Assembly: GCF_001314875.1 (NCBI RefSeq)
Contig: NZ_LJZS01000004.1
Span: 1 to 64,000, forward strand
Direction: 5' to 3'
Length of the DNA: 64,000 nucleotides
Source of the DNA: Halomonas sp. HL-48
Lineage (GTDB): Bacteria > Pseudomonadota > Gammaproteobacteria > Pseudomonadales > Halomonadaceae
A model generated the notes under the pieces. That model worked only from the letters and a program-made list of their open reading frames with translations, made no database searches and had not been told where the DNA came from. Numbering within the stretch: the first letter of the stretch is position 1; each line of letters starts with the position of its first letter. Below are positions 1 through 64,000 of the stretch, piece by piece. The position numbers and the translations under genes were made by a program.

Positions 1-2
1 GG

Positions 3-83
3 CTGACACCGTCAGCCTATGCCAAGCAACTGGTGGTAAAACACGATAAAGTTATTTCTGACTCTAAACCCGGGTGCTACTGA
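3..83 (+). pseudogene. 3' end of a transposase, cut by the window edge
   Basis: An open frame enters from the left edge and ends at a TGA at 81-83, giving about 26 residues that include LTPSAYAKQL. Seen: the frame is open and the piece reads like a protein C-terminus. Known: many IS3-family OrfB transposases end in a segment of the form LxPxxYA followed by a short tail. Inferred: an insertion sequence, intact or decayed, lies to the left and its right end is close to position 83. The piece is too short to name the element, and it could also be a chance frame. Confidence 0.4.
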
Positions 84-217
84 AGATGGGGTGACGTCGT
101 CTACGCCCCACTACAAAACCTCAATAAACGCGACGGCGCATTGATTGAGGTTTTGCAGCCGACCATTTTGACTCTACCCCATTGATTCTTCAGAGAGCAA
201 AACCAATTTTAGTAGCA
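75..217. repeat. Nested inverted repeats between transposase tail and jetD
   Basis: The core is a perfect 12-base inverted repeat, CAAAACCTCAAT at 114-125 and its complement at 144-155, around an 18-base loop. Outside it, CTGAAGA plus TGGGGT (80-92) pairs with ACCCCA (176-181) plus TCTTCAG (187-193), with five unpaired bases, and TGCTACT (75-81) pairs with AGTAGCA (211-217). This may be an insertion-sequence end, a short non-autonomous element, or a transcription terminator between convergent genes. A smaller hairpin (GGCTGAC/GTCAGCC) lies at 1-17. From 218 to 303 I see no gene or signal. Confidence 0.5.
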
Positions 218-303
218 TAGCCAGAATTCGCTCGCCTGCCCGTTTCAGTCATACTCTACGCAACACATCACCCAGCAATGCGGATCAAGTCGACGAGGGC
301 CCA

Positions 304-1185
304 TCACACCAGCGCCACGCGCTCCGGTTTTTCACTCAACCACTGCTGCCTTAACCCGCGCTGCTGGTCGAGTAGCAGCGTTAGATACGGCTGTAGCGGA
401 TGTGTAGTAGGTAGCTGGTCGCGGTGGTGTTGCAGGCGGGGGCGGTGTTCGAGTTGCTTGGCGGGGTCGTGGAAAGTGGTGGCTTGTTCGGTGAGCCATG
501 TTAGCGGCGGGAGTAATAGGTGCGAAGCGCCGCTGGAAAGCGCGATGCTTAGGCCTTTGACATCGAAGTCGCCTGCGTAAAGGTGCGGCTTTTGGGTGTC
601 GTTCCAGGCGCTGGCGAGTTGTTTGAAGCCACCCCCGTAGTGGCTGTCGCCGCGGTAGACGACCAGTGGGTTTGCGTAGTCGCTCAGCACGGGCTGTTGC
701 GGTGAAAAGGCGTAAAAGCTGTCCAGGTTTTCGACCTGGATGAGTACGTCGCACGCTTCCAGGTTGATCTCTCGCCAGTCGACATCTTGCATTGAGCGTT
801 GTTGGGTCGAGAGCCAAGCGGGGGAGCTGGCGGGAATGTTAACCAGCACCCGCTGGGCGCGCGGGCCTTCGCGGTTGGTTTTATCTTCATTGACGCCCTG
901 CTCCGCTTGCGCCGTGCTGGTCAAGCCGCTTTGCCATTGCTCAATGGTGACCAGTCGTTGGCTTTCAAGTGCTTCGTTTACCTGCTGAATAAGGGCACGG
1001 TCAAAGCGCAGGGATTGATGACTTAGCCGAGGGCCAAGCTCAATTTCATGCGCATCGCACCAGCGGATGAAGGTTGCGACCCATTGCTGGCTGCGCTTCT
1101 TGTCGACCCGCGTCTGCTTGCGCAGCTGGCGCTCTATTTCGCTTAGCTTTTTGTAAGCCTGGGCAGTGAGCGTCTGGTCATCCAT
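304..1185 (-). CDS. JetD/MksG-like Toprim-fold protein
   Basis: Last gene of the SMC-type operon, 293 residues from the ATG at 1185, which follows the stop of the preceding gene by two bases (TAACGATG). The C-terminal half carries a Toprim-like pattern: VENLDSF with Glu152, then YAGDFDVKGL with Asp206 and Asp208. These match the acidic metal-binding residues of JetD (DUF2220), the nuclease subunit of Wadjet plasmid-defence complexes. The N-terminal ~130 residues hold short helices and a basic stretch instead of the full N-terminal domain of typical JetD, which is usually nearer 400 residues. Inferred role: cleavage of DNA captured by the SMC complex. It may instead be an MksG-type partner of a chromosome-organising condensin. 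Confidence 0.7.
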   Translation of the reverse strand: MDDQTLTAQAYKKLSEIERQLRKQTRVDKKRSQQWVATFIRWCDAHEIELGPRLSHQSLRFDRALIQQVNEALESQRLVTIEQWQSGLTSTAQAEQGVNEDKTNREGPRAQRVLVNIPASSPAWLSTQQRSMQDVDWREINLEACDVLIQVENLDSFYAFSPQQPVLSDYANPLVVYRGDSHYGGGFKQLASAWNDTQKPHLYAGDFDVKGLSIALSSGASHLLLPPLTWLTEQATTFHDPAKQLEHRPRLQHHRDQLPTTHPLQPYLTLLLDQQRGLRQQWLSEKPERVALV

Positions 1186-1187
1186 CG

Positions 1188-2432
1188 TTACACCGCCAGA
1201 CCTAACGAAACGTCGCGGATCAGCTTCACATCGTTGTAGGCGCTCGCCCGCTCCTCCTGCTGATGAAGATGAAACGCGCGCTGTTCGCTGTGCGGCAGGC
1301 CCTGGTGCTCGGCGATGACCTGGAACAGCCAGATTTCTGGAGGCCACTGCAGCTCGCTTTGGTTCAGGTAGTCCAGGGCGCTGATGGGCGTTTGCTCGGC
1401 GCGGTCCACCACATTGAGGTAGAAGGTTTCGACGTCATCCTTGAGGGCCTGCTGGCGGGCGGCGATGAGCGTGTCTTCGACGTGTTCCGCCGGGCGTGCC
1501 GCGGTGACCGACTGGGCGGCACGTAACGGCGTGGGCACATTTTCCAGCAGTGCGCTGAGGGTGGGCATGTCCTGGGCGCGATCAAGCGCGACGGCCCCGG
1601 CGGCGGTGAGGGGGGCGGCGTGATTGAACAGCGCGGGCACCTCGCTGCGGCGGGCGTAGTTGCCGGGGGTAAAGCCGGGGTGTTCGCGCAGGAAGGCGGC
1701 CATGCCTGAGACCAGGCGGCTGCGTGCCTGCATGCGGCGAAAACGCGCCATCAACTCGATCAGGCGGTGCTGCACTTCACGCAGGCTGGTGTAGTGCTGG
1801 CTGAGCTGCTGTTGCAGCTGGCTGATCAACACCTTGCGCAGCGTGCCGTCGCTGCCTACCAGTTCGATCAACTCGTCAAAGTCGATCAGCGCCAGCCCAT
1901 CGAGCAGGCGGACCACCTGCTTTTGCGCGCGGTCGTTTTCGCGCACCTTGTCGTTGAGCTGGCTGACAAAGCCAAAATCGCTGTTGAGCCGCTGCCACAG
2001 GCTGTCGATGGCGTCGGCAAAGCGGCCGTTCATGTCATCCACCGCCTGGCGCAGGCGCAACAGTTGCTGCTCCTGCTGCCAGTAGTCGCCGCGGCTGCTC
2101 GAATCGCGATAGCTCTGGATCAGGCTGCGAATCAGCTCCAGTGCCTCGGCCACATCGGCGTTGACGTGGCGCCGGGCTTCATCGGACACCATTTCGGCGA
2201 TCAGCTCGCGCACCTTGGGGGTCAGCTTGAGGCCGCCCTGCTCGTCGGGCCGCCAGACAATCCGCGCGCTTAAAAGCTTGCGCAGCGCAGTGTGGCTTAG
2301 CCCTTCCAGGGGCACTTGATCGTTGGCGTAGCCCTGCATCAGCGCCTCGGCGTGGCGGCCCAGCAGGGCCAGGCGCTCCACCCCGGTGGTGATCAGGCGG
2401 CTTTCCAGTCCTGACGTTTCCGCGTCGTTCAC
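1188..2432 (-). CDS. JetA/MksF-like kleisin subunit
   Basis: 414 residues, starting at an ATG that overlaps the stop of the upstream gene (ATGA). The first ~110 residues look like a winged-helix region, followed by long amphipathic helices (about 110-260) and a mostly helical C-terminus. I assign it as the kleisin (JetA/MksF) because of size, helix pattern and position beside a small winged-helix protein, a giant SMC ATPase and a Toprim protein; there is no short diagnostic motif. Known: kleisins bridge the SMC heads and bind the JetB/MksE dimer. The gene is translationally coupled to its neighbours, suggesting fixed subunit ratios. Confidence 0.65.
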   Translation of the reverse strand: MNDAETSGLESRLITTGVERLALLGRHAEALMQGYANDQVPLEGLSHTALRKLLSARIVWRPDEQGGLKLTPKVRELIAEMVSDEARRHVNADVAEALELIRSLIQSYRDSSSRGDYWQQEQQLLRLRQAVDDMNGRFADAIDSLWQRLNSDFGFVSQLNDKVRENDRAQKQVVRLLDGLALIDFDELIELVGSDGTLRKVLISQLQQQLSQHYTSLREVQHRLIELMARFRRMQARSRLVSGMAAFLREHPGFTPGNYARRSEVPALFNHAAPLTAAGAVALDRAQDMPTLSALLENVPTPLRAAQSVTAARPAEHVEDTLIAARQQALKDDVETFYLNVVDRAEQTPISALDYLNQSELQWPPEIWLFQVIAEHQGLPHSEQRAFHLHQQEERASAYNDVKLIRDVSLGLAV

Positions 2433-3070
2433 AGCAGCGCCTCCTGGGTATCCTCGCCCTCGTCGTCCACCGGCAGGTGTTCTTCATCGCGAATAAAGCG
2501 CACCAGTTCGAGCAGGTAGTCGACCTTGCCGGTGACCAGAAACACCTGGCGGTCGGCGTGGGGTTGCAGCAGGTAGCCGTGCTCTCTTAACCGCTTGAAC
2601 ACCTGCTTGACCTGAGCGTCCAGCTGATCGCTTTGGGAACCGAAGAAGCTGTCGGTTGCCAATCGTTCAATGCGTTCGCGCAGGCTGGGGTTGTCTTCGC
2701 TTTTGGCCTGCAGCTCGCCGGGTTTGAGTACATCGCCGGGGGACAGCACGCTGTCGCGGCCCAGGGCTTCCTGCACCAGTTGGAGCCATTCCAGCAGCGG
2801 CAGCAGGCTGTTGACGGTGTCGCCCAGTTGGCGGGCGAGCTGGTCCCGCGCGCTGTCATCCAGCTGACGCCAGGCGAGAAAATACACGCCTTCCTCCTGG
2901 TTGCTGGCCACGCGGCGGTTAAGCGGGCGCAGGTAGCTGTCGATTGCCTCGCGGGTGGCGTCATCCTGCAGGCGCTTGAAGGCGCTTTCGTCGCTCACCG
3001 CGCAGATAAACTCGCCCGCCAGCAGCCGTTCCAGCAGCGGTCCATGCGGCAACAGACTCATATCGCTCAT
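2429..3070 (-). CDS. JetB/MksE-like accessory subunit
   Basis: 213 residues, starting with ATG overlapping the upstream TGA by four bases and ending in the same way at the next gene. The size, helix-rich N-terminal half and a C-terminal winged-helix-like segment (about 150-200, around VFKRLREHGYLL) fit the KITE-type subunit JetB (DUF4194) or MksE. In such complexes a dimer of this protein binds the kleisin and DNA. The C-terminus is very acidic (DDEGEDTQE). The call rests mainly on the operon; the sequence alone would only suggest a winged-helix protein. Confidence 0.65.
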   Translation of the reverse strand: MSDMSLLPHGPLLERLLAGEFICAVSDESAFKRLQDDATREAIDSYLRPLNRRVASNQEEGVYFLAWRQLDDSARDQLARQLGDTVNSLLPLLEWLQLVQEALGRDSVLSPGDVLKPGELQAKSEDNPSLRERIERLATDSFFGSQSDQLDAQVKQVFKRLREHGYLLQPHADRQVFLVTGKVDYLLELVRFIRDEEHLPVDDEGEDTQEALL

Positions 3071-6000
3071 ACCGGCACCTCCTCATGGCGGGCTTTAAGG
3101 CGCTCGGCCAGGCGGCTCTGACGGGGTTCGATGCGTTTTAGCCGTCGTTTGGCGGGGTCGTCGGCGTCGCGGTCGATCAGGTAGCGGTTATGGAACAGCA
3201 GCAGCACGTCGGATTCCGGGTTGGGGAAGGCGCCGACAATATGAATCTGGTTGCTGTCGCAGGCGTCGAACAGCTTTTCGACGTTGTGGTAGGCAAGCGT
3301 ACCGATCTCGTCGATGGGCCAGTGGATGGCGATCGCCGCCCGGCCGCGCAGCAGGCGGGTAAAGGCAAGCAGGAACTTGCACAGAATCAGATACGCCATG
3401 CCGTGGCTGGACGATTCGAGCAGTTGGCGGTCGTTCTTGATGATCAGGTCGGTGCCGCCTTCGTTGAGGTGCAGCTCCAGGCGTAGCAGGCTTTCAAAGC
3501 TGTACTGCTGATCGCTGCGCAGCAAATCGACCACGTCCGCCAGGGCGTTGAGGTAGTCGTCGCTGGGCAGGGTCTGCTCGGAGTCGCGCCAGGCCTTGTA
3601 GCGCTGGGCGAACAGCTTGAGCGGCTCCCAGAAGCCGAGTTCGTCGATGGTCGACTGGATACGTACCTCGGCCTTGCTGATGCCATCCAGGCGCAGGTCG
3701 TCGGCCACTTCATCCGAGAGGCGCTTGCTCTGGGCGCTGATGCGGCGGTTGAGGTCGCGGAACACGGTGAAGAACTTGTCCAGATCGTCGCTGAGGTTGC
3801 GCCCCTGCTGAATCAGCTGTTGTTGCTGGTCTTCCAGCAGTTTGAGCATGCCGCCGAGCAGCGGCAGCAATGCGCGGGGGTCGTCGGGATCGCTGAGCTT
3901 GGCGCGCTCGCTTTCCAGGGCGTCGACAAAGCTGGTGCTCGCCCCTTTAATCAGCTGACTTTCGACCTCCTGACAGCCTTTGCGCAGCGCGTCGCGTTCC
4001 TGGGCGCGGCGTTTGAGAGCCTCGCGGCTGCGCGCCAGTCGCTCGCCCACATCGCCGGGGGCTTCCTGCTGGGGCGTGGCGTCCGAGGTCAGGGTGAGTT
4101 CATCGAGCTGCTTGAGCAGCGGCTTGAGGTCGTTGAGTACCTCGTGGCTCTCGCGGCGCTTGGTTTCAAACGCGGCGACGTGCTGCTGGTGGGCGGCCTT
4201 GGTGGCTTTGAAGGCCTGCTGGTGTTCCTCGCGCTTACGCTGGGCGGCGTCTATCTCACGGCTTAAACGCCCTTCCTGCTCGACCAGTTCGGGTTTGCGC
4301 TGCCCCCAGCTTACGCGCATAAAGCGCTTGTAGGCGTCCAGCTCGTCCTGGCGGGCGGCGGTGTGACGGATGTGCTCGTCCAATTGCTGCAGCCGAGCTT
4401 TGGTATCCCTCATTTTTTTCGGATCGAAGCCCTGGGCTTTCAATTCCTGGTCGAATGCCTCTTCCAGCTCGGCGCACTGGCGCTTGTGTTCGGCCTTCTG
4501 TTCGGTGAGCTGGGTTTTGTACTGCTGAATCTGCCGGTCGATGGAATCCAGCTGGCTTTGCGCGTCGGCTTTTAGCTCCAGCAGTTCGGCCTGATGGGCG
4601 GCGTTTAGCTTGTCCAGCGCGGTCTGGCGTTCGTCGCGCAGGGCTTGCTGCTGCGCTTCCTGTTCTGCCAGGGCAGCCTCTTGCTCGGCCTTGCGCTGGC
4701 GTTGCGCCTCGGCATGGCGTGCCTGGCACTGGCGGCGGGCCTCCTGGGCGTATTCGACTTCTTCATCGGCACGCTTCACCGCCAACTGGGCCTGGCTTAG
4801 CGCTTCATCGGCGGCCTGGACGCGCTCATTATGCCGTTTGAGCTGCTTTTCGCTGTTGGTAAGCTCGGCCTCGGCGCGCACCACGGCGTCGTCCGCCGCT
4901 TCAATGGCGGCCAGCAGGCTGGCTTCATCCTGGGCGTAGTCCGGCGGCTCGATCAGATGGGTATCCAGCACCAGGCCGTAAAGGTCGTCGCTGGGTTGCT
5001 CGGTCAAGGTCGGCGACAGGTCACGGCGCTCCAACAGCTCGGGGGCGATCACCTTGCCCAGCCGCTGCTCCCATTCGGGCAGGTGGTAGCGCAGGAAATG
5101 GCGCAGCGAGCCTTGGGCGGGGTCGCGCTGGCGGTGCAGCGCCTGGCTGGTTTGCTGGGCGCGGGTCAGCGTCCGGCGGGCATCCGCGTGGGCCTGTTCG
5201 GCGCTGTCGCGTTCGCGCTTGAGGCTATCCAGCTCGCGGCGCTGGCTTTCCCGCTGGCTGCTGGCGGCGTTGTGGTCGCTTTGCGCCTGGTCGATCCGCG
5301 CCTGAATCAGGGCGGCCTCTTCGCTTTCCTCCGCCGTGGGGCCGCTGTGGCTCAGCGCGGCTTTCAGCGCTGCCAGCCGTTCAACCCCCTGGTTGAGGCG
5401 TTCCTGAAAGTCGGCTTCTGTCTCTTCGCGCTGGGTCTGGTAGCGGGCATCGAGATTGCGCTGGGCCTCCCAGTGGGCTTCCTGATGCGCGGCCTTTTCT
5501 TCGTTGAGGGCATCGACCAGCCCCTGGATCTCTTCGCTTTGGCGGGCCAGCGCTTCGCCCAGCTCGCGTAGCCGCTCTTCCTTGCGGGCCTGGCTTGCCT
5601 GCACGGCCTCTTGCAGGGCGGTCAGGTGGCTTTTCAGTTGCTCGAACTGCTCACGTTTTTGGGGCAGCGCGTTGAGGTCGCGCTCAAGGGCGGGCATGTC
5701 TGCCGCCTCATAGGCTTCGTACTGGTCCTGCAGGTCGCTCAGGTCGCGCTGGGTTTGTTTGAGACCGCTTTCCAGCTCGCTGAGCTGCTCGTTCAGCTCA
5801 TCCCGGACCGCCTCGTAGGCGTTTTTCTCGGCGTCGAATGCCTCTTGCCGTGTCCCCATCTCGGCTTCGGCATCGGCCAGGGTGCGCTCGATGTGGTGGC
5901 GGTCGGCTTCCAGCTGTGGTTTCAGCTGCCACAGTGAGGCCTCCACATCCGCCAACTCGCGGTCAACGTCGTGCAGCTTGGCAAGCGAGCGCTGCAGCGG

Positions 6001-6750
6001 CTCCAGGCGCATGGATTGGCGCATCTGGTCAATCCACTCCCGCGCCTTGGCGCTGCGGATGCGTGTCACCGGCAGTTCGACGCCGTCCTCTTCAAAGATC
6101 GCCGCCAGCATGGTCTTGAGGGTATCCATCTTGCCTTCTTTGGCATGCACCGCCGAGACCAGCTTTTCGATATGGCGAATGCGATGCTCAGGCTTGACCA
6201 GGCTAAACTGCGCGGCCATCTGGCGCAGCTTGAGGGCATCCTTGCGATTGCCGTGGGGCATGATGCCGGGCGTGGGGGTAAAGTCGTTCTGGATCACCGC
6301 GCGGTATTCGGAGGTGGCGGTAAGCTTGGACGAGACGTTGATGCTCTCCCGGCGCAGGCCGTTGGCCCACTGGGCGTACTCCAGTGCCACGGCGCCGTCT
6401 TCTCCCTCCACCAGATAATCTTCTGGCCGGTAAGGGGCGGCGACAAAACGATACTCCACCCCGCCTTCCGATTTGCGGGTCAGCACCACCTGGCAGATAT
6501 TGCCCGCTTCGCGGCGGTATTCGTAGACCAGATAACTGTTGCGGTGGGGCAGGTAAAACGCGTCGAACTTCATGCGCGTCTTGGGCACTACCTTATTAGG
6601 TAGCTCGCCGTAAAACACCGGCACCAGGCGCTGGAGGGTGGTTTTACCCGAGGCGTTGGTGCCGCAAATATTGGTGTGGCCATCCACACTCAGTTCGACC
6701 ACGCCTTCCAGGTGGCCGTGAATCATCACGATGCGTAGCAGGTGGGCCAT
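3067..6750 (-). CDS. JetC/MksB-like SMC ATPase
   Basis: 1227 residues, first gene of the operon, with ribosome site AAGGA seven bases before the ATG. An SMC architecture is visible: Walker A GTNASGKTT at residues 30-38; long heptad-rich coiled coils from about 240 to 500 and 620 to 940, broken by a hinge-like middle; then a signature-like SSSHGMAYL near 1113 and Walker B AIHWPIDEIG with Asp1147-Glu1148. It should hydrolyse ATP and entrap or extrude DNA. Known families with this kleisin/KITE/Toprim company are Wadjet JetC and MksB. Unusual: the ATPase gene is first, whereas described JetABCD and MksFEB-G operons place it third. The divergent neighbour at 6823 is metabolic. Confidence 0.8.
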   Translation of the reverse strand: MAHLLRIVMIHGHLEGVVELSVDGHTNICGTNASGKTTLQRLVPVFYGELPNKVVPKTRMKFDAFYLPHRNSYLVYEYRREAGNICQVVLTRKSEGGVEYRFVAAPYRPEDYLVEGEDGAVALEYAQWANGLRRESINVSSKLTATSEYRAVIQNDFTPTPGIMPHGNRKDALKLRQMAAQFSLVKPEHRIRHIEKLVSAVHAKEGKMDTLKTMLAAIFEEDGVELPVTRIRSAKAREWIDQMRQSMRLEPLQRSLAKLHDVDRELADVEASLWQLKPQLEADRHHIERTLADAEAEMGTRQEAFDAEKNAYEAVRDELNEQLSELESGLKQTQRDLSDLQDQYEAYEAADMPALERDLNALPQKREQFEQLKSHLTALQEAVQASQARKEERLRELGEALARQSEEIQGLVDALNEEKAAHQEAHWEAQRNLDARYQTQREETEADFQERLNQGVERLAALKAALSHSGPTAEESEEAALIQARIDQAQSDHNAASSQRESQRRELDSLKRERDSAEQAHADARRTLTRAQQTSQALHRQRDPAQGSLRHFLRYHLPEWEQRLGKVIAPELLERRDLSPTLTEQPSDDLYGLVLDTHLIEPPDYAQDEASLLAAIEAADDAVVRAEAELTNSEKQLKRHNERVQAADEALSQAQLAVKRADEEVEYAQEARRQCQARHAEAQRQRKAEQEAALAEQEAQQQALRDERQTALDKLNAAHQAELLELKADAQSQLDSIDRQIQQYKTQLTEQKAEHKRQCAELEEAFDQELKAQGFDPKKMRDTKARLQQLDEHIRHTAARQDELDAYKRFMRVSWGQRKPELVEQEGRLSREIDAAQRKREEHQQAFKATKAAHQQHVAAFETKRRESHEVLNDLKPLLKQLDELTLTSDATPQQEAPGDVGERLARSREALKRRAQERDALRKGCQEVESQLIKGASTSFVDALESERAKLSDPDDPRALLPLLGGMLKLLEDQQQQLIQQGRNLSDDLDKFFTVFRDLNRRISAQSKRLSDEVADDLRLDGISKAEVRIQSTIDELGFWEPLKLFAQRYKAWRDSEQTLPSDDYLNALADVVDLLRSDQQYSFESLLRLELHLNEGGTDLIIKNDRQLLESSSHGMAYLILCKFLLAFTRLLRGRAAIAIHWPIDEIGTLAYHNVEKLFDACDSNQIHIVGAFPNPESDVLLLFHNRYLIDRDADDPAKRRLKRIEPRQSRLAERLKARHEEVPV

Positions 6751-6822
6751 GCCGTATCCTTGGACAGGTTTTTTTCGTTGCAGTGTTAGGCTACATTCTA
6801 CGCTATCTCATTTGGAGACGTT

Positions 6823-7932
6823 ATGCCCCGCTACCCCGAACACTTAACCGGCGAAGGCCCGCATAACCCTTTCCCTGGTATCAAGGTGCTGGAGCGCAAG
6901 CTTGGTCATGCGATTCCCCACCAGTTGGGCTCCAACGAGGGGCTGGACATGCCCCACCGCGCCCTGCGCGAACACTTTGGCGATGCCCTGGCCGCGCACG
7001 TTTACAGCTACGGCGATGCCGAGGCGTTGGGTATACGCAAGCGCTTGAGCGCTCAGCAGGGCATTCCGCTTGAGACGCTGCTGGTGGATGCCGGCGCCGA
7101 CAGCCTGATGGCGCTGGCCCTGCGTACCACCTGCGAACCCGGCGAGACGGTGGTGAGCACCGCGGGCACCTACCCCACCTTTGGCTATTTCGCCAGGGGG
7201 CAGGGCTGCCAACTGGTCGAGCCCAGCTATTTTGAGGCCCCGGGCGTGCTGGCCCCGGACCTCGACGCCCTGGCAACGGCAGCGCAAGACGCCGATGCGC
7301 GGGTGGTATATCTGGCCAATCCGGACAACCCCAGCGGTCACTTGCACAGCGACAGCGACATTCTCAAGCTGCGCGACGAACTGCCAGATACCTGCTGGCT
7401 ATTGTTGGACGAGGCCTATGGGGACTTCCGCGACGATGCAGGCAGCGAATTCACCACCCGGGCGATTCCAGGCGTGATCCGCCTGCGCACGCTGTCCAAG
7501 GCCCACGGCCTGGCCGGGCTGCGCATTGGCTACGCGATTGCCGAGCCAGACGTGCTGGCGATGATGATGAAGGTGCGTATTCACTATGCGGTCTCCACCT
7601 TCACCCAGACCGCCGCCGAAGTGGTGCTCGACCATCCTGACGAGGTGAACCAGCACGTTGCCGAGGTAAAAGCCCGCCGTGAGCAGTTGGCAGAACACTT
7701 CCGTGCCCTCGGGGCCGACGTGCTGCCCAGCGCCACCAACTTTATCGGCATTCGCCTGCCCAGCGCCGAGCTGGCCGCCGAGGTGCACCAACAGCTGCTC
7801 GCCGAAGGCGTGTTGGTCGCTCGCCTGGCGCACCCGGAGCTTGCAAACGTGATACGCATTACCGCCGTGCAGGCCGCGTTGGAGCCGGGAAGATTAGCGA
7901 TTCTTGAGCAGGCTATCCAGCGCAATGCGTGA
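6823..7932 (+). CDS. PLP-dependent class I/II aminotransferase (HisC-like)
   Basis: 369 residues with the fold-type I pattern: NPDNPSG at 166-172, DEAYGDF from Asp196, the PLP-binding Lys226 in TLSKAHGLAG, and Arg234 in LRIGY for the substrate carboxylate. The ribosome site is GGAG before the ATG. It resembles histidinol-phosphate aminotransferase, but no other his gene is near, so it may act on another amino acid such as an aromatic one. It is divergent from the SMC operon (72 bases between them) and convergent with the cyclodeaminase-family gene, leaving only 14 bases between stops. The substrate cannot be read from the sequence. Confidence 0.8.
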   Translation: MPRYPEHLTGEGPHNPFPGIKVLERKLGHAIPHQLGSNEGLDMPHRALREHFGDALAAHVYSYGDAEALGIRKRLSAQQGIPLETLLVDAGADSLMALALRTTCEPGETVVSTAGTYPTFGYFARGQGCQLVEPSYFEAPGVLAPDLDALATAAQDADARVVYLANPDNPSGHLHSDSDILKLRDELPDTCWLLLDEAYGDFRDDAGSEFTTRAIPGVIRLRTLSKAHGLAGLRIGYAIAEPDVLAMMMKVRIHYAVSTFTQTAAEVVLDHPDEVNQHVAEVKARREQLAEHFRALGADVLPSATNFIGIRLPSAELAAEVHQQLLAEGVLVARLAHPELANVIRITAVQAALEPGRLAILEQAIQRNA

Positions 7933-7946
7933 GGGAGGCTACCCAC

Positions 7947-8882
7947 TCAAGAAGGTAATGCCTCCCACACTTCAATGGCCGCAGCGAGATCCTCGAGCGA
8001 GGCGCCGACGGATTTGAACAGGGTGATCGCCTGGGGCGACGAGCGGCCCGGCTTGGCTGCCGTCAGCACCTCGGCGAGCTCGGCCTGAATCTGGTCGAAC
8101 TGGAACTCCCCTTCGTCAATCGCCTGAAGAATATCCCCCGCTTCACCTTTGGCACCGGCGTAGGTGTCCACAAACACCTCGGCGCGGCGCAAACATAGGG
8201 CATCGGTTTCGCGCATTTGCGGGCGGAACGCGCCAATCAAGTCCAGGTGTGTGCCGGGGGTCAGCCACTCGCCCTTGATCAGCGGCTCGGTGGAGAGGGT
8301 CACGCAGCTGACGATATCCGCCTCGGCCACGGCATACGCCAGGCTTTCCACCACCTGGGTCTCGAAGCGCTCGGCGTACTCGTCGGCAAGGGCTTGTGCC
8401 TTGCGGGGGTTGCGGCCCCAGATCAGCACACGTTTGATGGGGCGCACGCTGGCGTGGGCTTCGATCACCATGGGGGCGAGCTTGCCGGTACCGACGACCA
8501 GCAGGGTATCTGCGGCGTCGTTGGCAAGCGCCTGTGCAGCCAGCGCTGAGGCGGCTGCCGTGCGACGTCGGGTGAGCTCGCTGCCGTCGATACACGCCAG
8601 CGGCCGGCCATGCTGGCCCTCGCTGAGCAGGTAAAGCCCTGAGATCGCCGGGATACCGTGGTCGGCGTTTTGCGGAAACACATTGACCATTTTGACGCCG
8701 ATATAGCCCGCCGCTTCCCAGGCGGGCATCAGCAGCATGGTAGCTTCGCCATCCGGGCGGTGCATGGCGTGGTGGTGACGCGGCGGCGACTCCACGCCCT
8801 TCACAAAGGTGGTCTCCAGCCGCTTGATCAGGCCGTCCCAACCGAGCGTGGCGGCGACGTCTTCAGCAGAAACAACCCGCAT
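7947..8882 (-). CDS. Ornithine cyclodeaminase / mu-crystallin family protein
   Basis: 311 residues from the ATG at 8882, one base after the stop of the RidA-like gene, so the two are co-transcribed. Features: GVKMVNVFP with Lys64 near the active site, RRTAAASALAA before the nucleotide fold, and the dinucleotide-binding VVGTGKLAP near 129-137. The family includes ornithine cyclodeaminase, alanine dehydrogenase and cyclic imine reductases (pyrroline or piperideine carboxylate), using NAD(P). An upstream in-frame methionine would extend the protein by 35 residues into the RidA gene and lacks family-like sequence, so I reject it. A likely role is handling of imines or enamines together with RidA. 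Confidence 0.8.
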   Translation of the reverse strand: MRVVSAEDVAATLGWDGLIKRLETTFVKGVESPPRHHHAMHRPDGEATMLLMPAWEAAGYIGVKMVNVFPQNADHGIPAISGLYLLSEGQHGRPLACIDGSELTRRRTAAASALAAQALANDAADTLLVVGTGKLAPMVIEAHASVRPIKRVLIWGRNPRKAQALADEYAERFETQVVESLAYAVAEADIVSCVTLSTEPLIKGEWLTPGTHLDLIGAFRPQMRETDALCLRRAEVFVDTYAGAKGEAGDILQAIDEGEFQFDQIQAELAEVLTAAKPGRSSPQAITLFKSVGASLEDLAAAIEVWEALPS

Positions 8883-8883
8883 C

Positions 8884-9240
8884 TCAGGCCTCCGGCAGCG
8901 CGGCGATGACCATGATTTCCACCTTCCACTCGGGCTTGGCAAGCTTTGCCTCAACCGCAGCGCGAACCGGCGGACGCCCCGGCACAACCCAGGCGTCCCA
9001 GGCGGCGTTCATCTGGTCAAACTCGCCCATACTGGTGACCCAGATTTGCGCTGAAATCAAATGTTCTTTGCTGGTGCCCGCCTGGGCAAGCAGCTGATCG
9101 ATGCGCGCCAGCACCTGCTCGGTTTGGCCGCGCATATCGGCCGAGGCGTCCGTCGGCACCTGGCCGGCGAGATAAACGGTGGCGTTATGAACCGCCACCT
9201 GGCTCATACGTGCATTGCTGTCTTGGTAGGTAACGCTCAT
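8884..9240 (-). CDS. RidA family imine/enamine deaminase
   Basis: 118 residues starting at MSVTYQD. The RidA (YjgF/YER057c/UK114) pattern is visible: VYLAGQVPTD, a glutamine-rich helix, and PPVRAAVEAKLAKPEW with the arginine that binds substrate carboxylates in the family, ending in EIMVIAALPE. Known function: hydrolysis of reactive 2-aminoacrylate and related imines made by PLP enzymes. It is transcribed with the cyclodeaminase-family gene, which fits a shared imine substrate. A longer start 13 residues upstream is possible but lacks conservation. Confidence 0.85.
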   Translation of the reverse strand: MSVTYQDSNARMSQVAVHNATVYLAGQVPTDASADMRGQTEQVLARIDQLLAQAGTSKEHLISAQIWVTSMGEFDQMNAAWDAWVVPGRPPVRAAVEAKLAKPEWKVEIMVIAALPEA

Positions 9241-9401
9241 CGGGTCTCTCCATGAATAAAGTGGCGGCTGATCAAGCACTATAAAACGGCCAGGCAGGGG
9301 AAAGCGAGGCAGCCGTGCGCTTGGAGAAAAGCGTTAAGCAAGCGATCAATTCAATTAGGGGATAAGCGCCGCAACCTCAGAAATTCCTGGCTACCTCAGG
9401 T

Positions 9402-9707
9402 TTACGACGCATGGCGCGTTAAGTCATGAAAGTGCACACCAGTGGCTTTGATGACTGCGGTCATCGTGCGCAAGGTAGGGTTACCCTTAGGTGATAACGC
9501 ACGATACAAGCTTTCTCTTGATAACTTGGCACGTTCAGCGACGACGGCCATTCCACCCTGGGCTTCCACCACATGGCGAAGTGCCATAAGAAAGGCCGTT
9601 TCCCCACCTTCCTCGTCCAGCTCATCAAAAGCGGTGCGTAGATAATCGACAGCCATGTCGGGATCTTCACGAAGCATGGTAATCACAGCATCGTCATGGC
9701 TTTTCAT
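9402..9707 (-). CDS. Antitoxin, helix-turn-helix (HI1420/HigA-like)
   Basis: 101 residues; its ATG overlaps the toxin stop by four bases. The C-terminal half is an Xre-type helix-turn-helix (MAVVAERAKLSRESLYRAL, with NPTLRTMTAV as the following helix), as in the addiction-module antidote family. The acidic N-terminal part should wrap the toxin. The order is toxin then antitoxin. Known behaviour for such pairs is that the antitoxin also represses the shared promoter, here upstream of 10036. Confidence 0.85.
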   Translation of the reverse strand: MKSHDDAVITMLREDPDMAVDYLRTAFDELDEEGGETAFLMALRHVVEAQGGMAVVAERAKLSRESLYRALSPKGNPTLRTMTAVIKATGVHFHDLTRHAS

Positions 9708-10036
9708 TTCTTCACCCTCTTTCGGTAGTCCACCAAAAATGCCTTTGCCTGTTCAATATCGGCCTGCTGACGTTTTTTGGTGCCTCCGGTCAATAGAAGA
9801 ACCAACCGTCTTCCCACTTTAGCGTAATAGACGCGATAGCCTGGACCATAGTCGATACGAAGCTCCATCACACCGTCGCCCACGCTTTTAGCATCGCCCG
9901 CATTACCGGCGACAAGTCGGTTAAGGCGCGTTAATACGCGCATAGCAGCCTGCCGATCTTTCGCCTTGGTAGCATCTAACCAAGCCTGGAAGGGATCATG
10001 ACCATCAGCAGTCAAGTAATGCGATAAGGACGTCAT
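9704..10036 (-). CDS. RelE/ParE-superfamily toxin (HI1419/HigB-like)
   Basis: 110 residues. The hallmark block of the addiction-module killer family is present: ELRIDYGPGYRVYY, then LVLLLTGGTKKRQQADI at about 79-95. These toxins usually act as ribosome-dependent mRNA interferases. The frame is intact, so the module looks functional. It sits directly downstream of the terminator of the tRNA-Leu gene on the same strand, a common site for mobile accessory genes, but I see no repeated tRNA end that would mark an integration event. Confidence 0.85.
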   Translation of the reverse strand: MTSLSHYLTADGHDPFQAWLDATKAKDRQAAMRVLTRLNRLVAGNAGDAKSVGDGVMELRIDYGPGYRVYYAKVGRRLVLLLTGGTKKRQQADIEQAKAFLVDYRKRVKK

Positions 10037-10155
10037 GAAAACAATGTAGCCTAAAAGCTACAGCTTTGCAGGCGCCAACGCTTATATTTGTCCTGGTGCG
10101 ACCAGACGCACATTGGACGAGAATGCGTCAACTCTATTCAGGACTAGTCAGGCAT

Positions 10156-10185
10156 AAAAAAAGAGCCCAGCGATGAACGCTGGGC
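10156..10185 (-). terminator. Rho-independent terminator of tRNA-Leu
   Basis: On the minus strand, stem GCCCAGCG/CGCTGGGC with a five-base loop is followed by seven T residues. It lies 13 bases past the tRNA 3' end. Confidence 0.9.
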
Positions 10186-10197
10186 CCTTAATAAACT

Positions 10198-10284
10198 TGG
10201 TGCCGGTGGCCAGACTCGAACTGGCACGCCTGTTACAGCGGCGGATTTTGAATCCGCTGCGTCTACCAATTCCGCCACACCGGC
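10198..10284 (-). tRNA. tRNA-Leu (anticodon CAA)
   Basis: An 87-base tRNA with acceptor stem GCCGGTG/CACCGGC, discriminator A and encoded CCA (10198-10200). The anticodon loop TTCAAAA gives CAA, reading UUG codons. A long variable arm (CCGCTGTAACAGGC region) fits a class II leucine tRNA, and the T loop TTCGAGT is standard. Confidence 0.95.
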
Positions 10285-10295
10285 AATGGCTGCGC

Positions 10296-10323
10296 ATTAT
10301 ACGTAGATCGCCTTCTAGGTCAA
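10296..10323 (-). promoter_or_regulatory. Sigma-70 promoter of tRNA-Leu
   Basis: Minus strand: -35 TTGACC (10318-10323), 16-base spacer, -10 TATAAT (10296-10301), 11 bases before the mature tRNA 5' end. The -10 hexamer is a perfect consensus. Confidence 0.85.
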
Positions 10324-10332
10324 TCACATTGA

Positions 10333-10361
10333 CTGACTTTATCCGCACAAAGCGCTATCCT
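10333..10361 (+). promoter_or_regulatory. Candidate promoter of queA
   Basis: CTGACT (10333-10338), 17 bases, TATCCT (10356-10361), 36 bases before the queA ATG. The match is moderate, and the region also carries the divergent tRNA promoter. Confidence 0.4.
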
Positions 10362-10397
10362 ATGCCGCCCGTTTGACTACCGGAATAGAGCTTTCAC

Positions 10398-12607
<2,210 letters not shown>

Positions 12608-12610
12608 TCA

Positions 12611-12634
12611 GCGTTCGTCTTAGCGAGCGTTTTA
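12611..12634 (+). terminator. Weak hairpin after tgt
   Basis: GCGTTCG pairs with CGAGCGT (two G-U pairs in RNA) and runs into TTTAACTT. It may partly end the queA-tgt transcript before yajC. Confidence 0.35.
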
Positions 12635-12676
12635 ACTTGCTCAATCATTGAGTTTATAACCCAGGAGTTCTCTGCA

Positions 12677-13003
12677 ATGCTGGATTTCTTCATTTCTCCC
12701 GCCCACGCCCAAGCAGGCGGTGCTGGCGGTGGTATTGCGCAAATCGTGATGCTGGTCGGTTTTGTGCTGATTTTCTACTTCCTGCTCTGGCGCCCCCAGG
12801 CCAAGCGCGCGAAGCAGCACAAGCAGCTGATCAGCAATCTGGACAAGGGCGATGAAATCGTCATTGGCGGTGGCATGCTCGGCCGCATCACCAAGGTGAG
12901 CGACGAATTCCTCACCATGGAAATCGCCGAAGGCACTGAAGTCAACGTGCAGAAAAACGCCGTTGCCGCCGTGCTGCCCAAGGGCACCATCAAGTCCATC
13001 TAA
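12677..13003 (+). CDS. yajC: Preprotein translocase subunit YajC
   Basis: 108 residues with a single membrane segment (about 19-37, ending FYFLLWRPQAKRAKQ) and a small cytoplasmic domain containing GDEIVIGGGMLGRI. YajC associates with SecDF and the SecYEG channel. The ribosome site CAGGAGT precedes the ATG. It is followed by a hairpin and then secD and secF, the standard arrangement. Confidence 0.95.
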   Translation: MLDFFISPAHAQAGGAGGGIAQIVMLVGFVLIFYFLLWRPQAKRAKQHKQLISNLDKGDEIVIGGGMLGRITKVSDEFLTMEIAEGTEVNVQKNAVAAVLPKGTIKSI

Positions 13004-13014
13004 TGTAATGTAAT

Positions 13015-13049
13015 ACCCCTGCCTGAATGCCAGCCATCCCGGCAGGGGT
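13015..13049. repeat. Hairpin between yajC and secD
   Basis: ACCCCTGCC (13015-13023) pairs perfectly with GGCAGGGGT (13041-13049) around a 17-base loop. There is no T tract, so this is more likely an mRNA-stabilising or attenuating hairpin than a full terminator. The same stem sequence recurs in the terminator after secF. Confidence 0.6.
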
Positions 13050-13133
13050 GACATGGTATCAACGATGGTGAACCTTGCCGTGCATAGTCGGTCTGTGCAC
13101 GGCATTCCGTTTGTAATTGAAGGCAGGGCTTGC

Positions 13134-14984
13134 ATGCTCAACCGTTACCCCCTGTGGAAGTATCTGTTGATACTGGTCGTTTTAGTGGCCGGCCTAATCT
13201 ACGCGCTTCCCAACTTATTCCCTGAAGATCCCGCCGTCCAAATCAGCAGCGCCCAAACCGGCGAAACGCTGGATGAAAGCGAAATTGAGCGTATTGAAGA
13301 CGCCCTCAATGACGCCGACATCGACATCAAGGCCATCGAACAAACCAATCAGCAGTGGCTGATTCGCCTGACCAATTCCGACGATCAGCTGCGCGCCCAG
13401 GAAATCGCCAGCGACCTGGTGGACGACGATGCCACGGTCGCACTTAACCTTGCCGAGGCCACACCCGGCTGGCTGAAGGCCTTTTCTGCCTCGCCCATGA
13501 CGCTTGGCTTAGACCTGCGCGGCGGCGTTCACTTCCTGCTGGAAGTGGATATGGAAGCGGCCTTGACCCAGCGGCTCGAGGTCAACGGCAGCGCGATGCG
13601 TGAATTGCTGCGCGACGAAGGCATTCGCTATCGCAATACCGAGGTAGAAGAACGCAGCCTGTCAATTGATTTCGCTGGCGAAGAAGACCGCGATGAAGCG
13701 CGCAGCCTGATCAGCCGCGAATTCCCCGAGTTCGAATACAGCAGCGAAGAAGAAGGCCGTGCAGCACGTTTGGTGATGACGCTGACCGATGAATCGGTTA
13801 ACGAGATTCAGGATTACGCGATTAACCAAAACCTGACCACACTGCGTAACCGGGTTAACGAACTAGGCGTTGCCGAGCCCATGGTCCAGCGCCAGGGTCC
13901 CGACCGCATTGTCGTGGAGCTTCCCGGCGTTCAGGATACCGTGGAGGCCAAGCGCGTGGTGGGCGCGACGGCGAACCTGGAATTCCGTCTCGAAGCCCGC
14001 TCCGATGCGCCGGATAGCGAAACCGAGGAGTTCAGCTTCCGTAACGACGAATCGCGCTCCGCCGAGCTGATGCGCGACGTCATCGTTACCGGCGATAGCG
14101 TTTCGGATGCCAGCCGCAACTTCGATGAAAACGGTCGACCACAGGTCAATATCGACCTGGACGGCACCGGCGGTACCTTGATGAACCGCGCCACACGCAG
14201 CAACATTGGCCGCAACATGGCGGTGCTGTTCATCGAGCACAAAACCGAGGAACGCACGGTCATTGAGGATGGCGAGGAAGTCACCGAGCGCGAACCCTAC
14301 GTGGAGCGTGGCCTGATCAGTCTGGCGACGATCCAGAGTGCGCTGGGTAACAGCTTCCGCATTACCGGTCTTGATTCGCCTACCGAAGCCGAAGAGCTTG
14401 CGCTGTTGCTGCGCTCGGGCTCACTCGCAGCGCCGATCTACTTCGTTCAGGAACGCACCATCGGGCCAAGCCTGGGTGCCGACAATATCGAACGCGGCCT
14501 GCTTTCGGTGCAAGTTGGCTTGCTGCTGGTCGCGCTGTTCATGCTGATCCGCTACAAGGTATTTGGCATCTTCGCCAATATTGCCCTGGCGTTAAACCTG
14601 GCCCTACTAACCGCTGCCATGTCGCTACTGGGCGCCACGCTGACGCTTCCGGGCATTGCCGGTATCGTGCTGACGCTGGGCATGGCGGTGGACGCCAACG
14701 TGCTGATATTCGAGCGAATACGTGAAGAGTTGCGCAACGGCATGTCGATCCAGCAGGCGATCTACTCCGGCTACGAACGCGCGTTCACGTCGATCGTCGA
14801 CGCCAACATCACCACGCTGCTGGTCGCCATCATCCTGTTCTCGATTGGTACCGGGCCGGTCAAAGGCTTCGCCGTCACCCTGTCTATCGGTATTTTGACC
14901 TCGCTGTTTACCGCACTATTGGTGACCCGCGCCATGGTCAATCTTGCGTATGGCGGCAAGCCCGTCAAAAAGCTGTGGATCTAA
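13134..14984 (+). CDS. secD: Protein translocase subunit SecD
   Basis: 616 residues from MLNRYPLWKY at 13134; a start 27 residues earlier would prepend hydrophilic sequence before the first membrane helix and overlap the hairpin, so I reject it. SecD uses the proton (in some marine bacteria sodium) gradient to finish pulling proteins through SecYEG. Visible: N-terminal helix, LGLDLRGGVHFLLEVD (D1 motif), a large acidic periplasmic region with a repeated P1 domain, and five helices at the C-terminus with LTLGMAVDANVLIFERIREE, the conserved proton-path Asp region. secF follows after 34 bases. Confidence 0.97.
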   Translation: MLNRYPLWKYLLILVVLVAGLIYALPNLFPEDPAVQISSAQTGETLDESEIERIEDALNDADIDIKAIEQTNQQWLIRLTNSDDQLRAQEIASDLVDDDATVALNLAEATPGWLKAFSASPMTLGLDLRGGVHFLLEVDMEAALTQRLEVNGSAMRELLRDEGIRYRNTEVEERSLSIDFAGEEDRDEARSLISREFPEFEYSSEEEGRAARLVMTLTDESVNEIQDYAINQNLTTLRNRVNELGVAEPMVQRQGPDRIVVELPGVQDTVEAKRVVGATANLEFRLEARSDAPDSETEEFSFRNDESRSAELMRDVIVTGDSVSDASRNFDENGRPQVNIDLDGTGGTLMNRATRSNIGRNMAVLFIEHKTEERTVIEDGEEVTEREPYVERGLISLATIQSALGNSFRITGLDSPTEAEELALLLRSGSLAAPIYFVQERTIGPSLGADNIERGLLSVQVGLLLVALFMLIRYKVFGIFANIALALNLALLTAAMSLLGATLTLPGIAGIVLTLGMAVDANVLIFERIREELRNGMSIQQAIYSGYERAFTSIVDANITTLLVAIILFSIGTGPVKGFAVTLSIGILTSLFTALLVTRAMVNLAYGGKPVKKLWI

Positions 14985-15018
14985 CGCCAACGCTCAGCCC
15001 AGACTTTACGAGGTGGTA

Positions 15019-15945
15019 ATGAAACCTTTAACACAACGGCAAATCGACTTCATGGGGCGCCGCAAGCTGGCGTTCATCGTCGCTGCCGTCCTGCTGATCG
15101 TGTCGATTGGCGCGATTTTTTTCCAGCAACTTAATCTAGGCCTGGACTTTACCGGCGGCACGCTCATCGAGGTACGCTACGCCGAGGCGCCGTCCCTCGA
15201 CTCGGTGCGCCAGCTGCTTCAGGACAATGACTTTGAAGACGTTGCGGTGCAGACCTTTGGCACCTCCAGCGAAGTATTGATCCGCCTGCGTCAGGCCTTT
15301 GATCCTGATATCGGCAACCAGATCGTCAATTTGCTGGAAGACGACGGCGCCAGCGTCGAGCTGGTACGCGCCGAGTTCGTCGGCGCCCAGGTGGGCGACC
15401 AACTGCGCGACCAGAGCGGCATGGGGCTGCTGGTCGCCCTGGGCGTGGTCATGCTGTATGTGGCGTTTCGCTTTCAGTACAAGTTCGCGATCGGCGCGCT
15501 CCTGGCGCTGATGCACGACGTGATCATCGTGGTGGGCTTTTTCGCGGTGTTCCAGCTCGACTTCGACCTGACCGTACTGGCCGCGATTCTGGCCGTCATC
15601 GGCTACTCGCTGAACGATACCATTGTGGTCTACGACCGCATGCGCGAAGAAATCCGCATGTCACGCATCGATGACATGCCGCAGATCTTCAACGATGCAA
15701 TCAACGCCACGCTGTCGCGGACATTGGCCACCTCGGGCACCACCCTGCTGGTGCTGGTCGCCCTGCTACTGCTGGGCGGCGACATGATCCAGAACTTCGC
15801 CATCGCCCTGCTGGTCGGCATCGTGGTGGGTACGTTCTCGTCCATCTATATTTCCGGGGCCCTGCTGCTTCCGCTCAAGCTGTCGCGCGAAGACCTGATC
15901 CCCACCAAGAAAGACCCGGACGAAGAAGAGGAAGAGCTGCCCTAA
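15019..15945 (+). CDS. secF: Protein translocase subunit SecF
   Basis: 308 residues from the ATG at 15019, which is preceded by a GAGGTGG ribosome site. It has six membrane helices: the first at about 17-37, then LGLDFTGGTLIEV, and a C-terminal bundle with VIGYSLNDTIVVYDRMRE, the conserved partner of the SecD D-x-N motif. The cytoplasmic tail is very acidic (DPDEEEEELP). It works as a heterodimer with SecD and ends the transcription unit at a strong terminator. Confidence 0.97.
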   Translation: MKPLTQRQIDFMGRRKLAFIVAAVLLIVSIGAIFFQQLNLGLDFTGGTLIEVRYAEAPSLDSVRQLLQDNDFEDVAVQTFGTSSEVLIRLRQAFDPDIGNQIVNLLEDDGASVELVRAEFVGAQVGDQLRDQSGMGLLVALGVVMLYVAFRFQYKFAIGALLALMHDVIIVVGFFAVFQLDFDLTVLAAILAVIGYSLNDTIVVYDRMREEIRMSRIDDMPQIFNDAINATLSRTLATSGTTLLVLVALLLLGGDMIQNFAIALLVGIVVGTFSSIYISGALLLPLKLSREDLIPTKKDPDEEEEELP

Positions 15946-15967
15946 CCCCGCACGCTCGACCGCGCAC

Positions 15968-16008
15968 AAAAAAACCCCTGCCGGCATTCATTCCGGCAGG
16001 GGTTTTTG
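15968..16008. terminator. Bidirectional terminator between secF and suhB
   Basis: Stem ACCCCTGCCGG (15974-15984)/CCGGCAGGGGT (15993-16003) with an eight-base loop, flanked by seven A residues on the left and five T residues on the right. It can stop secF transcription rightward and suhB transcription leftward. Confidence 0.9.
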
Positions 16009-16025
16009 TTTGGCTGGGGGGTTGT

Positions 16026-16820
16026 CTAGATATGCGGCGCCAGCTGCTTGATGATCGCTTTATACAGGCGCGGCCCTGCCGCCAGCAGTTGGCCTTCGGC
16101 TTTCACGTTGGGCTGACCGTCGGGGCTGCCCATCAGCGCGCCGGCCTCTTTCAGCATCAGGCTGCCCACCTGCATATCCTGCTCTTCAAGGCCCAGCACG
16201 AAGGCGCTGTCGACGCGTCCGGTGGCCAGCTCGAGGATATCCAACAGCCCGCTGCCCGTGGCGATCAGGGTATCGACCTGGGGGGCAAGCTGCTGGGTAA
16301 TGGTCAGATAAGCGGGCAGATGACGGGGGCGCAGCCACGATTCGGGAAGGCTCATCGCCAGTCGCGTGGCGCTGATGGCCTTGGCCTGACTGACGCGCAT
16401 ACGCTTGTCGTTATGCTGTGCGCCACGGCCACGGCTGGCAATGTACTCGTCGTCACCGAACGGCGAGATCACCACGGCATGCTCGGGGCGACCTTTGACG
16501 AGACACACCACTGAGAGTGCAAAGCCCTTGCCCGCGACGGCCAGGTTGGAATAGCCGTGCATGGGCTCAATCTTCCAGACGATATCGTCGCTTTCATCCT
16601 GGCCGGGCCGGAAAGGGGTGTAGCGCCCCATCACCCCGTGCTGGGGATAGCCACGCTCAAGCTGCTGAACAATGGTTGCCTCGGCTTTACGCGCCGTGTC
16701 TTCAAGCAGTTTGTCGAGGTTGAACTCATCGTGCGCGTTTTCAATGCGCTCGCGCACCTTCAGGAAGTGTTCAACAGCGCCGCGCGCCGCGCGCAGCGTA
16801 AATTGGACCATCGGATTCAT
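16026..16820 (-). CDS. suhB: SuhB-like protein of the inositol monophosphatase family, active site degenerate
   Basis: 264 residues, collinear with E. coli SuhB from the N-terminus (MNPMVQFTLRAAR) to the C-terminus, and in the usual place between secF and trmJ. The catalytic signature is lost: the family motif DPLDGT reads EPMHGY at 85-90, so the first metal-binding Asp is Glu and the second is His88, and the upstream EE of the metal site is replaced by GRYTPF. Only the late Asp (Asp215, in LEEQDMQVG) is kept. Known: E. coli SuhB joins the NusA/B/E/G rRNA antitermination complex independently of its phosphatase activity. Inferred: this protein is a non-catalytic transcription factor. Confidence 0.85.
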   Translation of the reverse strand: MNPMVQFTLRAARGAVEHFLKVRERIENAHDEFNLDKLLEDTARKAEATIVQQLERGYPQHGVMGRYTPFRPGQDESDDIVWKIEPMHGYSNLAVAGKGFALSVVCLVKGRPEHAVVISPFGDDEYIASRGRGAQHNDKRMRVSQAKAISATRLAMSLPESWLRPRHLPAYLTITQQLAPQVDTLIATGSGLLDILELATGRVDSAFVLGLEEQDMQVGSLMLKEAGALMGSPDGQPNVKAEGQLLAAGPRLYKAIIKQLAPHI

Positions 16821-16962
16821 GGTTGGGCCTTGTCACAGTGATGTTAAAGAACGGTAGGCGGTCGCTTCGCCTTTGGCGCGCAATTCTAGCAGACCGCTAT
16901 CGGGCATGCTATCGACTCATGGTAGACTGCCGCTTTTCCGCTTCCTGTGACCGGGTTTTATC

Positions 16963-17751
16963 ATGCTTGAGCGCATTCGCATCGTCCTAATCGGCACCAG
17001 CCACCCTGGCAATATCGGCGGCGTTGCCCGTGCCATGCATAACATGGGGCTTGCCGACCTGGCGCTGGTGGCGCCGCGTTGCGAGGTCATCACCCAGGAC
17101 AGCATCTCCCGCGCCTCGGGGGCCGATCACCTGCTTCACAGCGCTCAGGTATTTGCGACCATTGAAGACGCTGTAGCGGACTGCACCCTCGCGGTGGGTG
17201 CCAGCGCCCGCTCGCGCACCCTGCCGTGGCCGATGCTCTCGCCCCGCGAGCTTGCCGACCGCTTACCTGGTGAATGCCAGGCGGACACGGCCCGAGTCGC
17301 GCTGGTCTTCGGCCGCGAGGATAGCGGCCTGACCAACGCCGAGCTGCAGCGCTGCCATGCTCACGTACACATTCCCACCAATGCCGACTTCAGCTCGCTC
17401 AACCTGGCGGCGGCGGTTCAGGTACTCGCCTACGAATGCCGCATGGCGTGGCTGAGTCAAGCCGACAGCCCAGCGCCTGCCAGCCAACGCGCCGATACCG
17501 CACAGCCCGTTCCGGTGGCAGACGCGGACGATGCGCTGGCCTCTCACGCCGACCTCGAGCGTTACTTCGAGCACCTGGAACGTACGCTGGTGACCATCGA
17601 GTTCCACGACCCCGACAAGCCCCGCCAGCTGATGGCGCGCCTGCGGCGTCTCTTCCTGCGCGCCCGCCCCGAGCAAATGGAAATGAACATTCTGCGCGGC
17701 ATTTTATCGGCCACCGAGAAGGCGGCGCAGCCCGGGCATCACCGGAAGTGA
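16963..17751 (+). CDS. trmJ: tRNA (cytidine/uridine-32-2'-O)-methyltransferase TrmJ
   Basis: 262 residues with the SPOUT knot: IVLIGTSHPGNIGGVARAM at 7-25, ALVFGREDSGLTNAEL, and FSSLNLAAAVQVLAYE, which bind S-adenosylmethionine in a trefoil loop. It methylates the ribose of position 32 in several tRNAs. The C-terminal ~85 residues (after a variable Ala/Pro linker) form the extra helical domain typical of bacterial TrmJ. It is upstream of cysE and iscR, as in Pseudomonas. Confidence 0.95.
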   Translation: MLERIRIVLIGTSHPGNIGGVARAMHNMGLADLALVAPRCEVITQDSISRASGADHLLHSAQVFATIEDAVADCTLAVGASARSRTLPWPMLSPRELADRLPGECQADTARVALVFGREDSGLTNAELQRCHAHVHIPTNADFSSLNLAAAVQVLAYECRMAWLSQADSPAPASQRADTAQPVPVADADDALASHADLERYFEHLERTLVTIEFHDPDKPRQLMARLRRLFLRARPEQMEMNILRGILSATEKAAQPGHHRK

Positions 17752-17877
17752 GCCGCTAGACTTGAAGACATCGGCGCGCGCCCCCACCATCATGTGTCCA
17801 CCGCGCACAATAATTCGGCGATGATGGTCAGCACCCGCCCGGTGATGAACCGCACTGCTACCGCCCAAGGGATTCCC

Positions 17878-18738
17878 ATGTTTCAACGCCTGCGTGAAGA
17901 TATAAACAGCGTCTTTGACCGCGACCCCGCCGCCCGCAACTTTCTCGAGGTGCTGACCAACTACCCCGGCCTGCACGCGTTGCTGTTGCATCGCTGCAGC
18001 CACTGGCTATGGCAAAAGAACCTCAAGTGGCTGTCGCGTTCGCTATCGACGTTTGGCCGCTGGCTGACCGGCATTGAAATTCACCCGGGGGCCACCATCG
18101 GCCGGCGCTTTTTCATCGACCATGGCATGGGCGTGGTGATTGGCGAAACCGCCCGGGTGGGCAACGACGTGACGCTCTACCAGGGCGTCACCCTGGGCGG
18201 CACCAGCTGGCACAAGGGCAAGCGCCACCCGACCCTGGGCGATGGCGTGATTGTCGGCGCCGGCGCCAAAATCCTCGGCCCCTTTACCGTCGGTGCCGGC
18301 GCCAAGATCGGCTCCAATGCCGTGGTGACCAAAGAGGTGCCCGCCGGCGCAACAGTGGTCGGGATTCCCGGCAAGATCGTCAAGCGCGCCGACCCCGACG
18401 TTGAAGAGGCGCTGGACGTGGATCCCGCGCGCCGCGAAGCCATCTGCCAGAAATTCGGCTTTGACGCCTATGGCGTCAGCGAAGACATGCCCGACCCGGT
18501 GGCACGCTCCATGCAGGCCATGCTGGATCATATGCACGCCGTGGACGAGCGCATCGAACGCATGTGCTCGACCCTGCGTAAGCTGGATGCCAGCTACCGT
18601 GACGGCCAGCTACCGGCGCTGCGCGATGAGGATTTCGCCGACATCCTGGAAGAGGCGGAGAGCGCCTGTTCAGGACTGGGCACGCGTCCGACGTCCACGG
18701 CGTCCTCCGATCAGGACACCCCATCGGGTAATGGTTGA
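17878..18738 (+). CDS. cysE: Serine O-acetyltransferase
   Basis: 286 residues from [10 protein letters not shown] at 17878; the preceding in-frame ATGs at 17794 and nearby add sequence unlike the family. It makes O-acetylserine from serine and acetyl-CoA, the carbon precursor of cysteine. An N-terminal helical domain is followed by a left-handed beta helix of hexapeptide repeats ([52 protein letters not shown]). The catalytic His pair is in HPGA and DHGMG. The last ~100 residues are a longer tail than in short-form SATs. Its stop lies inside the iscR promoter, linking cysteine supply with Fe-S assembly. Confidence 0.93.
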
Positions 18739-18764
18739 CCAAAGCACTCGGGTTTTCCCATAAT
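18731..18764 (+). promoter_or_regulatory. iscR promoter with overlapping IscR box
   Basis: -35 TTGACC (18735-18740), 18-base spacer, -10 CATAAT (18759-18764). The 25 bases at 18731-18755 match the type 1 IscR site known from E. coli (ATASYYGACTRWWWYAGTMRRSTAT) at about 20 of 25 positions by my hand alignment. The box covers the -35 element, so [2Fe-2S]-IscR would repress its own operon. The -35 hexamer overlaps the cysE stop codon. Confidence 0.65.
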
Positions 18765-18814
18765 GGCAGCACATTTGCCGTTAGCGCTGAGCCATCGGCG
18801 TCGAGGTACCTGTC

Positions 18815-19282
18815 ATGCGTTTGACCACCAAAGGGCGTTACGCCGTAACCGCCATGCTGGACCTGGCTCTCCATGCCCAGCACGGGCCGACCAGCCTTAG
18901 CGATATTTCCCAGCGCCAGGAAATCTCGCTGTCGTATCTCGAGCAGCTGTTTGCCCGGCTGCGCCGCTACGGGCTGGTCAATAGCGTGCGCGGCCCCGGG
19001 GGCGGCTACCTGCTCGCCCATGCGCCGGACAGTATCAGCGTTTCCCAGGTAATCGACGCGGTCAACGAAACCGTCGACGCCACGCGCTGCCAGGGGCTTT
19101 CCGATTGCCAGCAGGGCGATACCTGTCTGACGCATCATTTATGGTGCGATCTATCGGCGCAGATTCGTCATTTTCTGGATGACGTCACCCTCGCCCAGCT
19201 GATGCAGCGACCGGATGTCATGCGGGTGGCGGAGCGTCAGCAACAGCGCGCCGCGGCGGGCATTCTGGCGTCATCCCCATAA
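18815..19282 (+). CDS. iscR: Fe-S cluster assembly transcriptional regulator IscR
   Basis: 155 residues. Rrf2-family winged helix at the N-terminus ([40 protein letters not shown]). The cluster ligands Cys92, Cys98, Cys104 and His107 are all present with the same spacing as in E. coli. With a [2Fe-2S] cluster it represses type 1 promoters, including its own; without the cluster it controls other sites. It opens the operon with iscS and iscA. Confidence 0.95.
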
Positions 19283-19318
19283 CCCGGGCCGCGCGCCTCG
19301 TTTTTCAACACAGGTAAC

Positions 19319-20485
19319 ATGACCACGATGACGGCTACTTCGCTTCCCATTTATCTCGATTACGCCGCCACCACACCGGTGGATCAACGCGTGGCCGAGG
19401 TAATGCAGCGCTACCTGACCGTCGATCAGCTGTTTGCCAATCCCGCCTCGCGCAGCCATATGCTCGGCTGGCAGGCGGAACAGGCCGTGGAGCAGGCGCG
19501 CCGTCAGGTGGCCGACACCATCGGCGCCGACCCGCGCGAAATCGTCTGGACCAGCGGCGCCACCGAGGCCGACAACCTGGCCTTGATCGGCTACATGCGC
19601 GCCAATCGCGAACGCGGCATGCACCTGGTCACCTCGACCATCGAGCACAAGGCGATCGTCGATACCGCCCGGGCGCTGGAGCATGAAGGGTTCGAGGTCA
19701 GTTGGCTCGCCCCCGGCGCAGACGGCTGCATTCAGCCCGAGCAGCTGCGCAACGCCATGCGCGATGACACTGCGCTGGTCTCGCTGATGGCGGTCAACAA
19801 CGAACTGGGCAGCATCAACGACATCGCCGCCCTGGCCGCCGTGACCCATGAATTTGGCGCGGTCTTCCATTGCGACGCCGCCCAGGCCGTAGGCCGCATC
19901 GAGCTGTCGGTGGTCGCCCAGCAGGTGGATCTGATGTCGCTGTCGGGCCACAAGGCCTACGGCCCGAAAGGCGTGGGGGCGCTTTACGTTAAGCGTCACC
20001 CGGACATGCGCATCGAGCCGTTGATTCATGGCGGCGGCCACGAACGCGGCATGCGCTCGGGCACGCTGCCCACGCACCAGATCGCCGGCATGGGCGAAGC
20101 CTTCAACCTGATTCAGCAGCAGCATGTTGAGGATCAGGCACGCATTGCCCAGCTGCAGCAGCGCTTTCTCGCCGGGCTCGAGGGGCTCGACGGCGTTTAC
20201 GCCAACACCCCGCTCGGGCAGTCGGTACCCAACATATTGAACCTCGCCTTCGAAGGCGTGGACGGTGAATCATTACTGATGGGGCTGCGCGATGTCGCGG
20301 TCTCCACGGGGTCCGCCTGCAACTCGGCAAGCGTTGACCCGTCTTATGTATTACTGGGCATCGGCGTACCGCGCCGTCTTGCCCTCTCGTCGATTCGGTT
20401 TAGCTTCGGGCGCTTTACCACCGAGGCCGATATCGACCACGCGATCACGCTCATCCGCCACGCGGTGAGCGGGCTGCGCGCTTAG
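19319..20485 (+). CDS. iscS: Cysteine desulfurase IscS, lacking the C-terminal tail
   Basis: 388 residues. It removes sulfur from cysteine as a persulfide for Fe-S clusters, thiolated tRNA and other uses. Lys212 (LSGHKAYGPKG) binds PLP and Cys334 (STGSACNSASVDP) carries the persulfide. The protein ends at HAVSGLRA, where the E. coli enzyme continues for roughly 20 more residues; that tail is known to help dock IscU. No iscU gene follows; the next gene is iscA, 40 bases on. An alternative is an IscS that serves another scaffold or mainly tRNA thiolation. Confidence 0.93.
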   Translation: MTTMTATSLPIYLDYAATTPVDQRVAEVMQRYLTVDQLFANPASRSHMLGWQAEQAVEQARRQVADTIGADPREIVWTSGATEADNLALIGYMRANRERGMHLVTSTIEHKAIVDTARALEHEGFEVSWLAPGADGCIQPEQLRNAMRDDTALVSLMAVNNELGSINDIAALAAVTHEFGAVFHCDAAQAVGRIELSVVAQQVDLMSLSGHKAYGPKGVGALYVKRHPDMRIEPLIHGGGHERGMRSGTLPTHQIAGMGEAFNLIQQQHVEDQARIAQLQQRFLAGLEGLDGVYANTPLGQSVPNILNLAFEGVDGESLLMGLRDVAVSTGSACNSASVDPSYVLLGIGVPRRLALSSIRFSFGRFTTEADIDHAITLIRHAVSGLRA

Positions 20486-20525
20486 CAGCGCTAAGCGGCT
20501 GACCACTCAACAGGAGGACGCCTCT

Positions 20526-20852
20526 ATGGCCACACTCAACATTACGCCAGCTGCCGCCCAGCAGATCCAGCACGTGCTGGACGAACGCGGACAAGGCCTG
20601 GGCCTGCGCGTTTCCGTCAAGCCCAGCGGCTGCTCCGGCTATAGCTATGTACTGGATTTCGCCGACCAGGTGTCGGATGACGATGTCCACTTTGAAGCCA
20701 ACGGGGCGAGCGTTTATGTTGCGCCGGATGCGCTTGAAATGCTCGACGGCAGCGAAGTCGATTACGTCAACGAAGGGCTGAACCGCTTTTTCCGTTTCAA
20801 CAACCCGAACGTAAAAGACCAGTGCGGCTGCGGTGAAAGCTTTACCGTCTAG
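20526..20852 (+). CDS. iscA: A-type Fe-S carrier IscA
   Basis: 108 residues with a strong AGGAGG ribosome site. The three conserved cysteines are Cys36 (KPSGCSGYSY) and Cys100/Cys102 (NPNVKDQCGCGESF). The last block matches IscA better than ErpA, which usually has an Asn-Ala-Thr stretch there. The protein accepts clusters or iron and passes them to target proteins. No hscB, hscA or fdx gene follows, so the usual isc operon is cut down to regulator, desulfurase and carrier. Confidence 0.9.
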   Translation: MATLNITPAAAQQIQHVLDERGQGLGLRVSVKPSGCSGYSYVLDFADQVSDDDVHFEANGASVYVAPDALEMLDGSEVDYVNEGLNRFFRFNNPNVKDQCGCGESFTV

Positions 20853-20951
20853 CACACCGCCCTCTCATGGCGTGACGGTATTCATCCCCCGGCTTAAGCG
20901 CTATAATCGCGCCTCGCGACAGTCGAACCGGCTGCCGACACCCTTATTTGT

Positions 20952-20975
20952 GCCGCCCCGGCCCACCGGGGCGGC
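20952..20975 (+). promoter_or_regulatory. GC-rich hairpin in ndk leader
   Basis: GCCGCCCCGG pairs perfectly with CCGGGGCGGC around a four-base loop, 33 bases before the ndk ATG, followed by AGTATTTGTTT. A TATAAT -10 hexamer lies upstream at 20902-20907, with no good -35. The hairpin may act as an attenuator or as a boundary between iscA and ndk. Confidence 0.5.
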
Positions 20976-21007
20976 AGTATTTGTTTATCCTTCAAGGAGT
21001 CTGTGAC

Positions 21008-21433
21008 ATGGCAACTGAACGTACGCTGTCTATTATCAAGCCCGATGCCGTCGCCAAAAACGCCATTGGTGACATCATTGCCCGCTTTGAGCACGCCGGG
21101 CTACGCGTTGTCGCCGCCAAGATGCTGCACCTGTCCGAAGACAAGGCCGGTGGCTTCTACGCGGAACACAAAGAGCGTCCGTTCTTTAACGACCTGGTCG
21201 GTTTCATGACCTCAGGCCCGGTTGTCGTGCAGGTTCTGGAAGGCGAAAATGCCATCGCCAAAAACCGCGACCTGATGGGCGCGACCAATCCGAAAGAAGC
21301 CGCTGCGGGCACCATCCGCGCTGACTTTGCGGAAACAATCGACGCCAACGCTGTCCATGGCTCTGACTCTGCGGAAAGCGCCGAGCGTGAAATTAGCTAT
21401 TTCTTCGGTAATGACGAAATCTGCCCGCGCTAA
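21008..21433 (+). CDS. ndk: Nucleoside diphosphate kinase
   Basis: 141 residues starting at [10 protein letters not shown], with ribosome site AAGGAG. It equilibrates nucleoside di- and triphosphates through a phosphohistidine; the active His is in [28 protein letters not shown] and [12 protein letters not shown] complete the family pattern. It precedes rlmN, as in many gammaproteobacteria. Confidence 0.97.
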
Positions 21434-21529
21434 GCTCGCCTCTCCAGGCAGCGCCGCCGTTTCAACGTCTGTTGCCGGCCATTTACGCGGGGGCAACCGC
21501 CCCCGCCACTTCCTAAAACGCTGACCGCC

Positions 21530-22708
21530 ATGACCACCACCGTAGCCCAACATACGCCTAGCTCTGCCCCTCAACACGCGCCCACTGCCCAGGCAACGCC
21601 CGAGCGTCAAAACCTGCTGGGCATGTCGCGTGAACAAATGGCGGCCTTTTTCGTCTCCATTGGCGAAAAGAAATTCCGTGCCGCCCAGGTGATGAAGTGG
21701 ATTCACATCGAAGGGTGCGACGACTTCTCGGTGATGACCAACCTGTCCAAGCCGCTGCGGGAAAAGCTCGCTCAGGTGGCGGAGATTCGTGGTCCCGGGG
21801 TGGTCTACGAAGGCACGTCAAGCGATGGCACGCGCAAGTGGGTGCTGGAAGTGGAAGATGGCAGCTACGTCGAAACCGTGCTGATCCCCGCAGAAAACGG
21901 CAAGCGGCGCACGCTGTGTGTCTCTTCCCAGGTGGGTTGCTCGCTGGATTGCAGCTTCTGCTCCACCGGCAAGCAGGGTTTCCAGCGTAACCTCACCGCC
22001 GCCGAGATCATCGGCCAGGTGTGGGTGGCCCAGCGTAGCGTGGGGCCGCGTCGGGACACCGCCAATCGGCCAGTGACCAACGTGGTGATGATGGGCATGG
22101 GCGAGCCGTTGCTCAACTATGACAACGTCGTTCCCGCCATGAAACTGATGCTCGACGACGACGGCTACGGCCTGTCGAAGCGTCGGGTGACGCTGTCCAC
22201 CTCCGGCGTCGTGCCCATGCTGGACAAGCTTGGCGACGAGCTCGACGTAAGCCTGGCGGTGTCGCTGCACGCCGCCAACGACGAGCTGCGCAACGAACTC
22301 GTGCCGCTCAACCGCAAGTACAATATTCGTGCGCTGATGGACGCCTGCCACCGGTACCTGGCCAAGTGCCCGGAAAACCGTCTGGTGACCATCGAATATA
22401 CCTTGATCAAGGACGTCAATGATCAGCAGGAGCACGCCGAACAGCTCGCAGCGCTGCTTGACGAACTGCCCTGTAAGATCAATCTGATTCCGTTTAACCC
22501 GTTTCCCAATTCGGGGTATGAGACACCGTCGCGCAACCAGACCATGCGTTTTCAACAGTGGTTGCACGACTTGGGCTACACTGCACCCATTCGTTCTACC
22601 CGTGGCGATGACATTGATGCCGCCTGCGGACAGCTTGTCGGCCGGGTGAAGGATCGCACCAAGCGAAGCGCACGTTATATTCAGTCGATTCAGTTAGATG
22701 CCGACTAA
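21530..22708 (+). CDS. rlmN: Dual-specificity 23S rRNA/tRNA adenine-C2 methyltransferase RlmN
   Basis: 392 residues. Radical-SAM enzyme that methylates C2 of A2503 in 23S rRNA and A37 in some tRNAs. The cluster cysteines are Cys137, Cys141 and Cys144 ([16 protein letters not shown]). The catalytic pair corresponding to E. coli Cys118/Cys355 is Cys130 (TLCVSS) and Cys366 (DAACGQL). The first ~28 residues are Thr/Ala/Pro-rich and extra to the fold; a later start at [10 protein letters not shown] (residue 32) is possible. It is followed by pilF, a conserved neighbour. Confidence 0.95.
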
Positions 22709-22802
22709 TGGGTCGCCACCTTGACTTCCGGCGAACACGGCGCTTTGATGGACACGGTTTAGTTTAGCGATCCATCTTTTACGTTACCTTGCGAGGATTT
22801 AC

Positions 22803-23540
22803 ATGATGTGTCACCGCAGGCTTTATCACCCATCTCGGGTGCCTTTGCTCGCCGCGCTGGTCGGCAGCATATGGCTAGCCGGCTGTGCCTCCACGTCCAA
22901 TGTATCTCCCTCGTCGTCAACGCCCGAGGCCGCCTCCGCCTATACACAGCTCGGCGTTGCCTATCTGGAACGCGACAACCTGCCCCGGGCGCTCAACGCC
23001 CTGGACCGGGCACTAGAGATCGCCCCCGACAACGCCGAAGCCCTGCAGGCCATCGCCCTGGTCTACCAGCGTCAGGGCGAAAGCGACTTGGCCGACCAGC
23101 ACTTCCGGCGTGCCATTGATACGGCGCCTGACTTTACCCGCGCGCGTAACAACTACGCCGCATTTCTTTACCAGGAAGACCGTGTGGAAGCCGCCTGCGA
23201 CCAGCTCGAGAGCGCTTCCCAGGACGCCCAGTACGATAACCGCACCCAACTGTTTGCCAACCTGGGGCAGTGCTACATGTCCCTGGGCGAGACCGACCTG
23301 GCACGCGAGCGCTTTAAGCGTGCACAACGAATCGATCCGCGCAATCCGCGCGGCTATTTTATGTTAGCTGAACTCGAATATTCACAGGGCAATTACGCCG
23401 AGGCATGGTCACCGCTGCAAACGTATCTGCAGCTTGCCGGGCCGAGCCAAGACGCGCTTTCACTGGCCGTTGACATTGCTAAGGCCCGCGGCGACCACGC
23501 CGCTGCGGCCGAGTACCAACGTCAACTTGGTAGCAACTGA
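22803..23540 (+). CDS. pilW: Type IV pilus biogenesis/stability TPR lipoprotein PilW/PilF
   Basis: 245 residues with an N-terminal signal ending in the lipobox WLAGC (Cys near 28) and about five or six tetratricopeptide repeats (for example AYTQLGVAYLERDNLPRAL, EALQAIALVYQRQGESDLA). PilF/PilW is the outer-membrane pilotin for the PilQ secretin. Its position between rlmN and rodZ is the standard one. Two adjacent Met codons begin the gene after a GAGGATT ribosome site. Confidence 0.9.
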   Translation: MMCHRRLYHPSRVPLLAALVGSIWLAGCASTSNVSPSSSTPEAASAYTQLGVAYLERDNLPRALNALDRALEIAPDNAEALQAIALVYQRQGESDLADQHFRRAIDTAPDFTRARNNYAAFLYQEDRVEAACDQLESASQDAQYDNRTQLFANLGQCYMSLGETDLARERFKRAQRIDPRNPRGYFMLAELEYSQGNYAEAWSPLQTYLQLAGPSQDALSLAVDIAKARGDHAAAAEYQRQLGSN

Positions 23541-23587
23541 GCGATGGACGCCCTGATCACCGATTATTTAATGAAGGATGCTCAGCC

Positions 23588-24652
23588 ATGAGCGAGACAC
23601 CGTCACAAGCTAGCGACACCCCAAGCGTCAATGACTCTCCAGGCGAGCTGCTGGCGCGCCGCCGTGAACAACTTGGCATTGCACTGAACGACGCCGCCCG
23701 CGCACTCAATCTGCGCCCTGCGGTGGTGGACGGCCTGGAGCGGGATGATTACAGTGAAATCCCGGTGGCCACCTATCGCCGCGGCTACCTGCGCGCCTAT
23801 GCCAAGTATTTAACCATTGACGAACGGCTTATCCTGGATGCCTACCGGGACCGCTTTGGCGAAGCCGACGCGGAACGCAAGGTGACCCCCGTCGCGGTCA
23901 CCAAGCCACCCTCTCGTCTGGGCGCCTGGTTGTTCAAGCTGGTCACGCTGCTGATCATCGTCGCGCTGATTGCCGTCACGGTAATGTGGTGGCAAAGCCG
24001 CGGCGGCAGCGAACCGCCCAATCTTGATTCGTCCTCATCAATGGAGGCGCCTGCCGAGCAGGATGCCGCCGGTGAGGACGAGCTGTCCAATGAGTCCGCC
24101 CAGGACGAGCCGACGGGCATATCCAATAGTGATAGCGCTGACAACAGCGATTCAGCGCTGGACGATATGGACGGTGCCGACGACGTCGGCTCAGCGGACA
24201 CGGATGATACCGCCGGCGACACCGCTTCCGACGACGAAACCACCGCCGATGCAGCGCCTTCCAGCACGCCGGAGTCGGCCCCGCTGATCGACGAAGACAG
24301 CGCCGCTCAGTCGGCCAACCTGGCGGCCAACGACGACGAAGATGACGCGGACAGCAGCGACGCGACCGAAGACACTGCCGAGGAAGCGTCGAACAGCAAC
24401 GACAGCAACCCCAACGAGTTGGCACTCACCTTTAACGAGCAGTCGTGGACTGAAATTATCGATGCTGACAATCAGCGTGTGCTGGTAGGGCTTCAAGAAC
24501 CCGGCACGTCCACCAATGTCGAAGGTCAGCCACCGTTTCGGCTCACCGTGGGCAACGTCTCCGGCGTCGAGCTTCGCTATCAGGGCGAAGACGTCGACCT
24601 GACGTCCCGCGCGGGCGCCAACAACGTGGCTCGATTCACTCTGGGAGAGTAA
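23588..24652 (+). CDS. rodZ: RodZ-like cytoskeletal protein with acidic linker
   Basis: 354 residues. A cytoplasmic helix-turn-helix domain ([20 protein letters not shown]) is followed by a membrane helix at about 116-137. Then comes a very acidic, Asp/Ser/Thr/Ala-rich stretch of about 140 residues, and a C-terminal DUF4115 domain ([20 protein letters not shown] to the end). RodZ links MreB filaments to the wall-synthesis machinery. The linker is low complexity and far longer than the folded parts need, which fits a salt-adapted periplasm. It overlaps no neighbour and leaves seven bases before ispG. Confidence 0.9.
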
Positions 24653-24659
24653 CCGACTT

Positions 24660-25775
24660 ATGCACGCTCAATCGCCCATCAAGCGCAGAGCTTCGCGCCA
24701 GATCCATGTGGGTAACGTCCCGGTCGGGGGCGATGCCCCCATTGCCGTACAGAGCATGACCAACACGGACACCCTGGACGTGGCCGCCACCGTGGCGCAG
24801 ATTCAGCAGTTGGAAAAAGCGGGGGCTGACATCGTGCGCGTATCGGTCCCCGATATGGACGCCGCGGAAGCGTTTGGCAAGATCAAGCGTCTGTCGAACG
24901 TCCCGCTGGTCGCCGACATCCACTTCGACTACAAGATCGCCCTGCGCGTCGCCGAACTGGGCGTCGACTGTCTGCGCATCAATCCCGGCAATATCGGCCG
25001 TGAAGATCGCGTCAAGGCGGTAGTCAACGCCGCCCGCGAGCACGGTATTCCTATCCGTATCGGCGTCAACGCCGGCTCGCTCGAGAAAGACCTGCAGAAG
25101 AAGTACGGCGAGCCCACACCGGCAGCGCTGGTCGAGTCGGCGATGCGCCATATCGACTACCTGGAACGCCTGGACTTCCCCGACTTCAAGGTCAGCGTAA
25201 AAGCCTCGGACGTGTTCATGGCGGTCGCCGCCTACCGCGACCTGGCCACGCGCATCGAACAGCCGCTACACCTGGGGATTACCGAAGCCGGCGGCCTGCG
25301 TTCGGGCACGGTCAAATCCTCCATCGGCCTTGGCATGCTGCTGATGGACGGTATCGGCGACACCATCCGCGTGTCGCTGGCCGCCGACCCGGTGGAAGAA
25401 ATCAAGGTCGGCTACGACATGCTCAAGAGCCTCAAGCTACGTGCCAAAGGCATCAACTTCATTGCCTGCCCGAGCTGCTCACGGCAGAATTTCGACGTCA
25501 TCGATACCATGAACCAGCTCGAAGAGCGGCTGGAAGACGTCATGACCCCGCTAAACGTCTCGGTGATCGGCTGCGTGGTGAACGGCCCCGGCGAAGCCAA
25601 GGAAACCGATATCGGCCTGACCGGCGGCAGCCCGGCCAACCTGGTGTATATCGATGGCAAACCGGCCAGCAAACTGCGTAACGACCACCTCGTCGATGAC
25701 TTGGAGCGGCTGATCCGCGACAAAGTACGCGAAAAGCAGCAGCAGGAAGACAACACGATCGCCCGCAGCGTCTAA
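24660..25775 (+). CDS. ispG: 4-hydroxy-3-methylbut-2-en-1-yl diphosphate synthase
   Basis: 371 residues. It carries out the penultimate step of the MEP isoprenoid pathway with a [4Fe-4S] cluster. Ligands Cys270, Cys273, Cys305 and Glu312 ([10 protein letters not shown] and [11 protein letters not shown]) have the same numbers as in E. coli. The N-terminal TIM barrel begins at [16 protein letters not shown]. It lies between rodZ and hisS in the conserved rlmN-to-der block. Confidence 0.97.
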
Positions 25776-25810
25776 TCGCGTTGCGCGACCGCCGACCCAG
25801 GGAGTTTGCC

Positions 25811-27112
25811 TTGAGCAAGTCTGACGTTAAAAAGATTCAAGCCATTCGAGGCATGAACGATCTACTGCCCAGCGACAGCCCACGCTGGCAATTTTTTGAA
25901 GGCAAGGTACGCCAGTTGATGCAGCGCTACGGCTTTGCGGAAATCCGCATGCCGATCGTCGAACAGACCGCGCTGTTTGCGCGCTCGATTGGCGAAGTGA
26001 CCGACATCGTCGAAAAAGAGATGTACACCTTCGAGGACCGCAACGGCGACAGCCTGACCCTGCGTCCGGAAGGCACCGCCAGCTGCGTGCGCGCCGCCAT
26101 GGAGCATGGTCTGCTGTACAACCAGACCCAGCGATTGTGGTATCAGGGGCCGATGTTTCGCCATGAGCGCCCGCAAAAAGGCCGCTATCGCCAGTTTCAT
26201 CAGGTGGGCGTCGAGGCGTATGGCTTCGAGGGTCCCGACATCGACGCCGAGGTGATTCTGCTTTCCGCCCGGCTGTGGCGGGAACTGGGCCTGATGGAGC
26301 ATGTCACGCTCGAAATCAACTCGCTGGGTTCCAGCGAGGCTCGCGCCGCCTACCGCGACAAGCTGGTCGCCTACTTCGAACAGCATCGCGACGTGCTCGA
26401 CGAAGACTCCCTGCGGCGACTGACCAGTAATCCGCTGCGCATTCTCGACTCCAAGAACCCGGCCATGGCCGAGATGCTGGACGCAGCGCCACGCCTGATG
26501 GATAACCTGGACGACACCTCGCGGGTCCATTTCGAGCAGCTCAAAGCGCTGCTCGACGCGGCCAACATTCCCTTCGTGGTCAATCCGCGTCTGGTACGCG
26601 GGCTGGATTACTATTCGCGCACGGTCTTCGAGTGGACGACCACCGCGCTTGGCAGCCAGGGCACGGTATGCGCCGGCGGACGTTACGACGGCCTGGTCGA
26701 GCAGTTGGGGGGCAAACCCACCCCAGCGGTCGGCTTTGCCATGGGGATCGAGCGGCTGATCCTGCTGCTCGAGACCCTCGAGCTCGTCCCGGAGGAAGCC
26801 CTGGGCGGCAGCGATGTCTACCTGCTCGCCATGGACGACGGCGCGACCACTGCGGCCATGACCCTGGCCGAGCAGCTGCGCAGTGAGCTTCCCTGGCTGC
26901 GCCTGCAGCTGCACTGCGGCGGCGGCAGTTTTAAAAGCCGCATGAAAAAGGCCGACAAAAGCGGAGCCGCCTTCGCCCTGCTACTGGGCGAGGACGAAGT
27001 CGCCGAGCAGGCCGTCACGCTCAAGGCGCTACGCGACGACCAGGCGCAGCAGCGCGTCCCACAGATGGCGCTGGCCGATACGCTCAGTAAACAGCTAGCG
27101 CACACACCTTAA
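25811..27112 (+). CDS. hisS: Histidyl-tRNA synthetase
   Basis: 433 residues from a TTG codon at 25811, chosen because GGGAG lies seven bases upstream and the protein then begins (M)[16 protein letters not shown], like other HisRS. The ATG at 25781 has no ribosome site and adds family-unlike residues. Class II motifs are visible: motif 2 [16 protein letters not shown], the histidine-specific [13 protein letters not shown], and motif 3 [11 protein letters not shown]-terminal anticodon-binding domain follows. Confidence 0.96.
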
Positions 27113-27193
27113 ACGGCTGGCGGGGCTACCTGCCGCCCAATCCCTTATAACCGTGGCCCGAAGCGGCGGTTATTGTTGAATAGGAGGCCGCCC

Positions 27194-27850
27194 GTGGCGG
27201 ATAGAAGCGAAGACGAACAGCTGGACGTGATCAAGCGTTGGTGGAAGGAAAACGGCATGTCACTGATAGCTGGCGCTGCGCTGGCGGCAGCTGGCGTGTT
27301 CGGCTGGAACGCCTGGCAGGACTACCAGGCTGACAAATCCCAGGCCGCATCGGTGCGTTATCAGGAGCTGGTCAGCATGGTGACGGGGGACGAGCTCGAA
27401 GGCGACCAGCTCAGCGACGCCCGCGAGATGGTCGACGAGATTGTCACCGAGCACGACGACAGCCTTTATGCCGAACTGGCCTTGCTGCTTGATGCACGCC
27501 TCGCCGTCCAGCAGGACGACCTGGAAAGCGCCACCGAATCGCTGACCCAGGTGGCGGAATCGTCATCGCGACGCTATGTGCAAAGCCTGGCGTGGCTGCG
27601 TCTAGCGCGCATCGCCGTTGCCAACGACGACCCCGAGCGCGCACTCGAATTACTCGACGAACCGATTACCGAGGCCCTGGCCGCACAGCAGGCTAACGTC
27701 CGGGGCGATGCACACAGGGCGCTGGGCGACAACGATGCCGCTCGCGACGCCTGGCAAAATGCTCTTGAACTGGCTCAACAGCAAGACCAGCCGCTCTACG
27801 GCGTGCAGTTCAAGCTAGACGATCTCGGCGCCAAGGAGACAGCGCAATGA
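27194..27850 (+). CDS. yfgM: YfgM-like tetratricopeptide membrane protein
   Basis: 218 residues from a GTG at 27194, eight bases after AGGAGG; the upstream ATG at 27173 lies before that ribosome site. There is a short cytoplasmic N-terminus, one membrane helix (SLIAGAALAAAGVFGWNAW, about 24-42), and a periplasmic TPR region. YfgM works with PpiD beside the Sec translocon in periplasmic chaperoning. Its stop overlaps the bamB start (ATGA-type), and the hisS-yfgM-bamB-der order is conserved. Confidence 0.9.
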   Translation: MADRSEDEQLDVIKRWWKENGMSLIAGAALAAAGVFGWNAWQDYQADKSQAASVRYQELVSMVTGDELEGDQLSDAREMVDEIVTEHDDSLYAELALLLDARLAVQQDDLESATESLTQVAESSSRRYVQSLAWLRLARIAVANDDPERALELLDEPITEALAAQQANVRGDAHRALGDNDAARDAWQNALELAQQQDQPLYGVQFKLDDLGAKETAQ

Positions 27851-29013
27851 AACCGATGCTACCCACCCCGATGATGCGCGCCGCCCTGGGGGCTGCCGCC
27901 CTTGCCCTGCTGGCTGGCTGCGCGAGCAAGAGCGATTCAGCCAACACGCCCAAGGAGCTCACCAGCTTCGAGGAAAGCTCGACCCTGGAAAGCCTCTGGC
28001 AGCACGACGTGGGCGACGGCCTTGGCCGTGCCCGCTACCCTATTGCTCCGGCCCGCGAAGGCGATAACCTCTTTGCCGCCGACGCCAACGGCGTGGTGAT
28101 GTCTTTCGCCGCCGACGACGGCGAGGAACGCTGGGAAGTCGACCTCGATACGCCGATTTCCAGCGCCTTGACCGCCGTCGCCGGGCAGGTCTACCTGGGC
28201 ACCCGCGACGGCGAAGTCATCGCCCTGGACCAGCGTGACGGCAGCGTCAACTGGCGTTCGCGGGTCTCCAGCGAAGTACTGGCAGCGCCGCAGGCCAACC
28301 CAGAACTGCTGGTTGTGCAAAGCATCGACGGTCAAGTGACCGCTCTGGACCGCCAAAGCGGTGACGAGCGCTGGGTGTATACCAGCTCGCAGCCCTCTTT
28401 GACCCTGCGCGGCACCGGCACGCCGCTGGTGATCGAGCCGGTCAGCTTTGTCGGCCTCGCCAACGGTCGCTTAGCCACGATTGACAACCGCAACGGTCAG
28501 CCGCTGTGGGACATGCAGATTGCAACGCCACAGGGCCGCAGCGAAGTCGAGCGCCTGGTCGACCTCACCGGTCAGCCCGTGCTCAGCCAGGACGGACGCC
28601 TGTTCGTGACCAGCTATAACGGTCAACTGGTTGCCCTTGAGGCAACGCGCGGCAACGTCATCTGGGAACGCGAGCTGTCCAGCCGTCACGCCCCGGTACT
28701 GGTCGGCGACTTGCTGTTCGTGGTCACCGATGACAGCCAGGTGGTAGGCATCGACTCCAACAACGGCCAGGAAGTATGGCGTAACGACGCGCTGGAAGAC
28801 CGTCGACTCACCGCCCCGGCGTTTGCCGACGGCCACCTGGTGGTTGGCGACTATGCAGGCTATGTGCACCTCATCGATGCCCGCGAAGGCGAGCTTGTAG
28901 GCCGCACCGAGGTCGATGGTTCGGGCATTAGCGTTCCGGCCGTCACCGACGGCGACGTAATTCACGTGCTGGCCAATGACGGACACCTGGAAACGTTGGA
29001 AATCTCTCCATGA
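27847..29013 (+). CDS. bamB: Outer-membrane assembly lipoprotein BamB
   Basis: 388 residues. Signal peptide with lipobox LLAGC (Cys near 25), then an eight-bladed beta-propeller of PQQ-like repeats ([64 protein letters not shown]). It binds BamA and helps insert outer-membrane proteins. It starts over the yfgM stop and ends over the der start. Confidence 0.95.
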
Positions 29014-30413
29014 ACCCCGTCATTGCGCTAGTGGGCCGCCCCAATGTGGGCAAGTCGACGCTGTTTAACCGCCTTACCCGCTCGCGGGACGCGCTGGTGG
29101 CCGATTTCCCCGGTCTGACCCGCGACCGTAAGTACGGCAACGGCATGCTGGGCAATAAAGCCTATACGGTAATCGACACGGGCGGCATCAGCGGCGACGA
29201 GGAAGGCATCGACGCGGCCATGGCGGAACAGTCGCTGGCCGCCATTGACGAAGCGGATATCGTGCTGTTCATGGTCGACGCGCGGGCCGGATTGAACGTG
29301 GCCGACGAAGCCATTGCCAACCACCTGCGGGTCAACCAGAAGAAAACCTGGCTGGTGGTCAACAAGACCGACGGCCTGGAAGAACACTCGGCGATGGGTG
29401 ACTTCTGGTCGCTGGGCCTCGGCGACCCATGGGCGATTGCCGCGGCGCATGGGCGCAACGTGTCCACCCTGATGGATACCGTGCTCGAGCCGTTTCCCGA
29501 GCGCGACCCCGACATCCCCGCCGACACCGGCACCAAGGGGATTCGCATCGGCGTCATCGGGCGCCCCAACGTGGGCAAATCGACGCTGGTCAACCGCCTG
29601 CTGGGCGAAGAACGCGTGGTGGTCTTCGATGAAGCCGGGACCACCCGAGACGCCATCGAGATTCCCTTCGAGCGGCGCGGCAAGCCCTATGTACTGATCG
29701 ATACCGCAGGCGTTAGGCGGCGCAAGAACGTCAGCGAAATCGCCGAGAAATTCTCGATCATCAAGACCCTCGACGCGATCAAGGAATGCCACGTCGCGAT
29801 CATGGTGCTTGATGCGCGCAGCGGGCTGGTCGAGCAGGACCTGCACCTGCTCGACTACGTGCTCACTACCGGTCGCGCGCTGGTGCTGGCGGTGAACAAG
29901 TGGGACGGCTTGGAAAACGACGCCAAGGACAAGATGCGCAACGAAATCAAGCGCCGCCTGGGGTTTGCCGACTACGCCGAGATGCACTTTATCTCGGCAC
30001 TGCATGGCACCGCGGTGGGCGATCTCTATCCGTCCATCCAGCGTGCCTTCGATGCCGCCAACGCCCACTGGTCGACCAACCGTCTGACCACGCTGCTGCA
30101 AGATGCCGTCAGCCAGCATCCGCCGCCGATGATCCATGGGCGACGCATCAAGCTGCGCATGGCCCACCAGGGCGGCAGCAACCCACCGATCATCGTCGTG
30201 CATGGCAACCAGACGGCCTCCCTGCCCGAGGCCTACCGTCGCTACCTGACCAACACCTTCCGCAAGGTGTTGAAAGTGCGCGGCACGCCAATGCGCTTCG
30301 AGTTTCGCTCCGGCGACAACCCCTTTGATCACATGGCCGGCGCCAGCGACAAGGAGAAAGCCAAAAAGCGCGAGCTCAACCGCACCAAAGAGGCACGCAA
30401 AAGCCGCCGTTGA
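29010..30413 (+). CDS. der: Ribosome-associated GTPase Der (EngA)
   Basis: 467 residues. Two tandem GTPase domains: G1 motifs [10 protein letters not shown] near residue 8 and again near 186, G3 DTGGI and DTAGV, G4 NKTDG and NKWDG. A KH-like C-terminal domain ends in a lysine-rich tail. It is required for 50S subunit maturation. Its ATG overlaps the bamB stop. Confidence 0.97.
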
Positions 30414-30451
30414 GCGTGTCCCTGCTCGTCGAAAAACCGTTCACGGTATAG

Positions 30452-30483
30452 CGCCTGCGAGGCAAAGCCCGCAGGCGTTTTTT
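30452..30483 (+). terminator. Rho-independent terminator after der
   Basis: CGCCTGCG (30452-30459) pairs with CGCAGGCG (30470-30477), ten-base loop, followed by six T residues. Confidence 0.9.
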
Positions 30484-30594
30484 GTTGCCCGAAGGTTAAC
30501 AAATTCGCTTGACAGAACGTCGTCCCAAGCCTCAAATAGCGGCGCTTTTCAGCCCCACCTTCCTCTCACTTTGGTACCTTCTCAGGAGGGACTT

Positions 30595-31209
30595 ATGGCC
30601 CGTATCATGCGCCGCTGGCGCTGGCTGAGCCTGTTTGGCCTGGCCAGCCTGCTTGCCGGCTGTCTTGCCCTGCCCCAAACCGGCCTGTTTGCGTTTCGTC
30701 TGGCGGTAACCTCCCTGGGGGTCGAGGATGTGCGTATCGGCCCATACACCGTCAAGGCGGGCCTGGACACCAGCGATCTCACCAGCCTGATTGCGTCAAG
30801 CCTTGGCGCCGGCAGCCTGCCCGTTCAGGCGACCATTGCCATGGGGCTTGGCCTGCCTGCGGGCATGCCGCCGGTGGAGATGTCGGGCTTTCGCTGGGCG
30901 TTGGATATGCCAGGCGTCGAGCCTGTGCAGGGTAACTATGAGCAGGACGTCACGCTCACTTCCGGCGACGATGCCAATTTACGCCTGCCGGTCGCCTTTG
31001 ATGTACTGACTACCGATACCCAACGCATGGCGCCCATGCTGGAACTTGCCAGCCAGCTTGCGTCACAGGGTGAGCTGCCGCCCGGCAGTCAACTGGCCAT
31101 CACGCCAGGCGATCTGCGCGGATTAGGCATGCGCCTTCCGGCAGGATTATTAACGCCGACCATTCGCCTAAATGTCGGTGCCGATGGGCAGTTGGTACCG
31201 CAAGGTTAA
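30595..31209 (+). CDS. Lipoprotein of unknown function
   Basis: 204 residues from the ATG at 30595 with ribosome site AGGAGGG; an upstream open frame back to 30325 overlaps der out of frame and is spurious. A signal with lipobox LLAGC (Cys near 23) is followed by one domain of about 180 residues rich in small hydrophobic and beta-type stretches, for example VRIGPYTVKAGLD, NYEQDVTLTSGDD and LTPTIRLNVGADG. The layout recalls LEA2/WHy-type beta-sandwich lipoproteins, but I do not recognise the family. It stands alone between a terminator and the toxin-antitoxin remnant. Confidence 0.75.
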   Translation: MARIMRRWRWLSLFGLASLLAGCLALPQTGLFAFRLAVTSLGVEDVRIGPYTVKAGLDTSDLTSLIASSLGAGSLPVQATIAMGLGLPAGMPPVEMSGFRWALDMPGVEPVQGNYEQDVTLTSGDDANLRLPVAFDVLTTDTQRMAPMLELASQLASQGELPPGSQLAITPGDLRGLGMRLPAGLLTPTIRLNVGADGQLVPQG

Positions 31210-31281
31210 GCGTTCAACTGGCTTCAATGCTTTGCCTCAAAGTAGTAGGGTATTTTGAGATGCATCGCATGAGGGCGCCTT

Positions 31282-31521
31282 ATGGCTATTCCCGAAGAAG
31301 TTATTGGAACAGAAGCTCTTTTTCTTTCTAGAGAGGAGAAGACTCGTTTGGTAATGCATCTGTTAGAGAGCATTGAGGAGAGACCCAGCTCGGATCCTCG
31401 ACAAGTGGAGAGTGCTTGGGTGACCGAGGCGGATCGTAGATATCAAGCCTATCTTCGTGGCGAAGAACACTCAATCACCGCTGAAGAGGTGTTTGCGGAT
31501 CTAAGGGCAGACGATCGTTGA
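31282..31521 (+). CDS. Addiction-module antitoxin-like protein (TIGR02574 type)
   Basis: 79 residues. FLSREEKTRLVMHLLESIEE followed by an acidic C-terminal segment (ADRRYQAYLRGE and ITAEEVFADLRADDR) is the pattern of the short addiction-module component that pairs with RelE/ParE toxins. It is intact. The base composition is visibly less GC-rich than the flanking genes, suggesting acquisition. Its stop overlaps the TTG start of the damaged toxin. Confidence 0.75.
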   Translation: MAIPEEVIGTEALFLSREEKTRLVMHLLESIEERPSSDPRQVESAWVTEADRRYQAYLRGEEHSITAEEVFADLRADDR

Positions 31522-31706
31522 AGCCTGTTCGTTTTCTTGAATCTGCCCGTGAGGATGTTCGCCGGGGAAAAAGCTATTACCACACTATCAGCCCTGAGTT
31601 AGCCCGAAGTTTTCAAAAGGCGGTGGAGGTCGCGGTTAAAGCTGCCTCGCACATAGTGATGCATACGACGCACATTTCTAAATGTGCCAAAGCATGTTCA
31701 TATTAA
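31518..31706 (+). pseudogene. Truncated RelE/ParE-family toxin
   Basis: From a TTG at 31518 overlapping the antitoxin stop, the first ~45 residues (KPVRFLESAREDVRRGKSYY to the AVEVAVKAA helix) look like the start of a ParE/RelE toxin. The frame then turns into VMHTTHISKCAKACSY and stops at 62 residues, where a ~95-residue toxin is expected. The C-terminal strands that carry activity are missing. The break coincides with a palindrome at 31670-31687. I could not find the missing half downstream in another frame. Confidence 0.65.
31670..31687. repeat. Palindrome at the toxin break point
   Basis: GCACATTT-CT-AAATGTGC: eight-base perfect arms around two bases. It lies where toxin similarity ends and may mark a deletion or a lost insertion. 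The following 31707-31892 contains no gene that I can see. Confidence 0.5.
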
Positions 31707-31892
31707 GTGCTCACACTAGATAAACATAACCCGGCAGCCGGTCGTCGACATACGCCAACCAGCGCATTTAACGGCAGATCGATTCAGCATCCATACTCAT
31801 CCTCTAAGTGGGTTATGATGGGGGATTGATTTACTGCTATCAGCGGTTATCTTGTGTCCAGGAAACCTATTCGTCTATAAGGAAACCGTCTC

Positions 31893-32696
31893 ATGCGCTG
31901 GCTTCGCCCTCTTGCCATTACCGCCCTTTGTGCCACCGTCGCGGCCTGTTCCACGTCGCCGACCGGCCGTTCGCAGCTGCTGTTGTTATCCGATGAGGAA
32001 CTCAACAACATGGGCGGTCAGGCCTTTAACAAATATCAACAGGATCTGCCCGCCGCCGGGCAGGACAGCCAGCGCTACGTGCAATGTATCGCGGATGCCA
32101 TCATCGCCGAACTCCCCCAGGAGCAGCAACAGCTTGACTGGCAGATCCGCGTCTTTGAAGAAGACTCCCCCAATGCCTTTGCCCTGCCCGGGGGCTACAT
32201 GGGCGTGCATACCGGCATGCTGGATATCGCCAGCACCCAGGATCAACTCGCCTCGGTCGTCGCCCATGAAATCGGCCACGTGCTGGCCAAGCATTCCAAC
32301 GAGCGGGCGTCTACCGAAAGCGCGACGCAATTGGGTCTATCCGCCATCTCAAGCGCAGCAGGCCTTCAAGGCGGCAGCGGAGAGCAACTGATGGGGGTGC
32401 TTGGCATGGGCGCTCAATACGGCATCATGCTGCCCTTCTCGCGCCGCCACGAAAGCGAAGCGGATACCATTGGTCTTGACCTGATGGCCCGCGCCGGCTT
32501 CGACCCGCGCGAAAGCGTGACCCTGTGGCAGAATATGCAGCAAGCCTCCAGCGGCGGCCAACCGCCGGCCTGGATGTCGACCCACCCAAGCCAGGGCCAG
32601 CGGATTGAAGGGCTGGAAGCCGGCATGAGCGATGCCATGACCGCCTATGAACAGGCTAGCAACAACGGGCGTACGCCCAACTGCCCACGCCCCTGA
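31893..32696 (+). CDS. M48-family metalloprotease lipoprotein (LoiP/YcaL-like)
   Basis: 267 residues. Signal peptide with lipobox VAAC (Cys19). The zinc-protease motif HEIGH is at 125-129 and the third ligand is probably Glu189 in RRHESEAD. A substrate-groove segment NAFALPGGYMGVHTGML precedes it. The size and lipoprotein signal fit small envelope M48 peptidases such as LoiP/YcaL, acting in outer-membrane protein quality control. Ribosome site AAGGA precedes the ATG. It is convergent with aroE. Confidence 0.9.
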   Translation: MRWLRPLAITALCATVAACSTSPTGRSQLLLLSDEELNNMGGQAFNKYQQDLPAAGQDSQRYVQCIADAIIAELPQEQQQLDWQIRVFEEDSPNAFALPGGYMGVHTGMLDIASTQDQLASVVAHEIGHVLAKHSNERASTESATQLGLSAISSAAGLQGGSGEQLMGVLGMGAQYGIMLPFSRRHESEADTIGLDLMARAGFDPRESVTLWQNMQQASSGGQPPAWMSTHPSQGQRIEGLEAGMSDAMTAYEQASNNGRTPNCPRP

Positions 32697-32701
32697 CGCA
32701 A

Positions 32702-32731
32702 AACCGCCGTTGCCTCACGGCAACTGCGGTT
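32702..32731. terminator. Hairpin between convergent M48 gene and aroE
   Basis: AACCGC-C-GTTGCC / GGCAAC-T-GCGGTT: a 12-pair stem with one internal mismatch and a four-base loop. The T tract is weak (TTTT on the minus side), so termination may be partial. Confidence 0.55.
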
Positions 32732-32780
32732 GCATGGCGCGACCTGTGATAGCCGCGCATAACATTGATGGCGCGAGTCA

Positions 32781-35116
<2,336 letters not shown>

Positions 35117-35155
35117 GAATTCTCCACCGGTGATGACAAAGGAAACCTTATCCTA

Positions 35156-36274
35156 TCATGGGCGTGGTAAACGCACCCAGCCTCCTGCCCGCGACGCCAC
35201 CCAGCCGTCGATCTCGAGCATCAGCAGGCGCTGCTGGCACTCGCTGACGGTACTGCCGATTTGTTGCACCAAGGCGTCAATCGGCGTGGGCGAGGCACTC
35301 AAAAAGCCAAGCAGCGCATCCGGCAAAGGTTCGTCTACCGGCCGCTCAGGCGCAGCCGACGACGCCTGGGCTTCATTCAAGGCTGGCGGCAGAAACTCGC
35401 TCGCCCAGTGATGCAGTTCATTGACGATGTCTTCGGGATCGCAGGCCATCGCCGCGCCCTGGCGCAACAACTGCAGGCAGCCGCGAGCCTGCTGATTGTG
35501 CAACGAGCTGGGCAGCGCAAAGACATCGCGGCCCTGCTCCATGGCCAGGCGCGCGCTGACCAGTGAGCCGCTTTTCTCGGCGGCTTCCACCACCAGCGTG
35601 CCCAGCGACAGACCGGTCACGATGCGGTTGCGGCGTGGGAAAAACGCCGGATGGGCCACCGTGCCCGGGGGATGCTCAGCCAGCACCAGGCCGCCCGGCG
35701 CATCGCTGAGCTGCTGGTATAGCGCGCGATGACGGGCGGGGTAAATCACATCGATTCCGCAGCCGAGGACCGCCACGCTGCTGCCGCCGGCATCCAGGGC
35801 GGCCTGCTGGGCCACCCCGTCGATGCCCAGCGCCATGCCGCTGACGATACACCAGCCGCGGCGGGCCAGTTCGCGGGCGAAGGTTTGGGCGTTATGCGCG
35901 CCTTCGGCGGTGGGGCGGCGCGTGCCCACCATGGCAAGCGTGGGCCGCTCGAGCGCGCCGAGATCGCCCTGCGCCCACAGCACCGGCGGCGGATCGGGCA
36001 GCTCGTTGAGCAGTGCCGGCCAGGCCGGATGGTCGCGGTGCAGGATAGTCCGTCCCGGCGCGCCCGACTGCCAGTCAAGGCTGGCCTGCACTACCTGCTG
36101 CAGGGGGCTTTTGAACGGGTGGTCGCACCACAGCCGCAGCGCACTGGCCGCCTTGCTCGGCAGCTCTGCCAGCCAGCCGTGCGGCCACACGGGTTGCTGC
36201 GCCACCAACTGGGCGATGCGCTGCGGCCCCACGCCGGGTAATGCATTGACCGCCAACCACTCCCTGGTATCCAT
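35156..36274 (-). CDS. dprA: DNA-processing protein DprA
   Basis: 372 residues. An N-terminal helical region is followed by the Rossmann-like DprA core: AMVGTRRPTAEGAHNA, SGMALGIDGVAQQAAL, AVLGCGIDVIYPARH, AEHPPGT and FPRRNRIVTGLS. A C-terminal winged helix follows at about 310-370. It loads RecA onto incoming single-stranded DNA in natural transformation. Together with pilW and the TsaP-like gene this suggests, but does not prove, competence. Confidence 0.95.
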   Translation of the reverse strand: MDTREWLAVNALPGVGPQRIAQLVAQQPVWPHGWLAELPSKAASALRLWCDHPFKSPLQQVVQASLDWQSGAPGRTILHRDHPAWPALLNELPDPPPVLWAQGDLGALERPTLAMVGTRRPTAEGAHNAQTFARELARRGWCIVSGMALGIDGVAQQAALDAGGSSVAVLGCGIDVIYPARHRALYQQLSDAPGGLVLAEHPPGTVAHPAFFPRRNRIVTGLSLGTLVVEAAEKSGSLVSARLAMEQGRDVFALPSSLHNQQARGCLQLLRQGAAMACDPEDIVNELHHWASEFLPPALNEAQASSAAPERPVDEPLPDALLGFLSASPTPIDALVQQIGSTVSECQQRLLMLEIDGWVASRAGGWVRLPRP

Positions 36275-36330
36275 TCAACCTCCTTGCTTCCTGCATCAAT
36301 ACTTCCTACATCAATGTCTGCACGCCTGCT

Positions 36331-37383
36331 TCAGCGCGGCGGTGAGCGCACGAGGTCGCCCACTTCCAGCACCGTTGACGCTTCCATCACCAACGCATAG
36401 CTGACGCGATCATAAGGCCTGAACACCATTAAGGTGCCGGCGGCCTCGCTGGGTAGCGTGAGCGCCTCCTGGTTGCGCGGGTCGCTGACCACCTCGCCCT
36501 GCTGGGCAATCTGGAAAACATGCCCGCGCTGTACGCCATCAAGCGTACCCAGACCGATCGTCACCACCTGCAGTCGGCCGACAAACCGCACGCCGCCCGG
36601 CACGCCAACAATCGCCCCGGAAAGCGCATTGCGGGGCGCACGCGGCACCATATTATCGCGCTGTTGCGACGATTCCAGCGGCAACACCAGATCGTTATTG
36701 CGTATTTCCTGATCGGCGCTGAGCACCTGAAGCTGCACGATGTCGTCCTCGGCGCGCAGGGCGCGGGCCTCACCGATCTTGATCAGCTCGGTGCCCAGCG
36801 GCGTACCATCGCCACCGACATAGCGCTCGGCAGGGCGATAAATGCCGACGCGGGTGTCCCGTGGCACCTGTCCCCTGACGTACAGAGAGTCCCCCGCGCC
36901 GCTGATCAGACGGCCCTGATGGCCCGCCACCACGTACGCCAGGGCGTCATCCGCCGGGTCGCCGTCGACGATCCGGTGGCCGCGCAGGAAGGGTCCGATA
37001 ACGTCCGGGTCGATCGGCGAAATCGCTTCACGGTGCGGCACCTTGCGCATTTCGGGAGACAGCTTAACCACGCGCTGGGCCCGCTCAAGCGACAGACACG
37101 GCGCGCCCTGGCAATCGCCGAGCGTGAGCACATCGCCGGGATAGATCAGATTGGGGTTATCGATCGCGGGATTGGTCTGCCAGAGTTCGGGCCACTGCCA
37201 GGGAGCGTGCAGGAAGCGCGCGGCAATATCCCAGAGTGTATCTCCCGCTACCACGGTGTAGCGCTCGGGCGCCGACTCGCGTACGCGCTCCCAGGCCGCC
37301 GCATCCAGCGCGGCCAAAAGCGTCACCACGCCGATCAGCCAGCCCCTGATTCCGGCTCGCCAGCTGTATTGTCTTGCTGCCAT
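36331..37383 (-). CDS. tsaP: LysM-domain protein, TsaP-like
   Basis: 350 residues from the ATG at 37383 with ribosome site GGGAGG; a longer frame to 37488 adds family-unlike residues. Signal peptide to about 29 (ALDAAAWERV), then a LysM domain (YTVVAGDTLWDIAARFL, NPNLIYPGDVL), then a long beta-rich region. The same position next to dprA in Pseudomonas is held by TsaP, a peptidoglycan-binding protein anchoring the PilQ secretin. That supports a pilus role together with pilW, although no pilus structural gene is in view. Confidence 0.75.
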   Translation of the reverse strand: MAARQYSWRAGIRGWLIGVVTLLAALDAAAWERVRESAPERYTVVAGDTLWDIAARFLHAPWQWPELWQTNPAIDNPNLIYPGDVLTLGDCQGAPCLSLERAQRVVKLSPEMRKVPHREAISPIDPDVIGPFLRGHRIVDGDPADDALAYVVAGHQGRLISGAGDSLYVRGQVPRDTRVGIYRPAERYVGGDGTPLGTELIKIGEARALRAEDDIVQLQVLSADQEIRNNDLVLPLESSQQRDNMVPRAPRNALSGAIVGVPGGVRFVGRLQVVTIGLGTLDGVQRGHVFQIAQQGEVVSDPRNQEALTLPSEAAGTLMVFRPYDRVSYALVMEASTVLEVGDLVRSPPR

Positions 37384-37471
37384 TCTGCCTCCCTGTTGTG
37401 TATCGCGCCTGCCAGCGTGGCGATCCACGCTGCGCCGCCGGGCAGGCATGCCCAGGAGCATTGACAGCATG

Positions 37472-37497
37472 ATATAGTGGTTGATCATAAACTATAT
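37472..37497. promoter_or_regulatory. Dyad between tsaP-like and def genes
   Basis: ATATAGT-ggt-TGATCA-taa-ACTATAT: 26 bases symmetric about the central GATC with 20 paired positions. It is AT-rich against a GC-rich background and sits between two divergent operons, so it may be an operator. A second TGATCA follows at 37498-37503. Confidence 0.45.
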
Positions 37498-37614
37498 TGA
37501 TCACTTCGTACGGCGCCAGCCACGCACGGCGATCATAAAGCACTTGGGCAGGCGACCCTACCGGCGCGTGGCCCAAGCGATTACTCAGCTCAGCATAACG
37601 GTGGTAGTAACGCC

Positions 37615-38127
37615 ATGGCCAAACTCGCCATTCTCGAATTTCCTGACGAGCGCCTGCGCACCAAGGCCAAACCAGTTCAGACCGTCGACGATGAGGTGCG
37701 CCAACTCGTCGACGACATGCTCGACACCATGTACGACGCCAAGGGGATTGGCCTTGCCGCCACCCAGGTGGACGTCCATCGGCGCGTCGTGGTGATGGAC
37801 GTCAGCGACGATCAGTCGCAACCGCTGGTGATGATCAACCCTAAGTACACACCGCTGGGCGATACCCAGGAACCGCTTTCCGAAGGCTGCCTGTCGATCC
37901 CGGAGCATTACGCCGAGGTGCCCCGCTACCTGAGCGTGGAGCTGAAAGCGCTGGACCGCAACGGCGAACCCTTTACGCTCGAAGCCGAGGGTTTGCTTGC
38001 GCACTGCATTCAGCACGAATACGACCACCTGGAAGGCGTGCTGTTTGTCGACTACCTATCGCCGCTCAAGCGTGACCGGATTCGCAAGAAAATGGAAAAG
38101 CGCCATAAGCTGATGCAGGACGCCTGA
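37615..38127 (+). CDS. def: Peptide deformylase
   Basis: 170 residues. It removes the formyl group from new proteins using a metal bound by the motifs [16 protein letters not shown] (Cys ligand) and QHEYDHLEG (two His ligands and catalytic Glu). It is followed by fmt and rsmB, which attach the formyl group and modify the ribosome. Confidence 0.97.
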
Positions 38128-38188
38128 GCGCTACTGTATTGCCCGAGATTACTGCAACATTTACTTTTGCCGCCAGGTCGCTGTCTCC

Positions 38189-39172
38189 ATGTCATCATTG
38201 CGCGTTGTTTTCGCGGGTACGCCTGAATTTGCTGCCTCAAGCCTGGCCGCCCTGCTGGAAAGCCAGCATCAGGTCGTCGCCGTGTATACCCAGCCCGACC
38301 GTCCCGCCGGGCGTGGTCGCAAGCTTACCCCGAGCCCGGTCAAGCAGTTGGCGCTCGACCATGCGCTGCCGGTTTATCAGCCCGAAAGCCTGAAAACGAC
38401 CGAGGCCCAGGCGACGCTTGCCGCGCTCGATGCCGATGTCATGGTGGTGGTGGCCTACGGGCTACTGTTACCTCAGGCGGTGCTGGATATCCCTCGCCTG
38501 GGCTGCCTCAACGTGCACGCGTCGCTGCTGCCCCGCTGGCGGGGCGCCGCGCCGATTCAGCGCGCCATCGAGGCGGGCGACCGCGTGTCGGGCGTCACCA
38601 TCATGCAGATGGATGCGGGGCTGGACACCGGCGACATGCTCCATGAGGTCCGCACCCCGATCACCGCCCAGACCACCGGGGGCGAGCTCCACGACCGGCT
38701 CGCTATTCAAGGGGCCAATGCCCTGATCAACACCCTCGATGAACTCGCCACGGGCGCCGTCAGCGCGACGCCCCAGCCCGACGAAGGCGTGACCTACGCC
38801 GCCAAGCTCAGCAAGGCCGAGGCAGAGGTGGACTTTCATCGGCCCGCCGACCAGCTGGTGCGCACCATTCACGCCTTCAACCCCTGGCCGGTTGCCTGGT
38901 GCGCCCTGGGCGATGACCGGCTGCGCCTGCTGATGGCCAGCGTCGAGCCCGGCGAACAGCCCCCTTCGTCTCCCGGAACGCTTCTGCCCCACGGAGAGGA
39001 CCACCTGCGTATCGCCTGCGGCCAGGACGGCCGCGAGGTACTCTGCGTCAGCCGTGCTCAACTGCCGGGGGGCAAGGCCCTGCCGGTTCGCGAACTGCTC
39101 AACGCCCGCCAGACACGCCTCACCCCGGGTACCCGCCTGGGGCCTAGCCCGCAACAAGGAGCACCGTCATGA
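38189..39172 (+). CDS. fmt: Methionyl-tRNA formyltransferase
   Basis: 327 residues. It formylates initiator Met-tRNA using 10-formyltetrahydrofolate. RVVFAGTPEFAA starts the fold, NVHASLLPRWRGAAPIQRAI holds the catalytic Asn/His, and a C-terminal tRNA-binding domain begins near 205. It ends over the rsmB start. Confidence 0.97.
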   Translation: MSSLRVVFAGTPEFAASSLAALLESQHQVVAVYTQPDRPAGRGRKLTPSPVKQLALDHALPVYQPESLKTTEAQATLAALDADVMVVVAYGLLLPQAVLDIPRLGCLNVHASLLPRWRGAAPIQRAIEAGDRVSGVTIMQMDAGLDTGDMLHEVRTPITAQTTGGELHDRLAIQGANALINTLDELATGAVSATPQPDEGVTYAAKLSKAEAEVDFHRPADQLVRTIHAFNPWPVAWCALGDDRLRLLMASVEPGEQPPSSPGTLLPHGEDHLRIACGQDGREVLCVSRAQLPGGKALPVRELLNARQTRLTPGTRLGPSPQQGAPS

Positions 39173-40503
39173 ATCAGCCTCGTGCAGCCAAAGAAGGCAG
39201 CGGCCTGGAAGTTCGCGCCGCCGCCGCCAGAGGGCTCGTACCGGTGCTTACCGACAAGGGGTCGCTGGCCGGGCTGGATGAGCATAGCGTGATTGCCCGG
39301 GATCGCAGCCTGCTCAAAGAACTCTGCTACGGCACCTGCCGCCGCTTGCCGCGCCTGGAAGCGCTGGCCGACCAGCTCCTCAAGCAGCCGCTCAAAAAGC
39401 GCGACAGCGACGTTCAGGCCCTGCTGCTGCTGGGTATTTACCAGCTGTTGTATATGCGTATTCCTGCCCACGCGGCGGTGGGCGAAACTGCCGGCGCCGC
39501 GCGGTTACTCGGCAAGGACTGGGCGACCCGGGTACTCAACGGCTGCCTGCGTCGTTTGCAGCGTGACGCTGACGCCCTGCAGGCGACGGTCGACCGCGAT
39601 GCCCACGTCGCGCTCGAGCACCCCGCCTGGCTTTTGAAAGCGCTCCGTCAGGCATGGCCGGAGCAGTGGCAGGCCATCGCCGAAGCCAATAACCAGCCCG
39701 GGCCCATGACGCTGCGCGTGAACCAGCGCCACCAGGATCGCGAAACCTACCTGTCGCTGCTCACTGAAACCGGCCTCGGCGGCCAGCTCTGCGTTCACGC
39801 GCCGGATGGCATCACCCTGGAGCAGCCCTGCGACGTCACCACGCTGCCCGGCTTCGAGCGCGGCCTGGTCAGCGTTCAGGATGAGGCCGCCCAGCTAAGC
39901 GCGGCGCTGCTCGGCCCGGCGCTTGCGCCGCGCCCGGGCGCTCACGTGCTGGACGCCTGCTGCGCCCCCGGCGGCAAAACCGCCCATCTGCTTGAGCAGT
40001 TCGATATCGCGCTCACCGCTATCGATAGCGACAACCAGCGCCTGGGGCGGGTCGATGACAGCCTCAACCGGCTGGGCCTGACCGCCGACCTGCAGCACGC
40101 CGACGCGACCCAGCGCGACTGGTGGAACGGCACGCCGTTTGATGCCATCCTGCTGGATGCGCCCTGCTCCGGCACCGGTGTCATTCGCCGCCACCCGGAT
40201 ATCAAGAAGCTGCGACGCCCCGACGACATTGGCAAGCTCGCCACCCTGCAGCGCCAGCTGCTGGATAATCTCTGGGCGATGCTGCGCCCCGGCGGCACGC
40301 TGCTGTACGCGACCTGCTCGGTACTGCCGGAGGAAAATGCCGATCAAATCGAGGCATTTCTGGCCCGAACACCCGACGCCATCGTCACCACGCCGAACGA
40401 CGTCGCTTGGGGCATGCCCAGCGGCCAGGGGCGCCAACTGTTCCCCGAAGCGAGCAGTCACGACGGCTTTTTTTATGCCAGACTAGAAAAGCAGGCTGCC
40501 TGA
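39169..40503 (+). CDS. rsmB: 16S rRNA (cytosine-967-C5)-methyltransferase RsmB
   Basis: 444 residues. An N-terminal NusB-like helical domain (about 1-150) is joined to a methyltransferase domain with DACCAPGGKTAHLL (SAM site), DAPCSGTGVIRRHPD and ATCSVLPEENADQ, the two catalytic cysteine motifs. It overlaps fmt by four bases (ATGA). Confidence 0.97.
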   Translation: MNQPRAAKEGSGLEVRAAAARGLVPVLTDKGSLAGLDEHSVIARDRSLLKELCYGTCRRLPRLEALADQLLKQPLKKRDSDVQALLLLGIYQLLYMRIPAHAAVGETAGAARLLGKDWATRVLNGCLRRLQRDADALQATVDRDAHVALEHPAWLLKALRQAWPEQWQAIAEANNQPGPMTLRVNQRHQDRETYLSLLTETGLGGQLCVHAPDGITLEQPCDVTTLPGFERGLVSVQDEAAQLSAALLGPALAPRPGAHVLDACCAPGGKTAHLLEQFDIALTAIDSDNQRLGRVDDSLNRLGLTADLQHADATQRDWWNGTPFDAILLDAPCSGTGVIRRHPDIKKLRRPDDIGKLATLQRQLLDNLWAMLRPGGTLLYATCSVLPEENADQIEAFLARTPDAIVTTPNDVAWGMPSGQGRQLFPEASSHDGFFYARLEKQAA

Positions 40504-40539
40504 GATCGGCAGTGCATTCATGACACGGAGGGAGGTAGC

Positions 40540-40746
40540 ATGAGTCACCATACCTACAAGCACATCGAGCTAACCGGTTCTTCTGAAAAAGGCATTGAAG
40601 ACGCCGTGCAGAGCGCGCTGGCCAAGGCGTCTGAAACCGTCAAGCATATGCGCTGGATGCAGGTAACCGACACCCGCGGCCATATCGAAGACGGCCGCGT
40701 GGCGCACTGGCAGGTCACGATCAAGGTCGGCTTCACCCTGGAATAA
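40540..40746 (+). CDS. Dodecin
   Basis: 68 residues, a typical dodecin length. The beta-alpha-beta-beta pattern is clear: [20 protein letters not shown], then [15 protein letters not shown] with the flavin-stacking Trp, and [13 protein letters not shown]. Dodecins form 12-mers that store flavin and limit its photochemistry. It has a strong GGAGG site and its own terminator. A link to the blue-light receptor gene elsewhere in this window would be speculation. Confidence 0.93.
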
Positions 40747-40764
40747 TCCCTACCTGCTTTTCGG

Positions 40765-40797
40765 CGGCGGCTGGTTTACACTGGCCGCCGTCTTTAT
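40765..40797 (+). terminator. Terminator after dodecin gene
   Basis: CGGCGGC (40765-40771) pairs with GCCGCCG (40784-40790), 12-base loop, followed by TCTTTATT. Confidence 0.75.
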
Positions 40798-40871
40798 TGC
40801 AGCGCACGATAGGCCGCCTCGTGCAGTTGGCGAGGAACCCCCGGCGCTCTTAATGGAACCGATGCTCAGCA

Positions 40872-42245
40872 ATGAAAATTATCATTCTCGGCGCCGGCCA
40901 GGTCGGCGGCACCCTTGCGGAATATCTCGCCCGTGAGGAAAACGACATCACCGTCGTCGATACCGATGCCAAGAAACTGCGCGAGCTGCACACCAAGCTC
41001 GACATCCGCACGGTCACCGGCGCGGGCTCTTACCCCATCGTGCTGCGCCAGGCGGGTGGGGAAGACGCCGACATGCTGATTGCCGTGACCAGCAGCGATG
41101 AAATCAACATGATCGCCTGCCAGGTCGCGCACACCCTGTTTCGCACCCCGACCAAGATCGCCCGGGTGCGCTCCTCGGCGTACCTGACCCGCAAGGGGCT
41201 GTTCGCCCACGAGGCGATTCCCATCGACGTGCTGATCAGCCCCGAGCAGGTGGTCACCGACCACGTGCGCCGGCTGATCGAACACCCCGGCGCGCTGCAG
41301 GTGCTGGAGTTCGCCGGCGGGCTCGTCCAGCTGGTGGCGGTAAAAGCGTTTTACGGCGGCCCGCTGGTCGGCCAGGACCTGGCCTTTCTGCGCCGCCACA
41401 TGCCCAACGTGGACACCCGGGTGGCGGCGATCTACCGCCGCAACCGGCCGATCATTCCGCGCGGTGATACCGTCATCGAAGCCGACGACGAGGTGTTTTT
41501 CCTCGCTGCCCGGCGCGATATCCGCGCGGTGATGAGCGAGCTGCGCCGGGTCGAGCGGGATTTCCGCCGGGTGGTGATCGCCGGGGGCGGCAACATCGGT
41601 GAGCGGCTGGCCGAGCACCTGGAACACAGCCACCAGGTCAAGATCATCGAGCACAGCCTGGAGCGTTGCACCACGCTGTCCGAGCGGCTCGATCGCACCG
41701 TGGTGCTCCACGGCAGCGCCACCAGCAAGCGGCTGCTGGAAGAAGAGAACATCGAGGACTGCGATATCTTCTGCGCGCTGACCAACGACGACGAGGTCAA
41801 CATCATGTCGTCGCTGCTGGCCAAGCGCCTGGGCGCCAAGAAGGTGCTGACGCTGATCAACAACGCCGCCTACGTGGACCTGGTTCAGGGCGGCGAGATC
41901 GACATCGCCATTTCGCCCCAGCAGGCGACCATCGGCAGCCTGCTGACCCACGTGCGGCGTGGCGATATCGTCAACGTCCACTCGCTGCGCCGGGGCGCGG
42001 CGGAGGCCATCGAGGCCATCGCCCACGGCGACAAGCAGTCGTCCAAGGTGGTCGGCCGCACCATTCGCGAGATCGACCTGCCCGACGGCACTACCATTGG
42101 GGCGATCGTGCGCGGCAAGGAGGTCATGATCGCCCACGATCACATCGTCATCGAAAGCGGCGACCACGTGATTCTGTTCGTCATCGACAAGCGGCGCATC
42201 CGCGATGTGGAGCGCCTCTTCCAGGTGGGGCTGACGTTCTTCTGA
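40872..42245 (+). CDS. trkA: Trk potassium uptake regulatory subunit TrkA
   Basis: 457 residues with two RCK/KTN modules. The nucleotide folds are [16 protein letters not shown] at about 4-19 and [17 protein letters not shown] near 234-250, each followed by a RCK_C domain. TrkA binds NAD/ATP and gates the TrkH channel from the cytoplasm. It precedes trkH by 49 bases. K+ uptake is central to osmotic response in halophiles. Confidence 0.96.
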
Positions 42246-42294
42246 TGATATTGCACCGCGAGCGACTTACCGACCAGGGGAGCACACGACAGCC

Positions 42295-43743
42295 ATGAGC
42301 CTGCGGGTCATTTTGCGCATTTTGGGGCTGCTGCTGATGCTGTTCAGCCTCACCATGCTCCCCCCCATGCTGATCTCGGCGTGGTTTCGCGACGGCGTAT
42401 GGGAAGCGTTCGTGCTCGCCATGGCGATTTCCGTGGCGACCGGTCTGGTGCTTTACCTGCCTAACCGCCGCGCCCAGAAAGAGCTGCGCGTGCGCGACGG
42501 CTTCATCATCGCCGCGATGTTCTGGACGGTACTGGCACTGTTTGGCTCGCTGCCGTTGATGCTGTTTGGCGAAGACTCGCTGAGCCTCACCGATGCGGTA
42601 TTCGAGTCGTTCTCGGGACTGACCACCACCGGCGCCACCGTGATTACCGGCATCGATTTCCTGCCCGAATCCATCCTCTACTATCGCCAGCAGCTGCAGT
42701 GGCTGGGCGGCATGGGGATCGTGGTACTGGCGGTGGCTATTCTGCCGACCCTAGGCGTGGGCGGCATGGCGCTCTACCGCACCGAAATTCCCGGGCCGCT
42801 GAAAGACTCCAAGCTGACGCCGCGGATCACCGAAACCGCCAAGGCACTGTGGTACATCTACGCCACGCTGACGGTGGCCTGCATGCTGGCTTACATGGCC
42901 GCCGGCATGAACTGGTTCGATGCGCTCGGGCATAGCTTTTCCACCGTGGCGATTGGCGGTTTTTCCACCTATGACGCCAGCATCGGCTATTTCGATAGCG
43001 CCGCTATCGAAATGATCTGCGTGGGCTTCATGCTGATTTCCGCGTTCAGTTTCAGTCTGCACTTCATTGCCTGGCGCGAAAAGCGCCTGACGCACTACTT
43101 CCAGGACCCTGAAGCGCGCTTTCTGATGCTGTTCCTGCTCGGGCTGTCTGTGGTCGCCGTGCTTTCGCTCTGGCTCACCGATACCTACGACACCCTGCGC
43201 GGGCTGCGCCACGGTGTTTTCCAGGTGGTCTCGGTGGCGACCACTGCCGGGTTTAGCGTTGCGGACTTTTCCACGTGGCCCGGCGCCCTGCCCTTCCTGC
43301 TGTTTATGGCCGCGTTCGTGGGTGGCTGTTCGGGGTCGACCGGCGGCGGCATGAAGGTCATCCGCATCATCCTGATCATGAAACAGGGCATGCGCGAGAT
43401 CATGCGCCTGATTCACCCCAACGCGGTCATCGCCGTCAAGGTGGGCAAGGTGAGCGTTCCAGACAGCATCGCCCAGGCGGTCTGGGGCTTCTTCTCGGTG
43501 TATGTGCTGCTGTTCTTCCTGATGCTGGTCGGGGTGATGGCCACGGGCGTCGATCAGGTCACCGCCTGGTCGACGGTCGGCTCGGCCTTGAACAACCTGG
43601 GCCCGGCGCTCGGCGAAGCCAGCAGCCACTACGGCGACGTGCCGGAAGTGGCCAAATGGATTCTGGTGGTGGCCATGTTGCTCGGCCGCTTGGAGATTTT
43701 CACCGTGCTGGTGCTGTTCACACCTGCCTTCTGGCGGCGTTGA
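42295..43743 (+). CDS. trkH: Trk potassium transporter TrkH
   Basis: 482 residues with about ten membrane helices and four pore-loop repeats: SGLTTTGATVITG, STVAIGGFSTYD, TAGFSVADF and NLGPALGE. The selectivity-filter glycines are present. It forms the K+ pathway regulated by TrkA, encoded directly upstream. Confidence 0.96.
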   Translation: MSLRVILRILGLLLMLFSLTMLPPMLISAWFRDGVWEAFVLAMAISVATGLVLYLPNRRAQKELRVRDGFIIAAMFWTVLALFGSLPLMLFGEDSLSLTDAVFESFSGLTTTGATVITGIDFLPESILYYRQQLQWLGGMGIVVLAVAILPTLGVGGMALYRTEIPGPLKDSKLTPRITETAKALWYIYATLTVACMLAYMAAGMNWFDALGHSFSTVAIGGFSTYDASIGYFDSAAIEMICVGFMLISAFSFSLHFIAWREKRLTHYFQDPEARFLMLFLLGLSVVAVLSLWLTDTYDTLRGLRHGVFQVVSVATTAGFSVADFSTWPGALPFLLFMAAFVGGCSGSTGGGMKVIRIILIMKQGMREIMRLIHPNAVIAVKVGKVSVPDSIAQAVWGFFSVYVLLFFLMLVGVMATGVDQVTAWSTVGSALNNLGPALGEASSHYGDVPEVAKWILVVAMLLGRLEIFTVLVLFTPAFWRR

Positions 43744-43787
43744 CCCGACCGGCGCGGCCTATTTATTTGTTGAGTTGAGACGTTTTC

Positions 43788-45038
43788 ATGACCCAGGAAG
43801 ATGTGACACCGACAGTGTCCGATAGCGACGCACCGCCCGCCACAAGCGGCCCGATCAAGGTTATCACGGTGGGTGATACCCGCTATACGCTGCTCGGTAC
43901 CGCGCACGTGTCGGTGGAGAGCGCCGATGACGTGCGCCAGCTGATCGACAGCGGTGGCTTCGATGCCGTCGCCATCGAGCTTTGCGATGCGCGCCATCAC
44001 AGCATGGCCAACCCCGACGCCATGGGCGAACAGGACCTCTTCCAGGTCTTCAAGCAGGGCAAGGCCGGCATGGTCGCCGCCAGCCTCGCGCTGGGGGCCT
44101 TTCAGCAGCGCATTGCCGAGCAGTCGGGCATTCAGCCCGGGGCCGAAATGCGTGCGGCGGTGGAAAGCTGCCAGACACACCGGCTGCCACTGCTGCTGGT
44201 TGACCGCGACGTGGGCATCACCCTGCGGCGCATCTACCGCAATGTCCCCTGGTGGCAGCGCTTTTCGCTGTTTACTGGGCTTATTGGTAGCGTGCTGTCC
44301 CGGGAGGATGTTTCCAAAGAAGACATCGAGAAGCTCAAGGAAGGCGACATGCTGGAGGCCACGTTCAGCGAATTTGCCGCCCAGTCGGAAGCGCTGTACA
44401 GCCCGCTGATCCGCGAGCGCGACCGCTATATGGCGCTGCGCCTTGCCGAAGACGCCCCCCCGGGGCGCTACCGCAACGTGCTGGTGGTGCTGGGTGCGGG
44501 GCACCTGAAAGGCACCGGCGAGCATCTGGATGCCCCGCTGCCCGACAACCCCCGCGAGGAAATCGCTACGCTGGAAGCCACGCCGCCGCCTTCCAAGCTG
44601 TGGAAGCTGGCTCCCTGGCTGATTACCGCCCTGGTGCTGGTGGGGTTTGCCATTGGCTTCTCACGCAATAGCGATCTGGGCTGGCAACTGGTCACCGAGT
44701 GGTTTTTGATCAACGGCATCCTGTCCGCCGGTGCCACTATTGCCGCGCTGGCGCATCCGGTCACGGTGATTGCCACCTTCTTCGCCGCTCCGCTAACCTC
44801 GCTTAACCCCACCATTGGCGCGGGCTTTGTGGCTGCCGGCGTTGAGCTTTACATGCGCAAACCCAAGGTGCGCGACTTCGCCACCCTGCGTCACGATGTC
44901 GTGCATCTCAAAGGCTGGTGGCGAAATCGCGTGTCGCGCACGCTGTTGGTCTTCATTCTCGCCACACTGGGCTCGGCGGTGGGCACCTGGGTCGCCGGCT
45001 TCAGGATCGCCGGCGCCCTGTTTGGCAGCAGTGCATGA
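43788..45038 (+). CDS. TraB/PrgY-family membrane protein
   Basis: 416 residues. N-terminal TraB domain with YTLLGTAHVSVESADDV and VAIELCDARH, and VVLGAGHLKG near 240; these GxxH and ExxR/H-type motifs define the TraB/PrgY/TIKI hydrolase-like family. The last ~130 residues contain three or four membrane helices. Enterococcal PrgY blocks a pheromone peptide, but the function in proteobacteria is unknown. It follows trkAH and ends at a strong terminator. Confidence 0.88.
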   Translation: MTQEDVTPTVSDSDAPPATSGPIKVITVGDTRYTLLGTAHVSVESADDVRQLIDSGGFDAVAIELCDARHHSMANPDAMGEQDLFQVFKQGKAGMVAASLALGAFQQRIAEQSGIQPGAEMRAAVESCQTHRLPLLLVDRDVGITLRRIYRNVPWWQRFSLFTGLIGSVLSREDVSKEDIEKLKEGDMLEATFSEFAAQSEALYSPLIRERDRYMALRLAEDAPPGRYRNVLVVLGAGHLKGTGEHLDAPLPDNPREEIATLEATPPPSKLWKLAPWLITALVLVGFAIGFSRNSDLGWQLVTEWFLINGILSAGATIAALAHPVTVIATFFAAPLTSLNPTIGAGFVAAGVELYMRKPKVRDFATLRHDVVHLKGWWRNRVSRTLLVFILATLGSAVGTWVAGFRIAGALFGSSA

Positions 45039-45045
45039 TCGCCGC

Positions 45046-45076
45046 GCAACGCCCGCCCCTGCGGGCGTTGCTTTTA
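45046..45076 (+). terminator. Terminator after TraB-family gene
   Basis: GCAACGCCCGC pairs perfectly with GCGGGCGTTGC (11 pairs, four-base loop), followed by TTTTA. Confidence 0.92.
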
Positions 45077-45092
45077 TCTGCCGGTAAAAACG

Positions 45093-45875
45093 TTAACGAT
45101 GGCCGGGTGCCTGGCGGTCCAGCAGCCGTTGCATGGCGGGCGTGGGTTCGTCAATCCGATGGTAAAAACGGCTGGCGGCGTAGCTGTCGTTGAACACCTC
45201 GAAGTAGTCGTCCAGCACGGCGGCGGCGGTCACGTCGCCGCCCTGGCGCAACAGCTCAACGGCCACCTCGGCGGTGCACAGATGCGCACTGGAGGCTGGC
45301 TTGCGCAGCCGATAGCGGGTTTCCCGCTCGGTGCGCAGCGGCAGGACGGGTAGCGCGTCCAGGTAAGGGCTTTTGCGGAAAATACGCCGCGCCTGACGCC
45401 AGGTGCCGTCGAGCAGAATATACACCGGTATTTTAGCGTGCTTCTTGGCCTCGCTGACCGCCTCCATCGAGACCACGCGGTCGGCGTAGTCCGGCTGGTC
45501 ATCGGGAAAGATCACAAAGGGCGCGTAGCGCGGGTCCTCGAGCAGCGCCATCAACTGCGCATCCGGCGCGGTGCGGTACCAGGTAAACACTCGGGTCTGC
45601 GCCAGCACATCGCCAATCAAGCGCCCGGTATTGGTCGGCTTGAAGTGCTCAAGCGGGTGCGTCAACAGCCAGACCTGGGCGTGGCTCTCGGCGGTCACCC
45701 GGTACGGGCACAGGCAGTTCAGCTCGGGCAGGTTGCAGCCCTCACAGCGCGTGACAAAGCTGCCCCTCGCCTTGAACTCGCGCCGGGGCCGGCGCGGGTG
45801 AACGGTGGCCGGGTCGCGGCCAACGCCTTCCGGATCGACGTTGGCCGTGTGCTGGCAGGACTCCGAAGCAGACAT
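45093..45875 (-). CDS. DTW-domain protein, probable tRNA aminocarboxypropyltransferase
   Basis: 260 residues from the ATG at 45875 (GGAG upstream). A cysteine-rich N-terminal part, TRCEGCNLPELNCLCP, precedes the DTW domain with LDGTWRQARRIFRKSP and an ending of the form ELLRQGGD. The family includes TapT/YfiP-type enzymes that add aminocarboxypropyl to uridine 47 of tRNA. The N-terminal ~45 residues are variable. It is a single gene convergent with the TraB gene. Confidence 0.82.
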   Translation of the reverse strand: MSASESCQHTANVDPEGVGRDPATVHPRRPRREFKARGSFVTRCEGCNLPELNCLCPYRVTAESHAQVWLLTHPLEHFKPTNTGRLIGDVLAQTRVFTWYRTAPDAQLMALLEDPRYAPFVIFPDDQPDYADRVVSMEAVSEAKKHAKIPVYILLDGTWRQARRIFRKSPYLDALPVLPLRTERETRYRLRKPASSAHLCTAEVAVELLRQGGDVTAAAVLDDYFEVFNDSYAASRFYHRIDEPTPAMQRLLDRQAPGHR

Positions 45876-45971
45876 CTGCGCTCCAAGGTTGGCGAGGGGC
45901 GCCGAGTATAAAGCAGGGTAGCGCCGATCAGCTAGGCGCTTAACCATGAGATCAGCGCTATGAGGAGATGA

Positions 45972-46451
45972 TTATGAGATAGAAGAAAGCGCAAGCTTTT
46001 GGTCAATCCGCTCCAGAATAGACGTCAAACTAGCTACTGACTCAATTGCCAGCGTCAAGATCGCCGCATTTTTATCGGGATCATCCGGATATTCATGGGC
46101 GAAGCGATTGCGCAGTATTCTAAGCGCTTGCCATTGATCACTGTCTTCGATGTAACCCAGCTTTTCCAGACGGTGTAGCTTGTCCAGCATGGGGCGATCC
46201 TCATAAGGCTCCTGTAAATACAGCAGCACAGAAGGTAGCAATCGCGCGCCAATAGCGTCCTGCAATTTGCCAAACCGAAGCACGAATTGATCCAGACTTT
46301 GGATCTCCGCATCATTCAGTCGCGTAAGTCGCTCGCCGGTAATGGGTAGCGACGCTTCTAAAGATGACAACGCATATTCAATGAAATGCCGATGACGCTG
46401 ACACTCGCGCCAGGCATCAAGTAAACGCTGTTGCATAATATCTTGCGTCAT
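45972..46451 (-). CDS. HEPN-domain toxin (HepT-like)
   Basis: 159 residues, helical throughout. RILRNRFAHEYP contains the HEPN RNase motif R-x4-6-H followed by Tyr, the site that the partner antitoxin modifies with AMP in studied MNT/HEPN systems. The gene starts over the stop of the MNT gene (ATGA). GC content is lower than in the flanking operons. It looks intact. Confidence 0.85.
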   Translation of the reverse strand: MTQDIMQQRLLDAWRECQRHRHFIEYALSSLEASLPITGERLTRLNDAEIQSLDQFVLRFGKLQDAIGARLLPSVLLYLQEPYEDRPMLDKLHRLEKLGYIEDSDQWQALRILRNRFAHEYPDDPDKNAAILTLAIESVASLTSILERIDQKLALSSIS

Positions 46452-46753
46452 AACGCGATACCGGATTGTTCGGCGATGCGGAAAATAGCGGGATAATTAC
46501 CTCGACCTGGATAATCAATCAGTATATCGATTTTTTGTTCGCCAAGCGCTTGCTGCAGCTGTACTTGGCAGCGCATTTCGGCTCGTACAATATCGTTAAC
46601 GTCCTGCATGTCGGTGGTGATCAGCAGATCAATATCACCACCACGGCGACCATCATTGGTACGGGAGCCGAACAGTTTTACACACGCCTGGGCGCCAAAG
46701 CAGTTTTTCACTGACTGGACGATCATTTGGCGCTGATAGTCGCTCAAACGCAT
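46448..46753 (-). CDS. MNT-type nucleotidyltransferase antitoxin
   Basis: 101 residues. LFGSRTNDGRRGGDIDLLI gives the minimal nucleotidyltransferase signature GSx9DxD. Such antitoxins AMPylate the HEPN toxin to switch it off. It comes first in a two-gene unit, followed directly by the toxin. Confidence 0.88.
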   Translation of the reverse strand: MRLSDYQRQMIVQSVKNCFGAQACVKLFGSRTNDGRRGGDIDLLITTDMQDVNDIVRAEMRCQVQLQQALGEQKIDILIDYPGRGNYPAIFRIAEQSGIAL

Positions 46754-46846
46754 AGCCGCTCTCCTTGCCTACTTTTTCAACACCCTAATTTTGTAAAGGC
46801 TAGCATATTTCCTCGCCACCTCAGTAAACCTGAAAACCTTCCAACG

Positions 46847-46874
46847 TTGACACCAAAAGCGCAACGCCGATAAA
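46847..46874 (+). promoter_or_regulatory. Candidate bioB promoter
   Basis: TTGACA (perfect -35, 46847-46852), 16 bases, GATAAA (46869-46874). GTAAACC (46824-46830) and its complement GGTTTAC (46901-46907, just before the GTG start) flank it; they resemble halves of the BirA operator but are about 70 bases apart, unlike the known close pairing. Confidence 0.45.
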
Positions 46875-46909
46875 GTCTCGTCAACTTTCAAAAGAATATA
46901 GGTTTACCC

Positions 46910-47992
46910 GTGACCGCCACTGCTGCCAATACCCAGACTGCCGCCCCGCGCCACGACTGGACGCTCGACGAGATCGACGCGCTTTTCGCGCTGCCGTTCA
47001 ACGATCTGCTGTTTCAGGCCCAGCAGGTCCATCGGGCGCATTTCGATGCCAACGCGGTACAGGTCTCCACGCTGCTTTCCATCAAGACCGGCGCCTGCCC
47101 GGAAGACTGCAAGTACTGCCCCCAGTCGGGTCACTACAATACCCAGTTGGAAAAAGAAAAGCTGCTGGAGATCGAGAAAGTCGTCGAGCAGGCCAAGGCC
47201 GCCAAGGAGGCCGGGGCCAGCCGTTTCTGCATGGGCGCGGCGTGGCGCAGTCCGCGGGACAAAGACCTGGTATTGGTGGAAGAGATGGTTCGCCAGGTCA
47301 AAGCCCTGGGGCTTGAAACCTGCATGACGCTGGGCATGGTCGACGGCGACCAGGCCAGCCGACTGGCGTCGGCTGGGCTCGATTACTACAACCATAACCT
47401 GGATACCTCGCCGGATTTTTACGGCGAGATCATCACCACCCGCACCTTCAGCGATCGCCTGGACACGCTTGCAACGGTGCGCGAGGCGGGCATGAAGGTC
47501 TGCTCCGGCGGAATTCTGGGCATGGGCGAAGAGGCCAAGGACCGTAGCGCGCTTTTGCAGCAGCTGGCCAAGCTGTCGCCGCACCCGGAATCCGTGCCGA
47601 TCAACATGCTGGTGAAAGTGCCCGGTACGCCGCTGGAAAATGTCGAGGACCTGGACCCCATCGAATTTATCCGCGCCATTGCCGTGGCCCGCATCATGAT
47701 GCCGCAAAGCCACGTGCGGCTTTCCGCCGGGCGCGAGCAGATGAGCGACTCGACCCAGGCGCTGGCGTTTCTGGCCGGGGCCAACTCGATCTTCTACGGC
47801 GACAAGCTGCTGACCACCGGCAACCCTCAAGCTGATCGCGACCGCGCGCTGTTCACCAAGCTGGGGCTGCACCCCGAGCGCCGTGAGACCTGCGAAGACG
47901 AGGCCAGCCAGGCCCAGCGTCTGGCACAACAGGCCGAGCAGCATGCCCGCGCCGAGCGCGTGGCGGACCTGGCGGTGGATGCCAGTGTCTGA
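46910..47992 (+). CDS. bioB: Biotin synthase
   Basis: 360 residues from a GTG. Radical-SAM enzyme that inserts sulfur into dethiobiotin. Cluster ligands Cys63, Cys67 and Cys70 are in [15 protein letters not shown]; the second-cluster Arg is in the C-terminal LSAGREQMS. It heads the operon bioBFHCDA, in which every later gene overlaps the one before. Confidence 0.97.
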
Positions 47993-49133
47993 CGCCTGGC
48001 ATGAACGACTGGCCAGCGCACGGGATGAACGCCAGCACCAACACCGTTGGCGAAATCGCCGCGTCATGCCGTCAGCAACGCTGGACTTCGCTGGCAACGA
48101 CTATCTCGGCCTGGCCCAGGAACCTCGTGTTCAGAATGCCCAGGCCGAAGGGGCCCGGCGTTTCGGCGCCGGGGCTGGCGCCTCGCACCTGGTCAGCGGG
48201 CACCTGGGGATCCACGAGGCCCTGGAAGCGGCGTTAGCCGAGTGGACCGGGCGCGAGCGTGCCCTGCTGTTCTCGACCGGCTATATGGCCAACCTTGGCG
48301 TGCTGCAGTCCCTTGCGGACGCCCACACGGCCATCTTTCAGGACCGTCTCAACCACGCCTCGTTACTCGACGGCGCGACGCTCAGCGGCGCCCGCTCCCG
48401 GCGCTATCACCACCGCGATGGCGACGACCTGCAGCGCCTGATGGCCCGTAGCACGGCCACCCATAAGCTGGTGGTCAGCGACGGGGTCTTCAGCATGGAT
48501 GGCGACGTGGCCGATATCGCCACGCTTGCCCGGGTCAGCCGTCAGCATGGCGCCTGGCTGATGATCGACGACGCCCACGGGCTGGGCGTGCTGGGCGGAA
48601 ACGGTCGCGGCTGCGTGGAGGGCGTCACAAGCGAGGACGTGCCGATTCTGGTGGGTACCCTGGGCAAGGCGCTAGGCACCGCGGGGGCCTTTGTCGCCGG
48701 CGATGCCGCGCTGATCGAGCATATCACCCAGTTTGCCCGCAGCTATGTGTACACCACCGCCCAGCCGCCCGGCATTGCCGCCGCCACGTTGGAAGCGCTG
48801 AGTATCGTTCGCCGGGAGCCCCAGCGGCGCCAGCAGCTTTTCCAGCATATCGATACGTTCCGACGCGAAGCGCAGTTGCTTGACCTGCCGCTGGCCCACT
48901 CGGCGACCCCCATCCAACCGCTGATGCTGGGCAGCGAGGCGCGGGTGATGGCGTGGGCGGCCACGCTCGAACAGCGCGGCATCAGCGTCGGCGCCATTCG
49001 CCCGCCCACCGTGCCAAAGGGCGAGGCCCGCCTGCGCATCACGCTCAGCGCGCGGCACACTGAGGCTGACCTTGATCGCCTGCTGGAAGGACTGCGCGCC
49101 TGCCAACGCGAGGAGGCCGCATGCCACGCCTAG
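47979..49133 (+). CDS. bioF: 8-amino-7-oxononanoate synthase
   Basis: 384 residues from [11 protein letters not shown] at 47979, overlapping bioB by 14 bases; earlier ATGs lie deep inside bioB. PLP enzyme condensing pimeloyl-ACP with alanine. [10 protein letters not shown] is the N-terminal signature and [14 protein letters not shown] has the PLP lysine. [10 protein letters not shown] and [10 protein letters not shown] complete the cofactor site. Confidence 0.96.
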
Positions 49134-49837
49134 TGCTGCTATCGGGCTGGGGGGTTGACCGGCGTATCTGGGAGCCGCTTGAGGCCCACTGGCCTGCCGA
49201 CATTGACGTGCTCAGCGTCGACTGGCCGGGCTACGGCCACCAGCCCGCACTGCCGGAAAACGCTTCGCTGGATCAACTGGCCGACGCCATGGCTGACCGC
49301 CTTTCCGAGGATGCCGTCTGGGTCGGCTGGTCGCTGGGCGGGCTGTTGGCCACTGCGCTGCTGGACACGCTGCCCGCGCCGCATGGCCTCGTCCTGTTGG
49401 GCGCAGGCGAGCGCTTTTGCGCGGATGACGGCGTCAGCCACGACGAGCTTGCCAGCTTTCGGCGCGCTTTCGCCCGCGATCCCAGGGCGACCTGGCAGCA
49501 CTTTCTGCGCTGGCAGGCCCAGGGCGAACCCAATCCCCGCCACGCCCATCGCCAGCTGCGCGCGCTACTCGGCGACCAGCTGAGCGCCGATCATGCCACC
49601 CTGGCTACCGGCCTTGACTGGCTGGCCACCCTCGACAACACCCAGCGTTTGAACCCGCCTGTCTGCCCGGTGATCCGCCTGGTCGGCGAGCATGATCCGC
49701 TGGTCGGTCAGCGCGCCCGTGGCCGCGCTCGTCGCCTCGCCCATGCCGGGCACTGCCCCATGCTCTCGCAGCCGGCGACGCTTGCCACCGTGCTGGCCGA
49801 GCAGGCATCAGCGCTGGCCGTCAAGGACACCGTATGA
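49121..49837 (+). CDS. bioH: Pimeloyl-ACP methyl ester carboxylesterase BioH
   Basis: 238 residues, alpha/beta hydrolase. Nucleophile Ser in GWSLGGLLA, Asp in GEHDPLVG and His in HAGHCPMLS. BioH removes the methyl group that BioC added, freeing pimeloyl-ACP for BioF. AGGAGG precedes the ATG; the frame overlaps bioF by 13 bases. Confidence 0.93.
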   Translation: MPRLVLLSGWGVDRRIWEPLEAHWPADIDVLSVDWPGYGHQPALPENASLDQLADAMADRLSEDAVWVGWSLGGLLATALLDTLPAPHGLVLLGAGERFCADDGVSHDELASFRRAFARDPRATWQHFLRWQAQGEPNPRHAHRQLRALLGDQLSADHATLATGLDWLATLDNTQRLNPPVCPVIRLVGEHDPLVGQRARGRARRLAHAGHCPMLSQPATLATVLAEQASALAVKDTV

Positions 49838-50631
49838 GCATCGCAGCGCCAACGCACGACGCTCCCAGGACGCCTGACTGGCAGGCGAAAGTCGCCCGGG
49901 CCTTTTCCCGGGCGGCCCCGCGTTACGACGCCCTAGCCAGCGCCCAGCGGCATATCGGTGAATCGCTGTGGGCGCGCCTGCCGGCAGGCGCCGGGCCACA
50001 CGTGCTGGACCTGGGCTGCGGCACCGGCTACTGGACCCAGCGACTGGCGCTGCGCTATCCCGATGCCGAGGTGGCCGGGCTGGATATCGCTCCCGGCATG
50101 CTGGCCCACGCCGAGGCGTGTTACGGCACAACGATTGCCTGGCATCAGGGCGACGCCACCGCGCCGCCGTTTGCCGACGGTGCCTTTGACCTGGTGTTCT
50201 CCAACCTGGCGATTCAATGGTGCCGCCACAGCGACGCGGTCATGCAGTCGCTGCATCGGGTGCTTGCTCCCGGCGGTCAGGCCCATATCACAACGCTATT
50301 GCCGGGCACGCTGTGTGAAGTCGCCGACGCCTGGCAGCGCCCAGAGGCGCTGCTGACCACACCCAGCGCCGCCGAACTCGAGTGCGCCGTGGTTGATAAC
50401 GGGCTTAGGCTGGCGGAGCAGTCGACGGCATGGCGGACGTTTCACTACCCAGACCTGAACGCCGTGATGGCCTCCATCAAGGGCGTTGGCGCCCAGGTGG
50501 CGCGCGCCAACGCCCGGCTGACCCGTGGCGAGGTTGCCGACGCCCGGGCGCGCTATGACGCCCTGCGCGAGCCCGAGGGGCTACCGGTGAGCTATCACTG
50601 TTTGACCCTGCATCTGGAAAAGACCCCATGA
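49834..50631 (+). CDS. bioC: Malonyl-ACP O-methyltransferase BioC
   Basis: 265 residues with a class I methyltransferase fold: VLDLGCGTGYWTQRLA (SAM site), DIAPGMLAHA and FDLVFSNLAIQWC. It methylates malonyl-ACP to disguise it for two rounds of fatty-acid elongation. It starts in an ATGA overlap with bioH and ends in one with bioD. Confidence 0.95.
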   Translation: MSIAAPTHDAPRTPDWQAKVARAFSRAAPRYDALASAQRHIGESLWARLPAGAGPHVLDLGCGTGYWTQRLALRYPDAEVAGLDIAPGMLAHAEACYGTTIAWHQGDATAPPFADGAFDLVFSNLAIQWCRHSDAVMQSLHRVLAPGGQAHITTLLPGTLCEVADAWQRPEALLTTPSAAELECAVVDNGLRLAEQSTAWRTFHYPDLNAVMASIKGVGAQVARANARLTRGEVADARARYDALREPEGLPVSYHCLTLHLEKTP

Positions 50632-51335
50632 GCACCTACTTCGTCACCGGCACCGATACCGACGCGGGCAAGACCCTGGCCACCAGTGCTCTGCTTTATG
50701 CCGCCCGCGCGCAAGGCCTGAGCACGCTGGGGCTGAAGCCCGTGGCCTCGGGCAGCGACGCCACCCCTGACGGGCTGCGCAACCGCGACGCCCTGGCCCT
50801 TCAGGCGCAAAGCGCCCCGTTGGTCAGCTACGCCACGATCAATCCCTGGGCGTTTGAACCGGCCATCGCGCCGCACCTGGCGGCCAGCGAGGCCGGTGAT
50901 CCGCTGAGCCTCGACGCCATCGTCAACACGCTATCGGCCACGCTTGGGCAGCACCCGCGCGAACTGACGTTGATCGAGGGCGCGGGAGGCTGGCGGGTAC
51001 CGCTTAACGCGCAGGAGGATTTTTGCGACCTTCCCCGCGCCATGAACCTGCCGGTGATCCTGGTGGTGGGCCTTAAGCTTGGCTGCCTGAATCACGCCCG
51101 GCTCACCGCCGAAGCGATAGTGGCCGACGGCCTGCCCCTCGCCGGCTGGGTCGGCAGCGTTGTGGACCCGGCATTTGCCGATGATCCGACTCGCTATGCG
51201 GCCAACCTGGCCGTCCTTGAGCACCGCTTACCGGCCCCCTGCCTGGGCATCCTCCCGTTTCTCGATACGCCATCGGCAGATACTGCGCATCGCTACCTTT
51301 CCCTGGCACCGCTACTCACCCTGGAGCCGCAATGA
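50628..51335 (+). CDS. bioD: Dethiobiotin synthetase
   Basis: 235 residues. P-loop FVTGTDTDAGKTLAT at 5-19; LKPVASGS and EGAGGWRVPL form the diaminopelargonate and ATP site. It closes the ureido ring of dethiobiotin using CO2 and ATP. ATGA overlaps at both ends. Confidence 0.96.
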   Translation: MSTYFVTGTDTDAGKTLATSALLYAARAQGLSTLGLKPVASGSDATPDGLRNRDALALQAQSAPLVSYATINPWAFEPAIAPHLAASEAGDPLSLDAIVNTLSATLGQHPRELTLIEGAGGWRVPLNAQEDFCDLPRAMNLPVILVVGLKLGCLNHARLTAEAIVADGLPLAGWVGSVVDPAFADDPTRYAANLAVLEHRLPAPCLGILPFLDTPSADTAHRYLSLAPLLTLEPQ

Positions 51336-52603
51336 ATTCGCCCGTTTGGCACCCTTACGCGCACCTTAAAACCCAAGCGCCCGCCCCCAAGGTTGTGGGC
51401 GGCAGCGGCGCTCATTTCACCCTGGAAAGCGGCGAGCGCCTGCTGGACGCCACCTGCTCCTGGTGGTGCATGATCCACGGCTACGGTCATCCACGCCTTG
51501 TCGCGGCCATTCGCGAGCAGGCCGGCGAGCTGTGCCATGTGATGCTCGGCGGCCTGACCCACGAACCCGCCAACGCGTTAGCCCGTGAACTGGTACGCAT
51601 CACCCCCGCCGGGCTGAACCACGTGTTCTACTCGGACAGCGGCTCGGTGGGCATGGAAGTGGCGATGAAAATGGCCCTGCAGTATCAGGTACTCACCGGC
51701 CACCCCGGCAAGCGCAAGATGCTCTCACTGATGAAGGCCTATCACGGCGACACCGCTGGCTGCATGGCGGTGTGCGACCCGGAAGAAGGCATGCACAGCC
51801 TGTTTGCCGGACTGCTGCCCCAGCACCATTTCGCCCCGGCCCCCACGGCGCCCTTCGAGGCGACCGCCGCACAGGTCGAGCACGACCTTGGCGCCCTGCG
51901 CGAGGTGCTTGAGCGCCATCACCATGAGATCGCAGCGCTGCTGATGGAGCCGCTGCTGCAAGCCGCGGGCGGGCTGAACATGACCTCGCCAGACTATCTG
52001 CGCGGGGCGCGGGCGTTGTGCGATGAATTCGGGGTACTGCTGATTTTTGACGAGGTCGCCACCGGCTTTGGCCGCACCGGCGAGCTGTTTGCCGCCGACC
52101 ACGCGGGCGTCACGCCGGACATGATGGTGCTCTCCAAGGGGCTCACCGGCGGCTATCTGGGCCATGCAGCGACGCTGGCCACGGACCGCGTTCACGATGC
52201 CTTTATCGGCGACAGCGCGCATCACGCCTTCATGCATGGCCCCACCTTCATGGGCAATCCGCTGGCCTGCCGGGTGGCGTTGGAAAGTCTGCGCGTGTTC
52301 GAGGAAGAGGGCTATCTGGACAAGATCGCCGCGCTCAGCCAGGTGCTGCGCCGCGAACTGTTGGAGGACCCCGCGCTCAATGCCCACCCAGCGGTGGCCG
52401 ATGTACGCGTGCTGGGTGCCACGGCGGTGATTGAAGCCCACGCCGCCGAGACGCTGAAAGGCGTGGGCGACTTCGCCCGGAAGCGCGGCGTGTGGCTGCG
52501 CCCGATCGGCCGCTGGCTGTACACCATGCCCGCCTACATCACCTCAGAGGACGAGATGACCCGGATTACCGACGTGATGAAGGCATGGTTTCTGGAAAAA
52601 TAG
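51332..52603 (+). CDS. bioA: Adenosylmethionine-8-amino-7-oxononanoate aminotransferase
   Basis: 423 residues, class III aminotransferase that uses S-adenosylmethionine as amino donor. SWWCMIHGYGHP is the BioA-type substrate block, IFDEVATGFGRTG holds the PLP Asp, and LSKGLTGG the PLP Lys. It is last in the operon; its stop is six bases from the stop of the convergent sirtuin gene, and I see no terminator there. Confidence 0.96.
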   Translation: MNSPVWHPYAHLKTQAPAPKVVGGSGAHFTLESGERLLDATCSWWCMIHGYGHPRLVAAIREQAGELCHVMLGGLTHEPANALARELVRITPAGLNHVFYSDSGSVGMEVAMKMALQYQVLTGHPGKRKMLSLMKAYHGDTAGCMAVCDPEEGMHSLFAGLLPQHHFAPAPTAPFEATAAQVEHDLGALREVLERHHHEIAALLMEPLLQAAGGLNMTSPDYLRGARALCDEFGVLLIFDEVATGFGRTGELFAADHAGVTPDMMVLSKGLTGGYLGHAATLATDRVHDAFIGDSAHHAFMHGPTFMGNPLACRVALESLRVFEEEGYLDKIAALSQVLRRELLEDPALNAHPAVADVRVLGATAVIEAHAAETLKGVGDFARKRGVWLRPIGRWLYTMPAYITSEDEMTRITDVMKAWFLEK

Positions 52604-52608
52604 GCGGT

Positions 52609-53322
52609 TCAAGGCAGCACTAAATTACCTTGTTTACGCCACTGATTGACCAGCGCAGGGACGCCCTCACCGGCGGTGGTGTTGATTGCCAGCACCCCCG
52701 GCGGCGTTAACGTATCCGCCTCGGGGTCGACCAGCGCGCAGGGGGTATCGAGTTCGATGTACGAAAGCAGCGAGGCGGCGGGCATCACCGCCAGTGACGT
52801 GCCCACGACCAGGAAAAAGTCCGCTTGGCTTGCGATCTCGCAGGCATCCTCGAACAGCGGCACCGACTCGCCGAACCACACCACGTCGGGACGCAGCTGG
52901 CTGCCCTTGTCGCACACGTCGCCAAGCGCAATGCCGCCTTTGGGCAGCGGGTAGCGCAGCCGTGGGTCCACTGAGGAACGCGCCTTGAGGATTTCACCGT
53001 GCAGATGCACCACGTGGCGGGAACCGGCCCGTTCGTGCAGGTCATCGATATTCTGGGTAATGACACTGACCTTGAACCCATCCTGCTCCAGGGCGGCGAG
53101 CGCCTTGTGGGCAGCGTTGGGCTTGGCGCGGCGGATCTGGTCGCGGCGCTGGTTGTAAAAGGTCAGCACCCGTTCCGGGTCGTGTCGCCAGCCTTCGGGC
53201 GTTGCCACCTCTTCCACCGGGTGCTCTTCCCAGAGGCCGTCGCTGGCCCGAAACGTCTTGATACCGCTCTCGACGCTGATACCCGAACCGGTAAATACCA
53301 CCAGGTGGGGGGCTGATGTCAT
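52609..53322 (-). CDS. cobB: NAD-dependent protein deacylase, sirtuin (CobB-type)
   Basis: 237 residues. TGSGISVESGIKTFR is the NAD site, TQNIDDLHERAG follows, and catalytic His108 is in VHLHGE. Tyr56 and Arg59 (FYNQRR) match the class III pair that binds succinyl/malonyl-lysine. Odd: where E. coli CobB has zinc-binding cysteines, this protein has only Cys137, so the structural zinc is probably absent. An acetyl-CoA-synthetase or metabolic-enzyme target is likely but unproven. Confidence 0.9.
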   Translation of the reverse strand: MTSAPHLVVFTGSGISVESGIKTFRASDGLWEEHPVEEVATPEGWRHDPERVLTFYNQRRDQIRRAKPNAAHKALAALEQDGFKVSVITQNIDDLHERAGSRHVVHLHGEILKARSSVDPRLRYPLPKGGIALGDVCDKGSQLRPDVVWFGESVPLFEDACEIASQADFFLVVGTSLAVMPAASLLSYIELDTPCALVDPEADTLTPPGVLAINTTAGEGVPALVNQWRKQGNLVLP

Positions 53323-53354
53323 GATGTGCTCACCGTTATTGCCGACTGTCTCGC

Positions 53355-55106
53355 CTAATATACCAGTTGGCCGACGGTTCCCGCGAAACGCTGTTTGTTG
53401 CGGTAAGGGTAAACGTCGATCACCCGACCATCGACAATCGCCCGCTGCAGCTCTTTCCAGTAGTCAGGGTCGAACAACTCCGGGTGCTGCTCCATGAACA
53501 CGCGGCGTAGCGCTGCATTGGCGAACATGAAGGGGCCAAACTCCTCGGGGAAGATATCGTTGGGGCCGATCGATAAACTAGAGGCATCCATCCCCTGGTT
53601 TTTCGGCATGTGCCGAAAGCGGCATTCGGTGATGTAGCAGACTTCGTCGTAGTCGTAAAAGATCACCCGCCCATGGCGCGTCACGCCGAAATTTTTCAGC
53701 AGCATATCGCCGGGAAAGATATTGGCCGCCGCCATCTGCTTGATGGCGTTGCCGTAATCCTTCAGCACCGTCACCTGCTCGGCCTCGCTGCACTGCTCCA
53801 GGTAGATATTCAGCGGGGTCATCATGCGCTCGGTGTAGCAGTGCTTGATGATCACCTTGTCATCCTTGAGCGAGACCGTTGAGGGTGCCACCTCCAGCAG
53901 ATGCTCAAGGCACTCTGGGGCGAAGTGGTCCTTGCGCACGATAAAGTTGGAGAATTCCTGGGTATCCGCCATACGGCCGACCCGGTCGTGGCGTTTGACC
54001 AGCCGGTACTTCTCGCGCACCACGGCGTGGGTCACGTCTTTCGCCGGGTCGAACTTGTCCTTGATGATCTTGAACACCGTGCGGAAGGTGGGCAGCACGA
54101 ACACCGCCATCACCATGCCGCGCACCCCGGGGGCGATGATGAACTGATCCTCGCGCTTGGCCACCTGCTGATTGAGCGCCCGAAAAAACTCGGTCTTGCC
54201 GTGCTTGAAGAAACCAATGGCGGCGTAGAGCTCGCCCGCCGGCTTGTGGGGCATCAGCTGTTTAAGGTAGCGGACGAATTCCCCCGGCACCGGCACATCC
54301 ACCTGAAAATAGGCGCGGGTAAACGAGAAGATGATCGAGACTTCATCGGTTTCGGTCAGTACCGTATCCAAATGAAGGCAAGGATCGCCGCCCTGCTGAT
54401 CGCCAAAGCCCTCGCCATGGAGGATCGGCAACACCAGCGGCACCTGCTCACCGCCGCCTAGGATGCGACCCACCAGATAAGCCCCTTTGTTGCGATAGAA
54501 CACGCTTTTCAAAAGTTCGATCTGGGCATCGTCAGCCTGCAGTATCGCCGCGGGTAGCTGCGCTTCCAGTAGCTCGCTGCCAAGCCGGGTATCGCGCTCA
54601 AGGTCGGCAAACCGGTTATCGAACGGAGCATCGCTAAGCGCCCAGGCCAGAGCCCCGGGCCAGTCACCGTCCACCGGGTGACGACGGCAAAGATCAATCC
54701 CAGAGTGATGAGCGGCATCCTCCCGAGAGCTGTAAACAAACATCCAGTCGTTGCGAATGTGACGGTGCTGGAAAATCGAGCAGAACAGCGAATTAAAAAA
54801 CGTTTCGGCAAGCTCATAGTCGAGCCGCTGGCTGATCATGTCGGCATAGTGGGTGCGCGCTTCGCGCCAGGTCTCGCAGTGGGCCAGCACCTCGTGGGCA
54901 AAGGTGCGCTGCAGCCGGCCCAGAGTATCATCGACTTTCTCCCCGTAAAGATTGATGCGCGCCGCCGAGGCCTGCTGGGCATCGCGCCAGGCCGCCTCGC
55001 GAAAACGACGGCTGGCATCGGCGGTAATCTGCTTAAAGCGGGCGCGGTACTCGTCAAAGCCGTGCAGCACGGTGGCCGCCAGGCGATACGCGGGAGAAAG
55101 TTTCAC
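53355..55106 (-). CDS. aceK: Isocitrate dehydrogenase kinase/phosphatase
   Basis: 583 residues from a GTG with GGAG upstream, close to the 578 of E. coli. AceK phosphorylates isocitrate dehydrogenase to steer carbon into the glyoxylate bypass when growing on acetate. The ATP site PGVRGMVMAVFVLPTF and KNFGVTRHGRVIFYDYDEV (catalytic loop with Asp) are visible. It stands apart from aceBA, and is downstream of the pyp/pcl genes on the same strand after a 75-base gap. Confidence 0.95.
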   Translation of the reverse strand: MKLSPAYRLAATVLHGFDEYRARFKQITADASRRFREAAWRDAQQASAARINLYGEKVDDTLGRLQRTFAHEVLAHCETWREARTHYADMISQRLDYELAETFFNSLFCSIFQHRHIRNDWMFVYSSREDAAHHSGIDLCRRHPVDGDWPGALAWALSDAPFDNRFADLERDTRLGSELLEAQLPAAILQADDAQIELLKSVFYRNKGAYLVGRILGGGEQVPLVLPILHGEGFGDQQGGDPCLHLDTVLTETDEVSIIFSFTRAYFQVDVPVPGEFVRYLKQLMPHKPAGELYAAIGFFKHGKTEFFRALNQQVAKREDQFIIAPGVRGMVMAVFVLPTFRTVFKIIKDKFDPAKDVTHAVVREKYRLVKRHDRVGRMADTQEFSNFIVRKDHFAPECLEHLLEVAPSTVSLKDDKVIIKHCYTERMMTPLNIYLEQCSEAEQVTVLKDYGNAIKQMAAANIFPGDMLLKNFGVTRHGRVIFYDYDEVCYITECRFRHMPKNQGMDASSLSIGPNDIFPEEFGPFMFANAALRRVFMEQHPELFDPDYWKELQRAIVDGRVIDVYPYRNKQRFAGTVGQLVY

Positions 55107-55181
55107 GGGCTGGACTCCTGGTCGTTTTGACCAGCTTGGCGTAACCGGACACGAGATGCGAGGCGACCTTGGTGGTGCGGC

Positions 55182-56312
55182 TTACCAATCGGCTGGCTTG
55201 CCCATTTGGTTGGTAGGCAAGGCATCACCATAGGTAACGGCCACGGGGCGCTCGGCGGCGGGCCATTGGCTGATGGCCTGGGCAATCTCGGAGGCGGCGT
55301 GTTGCTCGCTTTCCAGCGGCACCACGAAGGCTTTCAAACGCCGTTTTGCCGCCGGTCCCGTAGTGCGTACGGCGCAGTCAGCCACGCTTTCCAGCCCGCG
55401 CAGACGCTCAGCCACGTGGCCGGGGCTGACATTGACGCCGCCAATCGTCACGACATCGTCATGGCGCCCCTGAAGCGTGAAGGTGTCGTCATCAAGCCAG
55501 TGAGTGTGATCCAGCAGCGGCGTAACGGTGCGGTCACCCAGGCGCTGAATGTGGTTCGCATCAAGGCGCTGCCAATGGGCGAGCAGCTGGTAGGCGGCGT
55601 CCGGGTGCCAGCGCGTCGCCACTCCGCCGGTTTCGGTACTGCCGTAGATATCCAGCAGCTCACTTAGCCCGCTTTCGCGTAACGCCTGCGACGTCTTGGC
55701 AGCCAGCGGCGCGGTGGACGAGACGCCGACCACCCTGTCCGGCCAAGCGCGGCGCGAGACGGCCAGGTAGTCCCAGCGAGGTGGAACCGTGACCAACAGG
55801 TCGCCGGGCAATAGCGGCGGCAAGGCGGCAGCGTCAACGCTGATGCGCGGCATACCCGCCACCCCCGGCAGCGCCACCCCGAACATGAAGCCGTAGAGAT
55901 GATGCAAGGGCAGCCAGCGAATCACGCGGTTGACCGTCTCCCGAGAGGCAAGCCGTTGCGCCAGGGCATGCGCCTCGGCCTCGAGGGTTTCCCAGCGATG
56001 CAGGTGGGCGGTAGGCGCGCCTGTACTGCCCGAGGTTCTGAACGTCAGTCCCGACGTATCGGAAGCAGCATTAGCTACCAAAGAGGCCCAATCATCGACG
56101 TGCTGGGTCATCAGCAGGCGATCTTCGACGCCCGTTTCATGCAGACAGAAGAACTCGTTGACGCAGGCCGCCAGGTGCAGTCGTTCAAGGGAATCAATCG
56201 CGGGAGGTGCCTGCCAATCCGGTGCGGGGGTGCCTCGATAGGCAGCCAGTTCCGCGCTCAGCAATGATTGCAGCACGGCTTTGCAATCGGCTTCGCTCAG
56301 CCACTGAGGCAT
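55182..56312 (-). CDS. pcl: AMP-forming acyl-CoA ligase, probable p-coumarate:CoA ligase for PYP
   Basis: 376 residues, short for an adenylating enzyme but like the compact ligases beside pyp genes. TSGSTGAPT at 93-101 binds the phosphates, YGSTETGG and GRHDDVVTIGGVNV are the next core motifs, and the C-terminal catalytic Lys372 is in NQMGKPADW. It would activate p-coumaric acid as its CoA thioester, the donor of the PYP chromophore. It is 92 bases downstream of pyp. No tyrosine ammonia-lyase gene, the usual source of p-coumarate, is in the window. Confidence 0.85.
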   Translation of the reverse strand: MPQWLSEADCKAVLQSLLSAELAAYRGTPAPDWQAPPAIDSLERLHLAACVNEFFCLHETGVEDRLLMTQHVDDWASLVANAASDTSGLTFRTSGSTGAPTAHLHRWETLEAEAHALAQRLASRETVNRVIRWLPLHHLYGFMFGVALPGVAGMPRISVDAAALPPLLPGDLLVTVPPRWDYLAVSRRAWPDRVVGVSSTAPLAAKTSQALRESGLSELLDIYGSTETGGVATRWHPDAAYQLLAHWQRLDANHIQRLGDRTVTPLLDHTHWLDDDTFTLQGRHDDVVTIGGVNVSPGHVAERLRGLESVADCAVRTTGPAAKRRLKAFVVPLESEQHAASEIAQAISQWPAAERPVAVTYGDALPTNQMGKPADW

Positions 56313-56404
56313 CTTAAAAAATCCTTAACAACGCCAATAGCGTAAGGTTTGTTTGTTGAAAGCCGCCTGCGCGCTTGGCGACGTCAAGACGGCTTTCAGA
56401 AGGG

Positions 56405-56788
56405 TTACAGGCGCTTGACGAAGATCCAGTAAGTGTCACCTGAAATGGCTTTCTTCATATGCACTTTTACTTTGGTGGGCGTCATCTGGTAATCAAACAC
56501 GTATTCGAACATGGTATTCAGATCGCCGCTTTTAACCCCTTCCTTGAAGCGACCCTGGAACTCTTTGCTTTGCGTACAGGGAGCGACTTCGGTAAAGAAG
56601 TTCTTGCCGATCACGCTTTTGGGGTCACGGCCGGTAATACCGCCTTCCGCTGCGTTGTATTGGATAATTTTGCCGTTGGCATCCAACTGGATCGCTCCAA
56701 AGGCTAATTCGTCGAGTTTTTTGTCATCCATCTTTGCCAGCGAATTCTCGATATCATCGCCGCCAAATCGAACCGTTTCCATTGCCAT
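56405..56788 (-). CDS. pyp: Photoactive yellow protein
   Basis: 127 residues, blue-light sensor of the PAS fold. Alignment with the Halorhodospira halophila protein is nearly continuous: [59 protein letters not shown]. All chromophore-pocket residues are kept, shifted by two: Tyr44, Glu48, Thr52, Arg54 and the chromophore-bearing Cys71 (VAPCTQ). The first ATG, six bases after GGAGGT, gives MAMETV. The downstream ligase gene supplies the chromophore. In Halomonas the output pathway is not known. Confidence 0.97.
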
Positions 56789-56852
56789 TACCGCACCTCC
56801 GGGTTGAACGCTTTAAGGGTGTTTCAATTCACCACGCGCTCTACAAATCATA

Positions 56853-56865
56853 TACAAAACTTGTA
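56853..56865. promoter_or_regulatory. Palindrome in the pyp upstream region
   Basis: TACAA-AAC-TTGTA lies 65 bases before the pyp ATG in an AT-rich patch that also holds -10-like TATATG and TATGAT on the minus strand and a -35-like TTGGAC. It could be the operator of the pyp promoter. The regulator is unknown. Confidence 0.4.
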
Positions 56866-56941
56866 AAGCACGGTCCAAGCTAGCAGCATCGGTAACCTAA
56901 GGCAATCGCCTAATACTATTGAATGAAGCCGATATCATCTT

Positions 56942-57445
56942 TTAGGGCGAGTGTTGTAATGCCGTCATGTGAGCCACCTGCAAGCAGAAAGGCCCCGCGG
57001 TTCGGTCGGCGATCAGAAAACCCACCTGGGTAATATCCGCCGGTTGGATAGGCGGTGCCTCGGTCAGCAGCGTGCCCCGGCGGACGGCCTCGAAAGCCGA
57101 CCATGAAAAGGACAGGGTTTCCCAGCTATCCGTGGCGGGTGTGAATTTCACCCGGTAAGCGGATGCATCGCCCAGCGACCTGCTTTTCAAGCGCAGCTGA
57201 TAGGTACGTCCATCGCCGCGCACGGTTAGCGCTATACCCTGGGCATCCACCAGCGTTGATTCAAAATCGTGGGGCTCGCGGCGAACGGACGCAAAGCCTC
57301 CGCCGTTTTCCAGTGACACCTCGCCATGAAAGCGCCCTTCACCGTCGACAACACTGAACTGACTCCGGGATTGACCGCCCATGACGCCATCATCGACGGC
57401 GTACCAGCGTTGCTGTTCGCTGGGTTCATTAAAGGTCAGCGTCAT
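56942..57445 (-). CDS. CIA30-domain protein
   Basis: 167 residues from the ATG at 57445, after CGAGGTGG. The CIA30/NDUFAF1-like jelly-roll shows as WYAVDDGVMGGQSRSQF, GRFHGEVSLENGGGFASVR, RTYQLRLKSRSLGDASAYRV, WETLSFSWSAFEAVRRG and ITQVGFLIADRTAGPFCLQV. There is no signal peptide. In bacteria the function is not established; mitochondrial relatives help assemble complex I. It is upstream of pyp on the same strand with a 153-base gap. Confidence 0.88.
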   Translation of the reverse strand: MTLTFNEPSEQQRWYAVDDGVMGGQSRSQFSVVDGEGRFHGEVSLENGGGFASVRREPHDFESTLVDAQGIALTVRGDGRTYQLRLKSRSLGDASAYRVKFTPATDSWETLSFSWSAFEAVRRGTLLTEAPPIQPADITQVGFLIADRTAGPFCLQVAHMTALQHSP

Positions 57446-57473
57446 AAGACCACCTCGCAACGGCTCGTAAGTA

Positions 57474-57508
57474 AGAAAAAGCCCCTAGCGTCATACCGCC
57501 AGGGGCTT
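57474..57508 (-). terminator. Terminator after ethanolamine permease gene
   Basis: On the minus strand AAGCCCCT-GGCG / CGC-TAGGGGCTT closes a stem of about 11 pairs with small bulges, followed by TTTTTC. It separates the eut genes from the CIA30-like gene. Confidence 0.85.
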
Positions 57509-57535
57509 GTCACAGTAGCCTAATCGTTGGCTTGC

Positions 57536-58972
57536 TTACAGTTTGGCAGCCGCTACCGGTGCAGGGTCGTTTTCGTCTATTTCGTCAGGTGATGCCACCA
57601 CCAGCGCAAATTCTTCTTCAGCGGTTTTGGCAACCAGCTTGTTCTTGCTGTAGAGGAAGTAATAAGCCGCCCCGGCAATGAAGAGCACGATAGTGTAATT
57701 GAAGGCGCGGGGATCAAAAGCGTATACCCCGGTAAGCGCGACCAATGACAGCACCAGTGCGATACCCGAGGTCACCACCCCACCAGGGGTCTTATACGGA
57801 CGCGGCAGGTCGGGCTGCTGGACGCGCAGCATGATATGGCTCAGCGCCATCAGCGCGTAGGAAATCGTGGCGCCGACCACGGCCATGCCCAGGATAAGGT
57901 CGCCCTCGCCGCTCAGCGACACCAGAAAGCCGAACACCCCAGGCACGATCAGCGCCAGATGGGGCACCTTGCGCCCGCTGGCCAAGGAGAGCGGCTTGGG
58001 GAGATACCCCGCCCGGGAAAGCGCAAACACTAGGCGGCTATAGCCATAGATGATCGAAAAGAAGGAGGCAATCAGACCGGCCAGGCCCAATACGTTAACC
58101 AGGGTGGCAAGCATGGGGTTACCCGCTGTATTCAGCGCATCCACCAATGGCACGCCGCTTTGGCCGATCATCTCGGCGCCCGCGGCACCGGCCAGCAGCA
58201 CCACGACCAACAAGGCGGTGAACAGCAGAAACAACATCGCGCCGATAATGCCCTTGGGCATGTCGCGTGCCGGGTCCTTGGCTTCTTCGGCGGCCAGCGG
58301 CACGCCCTCCACCGCCAGGAACAGCCACATGCCGAACGGCAGCGCCGCCCAGATGCCGTACCAGCCAAACGGCATGAAGGTGCTCGCGCCCGCGGCATCG
58401 GTGGGCGCAATATCAAACAGATTGGCGGCGTCAAAATCCCCGATCAGCGCCACCGCCGTGGCGAGAATGGCAAACACCGCCAGGCCGCTGATCACCATCA
58501 TGACCTTGAGTGCTTCGCCCACCCCCGCCAGGTGAATACCGATAAACACGGCATAAAACAGCAGATACACCAGCGGTCCGTTAATGCCCAGTAATGACTC
58601 CACCGCAGCGCCGATAAAGATCACGATCGCCGCCGGTGCCAGGGCGTATTCGATCAATACCGCAAGCCCGGTGAGGTAACCCCCGGCCGGCCCCATGGCC
58701 TGGCGGGCAAAGCTGTAGCCGCCGCCCGCCGCAGGTATCGCGGCGGACATTTCCGCAAGCGATAGCACCAGCGCCAGATACATCAGCGCCATCAGGCAGG
58801 CGGCAATCGCAAAGCCGCCCCAGCCCGCTTCGGCAATACCAAAGTTCCAGCCGGCGAAGTCACCGGAAATCACATAGGAAACCCCAAGCCCCGCCAGCAG
58901 TATCCAGCCGGCGGTGCCTTTGCGCAGTTGGCGCTTGGCCAGATACGCTTTATCAACAGATGGTTGTGTCAT
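57536..58972 (-). CDS. eat: Ethanolamine permease, APC superfamily
   Basis: 478 residues from MTQPSVDKAY at 58972; a longer frame adds polar residues in front. About 12 membrane helices. GWILLAGLGVSYVISGDFAGWNFG and EEAKDPARDMPKGII are typical of the EatA/Eat ethanolamine-specific group. The acidic tail (EIDENDPAP) is cytoplasmic. It is third in the minus-strand unit eutB-eutC-permease, which supports the substrate. Confidence 0.88.
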   Translation of the reverse strand: MTQPSVDKAYLAKRQLRKGTAGWILLAGLGVSYVISGDFAGWNFGIAEAGWGGFAIAACLMALMYLALVLSLAEMSAAIPAAGGGYSFARQAMGPAGGYLTGLAVLIEYALAPAAIVIFIGAAVESLLGINGPLVYLLFYAVFIGIHLAGVGEALKVMMVISGLAVFAILATAVALIGDFDAANLFDIAPTDAAGASTFMPFGWYGIWAALPFGMWLFLAVEGVPLAAEEAKDPARDMPKGIIGAMLFLLFTALLVVVLLAGAAGAEMIGQSGVPLVDALNTAGNPMLATLVNVLGLAGLIASFFSIIYGYSRLVFALSRAGYLPKPLSLASGRKVPHLALIVPGVFGFLVSLSGEGDLILGMAVVGATISYALMALSHIMLRVQQPDLPRPYKTPGGVVTSGIALVLSLVALTGVYAFDPRAFNYTIVLFIAGAAYYFLYSKNKLVAKTAEEEFALVVASPDEIDENDPAPVAAAKL

Positions 58973-59088
58973 CGTTATGCCCTTTTCAGTGTGGAACGCA
59001 ATCGTTGTCAGCCGCTTGCTGTTGGTTACTACGTTGTTCCATCTTGTTGTGTGATCATTGTTTTTTGCTGTCTCGGTTTTAGAGACCC

Positions 59089-59925
59089 TCAATCCGCTAC
59101 CAGGAAGTTACGCGTTGAGCCCGATGGCGAACCGCCTTCAAGTACGTCGTCTTCGCTGCGGTCCTTGAGCTGCACGCCCGACAGCTTTCGCTGGCGGGCT
59201 TCTCTCAGCAGCAGGCAGAAGCGCCTTGCGGCTTCCTCGACCGCCAGCCCCGCCGGGCGCACGTTGGAAATACAGTTGCGCCGGTCATCCCTGAGGCCTG
59301 GTTCCGGTGCCCAGGTCATATACAGCCCGAGGCTGTCCGGCGAGCTGAGCCCCGGCCGCTCGCCGATCATCACCAGCACGGCGTCGGCGTTGAGCAGTGC
59401 GCCTATCTCATCACCGATCGCTACCCGCCCTTGTTCAACAATGGTCAGCGGAGCTAGCCGCCAGTCGCTGGATTCGTCGTTAAGCGCCTGATGGAGCGCG
59501 TTGAGAAACGGCGCGCTGTTCTGCTGCACCGCCAGCGCGGACAGCCCATCGACAATCACCACGGCCAGGTCATGGCGTTGCTGAGATGTAGAAGCCTGCT
59601 GGAGATGCTCGCGACTGCCATCGTTGAGACGCCGGCCGTAGTCGGGCCGCTGCAGATAGGTGGCGCGGTCCTGGGCCTGGCTATGCAGACCAATCGGTGC
59701 GGTGGTTAACCCCAGCGCGCCGTTTAATTCGGCGCTAAGCGCTTCGACATCCAGCGGGCAGTGCACGGCGTCCTGGGCCTGGGCGTGGGCCAGCTGAAAG
59801 GCCAACAGCTTGCTGGTCGGCAGGCTGATGCCCGCGCGCCCCAGACCAATCCGCGCGTCGGTGAAGGCGTTAAGCCGCGCCCAGGGGTTGTCAACGACGA
59901 TGGGCGACAAGGGTTTATCGGTCAT
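59089..59925 (-). CDS. eutC: Ethanolamine ammonia-lyase small subunit
   Basis: 278 residues from MTDKPLSP at 59925, overlapping eutB by 11 bases. With EutB it forms the coenzyme-B12 enzyme that splits ethanolamine into acetaldehyde and ammonia. Visible blocks: ARIGLGRAGISLPTSKLLAFQLAHAQ-type start, HDLAVVIVDGLSALAVQQ, IGERPGLSSPDSLGLYMTW and RRNCISNVRPAGL. Confidence 0.95.
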   Translation of the reverse strand: MTDKPLSPIVVDNPWARLNAFTDARIGLGRAGISLPTSKLLAFQLAHAQAQDAVHCPLDVEALSAELNGALGLTTAPIGLHSQAQDRATYLQRPDYGRRLNDGSREHLQQASTSQQRHDLAVVIVDGLSALAVQQNSAPFLNALHQALNDESSDWRLAPLTIVEQGRVAIGDEIGALLNADAVLVMIGERPGLSSPDSLGLYMTWAPEPGLRDDRRNCISNVRPAGLAVEEAARRFCLLLREARQRKLSGVQLKDRSEDDVLEGGSPSGSTRNFLVAD

Positions 59926-61330
59926 GCTGCGGCTCCTCAGGCAGGTGACGCAGGCTATTGGCAAAAGCAGCGGGCAGCTGGTCGTTTAGCCGGTGGGTGC
60001 TGACATCCTGGAAAATCTGCATGTCTTCCAGCCAACGCTCGAACTCCGGTGCCGCCTTGAGACCCAGCACCCGCCGCGCATAGAGCGCGTCATGAAAGGA
60101 AGTGGTCTGGTAATTGAGCATGATGTCGTCGGAGCCAGGGATGCCCATGATGAAGTTACAGCCCGCCACGCCGAGCAGCGTCAGCAGGTTATCCATATCG
60201 TTCTGATCGGCTTCGGCGTGGTTGGTATAGCAGACGTCGCAGCCCATGGGCACGCCCAGCAGCTTGCCGCAGAAGTGGTCTTCGAGCCCGGCGCGGGTGA
60301 TCTCCTTGCCATCGAACAGGTACTCGGGGCCGATAAACCCCACCACGGTATTGACCAACAGCGGGTTGAACTTGCGCGCCACCGCGTAGGCGCGCGCTTC
60401 GCAGGTTTGCTGGTCGAGCCCATGGTGGGCGTCGGCGGACAGCGAGCTCCCCTGGCCGGTTTCGAAATACATCACGTTGCGCCCTACCGTGCCGCGATTC
60501 AGCGACTGCGCCGCCGCTTCGGCTTCGGCGAGCGTGCTCAAGTCGAAACCGAAGCTGCGGTTGGTCGCCTCGGTGCCGCCGATCGACTGGAAGACCAGGT
60601 CTACCGGCGCGCCCTGCTCGATCGCCTCCAGCGTGTTCGTCACATGGGTAAGCACGCAGGACTGGGTGGGGATCTGATACTTCTGGATCACCTCGTCCAT
60701 CAGGCGCATCAGCTTGACGCTCTGGGTGACATTATCGGTGGCCGGATTGATGCCAATCACCGCGTCGCCGCTGCCGTACAACAGCCCGTCGAGAATACTC
60801 GCGGCAATGCCGGTGACGTCGTCGGTGGGGTGATTGGGCTGCAGACGCGTCGACAGCCGACCGGGCAGGCCGATGGTGTTGCGAAACGCCGTGGTTACCC
60901 GGCACTTCTTGGCCACCAGAATCAGATCCTGGTTGCGCATCAGCTTGCTGACCGCCGCGGCCATTTCGGGGGTAATGCCCGGCCGTACCTGGGTGAGCAC
61001 GTCGCTGGTGGCGTGGTCAGACAGCAACCAGTTGCGAAAGTCGCCGACGGTGAGGTGACGAATGGGCTCGAAGGCCCCGGCATCGTGGTCGTCGATGATC
61101 AGCCGGGTGATTTCGTCCTCTTCGTAAGGAACCAACGCCTCGTTTAAAAAGGTGGTCAGCGGGAGTTCCGCCAGGACCATCTGGGCGACCACCCGCTCTT
61201 CGGCGCTGTCGGCCATCACCCCCGCCAGACGGTCACCGGCACGGGCCGGCGTGGCTTTGGCCATCAGCTCGGCCAGACCCGCGAAGCGGTAGCGTCGGTT
61301 CCCCACCGTGGTGTGATAGGTTTTCGCCAT
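59915..61330 (-). CDS. eutB: Ethanolamine ammonia-lyase large subunit
   Basis: 471 residues, slightly longer than E. coli EutB (453). TIM-barrel subunit with the substrate site. GDRLAGVMADSAEERV, EDEITRLIIDDHDAGAF, GDAVIGINPATDN and FNPLLVNTVVGFIGPEYL are family blocks. AAGGAAAG precedes the ATG. No microcompartment shell genes and no eutA reactivase are near, so degradation is probably cytosolic and the released acetaldehyde is handled elsewhere. Confidence 0.96.
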   Translation of the reverse strand: MAKTYHTTVGNRRYRFAGLAELMAKATPARAGDRLAGVMADSAEERVVAQMVLAELPLTTFLNEALVPYEEDEITRLIIDDHDAGAFEPIRHLTVGDFRNWLLSDHATSDVLTQVRPGITPEMAAAVSKLMRNQDLILVAKKCRVTTAFRNTIGLPGRLSTRLQPNHPTDDVTGIAASILDGLLYGSGDAVIGINPATDNVTQSVKLMRLMDEVIQKYQIPTQSCVLTHVTNTLEAIEQGAPVDLVFQSIGGTEATNRSFGFDLSTLAEAEAAAQSLNRGTVGRNVMYFETGQGSSLSADAHHGLDQQTCEARAYAVARKFNPLLVNTVVGFIGPEYLFDGKEITRAGLEDHFCGKLLGVPMGCDVCYTNHAEADQNDMDNLLTLLGVAGCNFIMGIPGSDDIMLNYQTTSFHDALYARRVLGLKAAPEFERWLEDMQIFQDVSTHRLNDQLPAAFANSLRHLPEEPQHDR

Positions 61331-61407
61331 AGCGCTTTCCTTTGGAATTGCCTCGGTTTCAAACGCGCCGGAGGCGCATTGAGGTATAAAACTTGCTTGT
61401 TATCACC

Positions 61408-61417
61408 ATAGCGCTAT
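61408..61417. promoter_or_regulatory. Palindrome in the eutB/eutR intergenic region
   Basis: ATAGCGCTAT, a perfect ten-base palindrome midway between the divergent eutB and regulator genes; a possible regulator site. The region 61331-61540 holds no gene. Confidence 0.35.
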
Positions 61418-61540
61418 CACTAGAGAGGGAGTATCGAGTTTCGGCAAACCGCTCAACTCTCTACTAACCTCATAAGAAACAATAAGTTGAATGCAAAAAA
61501 GGACAAAAAGGGTCTGCCTAGGACTCTTTGGGGGTGGGTC

Positions 61541-62488
61541 ATGACCGTGCCGGACAGCGCACATGCACCAAAAAGATACATCCAGGAGGCGTATGACGCC
61601 GATGAGCACGCCAATAATCTGACGCGCTGGCAGCAGGAATACGATCAGCTCAGCGCCGGACGTTTTTACGGCCGACTGGATGAGATCGAGCTGGCGACAA
61701 TGCAGGTATTCAAGGAGCACACCGGCCAGGCACTGCGTCAGGATTGTCGGGTATGGCCCGATGCTCTGTGGCTTGGCATCCCGCCGGTGCCCGCGGGGTC
61801 GCGCATCAACGGCCAGTCGCTGGATGACGATGAGGTAATGTGCCGACCGGGGGGCCGCGATTTTGAGCTGATCACCCCGAAGGCGTTTGATATCTACGGC
61901 CTGGTGGTCCACCTGCCCACCCTGAACGCGGCGGCGGCCCAGCAGGGCATTGTGCTGGATGAGCGCTGGCAGCAGGCGCCGCGCCGCCACGTCGATCATG
62001 GCACCCTGGGTGCGGTGACGTTCCTGCTTGAAAGGCTACTGATGCGCCAGCCGGGGGCGATTGCCGAGCAGCTCCACCAGGAGATTTTACTGACGGCCCT
62101 GCTGGAACTGCTGCAGGCAGAGCAGCCCAGCCGCGAACCACCGCCAAGCTACACGCACCGCAAGGAGGTGGTCGATCGGGTCAAGCGCTACGTGGATGAA
62201 CATCAGGAAGGGCCGGTGACCATGGAAGCGCTGTGCCAGCTTACCCACGTGAGTCGTCGCACGCTGCAGTACAGCTTTACCAGCATTCTCGGCATCAGCC
62301 CGCTGCAGTTCCTGCGCCTGACGCGGCTGAACCGCGTGCGTCGTGCATTGCGCGCCGCGTCACCCAGCCAGTCGGTTACCGAGATTGCCACCTACTGGGG
62401 GTTTTGGCATCTCGGCCAGTTCGCCCACGATTACAAGCAGCAGTTTGGTGAATGCCCGTCGCACACGCTGAGCACCCCCACGCACTAG
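61541..62488 (+). CDS. AraC-family regulator, probably EutR-like
   Basis: 315 residues from MTVPDSAHAP at 61541 with a purine-rich GGGGGTGGG upstream; the ATG at 61487 has no ribosome site. C-terminal AraC DNA-binding domain: VTMEALCQLTHVSRRTLQYSF and PLQFLRLTRLNRVRRAL, then IATYWGFWHLGQFAHDYKQ. The N-terminal ~200 residues resemble an EutR-type sensor. It is divergent from eutB, which supports control of ethanolamine genes. Its stop overlaps the convergent GGDEF/EAL gene by four bases. Confidence 0.82.
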   Translation: MTVPDSAHAPKRYIQEAYDADEHANNLTRWQQEYDQLSAGRFYGRLDEIELATMQVFKEHTGQALRQDCRVWPDALWLGIPPVPAGSRINGQSLDDDEVMCRPGGRDFELITPKAFDIYGLVVHLPTLNAAAAQQGIVLDERWQQAPRRHVDHGTLGAVTFLLERLLMRQPGAIAEQLHQEILLTALLELLQAEQPSREPPPSYTHRKEVVDRVKRYVDEHQEGPVTMEALCQLTHVSRRTLQYSFTSILGISPLQFLRLTRLNRVRRALRAASPSQSVTEIATYWGFWHLGQFAHDYKQQFGECPSHTLSTPTH

Positions 62489-64000
62489 CCCAGCCAGCGC
62501 TCGGCAAAGTCGGCGGCGGCCAACGGCCGATCAAAATAGTAGCCCTGCGCCTGGCGACATCCCATTGCCAGCAATGCCTCTGCCTGGCCGGCATGCTCGA
62601 TGCCCTCGGCAATCGTTTCGAGTCCCAGGGTGTTAGCCATGGCAATGATGGTCGCCACAATCACGCGATCGTTATCGCTGGTCAGCATGTCGCGGACGAA
62701 CGAGATATCGATCTTGATCTTGTCGGCGGCGAAGCGCTTCAAATACGCCAGTGATGAATAGCCGGTGCCGAAATCGTCGATGGCAAGGCCTAGCCCATGC
62801 CCTTTCAGCGTTTCGGTCATGGCAATGGCTTTTTCAGGATTCACCATGATGCCGCTTTCGGTAATTTCCAGGCTGAGCCTGGAGGCCGCCACCTGATACC
62901 GCTGGCAGCAGGCCAGCAGCTCGCTTTCCAGGTCGTCGTCCTCGAACTGATCGGCGGCAATATTGATCGCCAGTTGACCCGGTAACTGCAGGCCCTGCTG
63001 CTGCCACTGGGCCAGCTGTCGACAGGCTTCCTCGATCACCCAGTTGCCCAGTGCCACCATCATGCCGCGCTCTTCGGCGATGGGGATAAATTTACCCGGA
63101 GAAACACGCCCCAGCTCTTCATCGTGCCAGCGGCAAAGCGCTTCGGCGCCGATTAACTGCCCGGTACGCAGGTCTACCTGGGGCTGAAAGTGCAGTTGCA
63201 ACTGATGCTCGGCAATGGCCACCGCCAGCCGCTTGGCAATATGCAGCTTTTCGGAGACCAGCTCGCCCATCCAGGACTCAAAGTTGAGCACCGCCAGTTT
63301 CTGACGTTTGGCCTGATACATGGCGATATCGGCAAATTTGAGCAGTTCCAGGGGCGATGTTGCATGGTGCGGATAGAGCGTTACGCCGATACTCACGGAC
63401 AGCTCAAACGACTGCGGGTCAATGTCCACCGGCTGGTCAATGCTTTCGCACAGCCGGTGCGCCCTTTCCAGGGCAATAGCGGCGTCGGCGCCATGGCAGA
63501 TCACCACGAACTCATCGCCTCCCAGTCGTGCCAGATAGTCGCCGGGCGCCAGGCAGGCGGCGAACCGCTCGGCGACCACTTTCAGGACCATATCGCCGGT
63601 GTCGTGCCCGGCGGTGTCGTTAATCTCTTTGAAATGATTGAGGTCAAGCAGCAGCAGGGCCAAGGGGGACGCCAAGGGGGACGATAGCCGGCTTGCGAGG
63701 TAGCGCATGAAATCCATGCGGTTGGGCAGCTGAGTGCCGATATCGCGGTAGGCTAGCTGACGGATCTTGGCTTCATCGCGTTGGCGCTCGAGCTCCGAGG
63801 CGGCTCGCGCTGCAAAGATCTGCAGCACACTGCTTACCAGTTCCACCTCGGTCAGCGGTGCTTTAAACATCACACCGATAATGCCGATAGGCTTACCCCG
63901 ACTGTCGCTCAGTCGTCGGCCGACATAGGCGCTCACCCAGTCCAGGGCGCCATTGCTTTCGCCCGGCAACATGATGGCGGCCCCTTCGGTCACAATGCAT
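62485..64000 (-). CDS. GGDEF-EAL protein with GAF-like N-terminus (partial)
   Basis: The start lies beyond the window; the frame is open to the right edge, giving at least 505 residues. The first ~65 visible residues look like the end of a GAF-type sensor (GKPIGIIGVMFKAPLTEVEL). The GGDEF motif LARLGGDEFVV is intact; the inhibitory RxxD site five residues upstream reads APGD, so the Arg is lost. The EAL domain has GAEALCRWHD, INIAADQF, EITESGIM, DDFGTGYSSL and EGIEHAGQAEA, all key metal and catalytic residues. It likely degrades cyclic di-GMP; synthesis is also possible. Confidence 0.93.
   Translation of the reverse strand, partial: CIVTEGAAIMLPGESNGALDWVSAYVGRRLSDSRGKPIGIIGVMFKAPLTEVELVSSVLQIFAARAASELERQRDEAKIRQLAYRDIGTQLPNRMDFMRYLASRLSSPLASPLALLLLDLNHFKEINDTAGHDTGDMVLKVVAERFAACLAPGDYLARLGGDEFVVICHGADAAIALERAHRLCESIDQPVDIDPQSFELSVSIGVTLYPHHATSPLELLKFADIAMYQAKRQKLAVLNFESWMGELVSEKLHIAKRLAVAIAEHQLQLHFQPQVDLRTGQLIGAEALCRWHDEELGRVSPGKFIPIAEERGMMVALGNWVIEEACRQLAQWQQQGLQLPGQLAINIAADQFEDDDLESELLACCQRYQVAASRLSLEITESGIMVNPEKAIAMTETLKGHGLGLAIDDFGTGYSSLAYLKRFAADKIKIDISFVRDMLTSDNDRVIVATIIAMANTLGLETIAEGIEHAGQAEALLAMGCRQAQGYYFDRPLAAADFAERWLG

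Follow-up and report, generated by a model that had tools for sequence, protein, structure and literature searches.

An SMC-first, MksBEFG/Wadjet-like operon in Halomonas sp. HL-48 and the repeated loss of its probable nuclease gene among relatives

Organization of the operon

The window analysed here, a stretch of 64,000 nucleotides from Halomonas sp. HL-48, carries at positions 304-6750 four genes (C, B, A and D) that fill this interval, all of them intact, adjacent and placed on the minus strand (Table 1). A sequence-only reading of this DNA had described four tightly coupled minus-strand genes, and its coordinates and sizes are borne out. Genes C and B overlap by ATGA and genes B and A by GTGA, with a spacing of 2 nt between A and D; on account of these short overlaps and the narrow gap, C, B, A and D very probably constitute a single operon. 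Further along the window (9402-10036, minus strand) two small overlapping genes resemble a toxin-antitoxin pair of the HigB-HigA type, as judged by eye from their translations.

Table 1. Positions of the genes, catalytic codons and spacer within the window
Feature	Position	Strand	Description
Gene C	3067..6750	-	MksB/JetC-like SMC ATPase, 1227 aa, first gene of the probable operon
Gene B	2429..3070	-	MksE/JetB-like KITE, 213 aa
Gene A	1188..2432	-	Probable MukF/JetA-type kleisin, 414 aa, GTG start
Gene D	304..1185	-	Short JetD/MksG-like Toprim nuclease, DUF7281, 293 aa from ATG
D Glu152 codon	730..732	-	Counterpart of MksG Glu236 (profile alignment to 8b7f)
D Asp206-Phe207-Asp208 codons	562..570	-	DxD motif of the Toprim core, with Asp206 corresponding to MksG Asp279
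72-nt spacer	6751..6822	.	Lies between C and the divergently oriented aminotransferase-like gene; presumed to hold the promoter; from ORF coordinates

The motor subunits

The product of gene C matches the Pfam family DUF3584 (PF12128) over residues 8-1193 with an E-value of 1.7e-233; this match, along with the recurrence of all four genes elsewhere, makes the four-gene set more than a chance assembly. MksB of Pseudomonas aeruginosa is shorter. The Walker A motif (GTNASGKTT, residues 30-38), the signature (S1114-S1115-x-G1117) and the Walker B pair (D1147-E1148) are invariant in a 10-row alignment. The Walker residues had already been located in the sequence-only reading, as had Glu152, Asp206 and Asp208 of D, and all were found again. 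Searched alone against PDB sequences, C gave five matches with E 0.027 or worse, one of them an SMC2 fragment; its profile found one SMC4 chain (5.3e-5), within the coiled coil, and no MukB chain at E 0.001. The genome of HL-48 contains a single match to C and also encodes a full canonical SMC (1066.9 bits), so that the operon represents a second SMC complex. Of 50 genomes sampled from the window's own genus, 43 contain C.

The product of B scores 28.0 bits against MksE (PF21980), one bit over the cut-off of 27, and remains under the cut-off for DUF4194 (PF13835). On this narrow sequence match B is a probable MksE/JetB-like KITE, in keeping with the earlier description of the 213-residue protein as KITE-like.

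For A there was no relevant family match among Pfam and PADLOC models and no kleisin sequence match, and the profile of the A proteins returned six PDB matches, mostly designed or helical proteins, none named as a kleisin. The AlphaFold2 model (pLDDT 79.9, pTM 0.43) finds chains from MukBEF/MukEF or Wadjet entries at Foldseek ranks 1-10 (best E 1.6e-3, none at 0.001), their identity as kleisins being read from entry titles and chain lengths. Alignment with VIA-align to MukF-type chains reaches Z 12-13 but with rmsd values of 16-49, and on this scale unrelated helical proteins reach Z 10-12 and helical models often come near 13 by chance. The predicted fold, at a marginal E-value, is suggestive of a MukF/JetA-type kleisin. 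The 414-residue protein had been proposed as kleisin-like; by sequence it matches no family, and its predicted fold suggests a kleisin.

The nuclease subunit

The product of D matches DUF7281 (PF23947) with an E-value of 6.5e-15 and scores 17.9 bits against JetD_C of Pfam (PF09983), under the gathering cut-off of 22. DUF7281 is matched by all 16 D proteins compared and JetD_C by 5 of the 16 at E 0.01. Residues 111-289 of the predicted model (pLDDT 81.6, pTM 0.61) superpose on Corynebacterium glutamicum MksG with Z 11.1 and an rmsd of 3.4 over 149 aligned positions; the fold compares with topoisomerase VI A at Z 11.0 and with P. aeruginosa JetD at Z 9.2. Searched alone against PDB sequences, D retrieved only two chains, both unrelated. 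In a profile built from the 16 relatives, the motifs VENLD and GDFD of D line up with their MksG counterparts (8b7f), a match that is weak alone (E 0.98), yet agrees with the fold comparison. Both comparisons place E152 of D at MksG E236 and D206 at MksG D279 (the 8b7f chain is tagged, and a numbering offset of 106 fits both residues); part of the MksG study describes the E236A and D279A mutants as drastically impaired (PMC10123090). An alignment of 17 rows shows no change at E152, D206 or D208, which are present in 86/86, 85/86 and 86/86 D sequences, respectively, in a set that holds at least one genome twice; the sole exception is the truncated D of locus L109. From its profile match and predicted fold, D is a predicted Toprim nuclease of the JetD/MksG type with the catalytic Glu and DxD.

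Ahead of its matched Toprim core D has about 110 residues, as against about 205-217 in the solved JetD/MksG structures; therefore the shortened part of the protein is the N-terminal one, and the small size (293 residues) remarked on earlier goes with a retained core. An upstream GTG would make D 347 residues long; the aligned relatives start near the 293-residue ATG. In two Ferrimonas loci D has only 222 (L149, 11547-12215) and 221 residues (L150, 10213-10878), with most of the N-terminal part gone and the Toprim core kept. Taken together, profiles and predicted folds support the component list first proposed: SMC, KITE, kleisin-like and Toprim proteins.

Gene order among relatives

The order C-B-A-D is observed in all 38 loci that have such an SMC and D, namely the window and 37 others, four plasmids included, and C-B-A in 22/22 loci without D, confirming that the arrangement is unlike the described mksFEBG order, which has been called conserved in part of PMC10123090. 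The sample covers Halomonadaceae, Pseudomonadaceae, Shewanella, Alteromonadaceae, Methylobacter, Ferrimonas, Marinobacterium and plasmids; L138, with C cut at the contig end, was counted for order and kept outside the tree described below, and L089, L125, L126 and L151 entered neither. In Pseudomonadaceae, the family of Azotobacter beijerinckii, 42 of 248 genomes match, and 18 of the 20 loci read from these 42 contain D (L190 seems to be the same contig as L143). C is also matched by 38 plasmid records. The order C-B-A-D is seen in all four that were examined, two of which are typed as conjugative; in the one from Vibrio campbellii both C and A are split. On that V. campbellii conjugative plasmid (pLA16-1) the split operon adjoins a yejK nucleoid-associated protein gene (L152, 12988-13989).

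A search of the class added nine further matching genomes. Three have C-B-A-D (G449, G275, G392) and two are cut by a contig end (G238, G409). In G209 (locus L080, 1174-6567, minus strand) the sizes of 413-185-936-277 residues correspond to a locus that starts with the kleisin and whose SMC, at 936 residues, is much shorter; the DUF7281 match of this locus (22.3 bits) is under the cut-off. G350, G351 and G433 have DUF7281 matches in other gene arrangements, and loci of this sort were left out of the order counts. The idea that an SMC-first order is universal for DUF7281 was discarded on the basis of these last four genomes; it goes with this kind of SMC only.

The aminotransferase neighbour of the window recurs in 7 of 85 loci, many of which have only 1500 bases of flank, and the upstream flanks cluster mostly within genera (single linkage). 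A conserved neighbourhood was dropped for this low recurrence, and a shared site is claimed only where flanks aligned. The locus had been regarded as an unusual subtype for its order and its short D. Both traits are real, but relatives with this kind of SMC generally share them, whether chromosomal or on the four plasmids examined, which points to a broad branch and not to a single odd locus.

Loss of the nuclease gene

Within the 201 genomes of the window's family, C was matched in 91 and D in 77. The 91 C-bearing genomes comprise 72 with D by a search with the window's D, six in which a profile detected a divergent D beside a divergent C, 12 with a full-length C and no D, and one (G183) with a fragment of C only. 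Absence in the 12 refers to a whole-genome search with the window's D and to a profile search of the fetched locus only; since the window's D as query missed the divergent gene in six genomes, a divergent nuclease elsewhere in D-less genomes could escape notice. Conversely, D occurs without a match to C in five genomes: G076, G102 (a shortened D), and G117, G140 and G166 (short D fragments only).

A tree was built from 59 C proteins by a quick method with SH-aLRT support only, and it shows several long branches; 22 of its rows lack D. This distribution takes 12 state changes, which may include gains, and at least 11 are forced by supported (starred) branches. The 18 rows outside a 41-row core clade all carry D, several of them having been collected via D matches, which favours D there. 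C and D are co-inherited: their identities rise and fall together (Spearman 0.934 for the 19 core-clade rows with D and 0.577 for all 37), and none of 999 permutations was as high in either set.

A closer view of the losses came from alignments of D-less loci with D-bearing sisters, in which the stop of A lies at 300. Against L111 (D at 297-1178) four scars are seen within one genus: L093 and L094 align to 304 and resume at 1223, with about 435 bases between, L095 breaks at 348 and resumes at 1205, L102 at 361 and 1223, and L103 at 304 and 1147. L096 and L104 share a common scar against L112 (413 or 412, resuming at 1250); the scar of L097 against L129 lies at 287 and 1240, and that of L101 against L087 at 266 and 1283. 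L140 and L145 align with L134 to the end of A and resume at 1550 and 1559, past D, while L139 aligns with L134 downstream only, and L098, L099, L100 and L135 gave no alignment on the downstream side. The first codons of D are still readable in L096 (40 codons, 90%), L102 (20, at 90%), L095 (17, at 76%) and also L104. D is therefore deleted in place in close relatives, with differing end points, and is a dispensable, optional module that has been repeatedly lost. Many independent gains of D are ruled out for L095, L096, L102 and L104 by the leftover codons, and elsewhere they are less likely, judging from the tree and the covariation of C and D.

At the D start site of L093 (9734-10156) and L094 (9970-10392) begins a frame of 140 residues that by eye resembles a truncated haemoglobin. 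In G176 (L109, 3567-10967) D breaks off near residue 216, next to an intact C-B-A, and a second, decayed piece (residues 163-285) lies about 6.4 kb further; a simple insertion is excluded, as residues 163-216 are present in both pieces. The gene of 1324 residues between the two pieces has a start that by eye resembles a restriction-type domain.

Selection on the remaining genes

All 22 D-less loci have open reading frames of nearly full length for C, B and A. Pairwise omega values (Nei-Gojobori) for C/B/A were 0.054/0.030/0.033 in L093-L094 and 0.068/0.043/0.036 in L096-L104, two D-less pairs each sharing one scar, and 0.059/0.066/0.061 in the D-less pair L140-L145, for which one common loss is suggested by the tree. 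The D-bearing pair L128-L131 gave 0.046/0.033/0.045, with 0.121 for D; two more values for D (0.166 and 0.184) both involve the truncated D of L109. Higher values were obtained for L100-L110 (0.147-0.172) and for L099-L130 (C 0.092, B and A 0.26, the automatic ORFs of B and A being over-extended), L134-L139 and L136-L137 were saturated or nearly so, and twelve other values, from comparisons of D-less with D-bearing loci or of loci with different scars, were all 0.09 or below. With dS at 0.25-0.35 in the same-scar pairs, the losses there are not brand new. The low omega values without D indicate strong purifying selection and hence a motor that is maintained without the nuclease, and the repeated loss of D while C, B and A are kept makes plasmid defence unlikely as the only function.

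Discussion

The reading that fits the operon best is that of an SMC-first branch of the MksBEFG/Wadjet superfamily that has so far been under-described. When compared by E-value, without PADLOC's own score thresholds, A and B of the window match no model of PADLOC-DB 2.0.0 at E 1, and C and D give partial, weak matches; no one Wadjet type has models recognizing all four proteins, and the kleisin-first order with the SMC in third place (Wadjet type I, mksFEBG) is absent from the window. It is this failure of the models on kleisin and KITE, and their weakness on the rest, that argues for this reading. In the literature searched, DUF7281 was not mentioned and DUF3584 and Wadjet never appeared in one paper. 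The SMC-first order is unlike the described orders, although we claim no priority of description.

As a member of this superfamily, and by analogy with Wadjet, C, B and A would assemble into an ATP-driven DNA loop extruder, and D, as a minimal JetD/MksG nuclease, would cut once a small circular DNA has been fully extruded, thereby restricting plasmids when D is present. The C-B-A motor would also work without the nuclease, most likely in chromosome organisation alongside the canonical SMC, as proposed by analogy with MksBEF of P. aeruginosa; that there is such a second function is suggested by the repeated absence of D, the deletion scars and the purifying selection on the rest. We give this reading, a loop extruder with a minimal nuclease and a nuclease-independent second function, a probability of about two in three. 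More tentatively, and at slightly less than even odds, the complex could be a dual-purpose condensin with a detachable nuclease, in which the loss of one downstream gene, about a dozen times on the tree of C proteins, turned plasmid destruction into chromosome maintenance.

Three other explanations can be set against this evidence. The locus might be a rearranged and diverged Wadjet of type I, II or III, which we hold to be rather unlikely: type III does supply the best PADLOC matches, with 1.5e-4 for D against JetD3 and, within the coiled coil, 1.5e-9 for C against JetC3, and part of PMC12647877 describes Wadjet types as varying in operon organisation and the coiled coils of type III as mostly long, but at E 0.01 none of 19 kleisins is recognized by a PADLOC JetA model, B of the window matches no model, and at E 0.001 each JetD model reaches at most 3 of 16 D and each JetC model at most 4 of 10 C. 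A system devoted solely to plasmid or phage defence, with the D-less loci decaying or the nuclease supplied in trans, is unlikely. It would account for the decay seen in G117, G140, G166 and G102, for the truncated D of G176 and for the relatives on conjugative plasmids, and the D search of the 12 D-less genomes did miss divergent copies in six others; against it, all 22 D-less loci retain open C, B and A of nearly full length, with omega near 0.05 in same-scar pairs whose dS argues for losses of some age.

Quite improbable, in turn, is a chromosomal condensin in which D would be a topoisomerase-like helper on the chromosome and no defence nuclease. The fold of D is as near to topoisomerase VI A as to MksG (Z 11.0 and 11.1), and C is widespread in its own genus (43/50), as such a role would have it; yet the sole PDB sequence found, weakly, by the D profile is the plasmid nuclease MksG, D evolves at a higher omega than C (0.121 against 0.046 in L128-L131), as an effector in conflict might show, and copies reside on plasmids.

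The feature of greatest interest in this branch is that the nuclease has been lost repeatedly and in part recently. Loss as such is already known, having been suggested in part of a review for the nuclease-free MksBEF of P. aeruginosa; new here is a set of recent D losses, some with readable first codons, with sisters that keep D at the same site, which makes the role of a Wadjet-type motor without nuclease directly testable. Should the dual-purpose reading be true, a proposed step in the origin of nuclease-free condensins would be visible in near-identical natural pairs. In view of the weak PADLOC matches, surveys built on these models may undercount the branch, whose nuclease Pfam lists merely as a domain of unknown function.

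Comparison with known systems

MksBEFG of C. glutamicum (Wadjet type I) resembles the locus in having four components in one operon and a nuclease whose catalytic Glu and Asp align with those of D, but its order is F-E-B-G, against B-E-F-G in the window, and its nuclease (DUF3322 plus DUF2220) has a longer N-terminal part than D, as described in part of PMC10123090. Wadjet JetABCD of types I-III share the component set, the JetD fold and the suggested kleisin-like fold, going by parts of PMC12647877 and PMC10586767, and differ in that their PADLOC models match the window weakly or not at all. With MukBEF of Escherichia coli the window has in common the suggested kleisin-like fold and an SMC of the Mks group; the E. 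coli system is described in part of PMC7617805 as nuclease-free and ordered mukF-E-B, unlike the SMC-first order seen here. The D-less relatives find their counterpart in MksBEF of P. aeruginosa, described in parts of PMC7485682 and PMC10586767 as a second condensin beside the canonical SMC, with no nuclease; membership of that condensin in this branch is a claim we dropped, the likeness being one of description and not of sequence. Its inactivation alters chromosome layout and segregation, according to part of PMC7485682.
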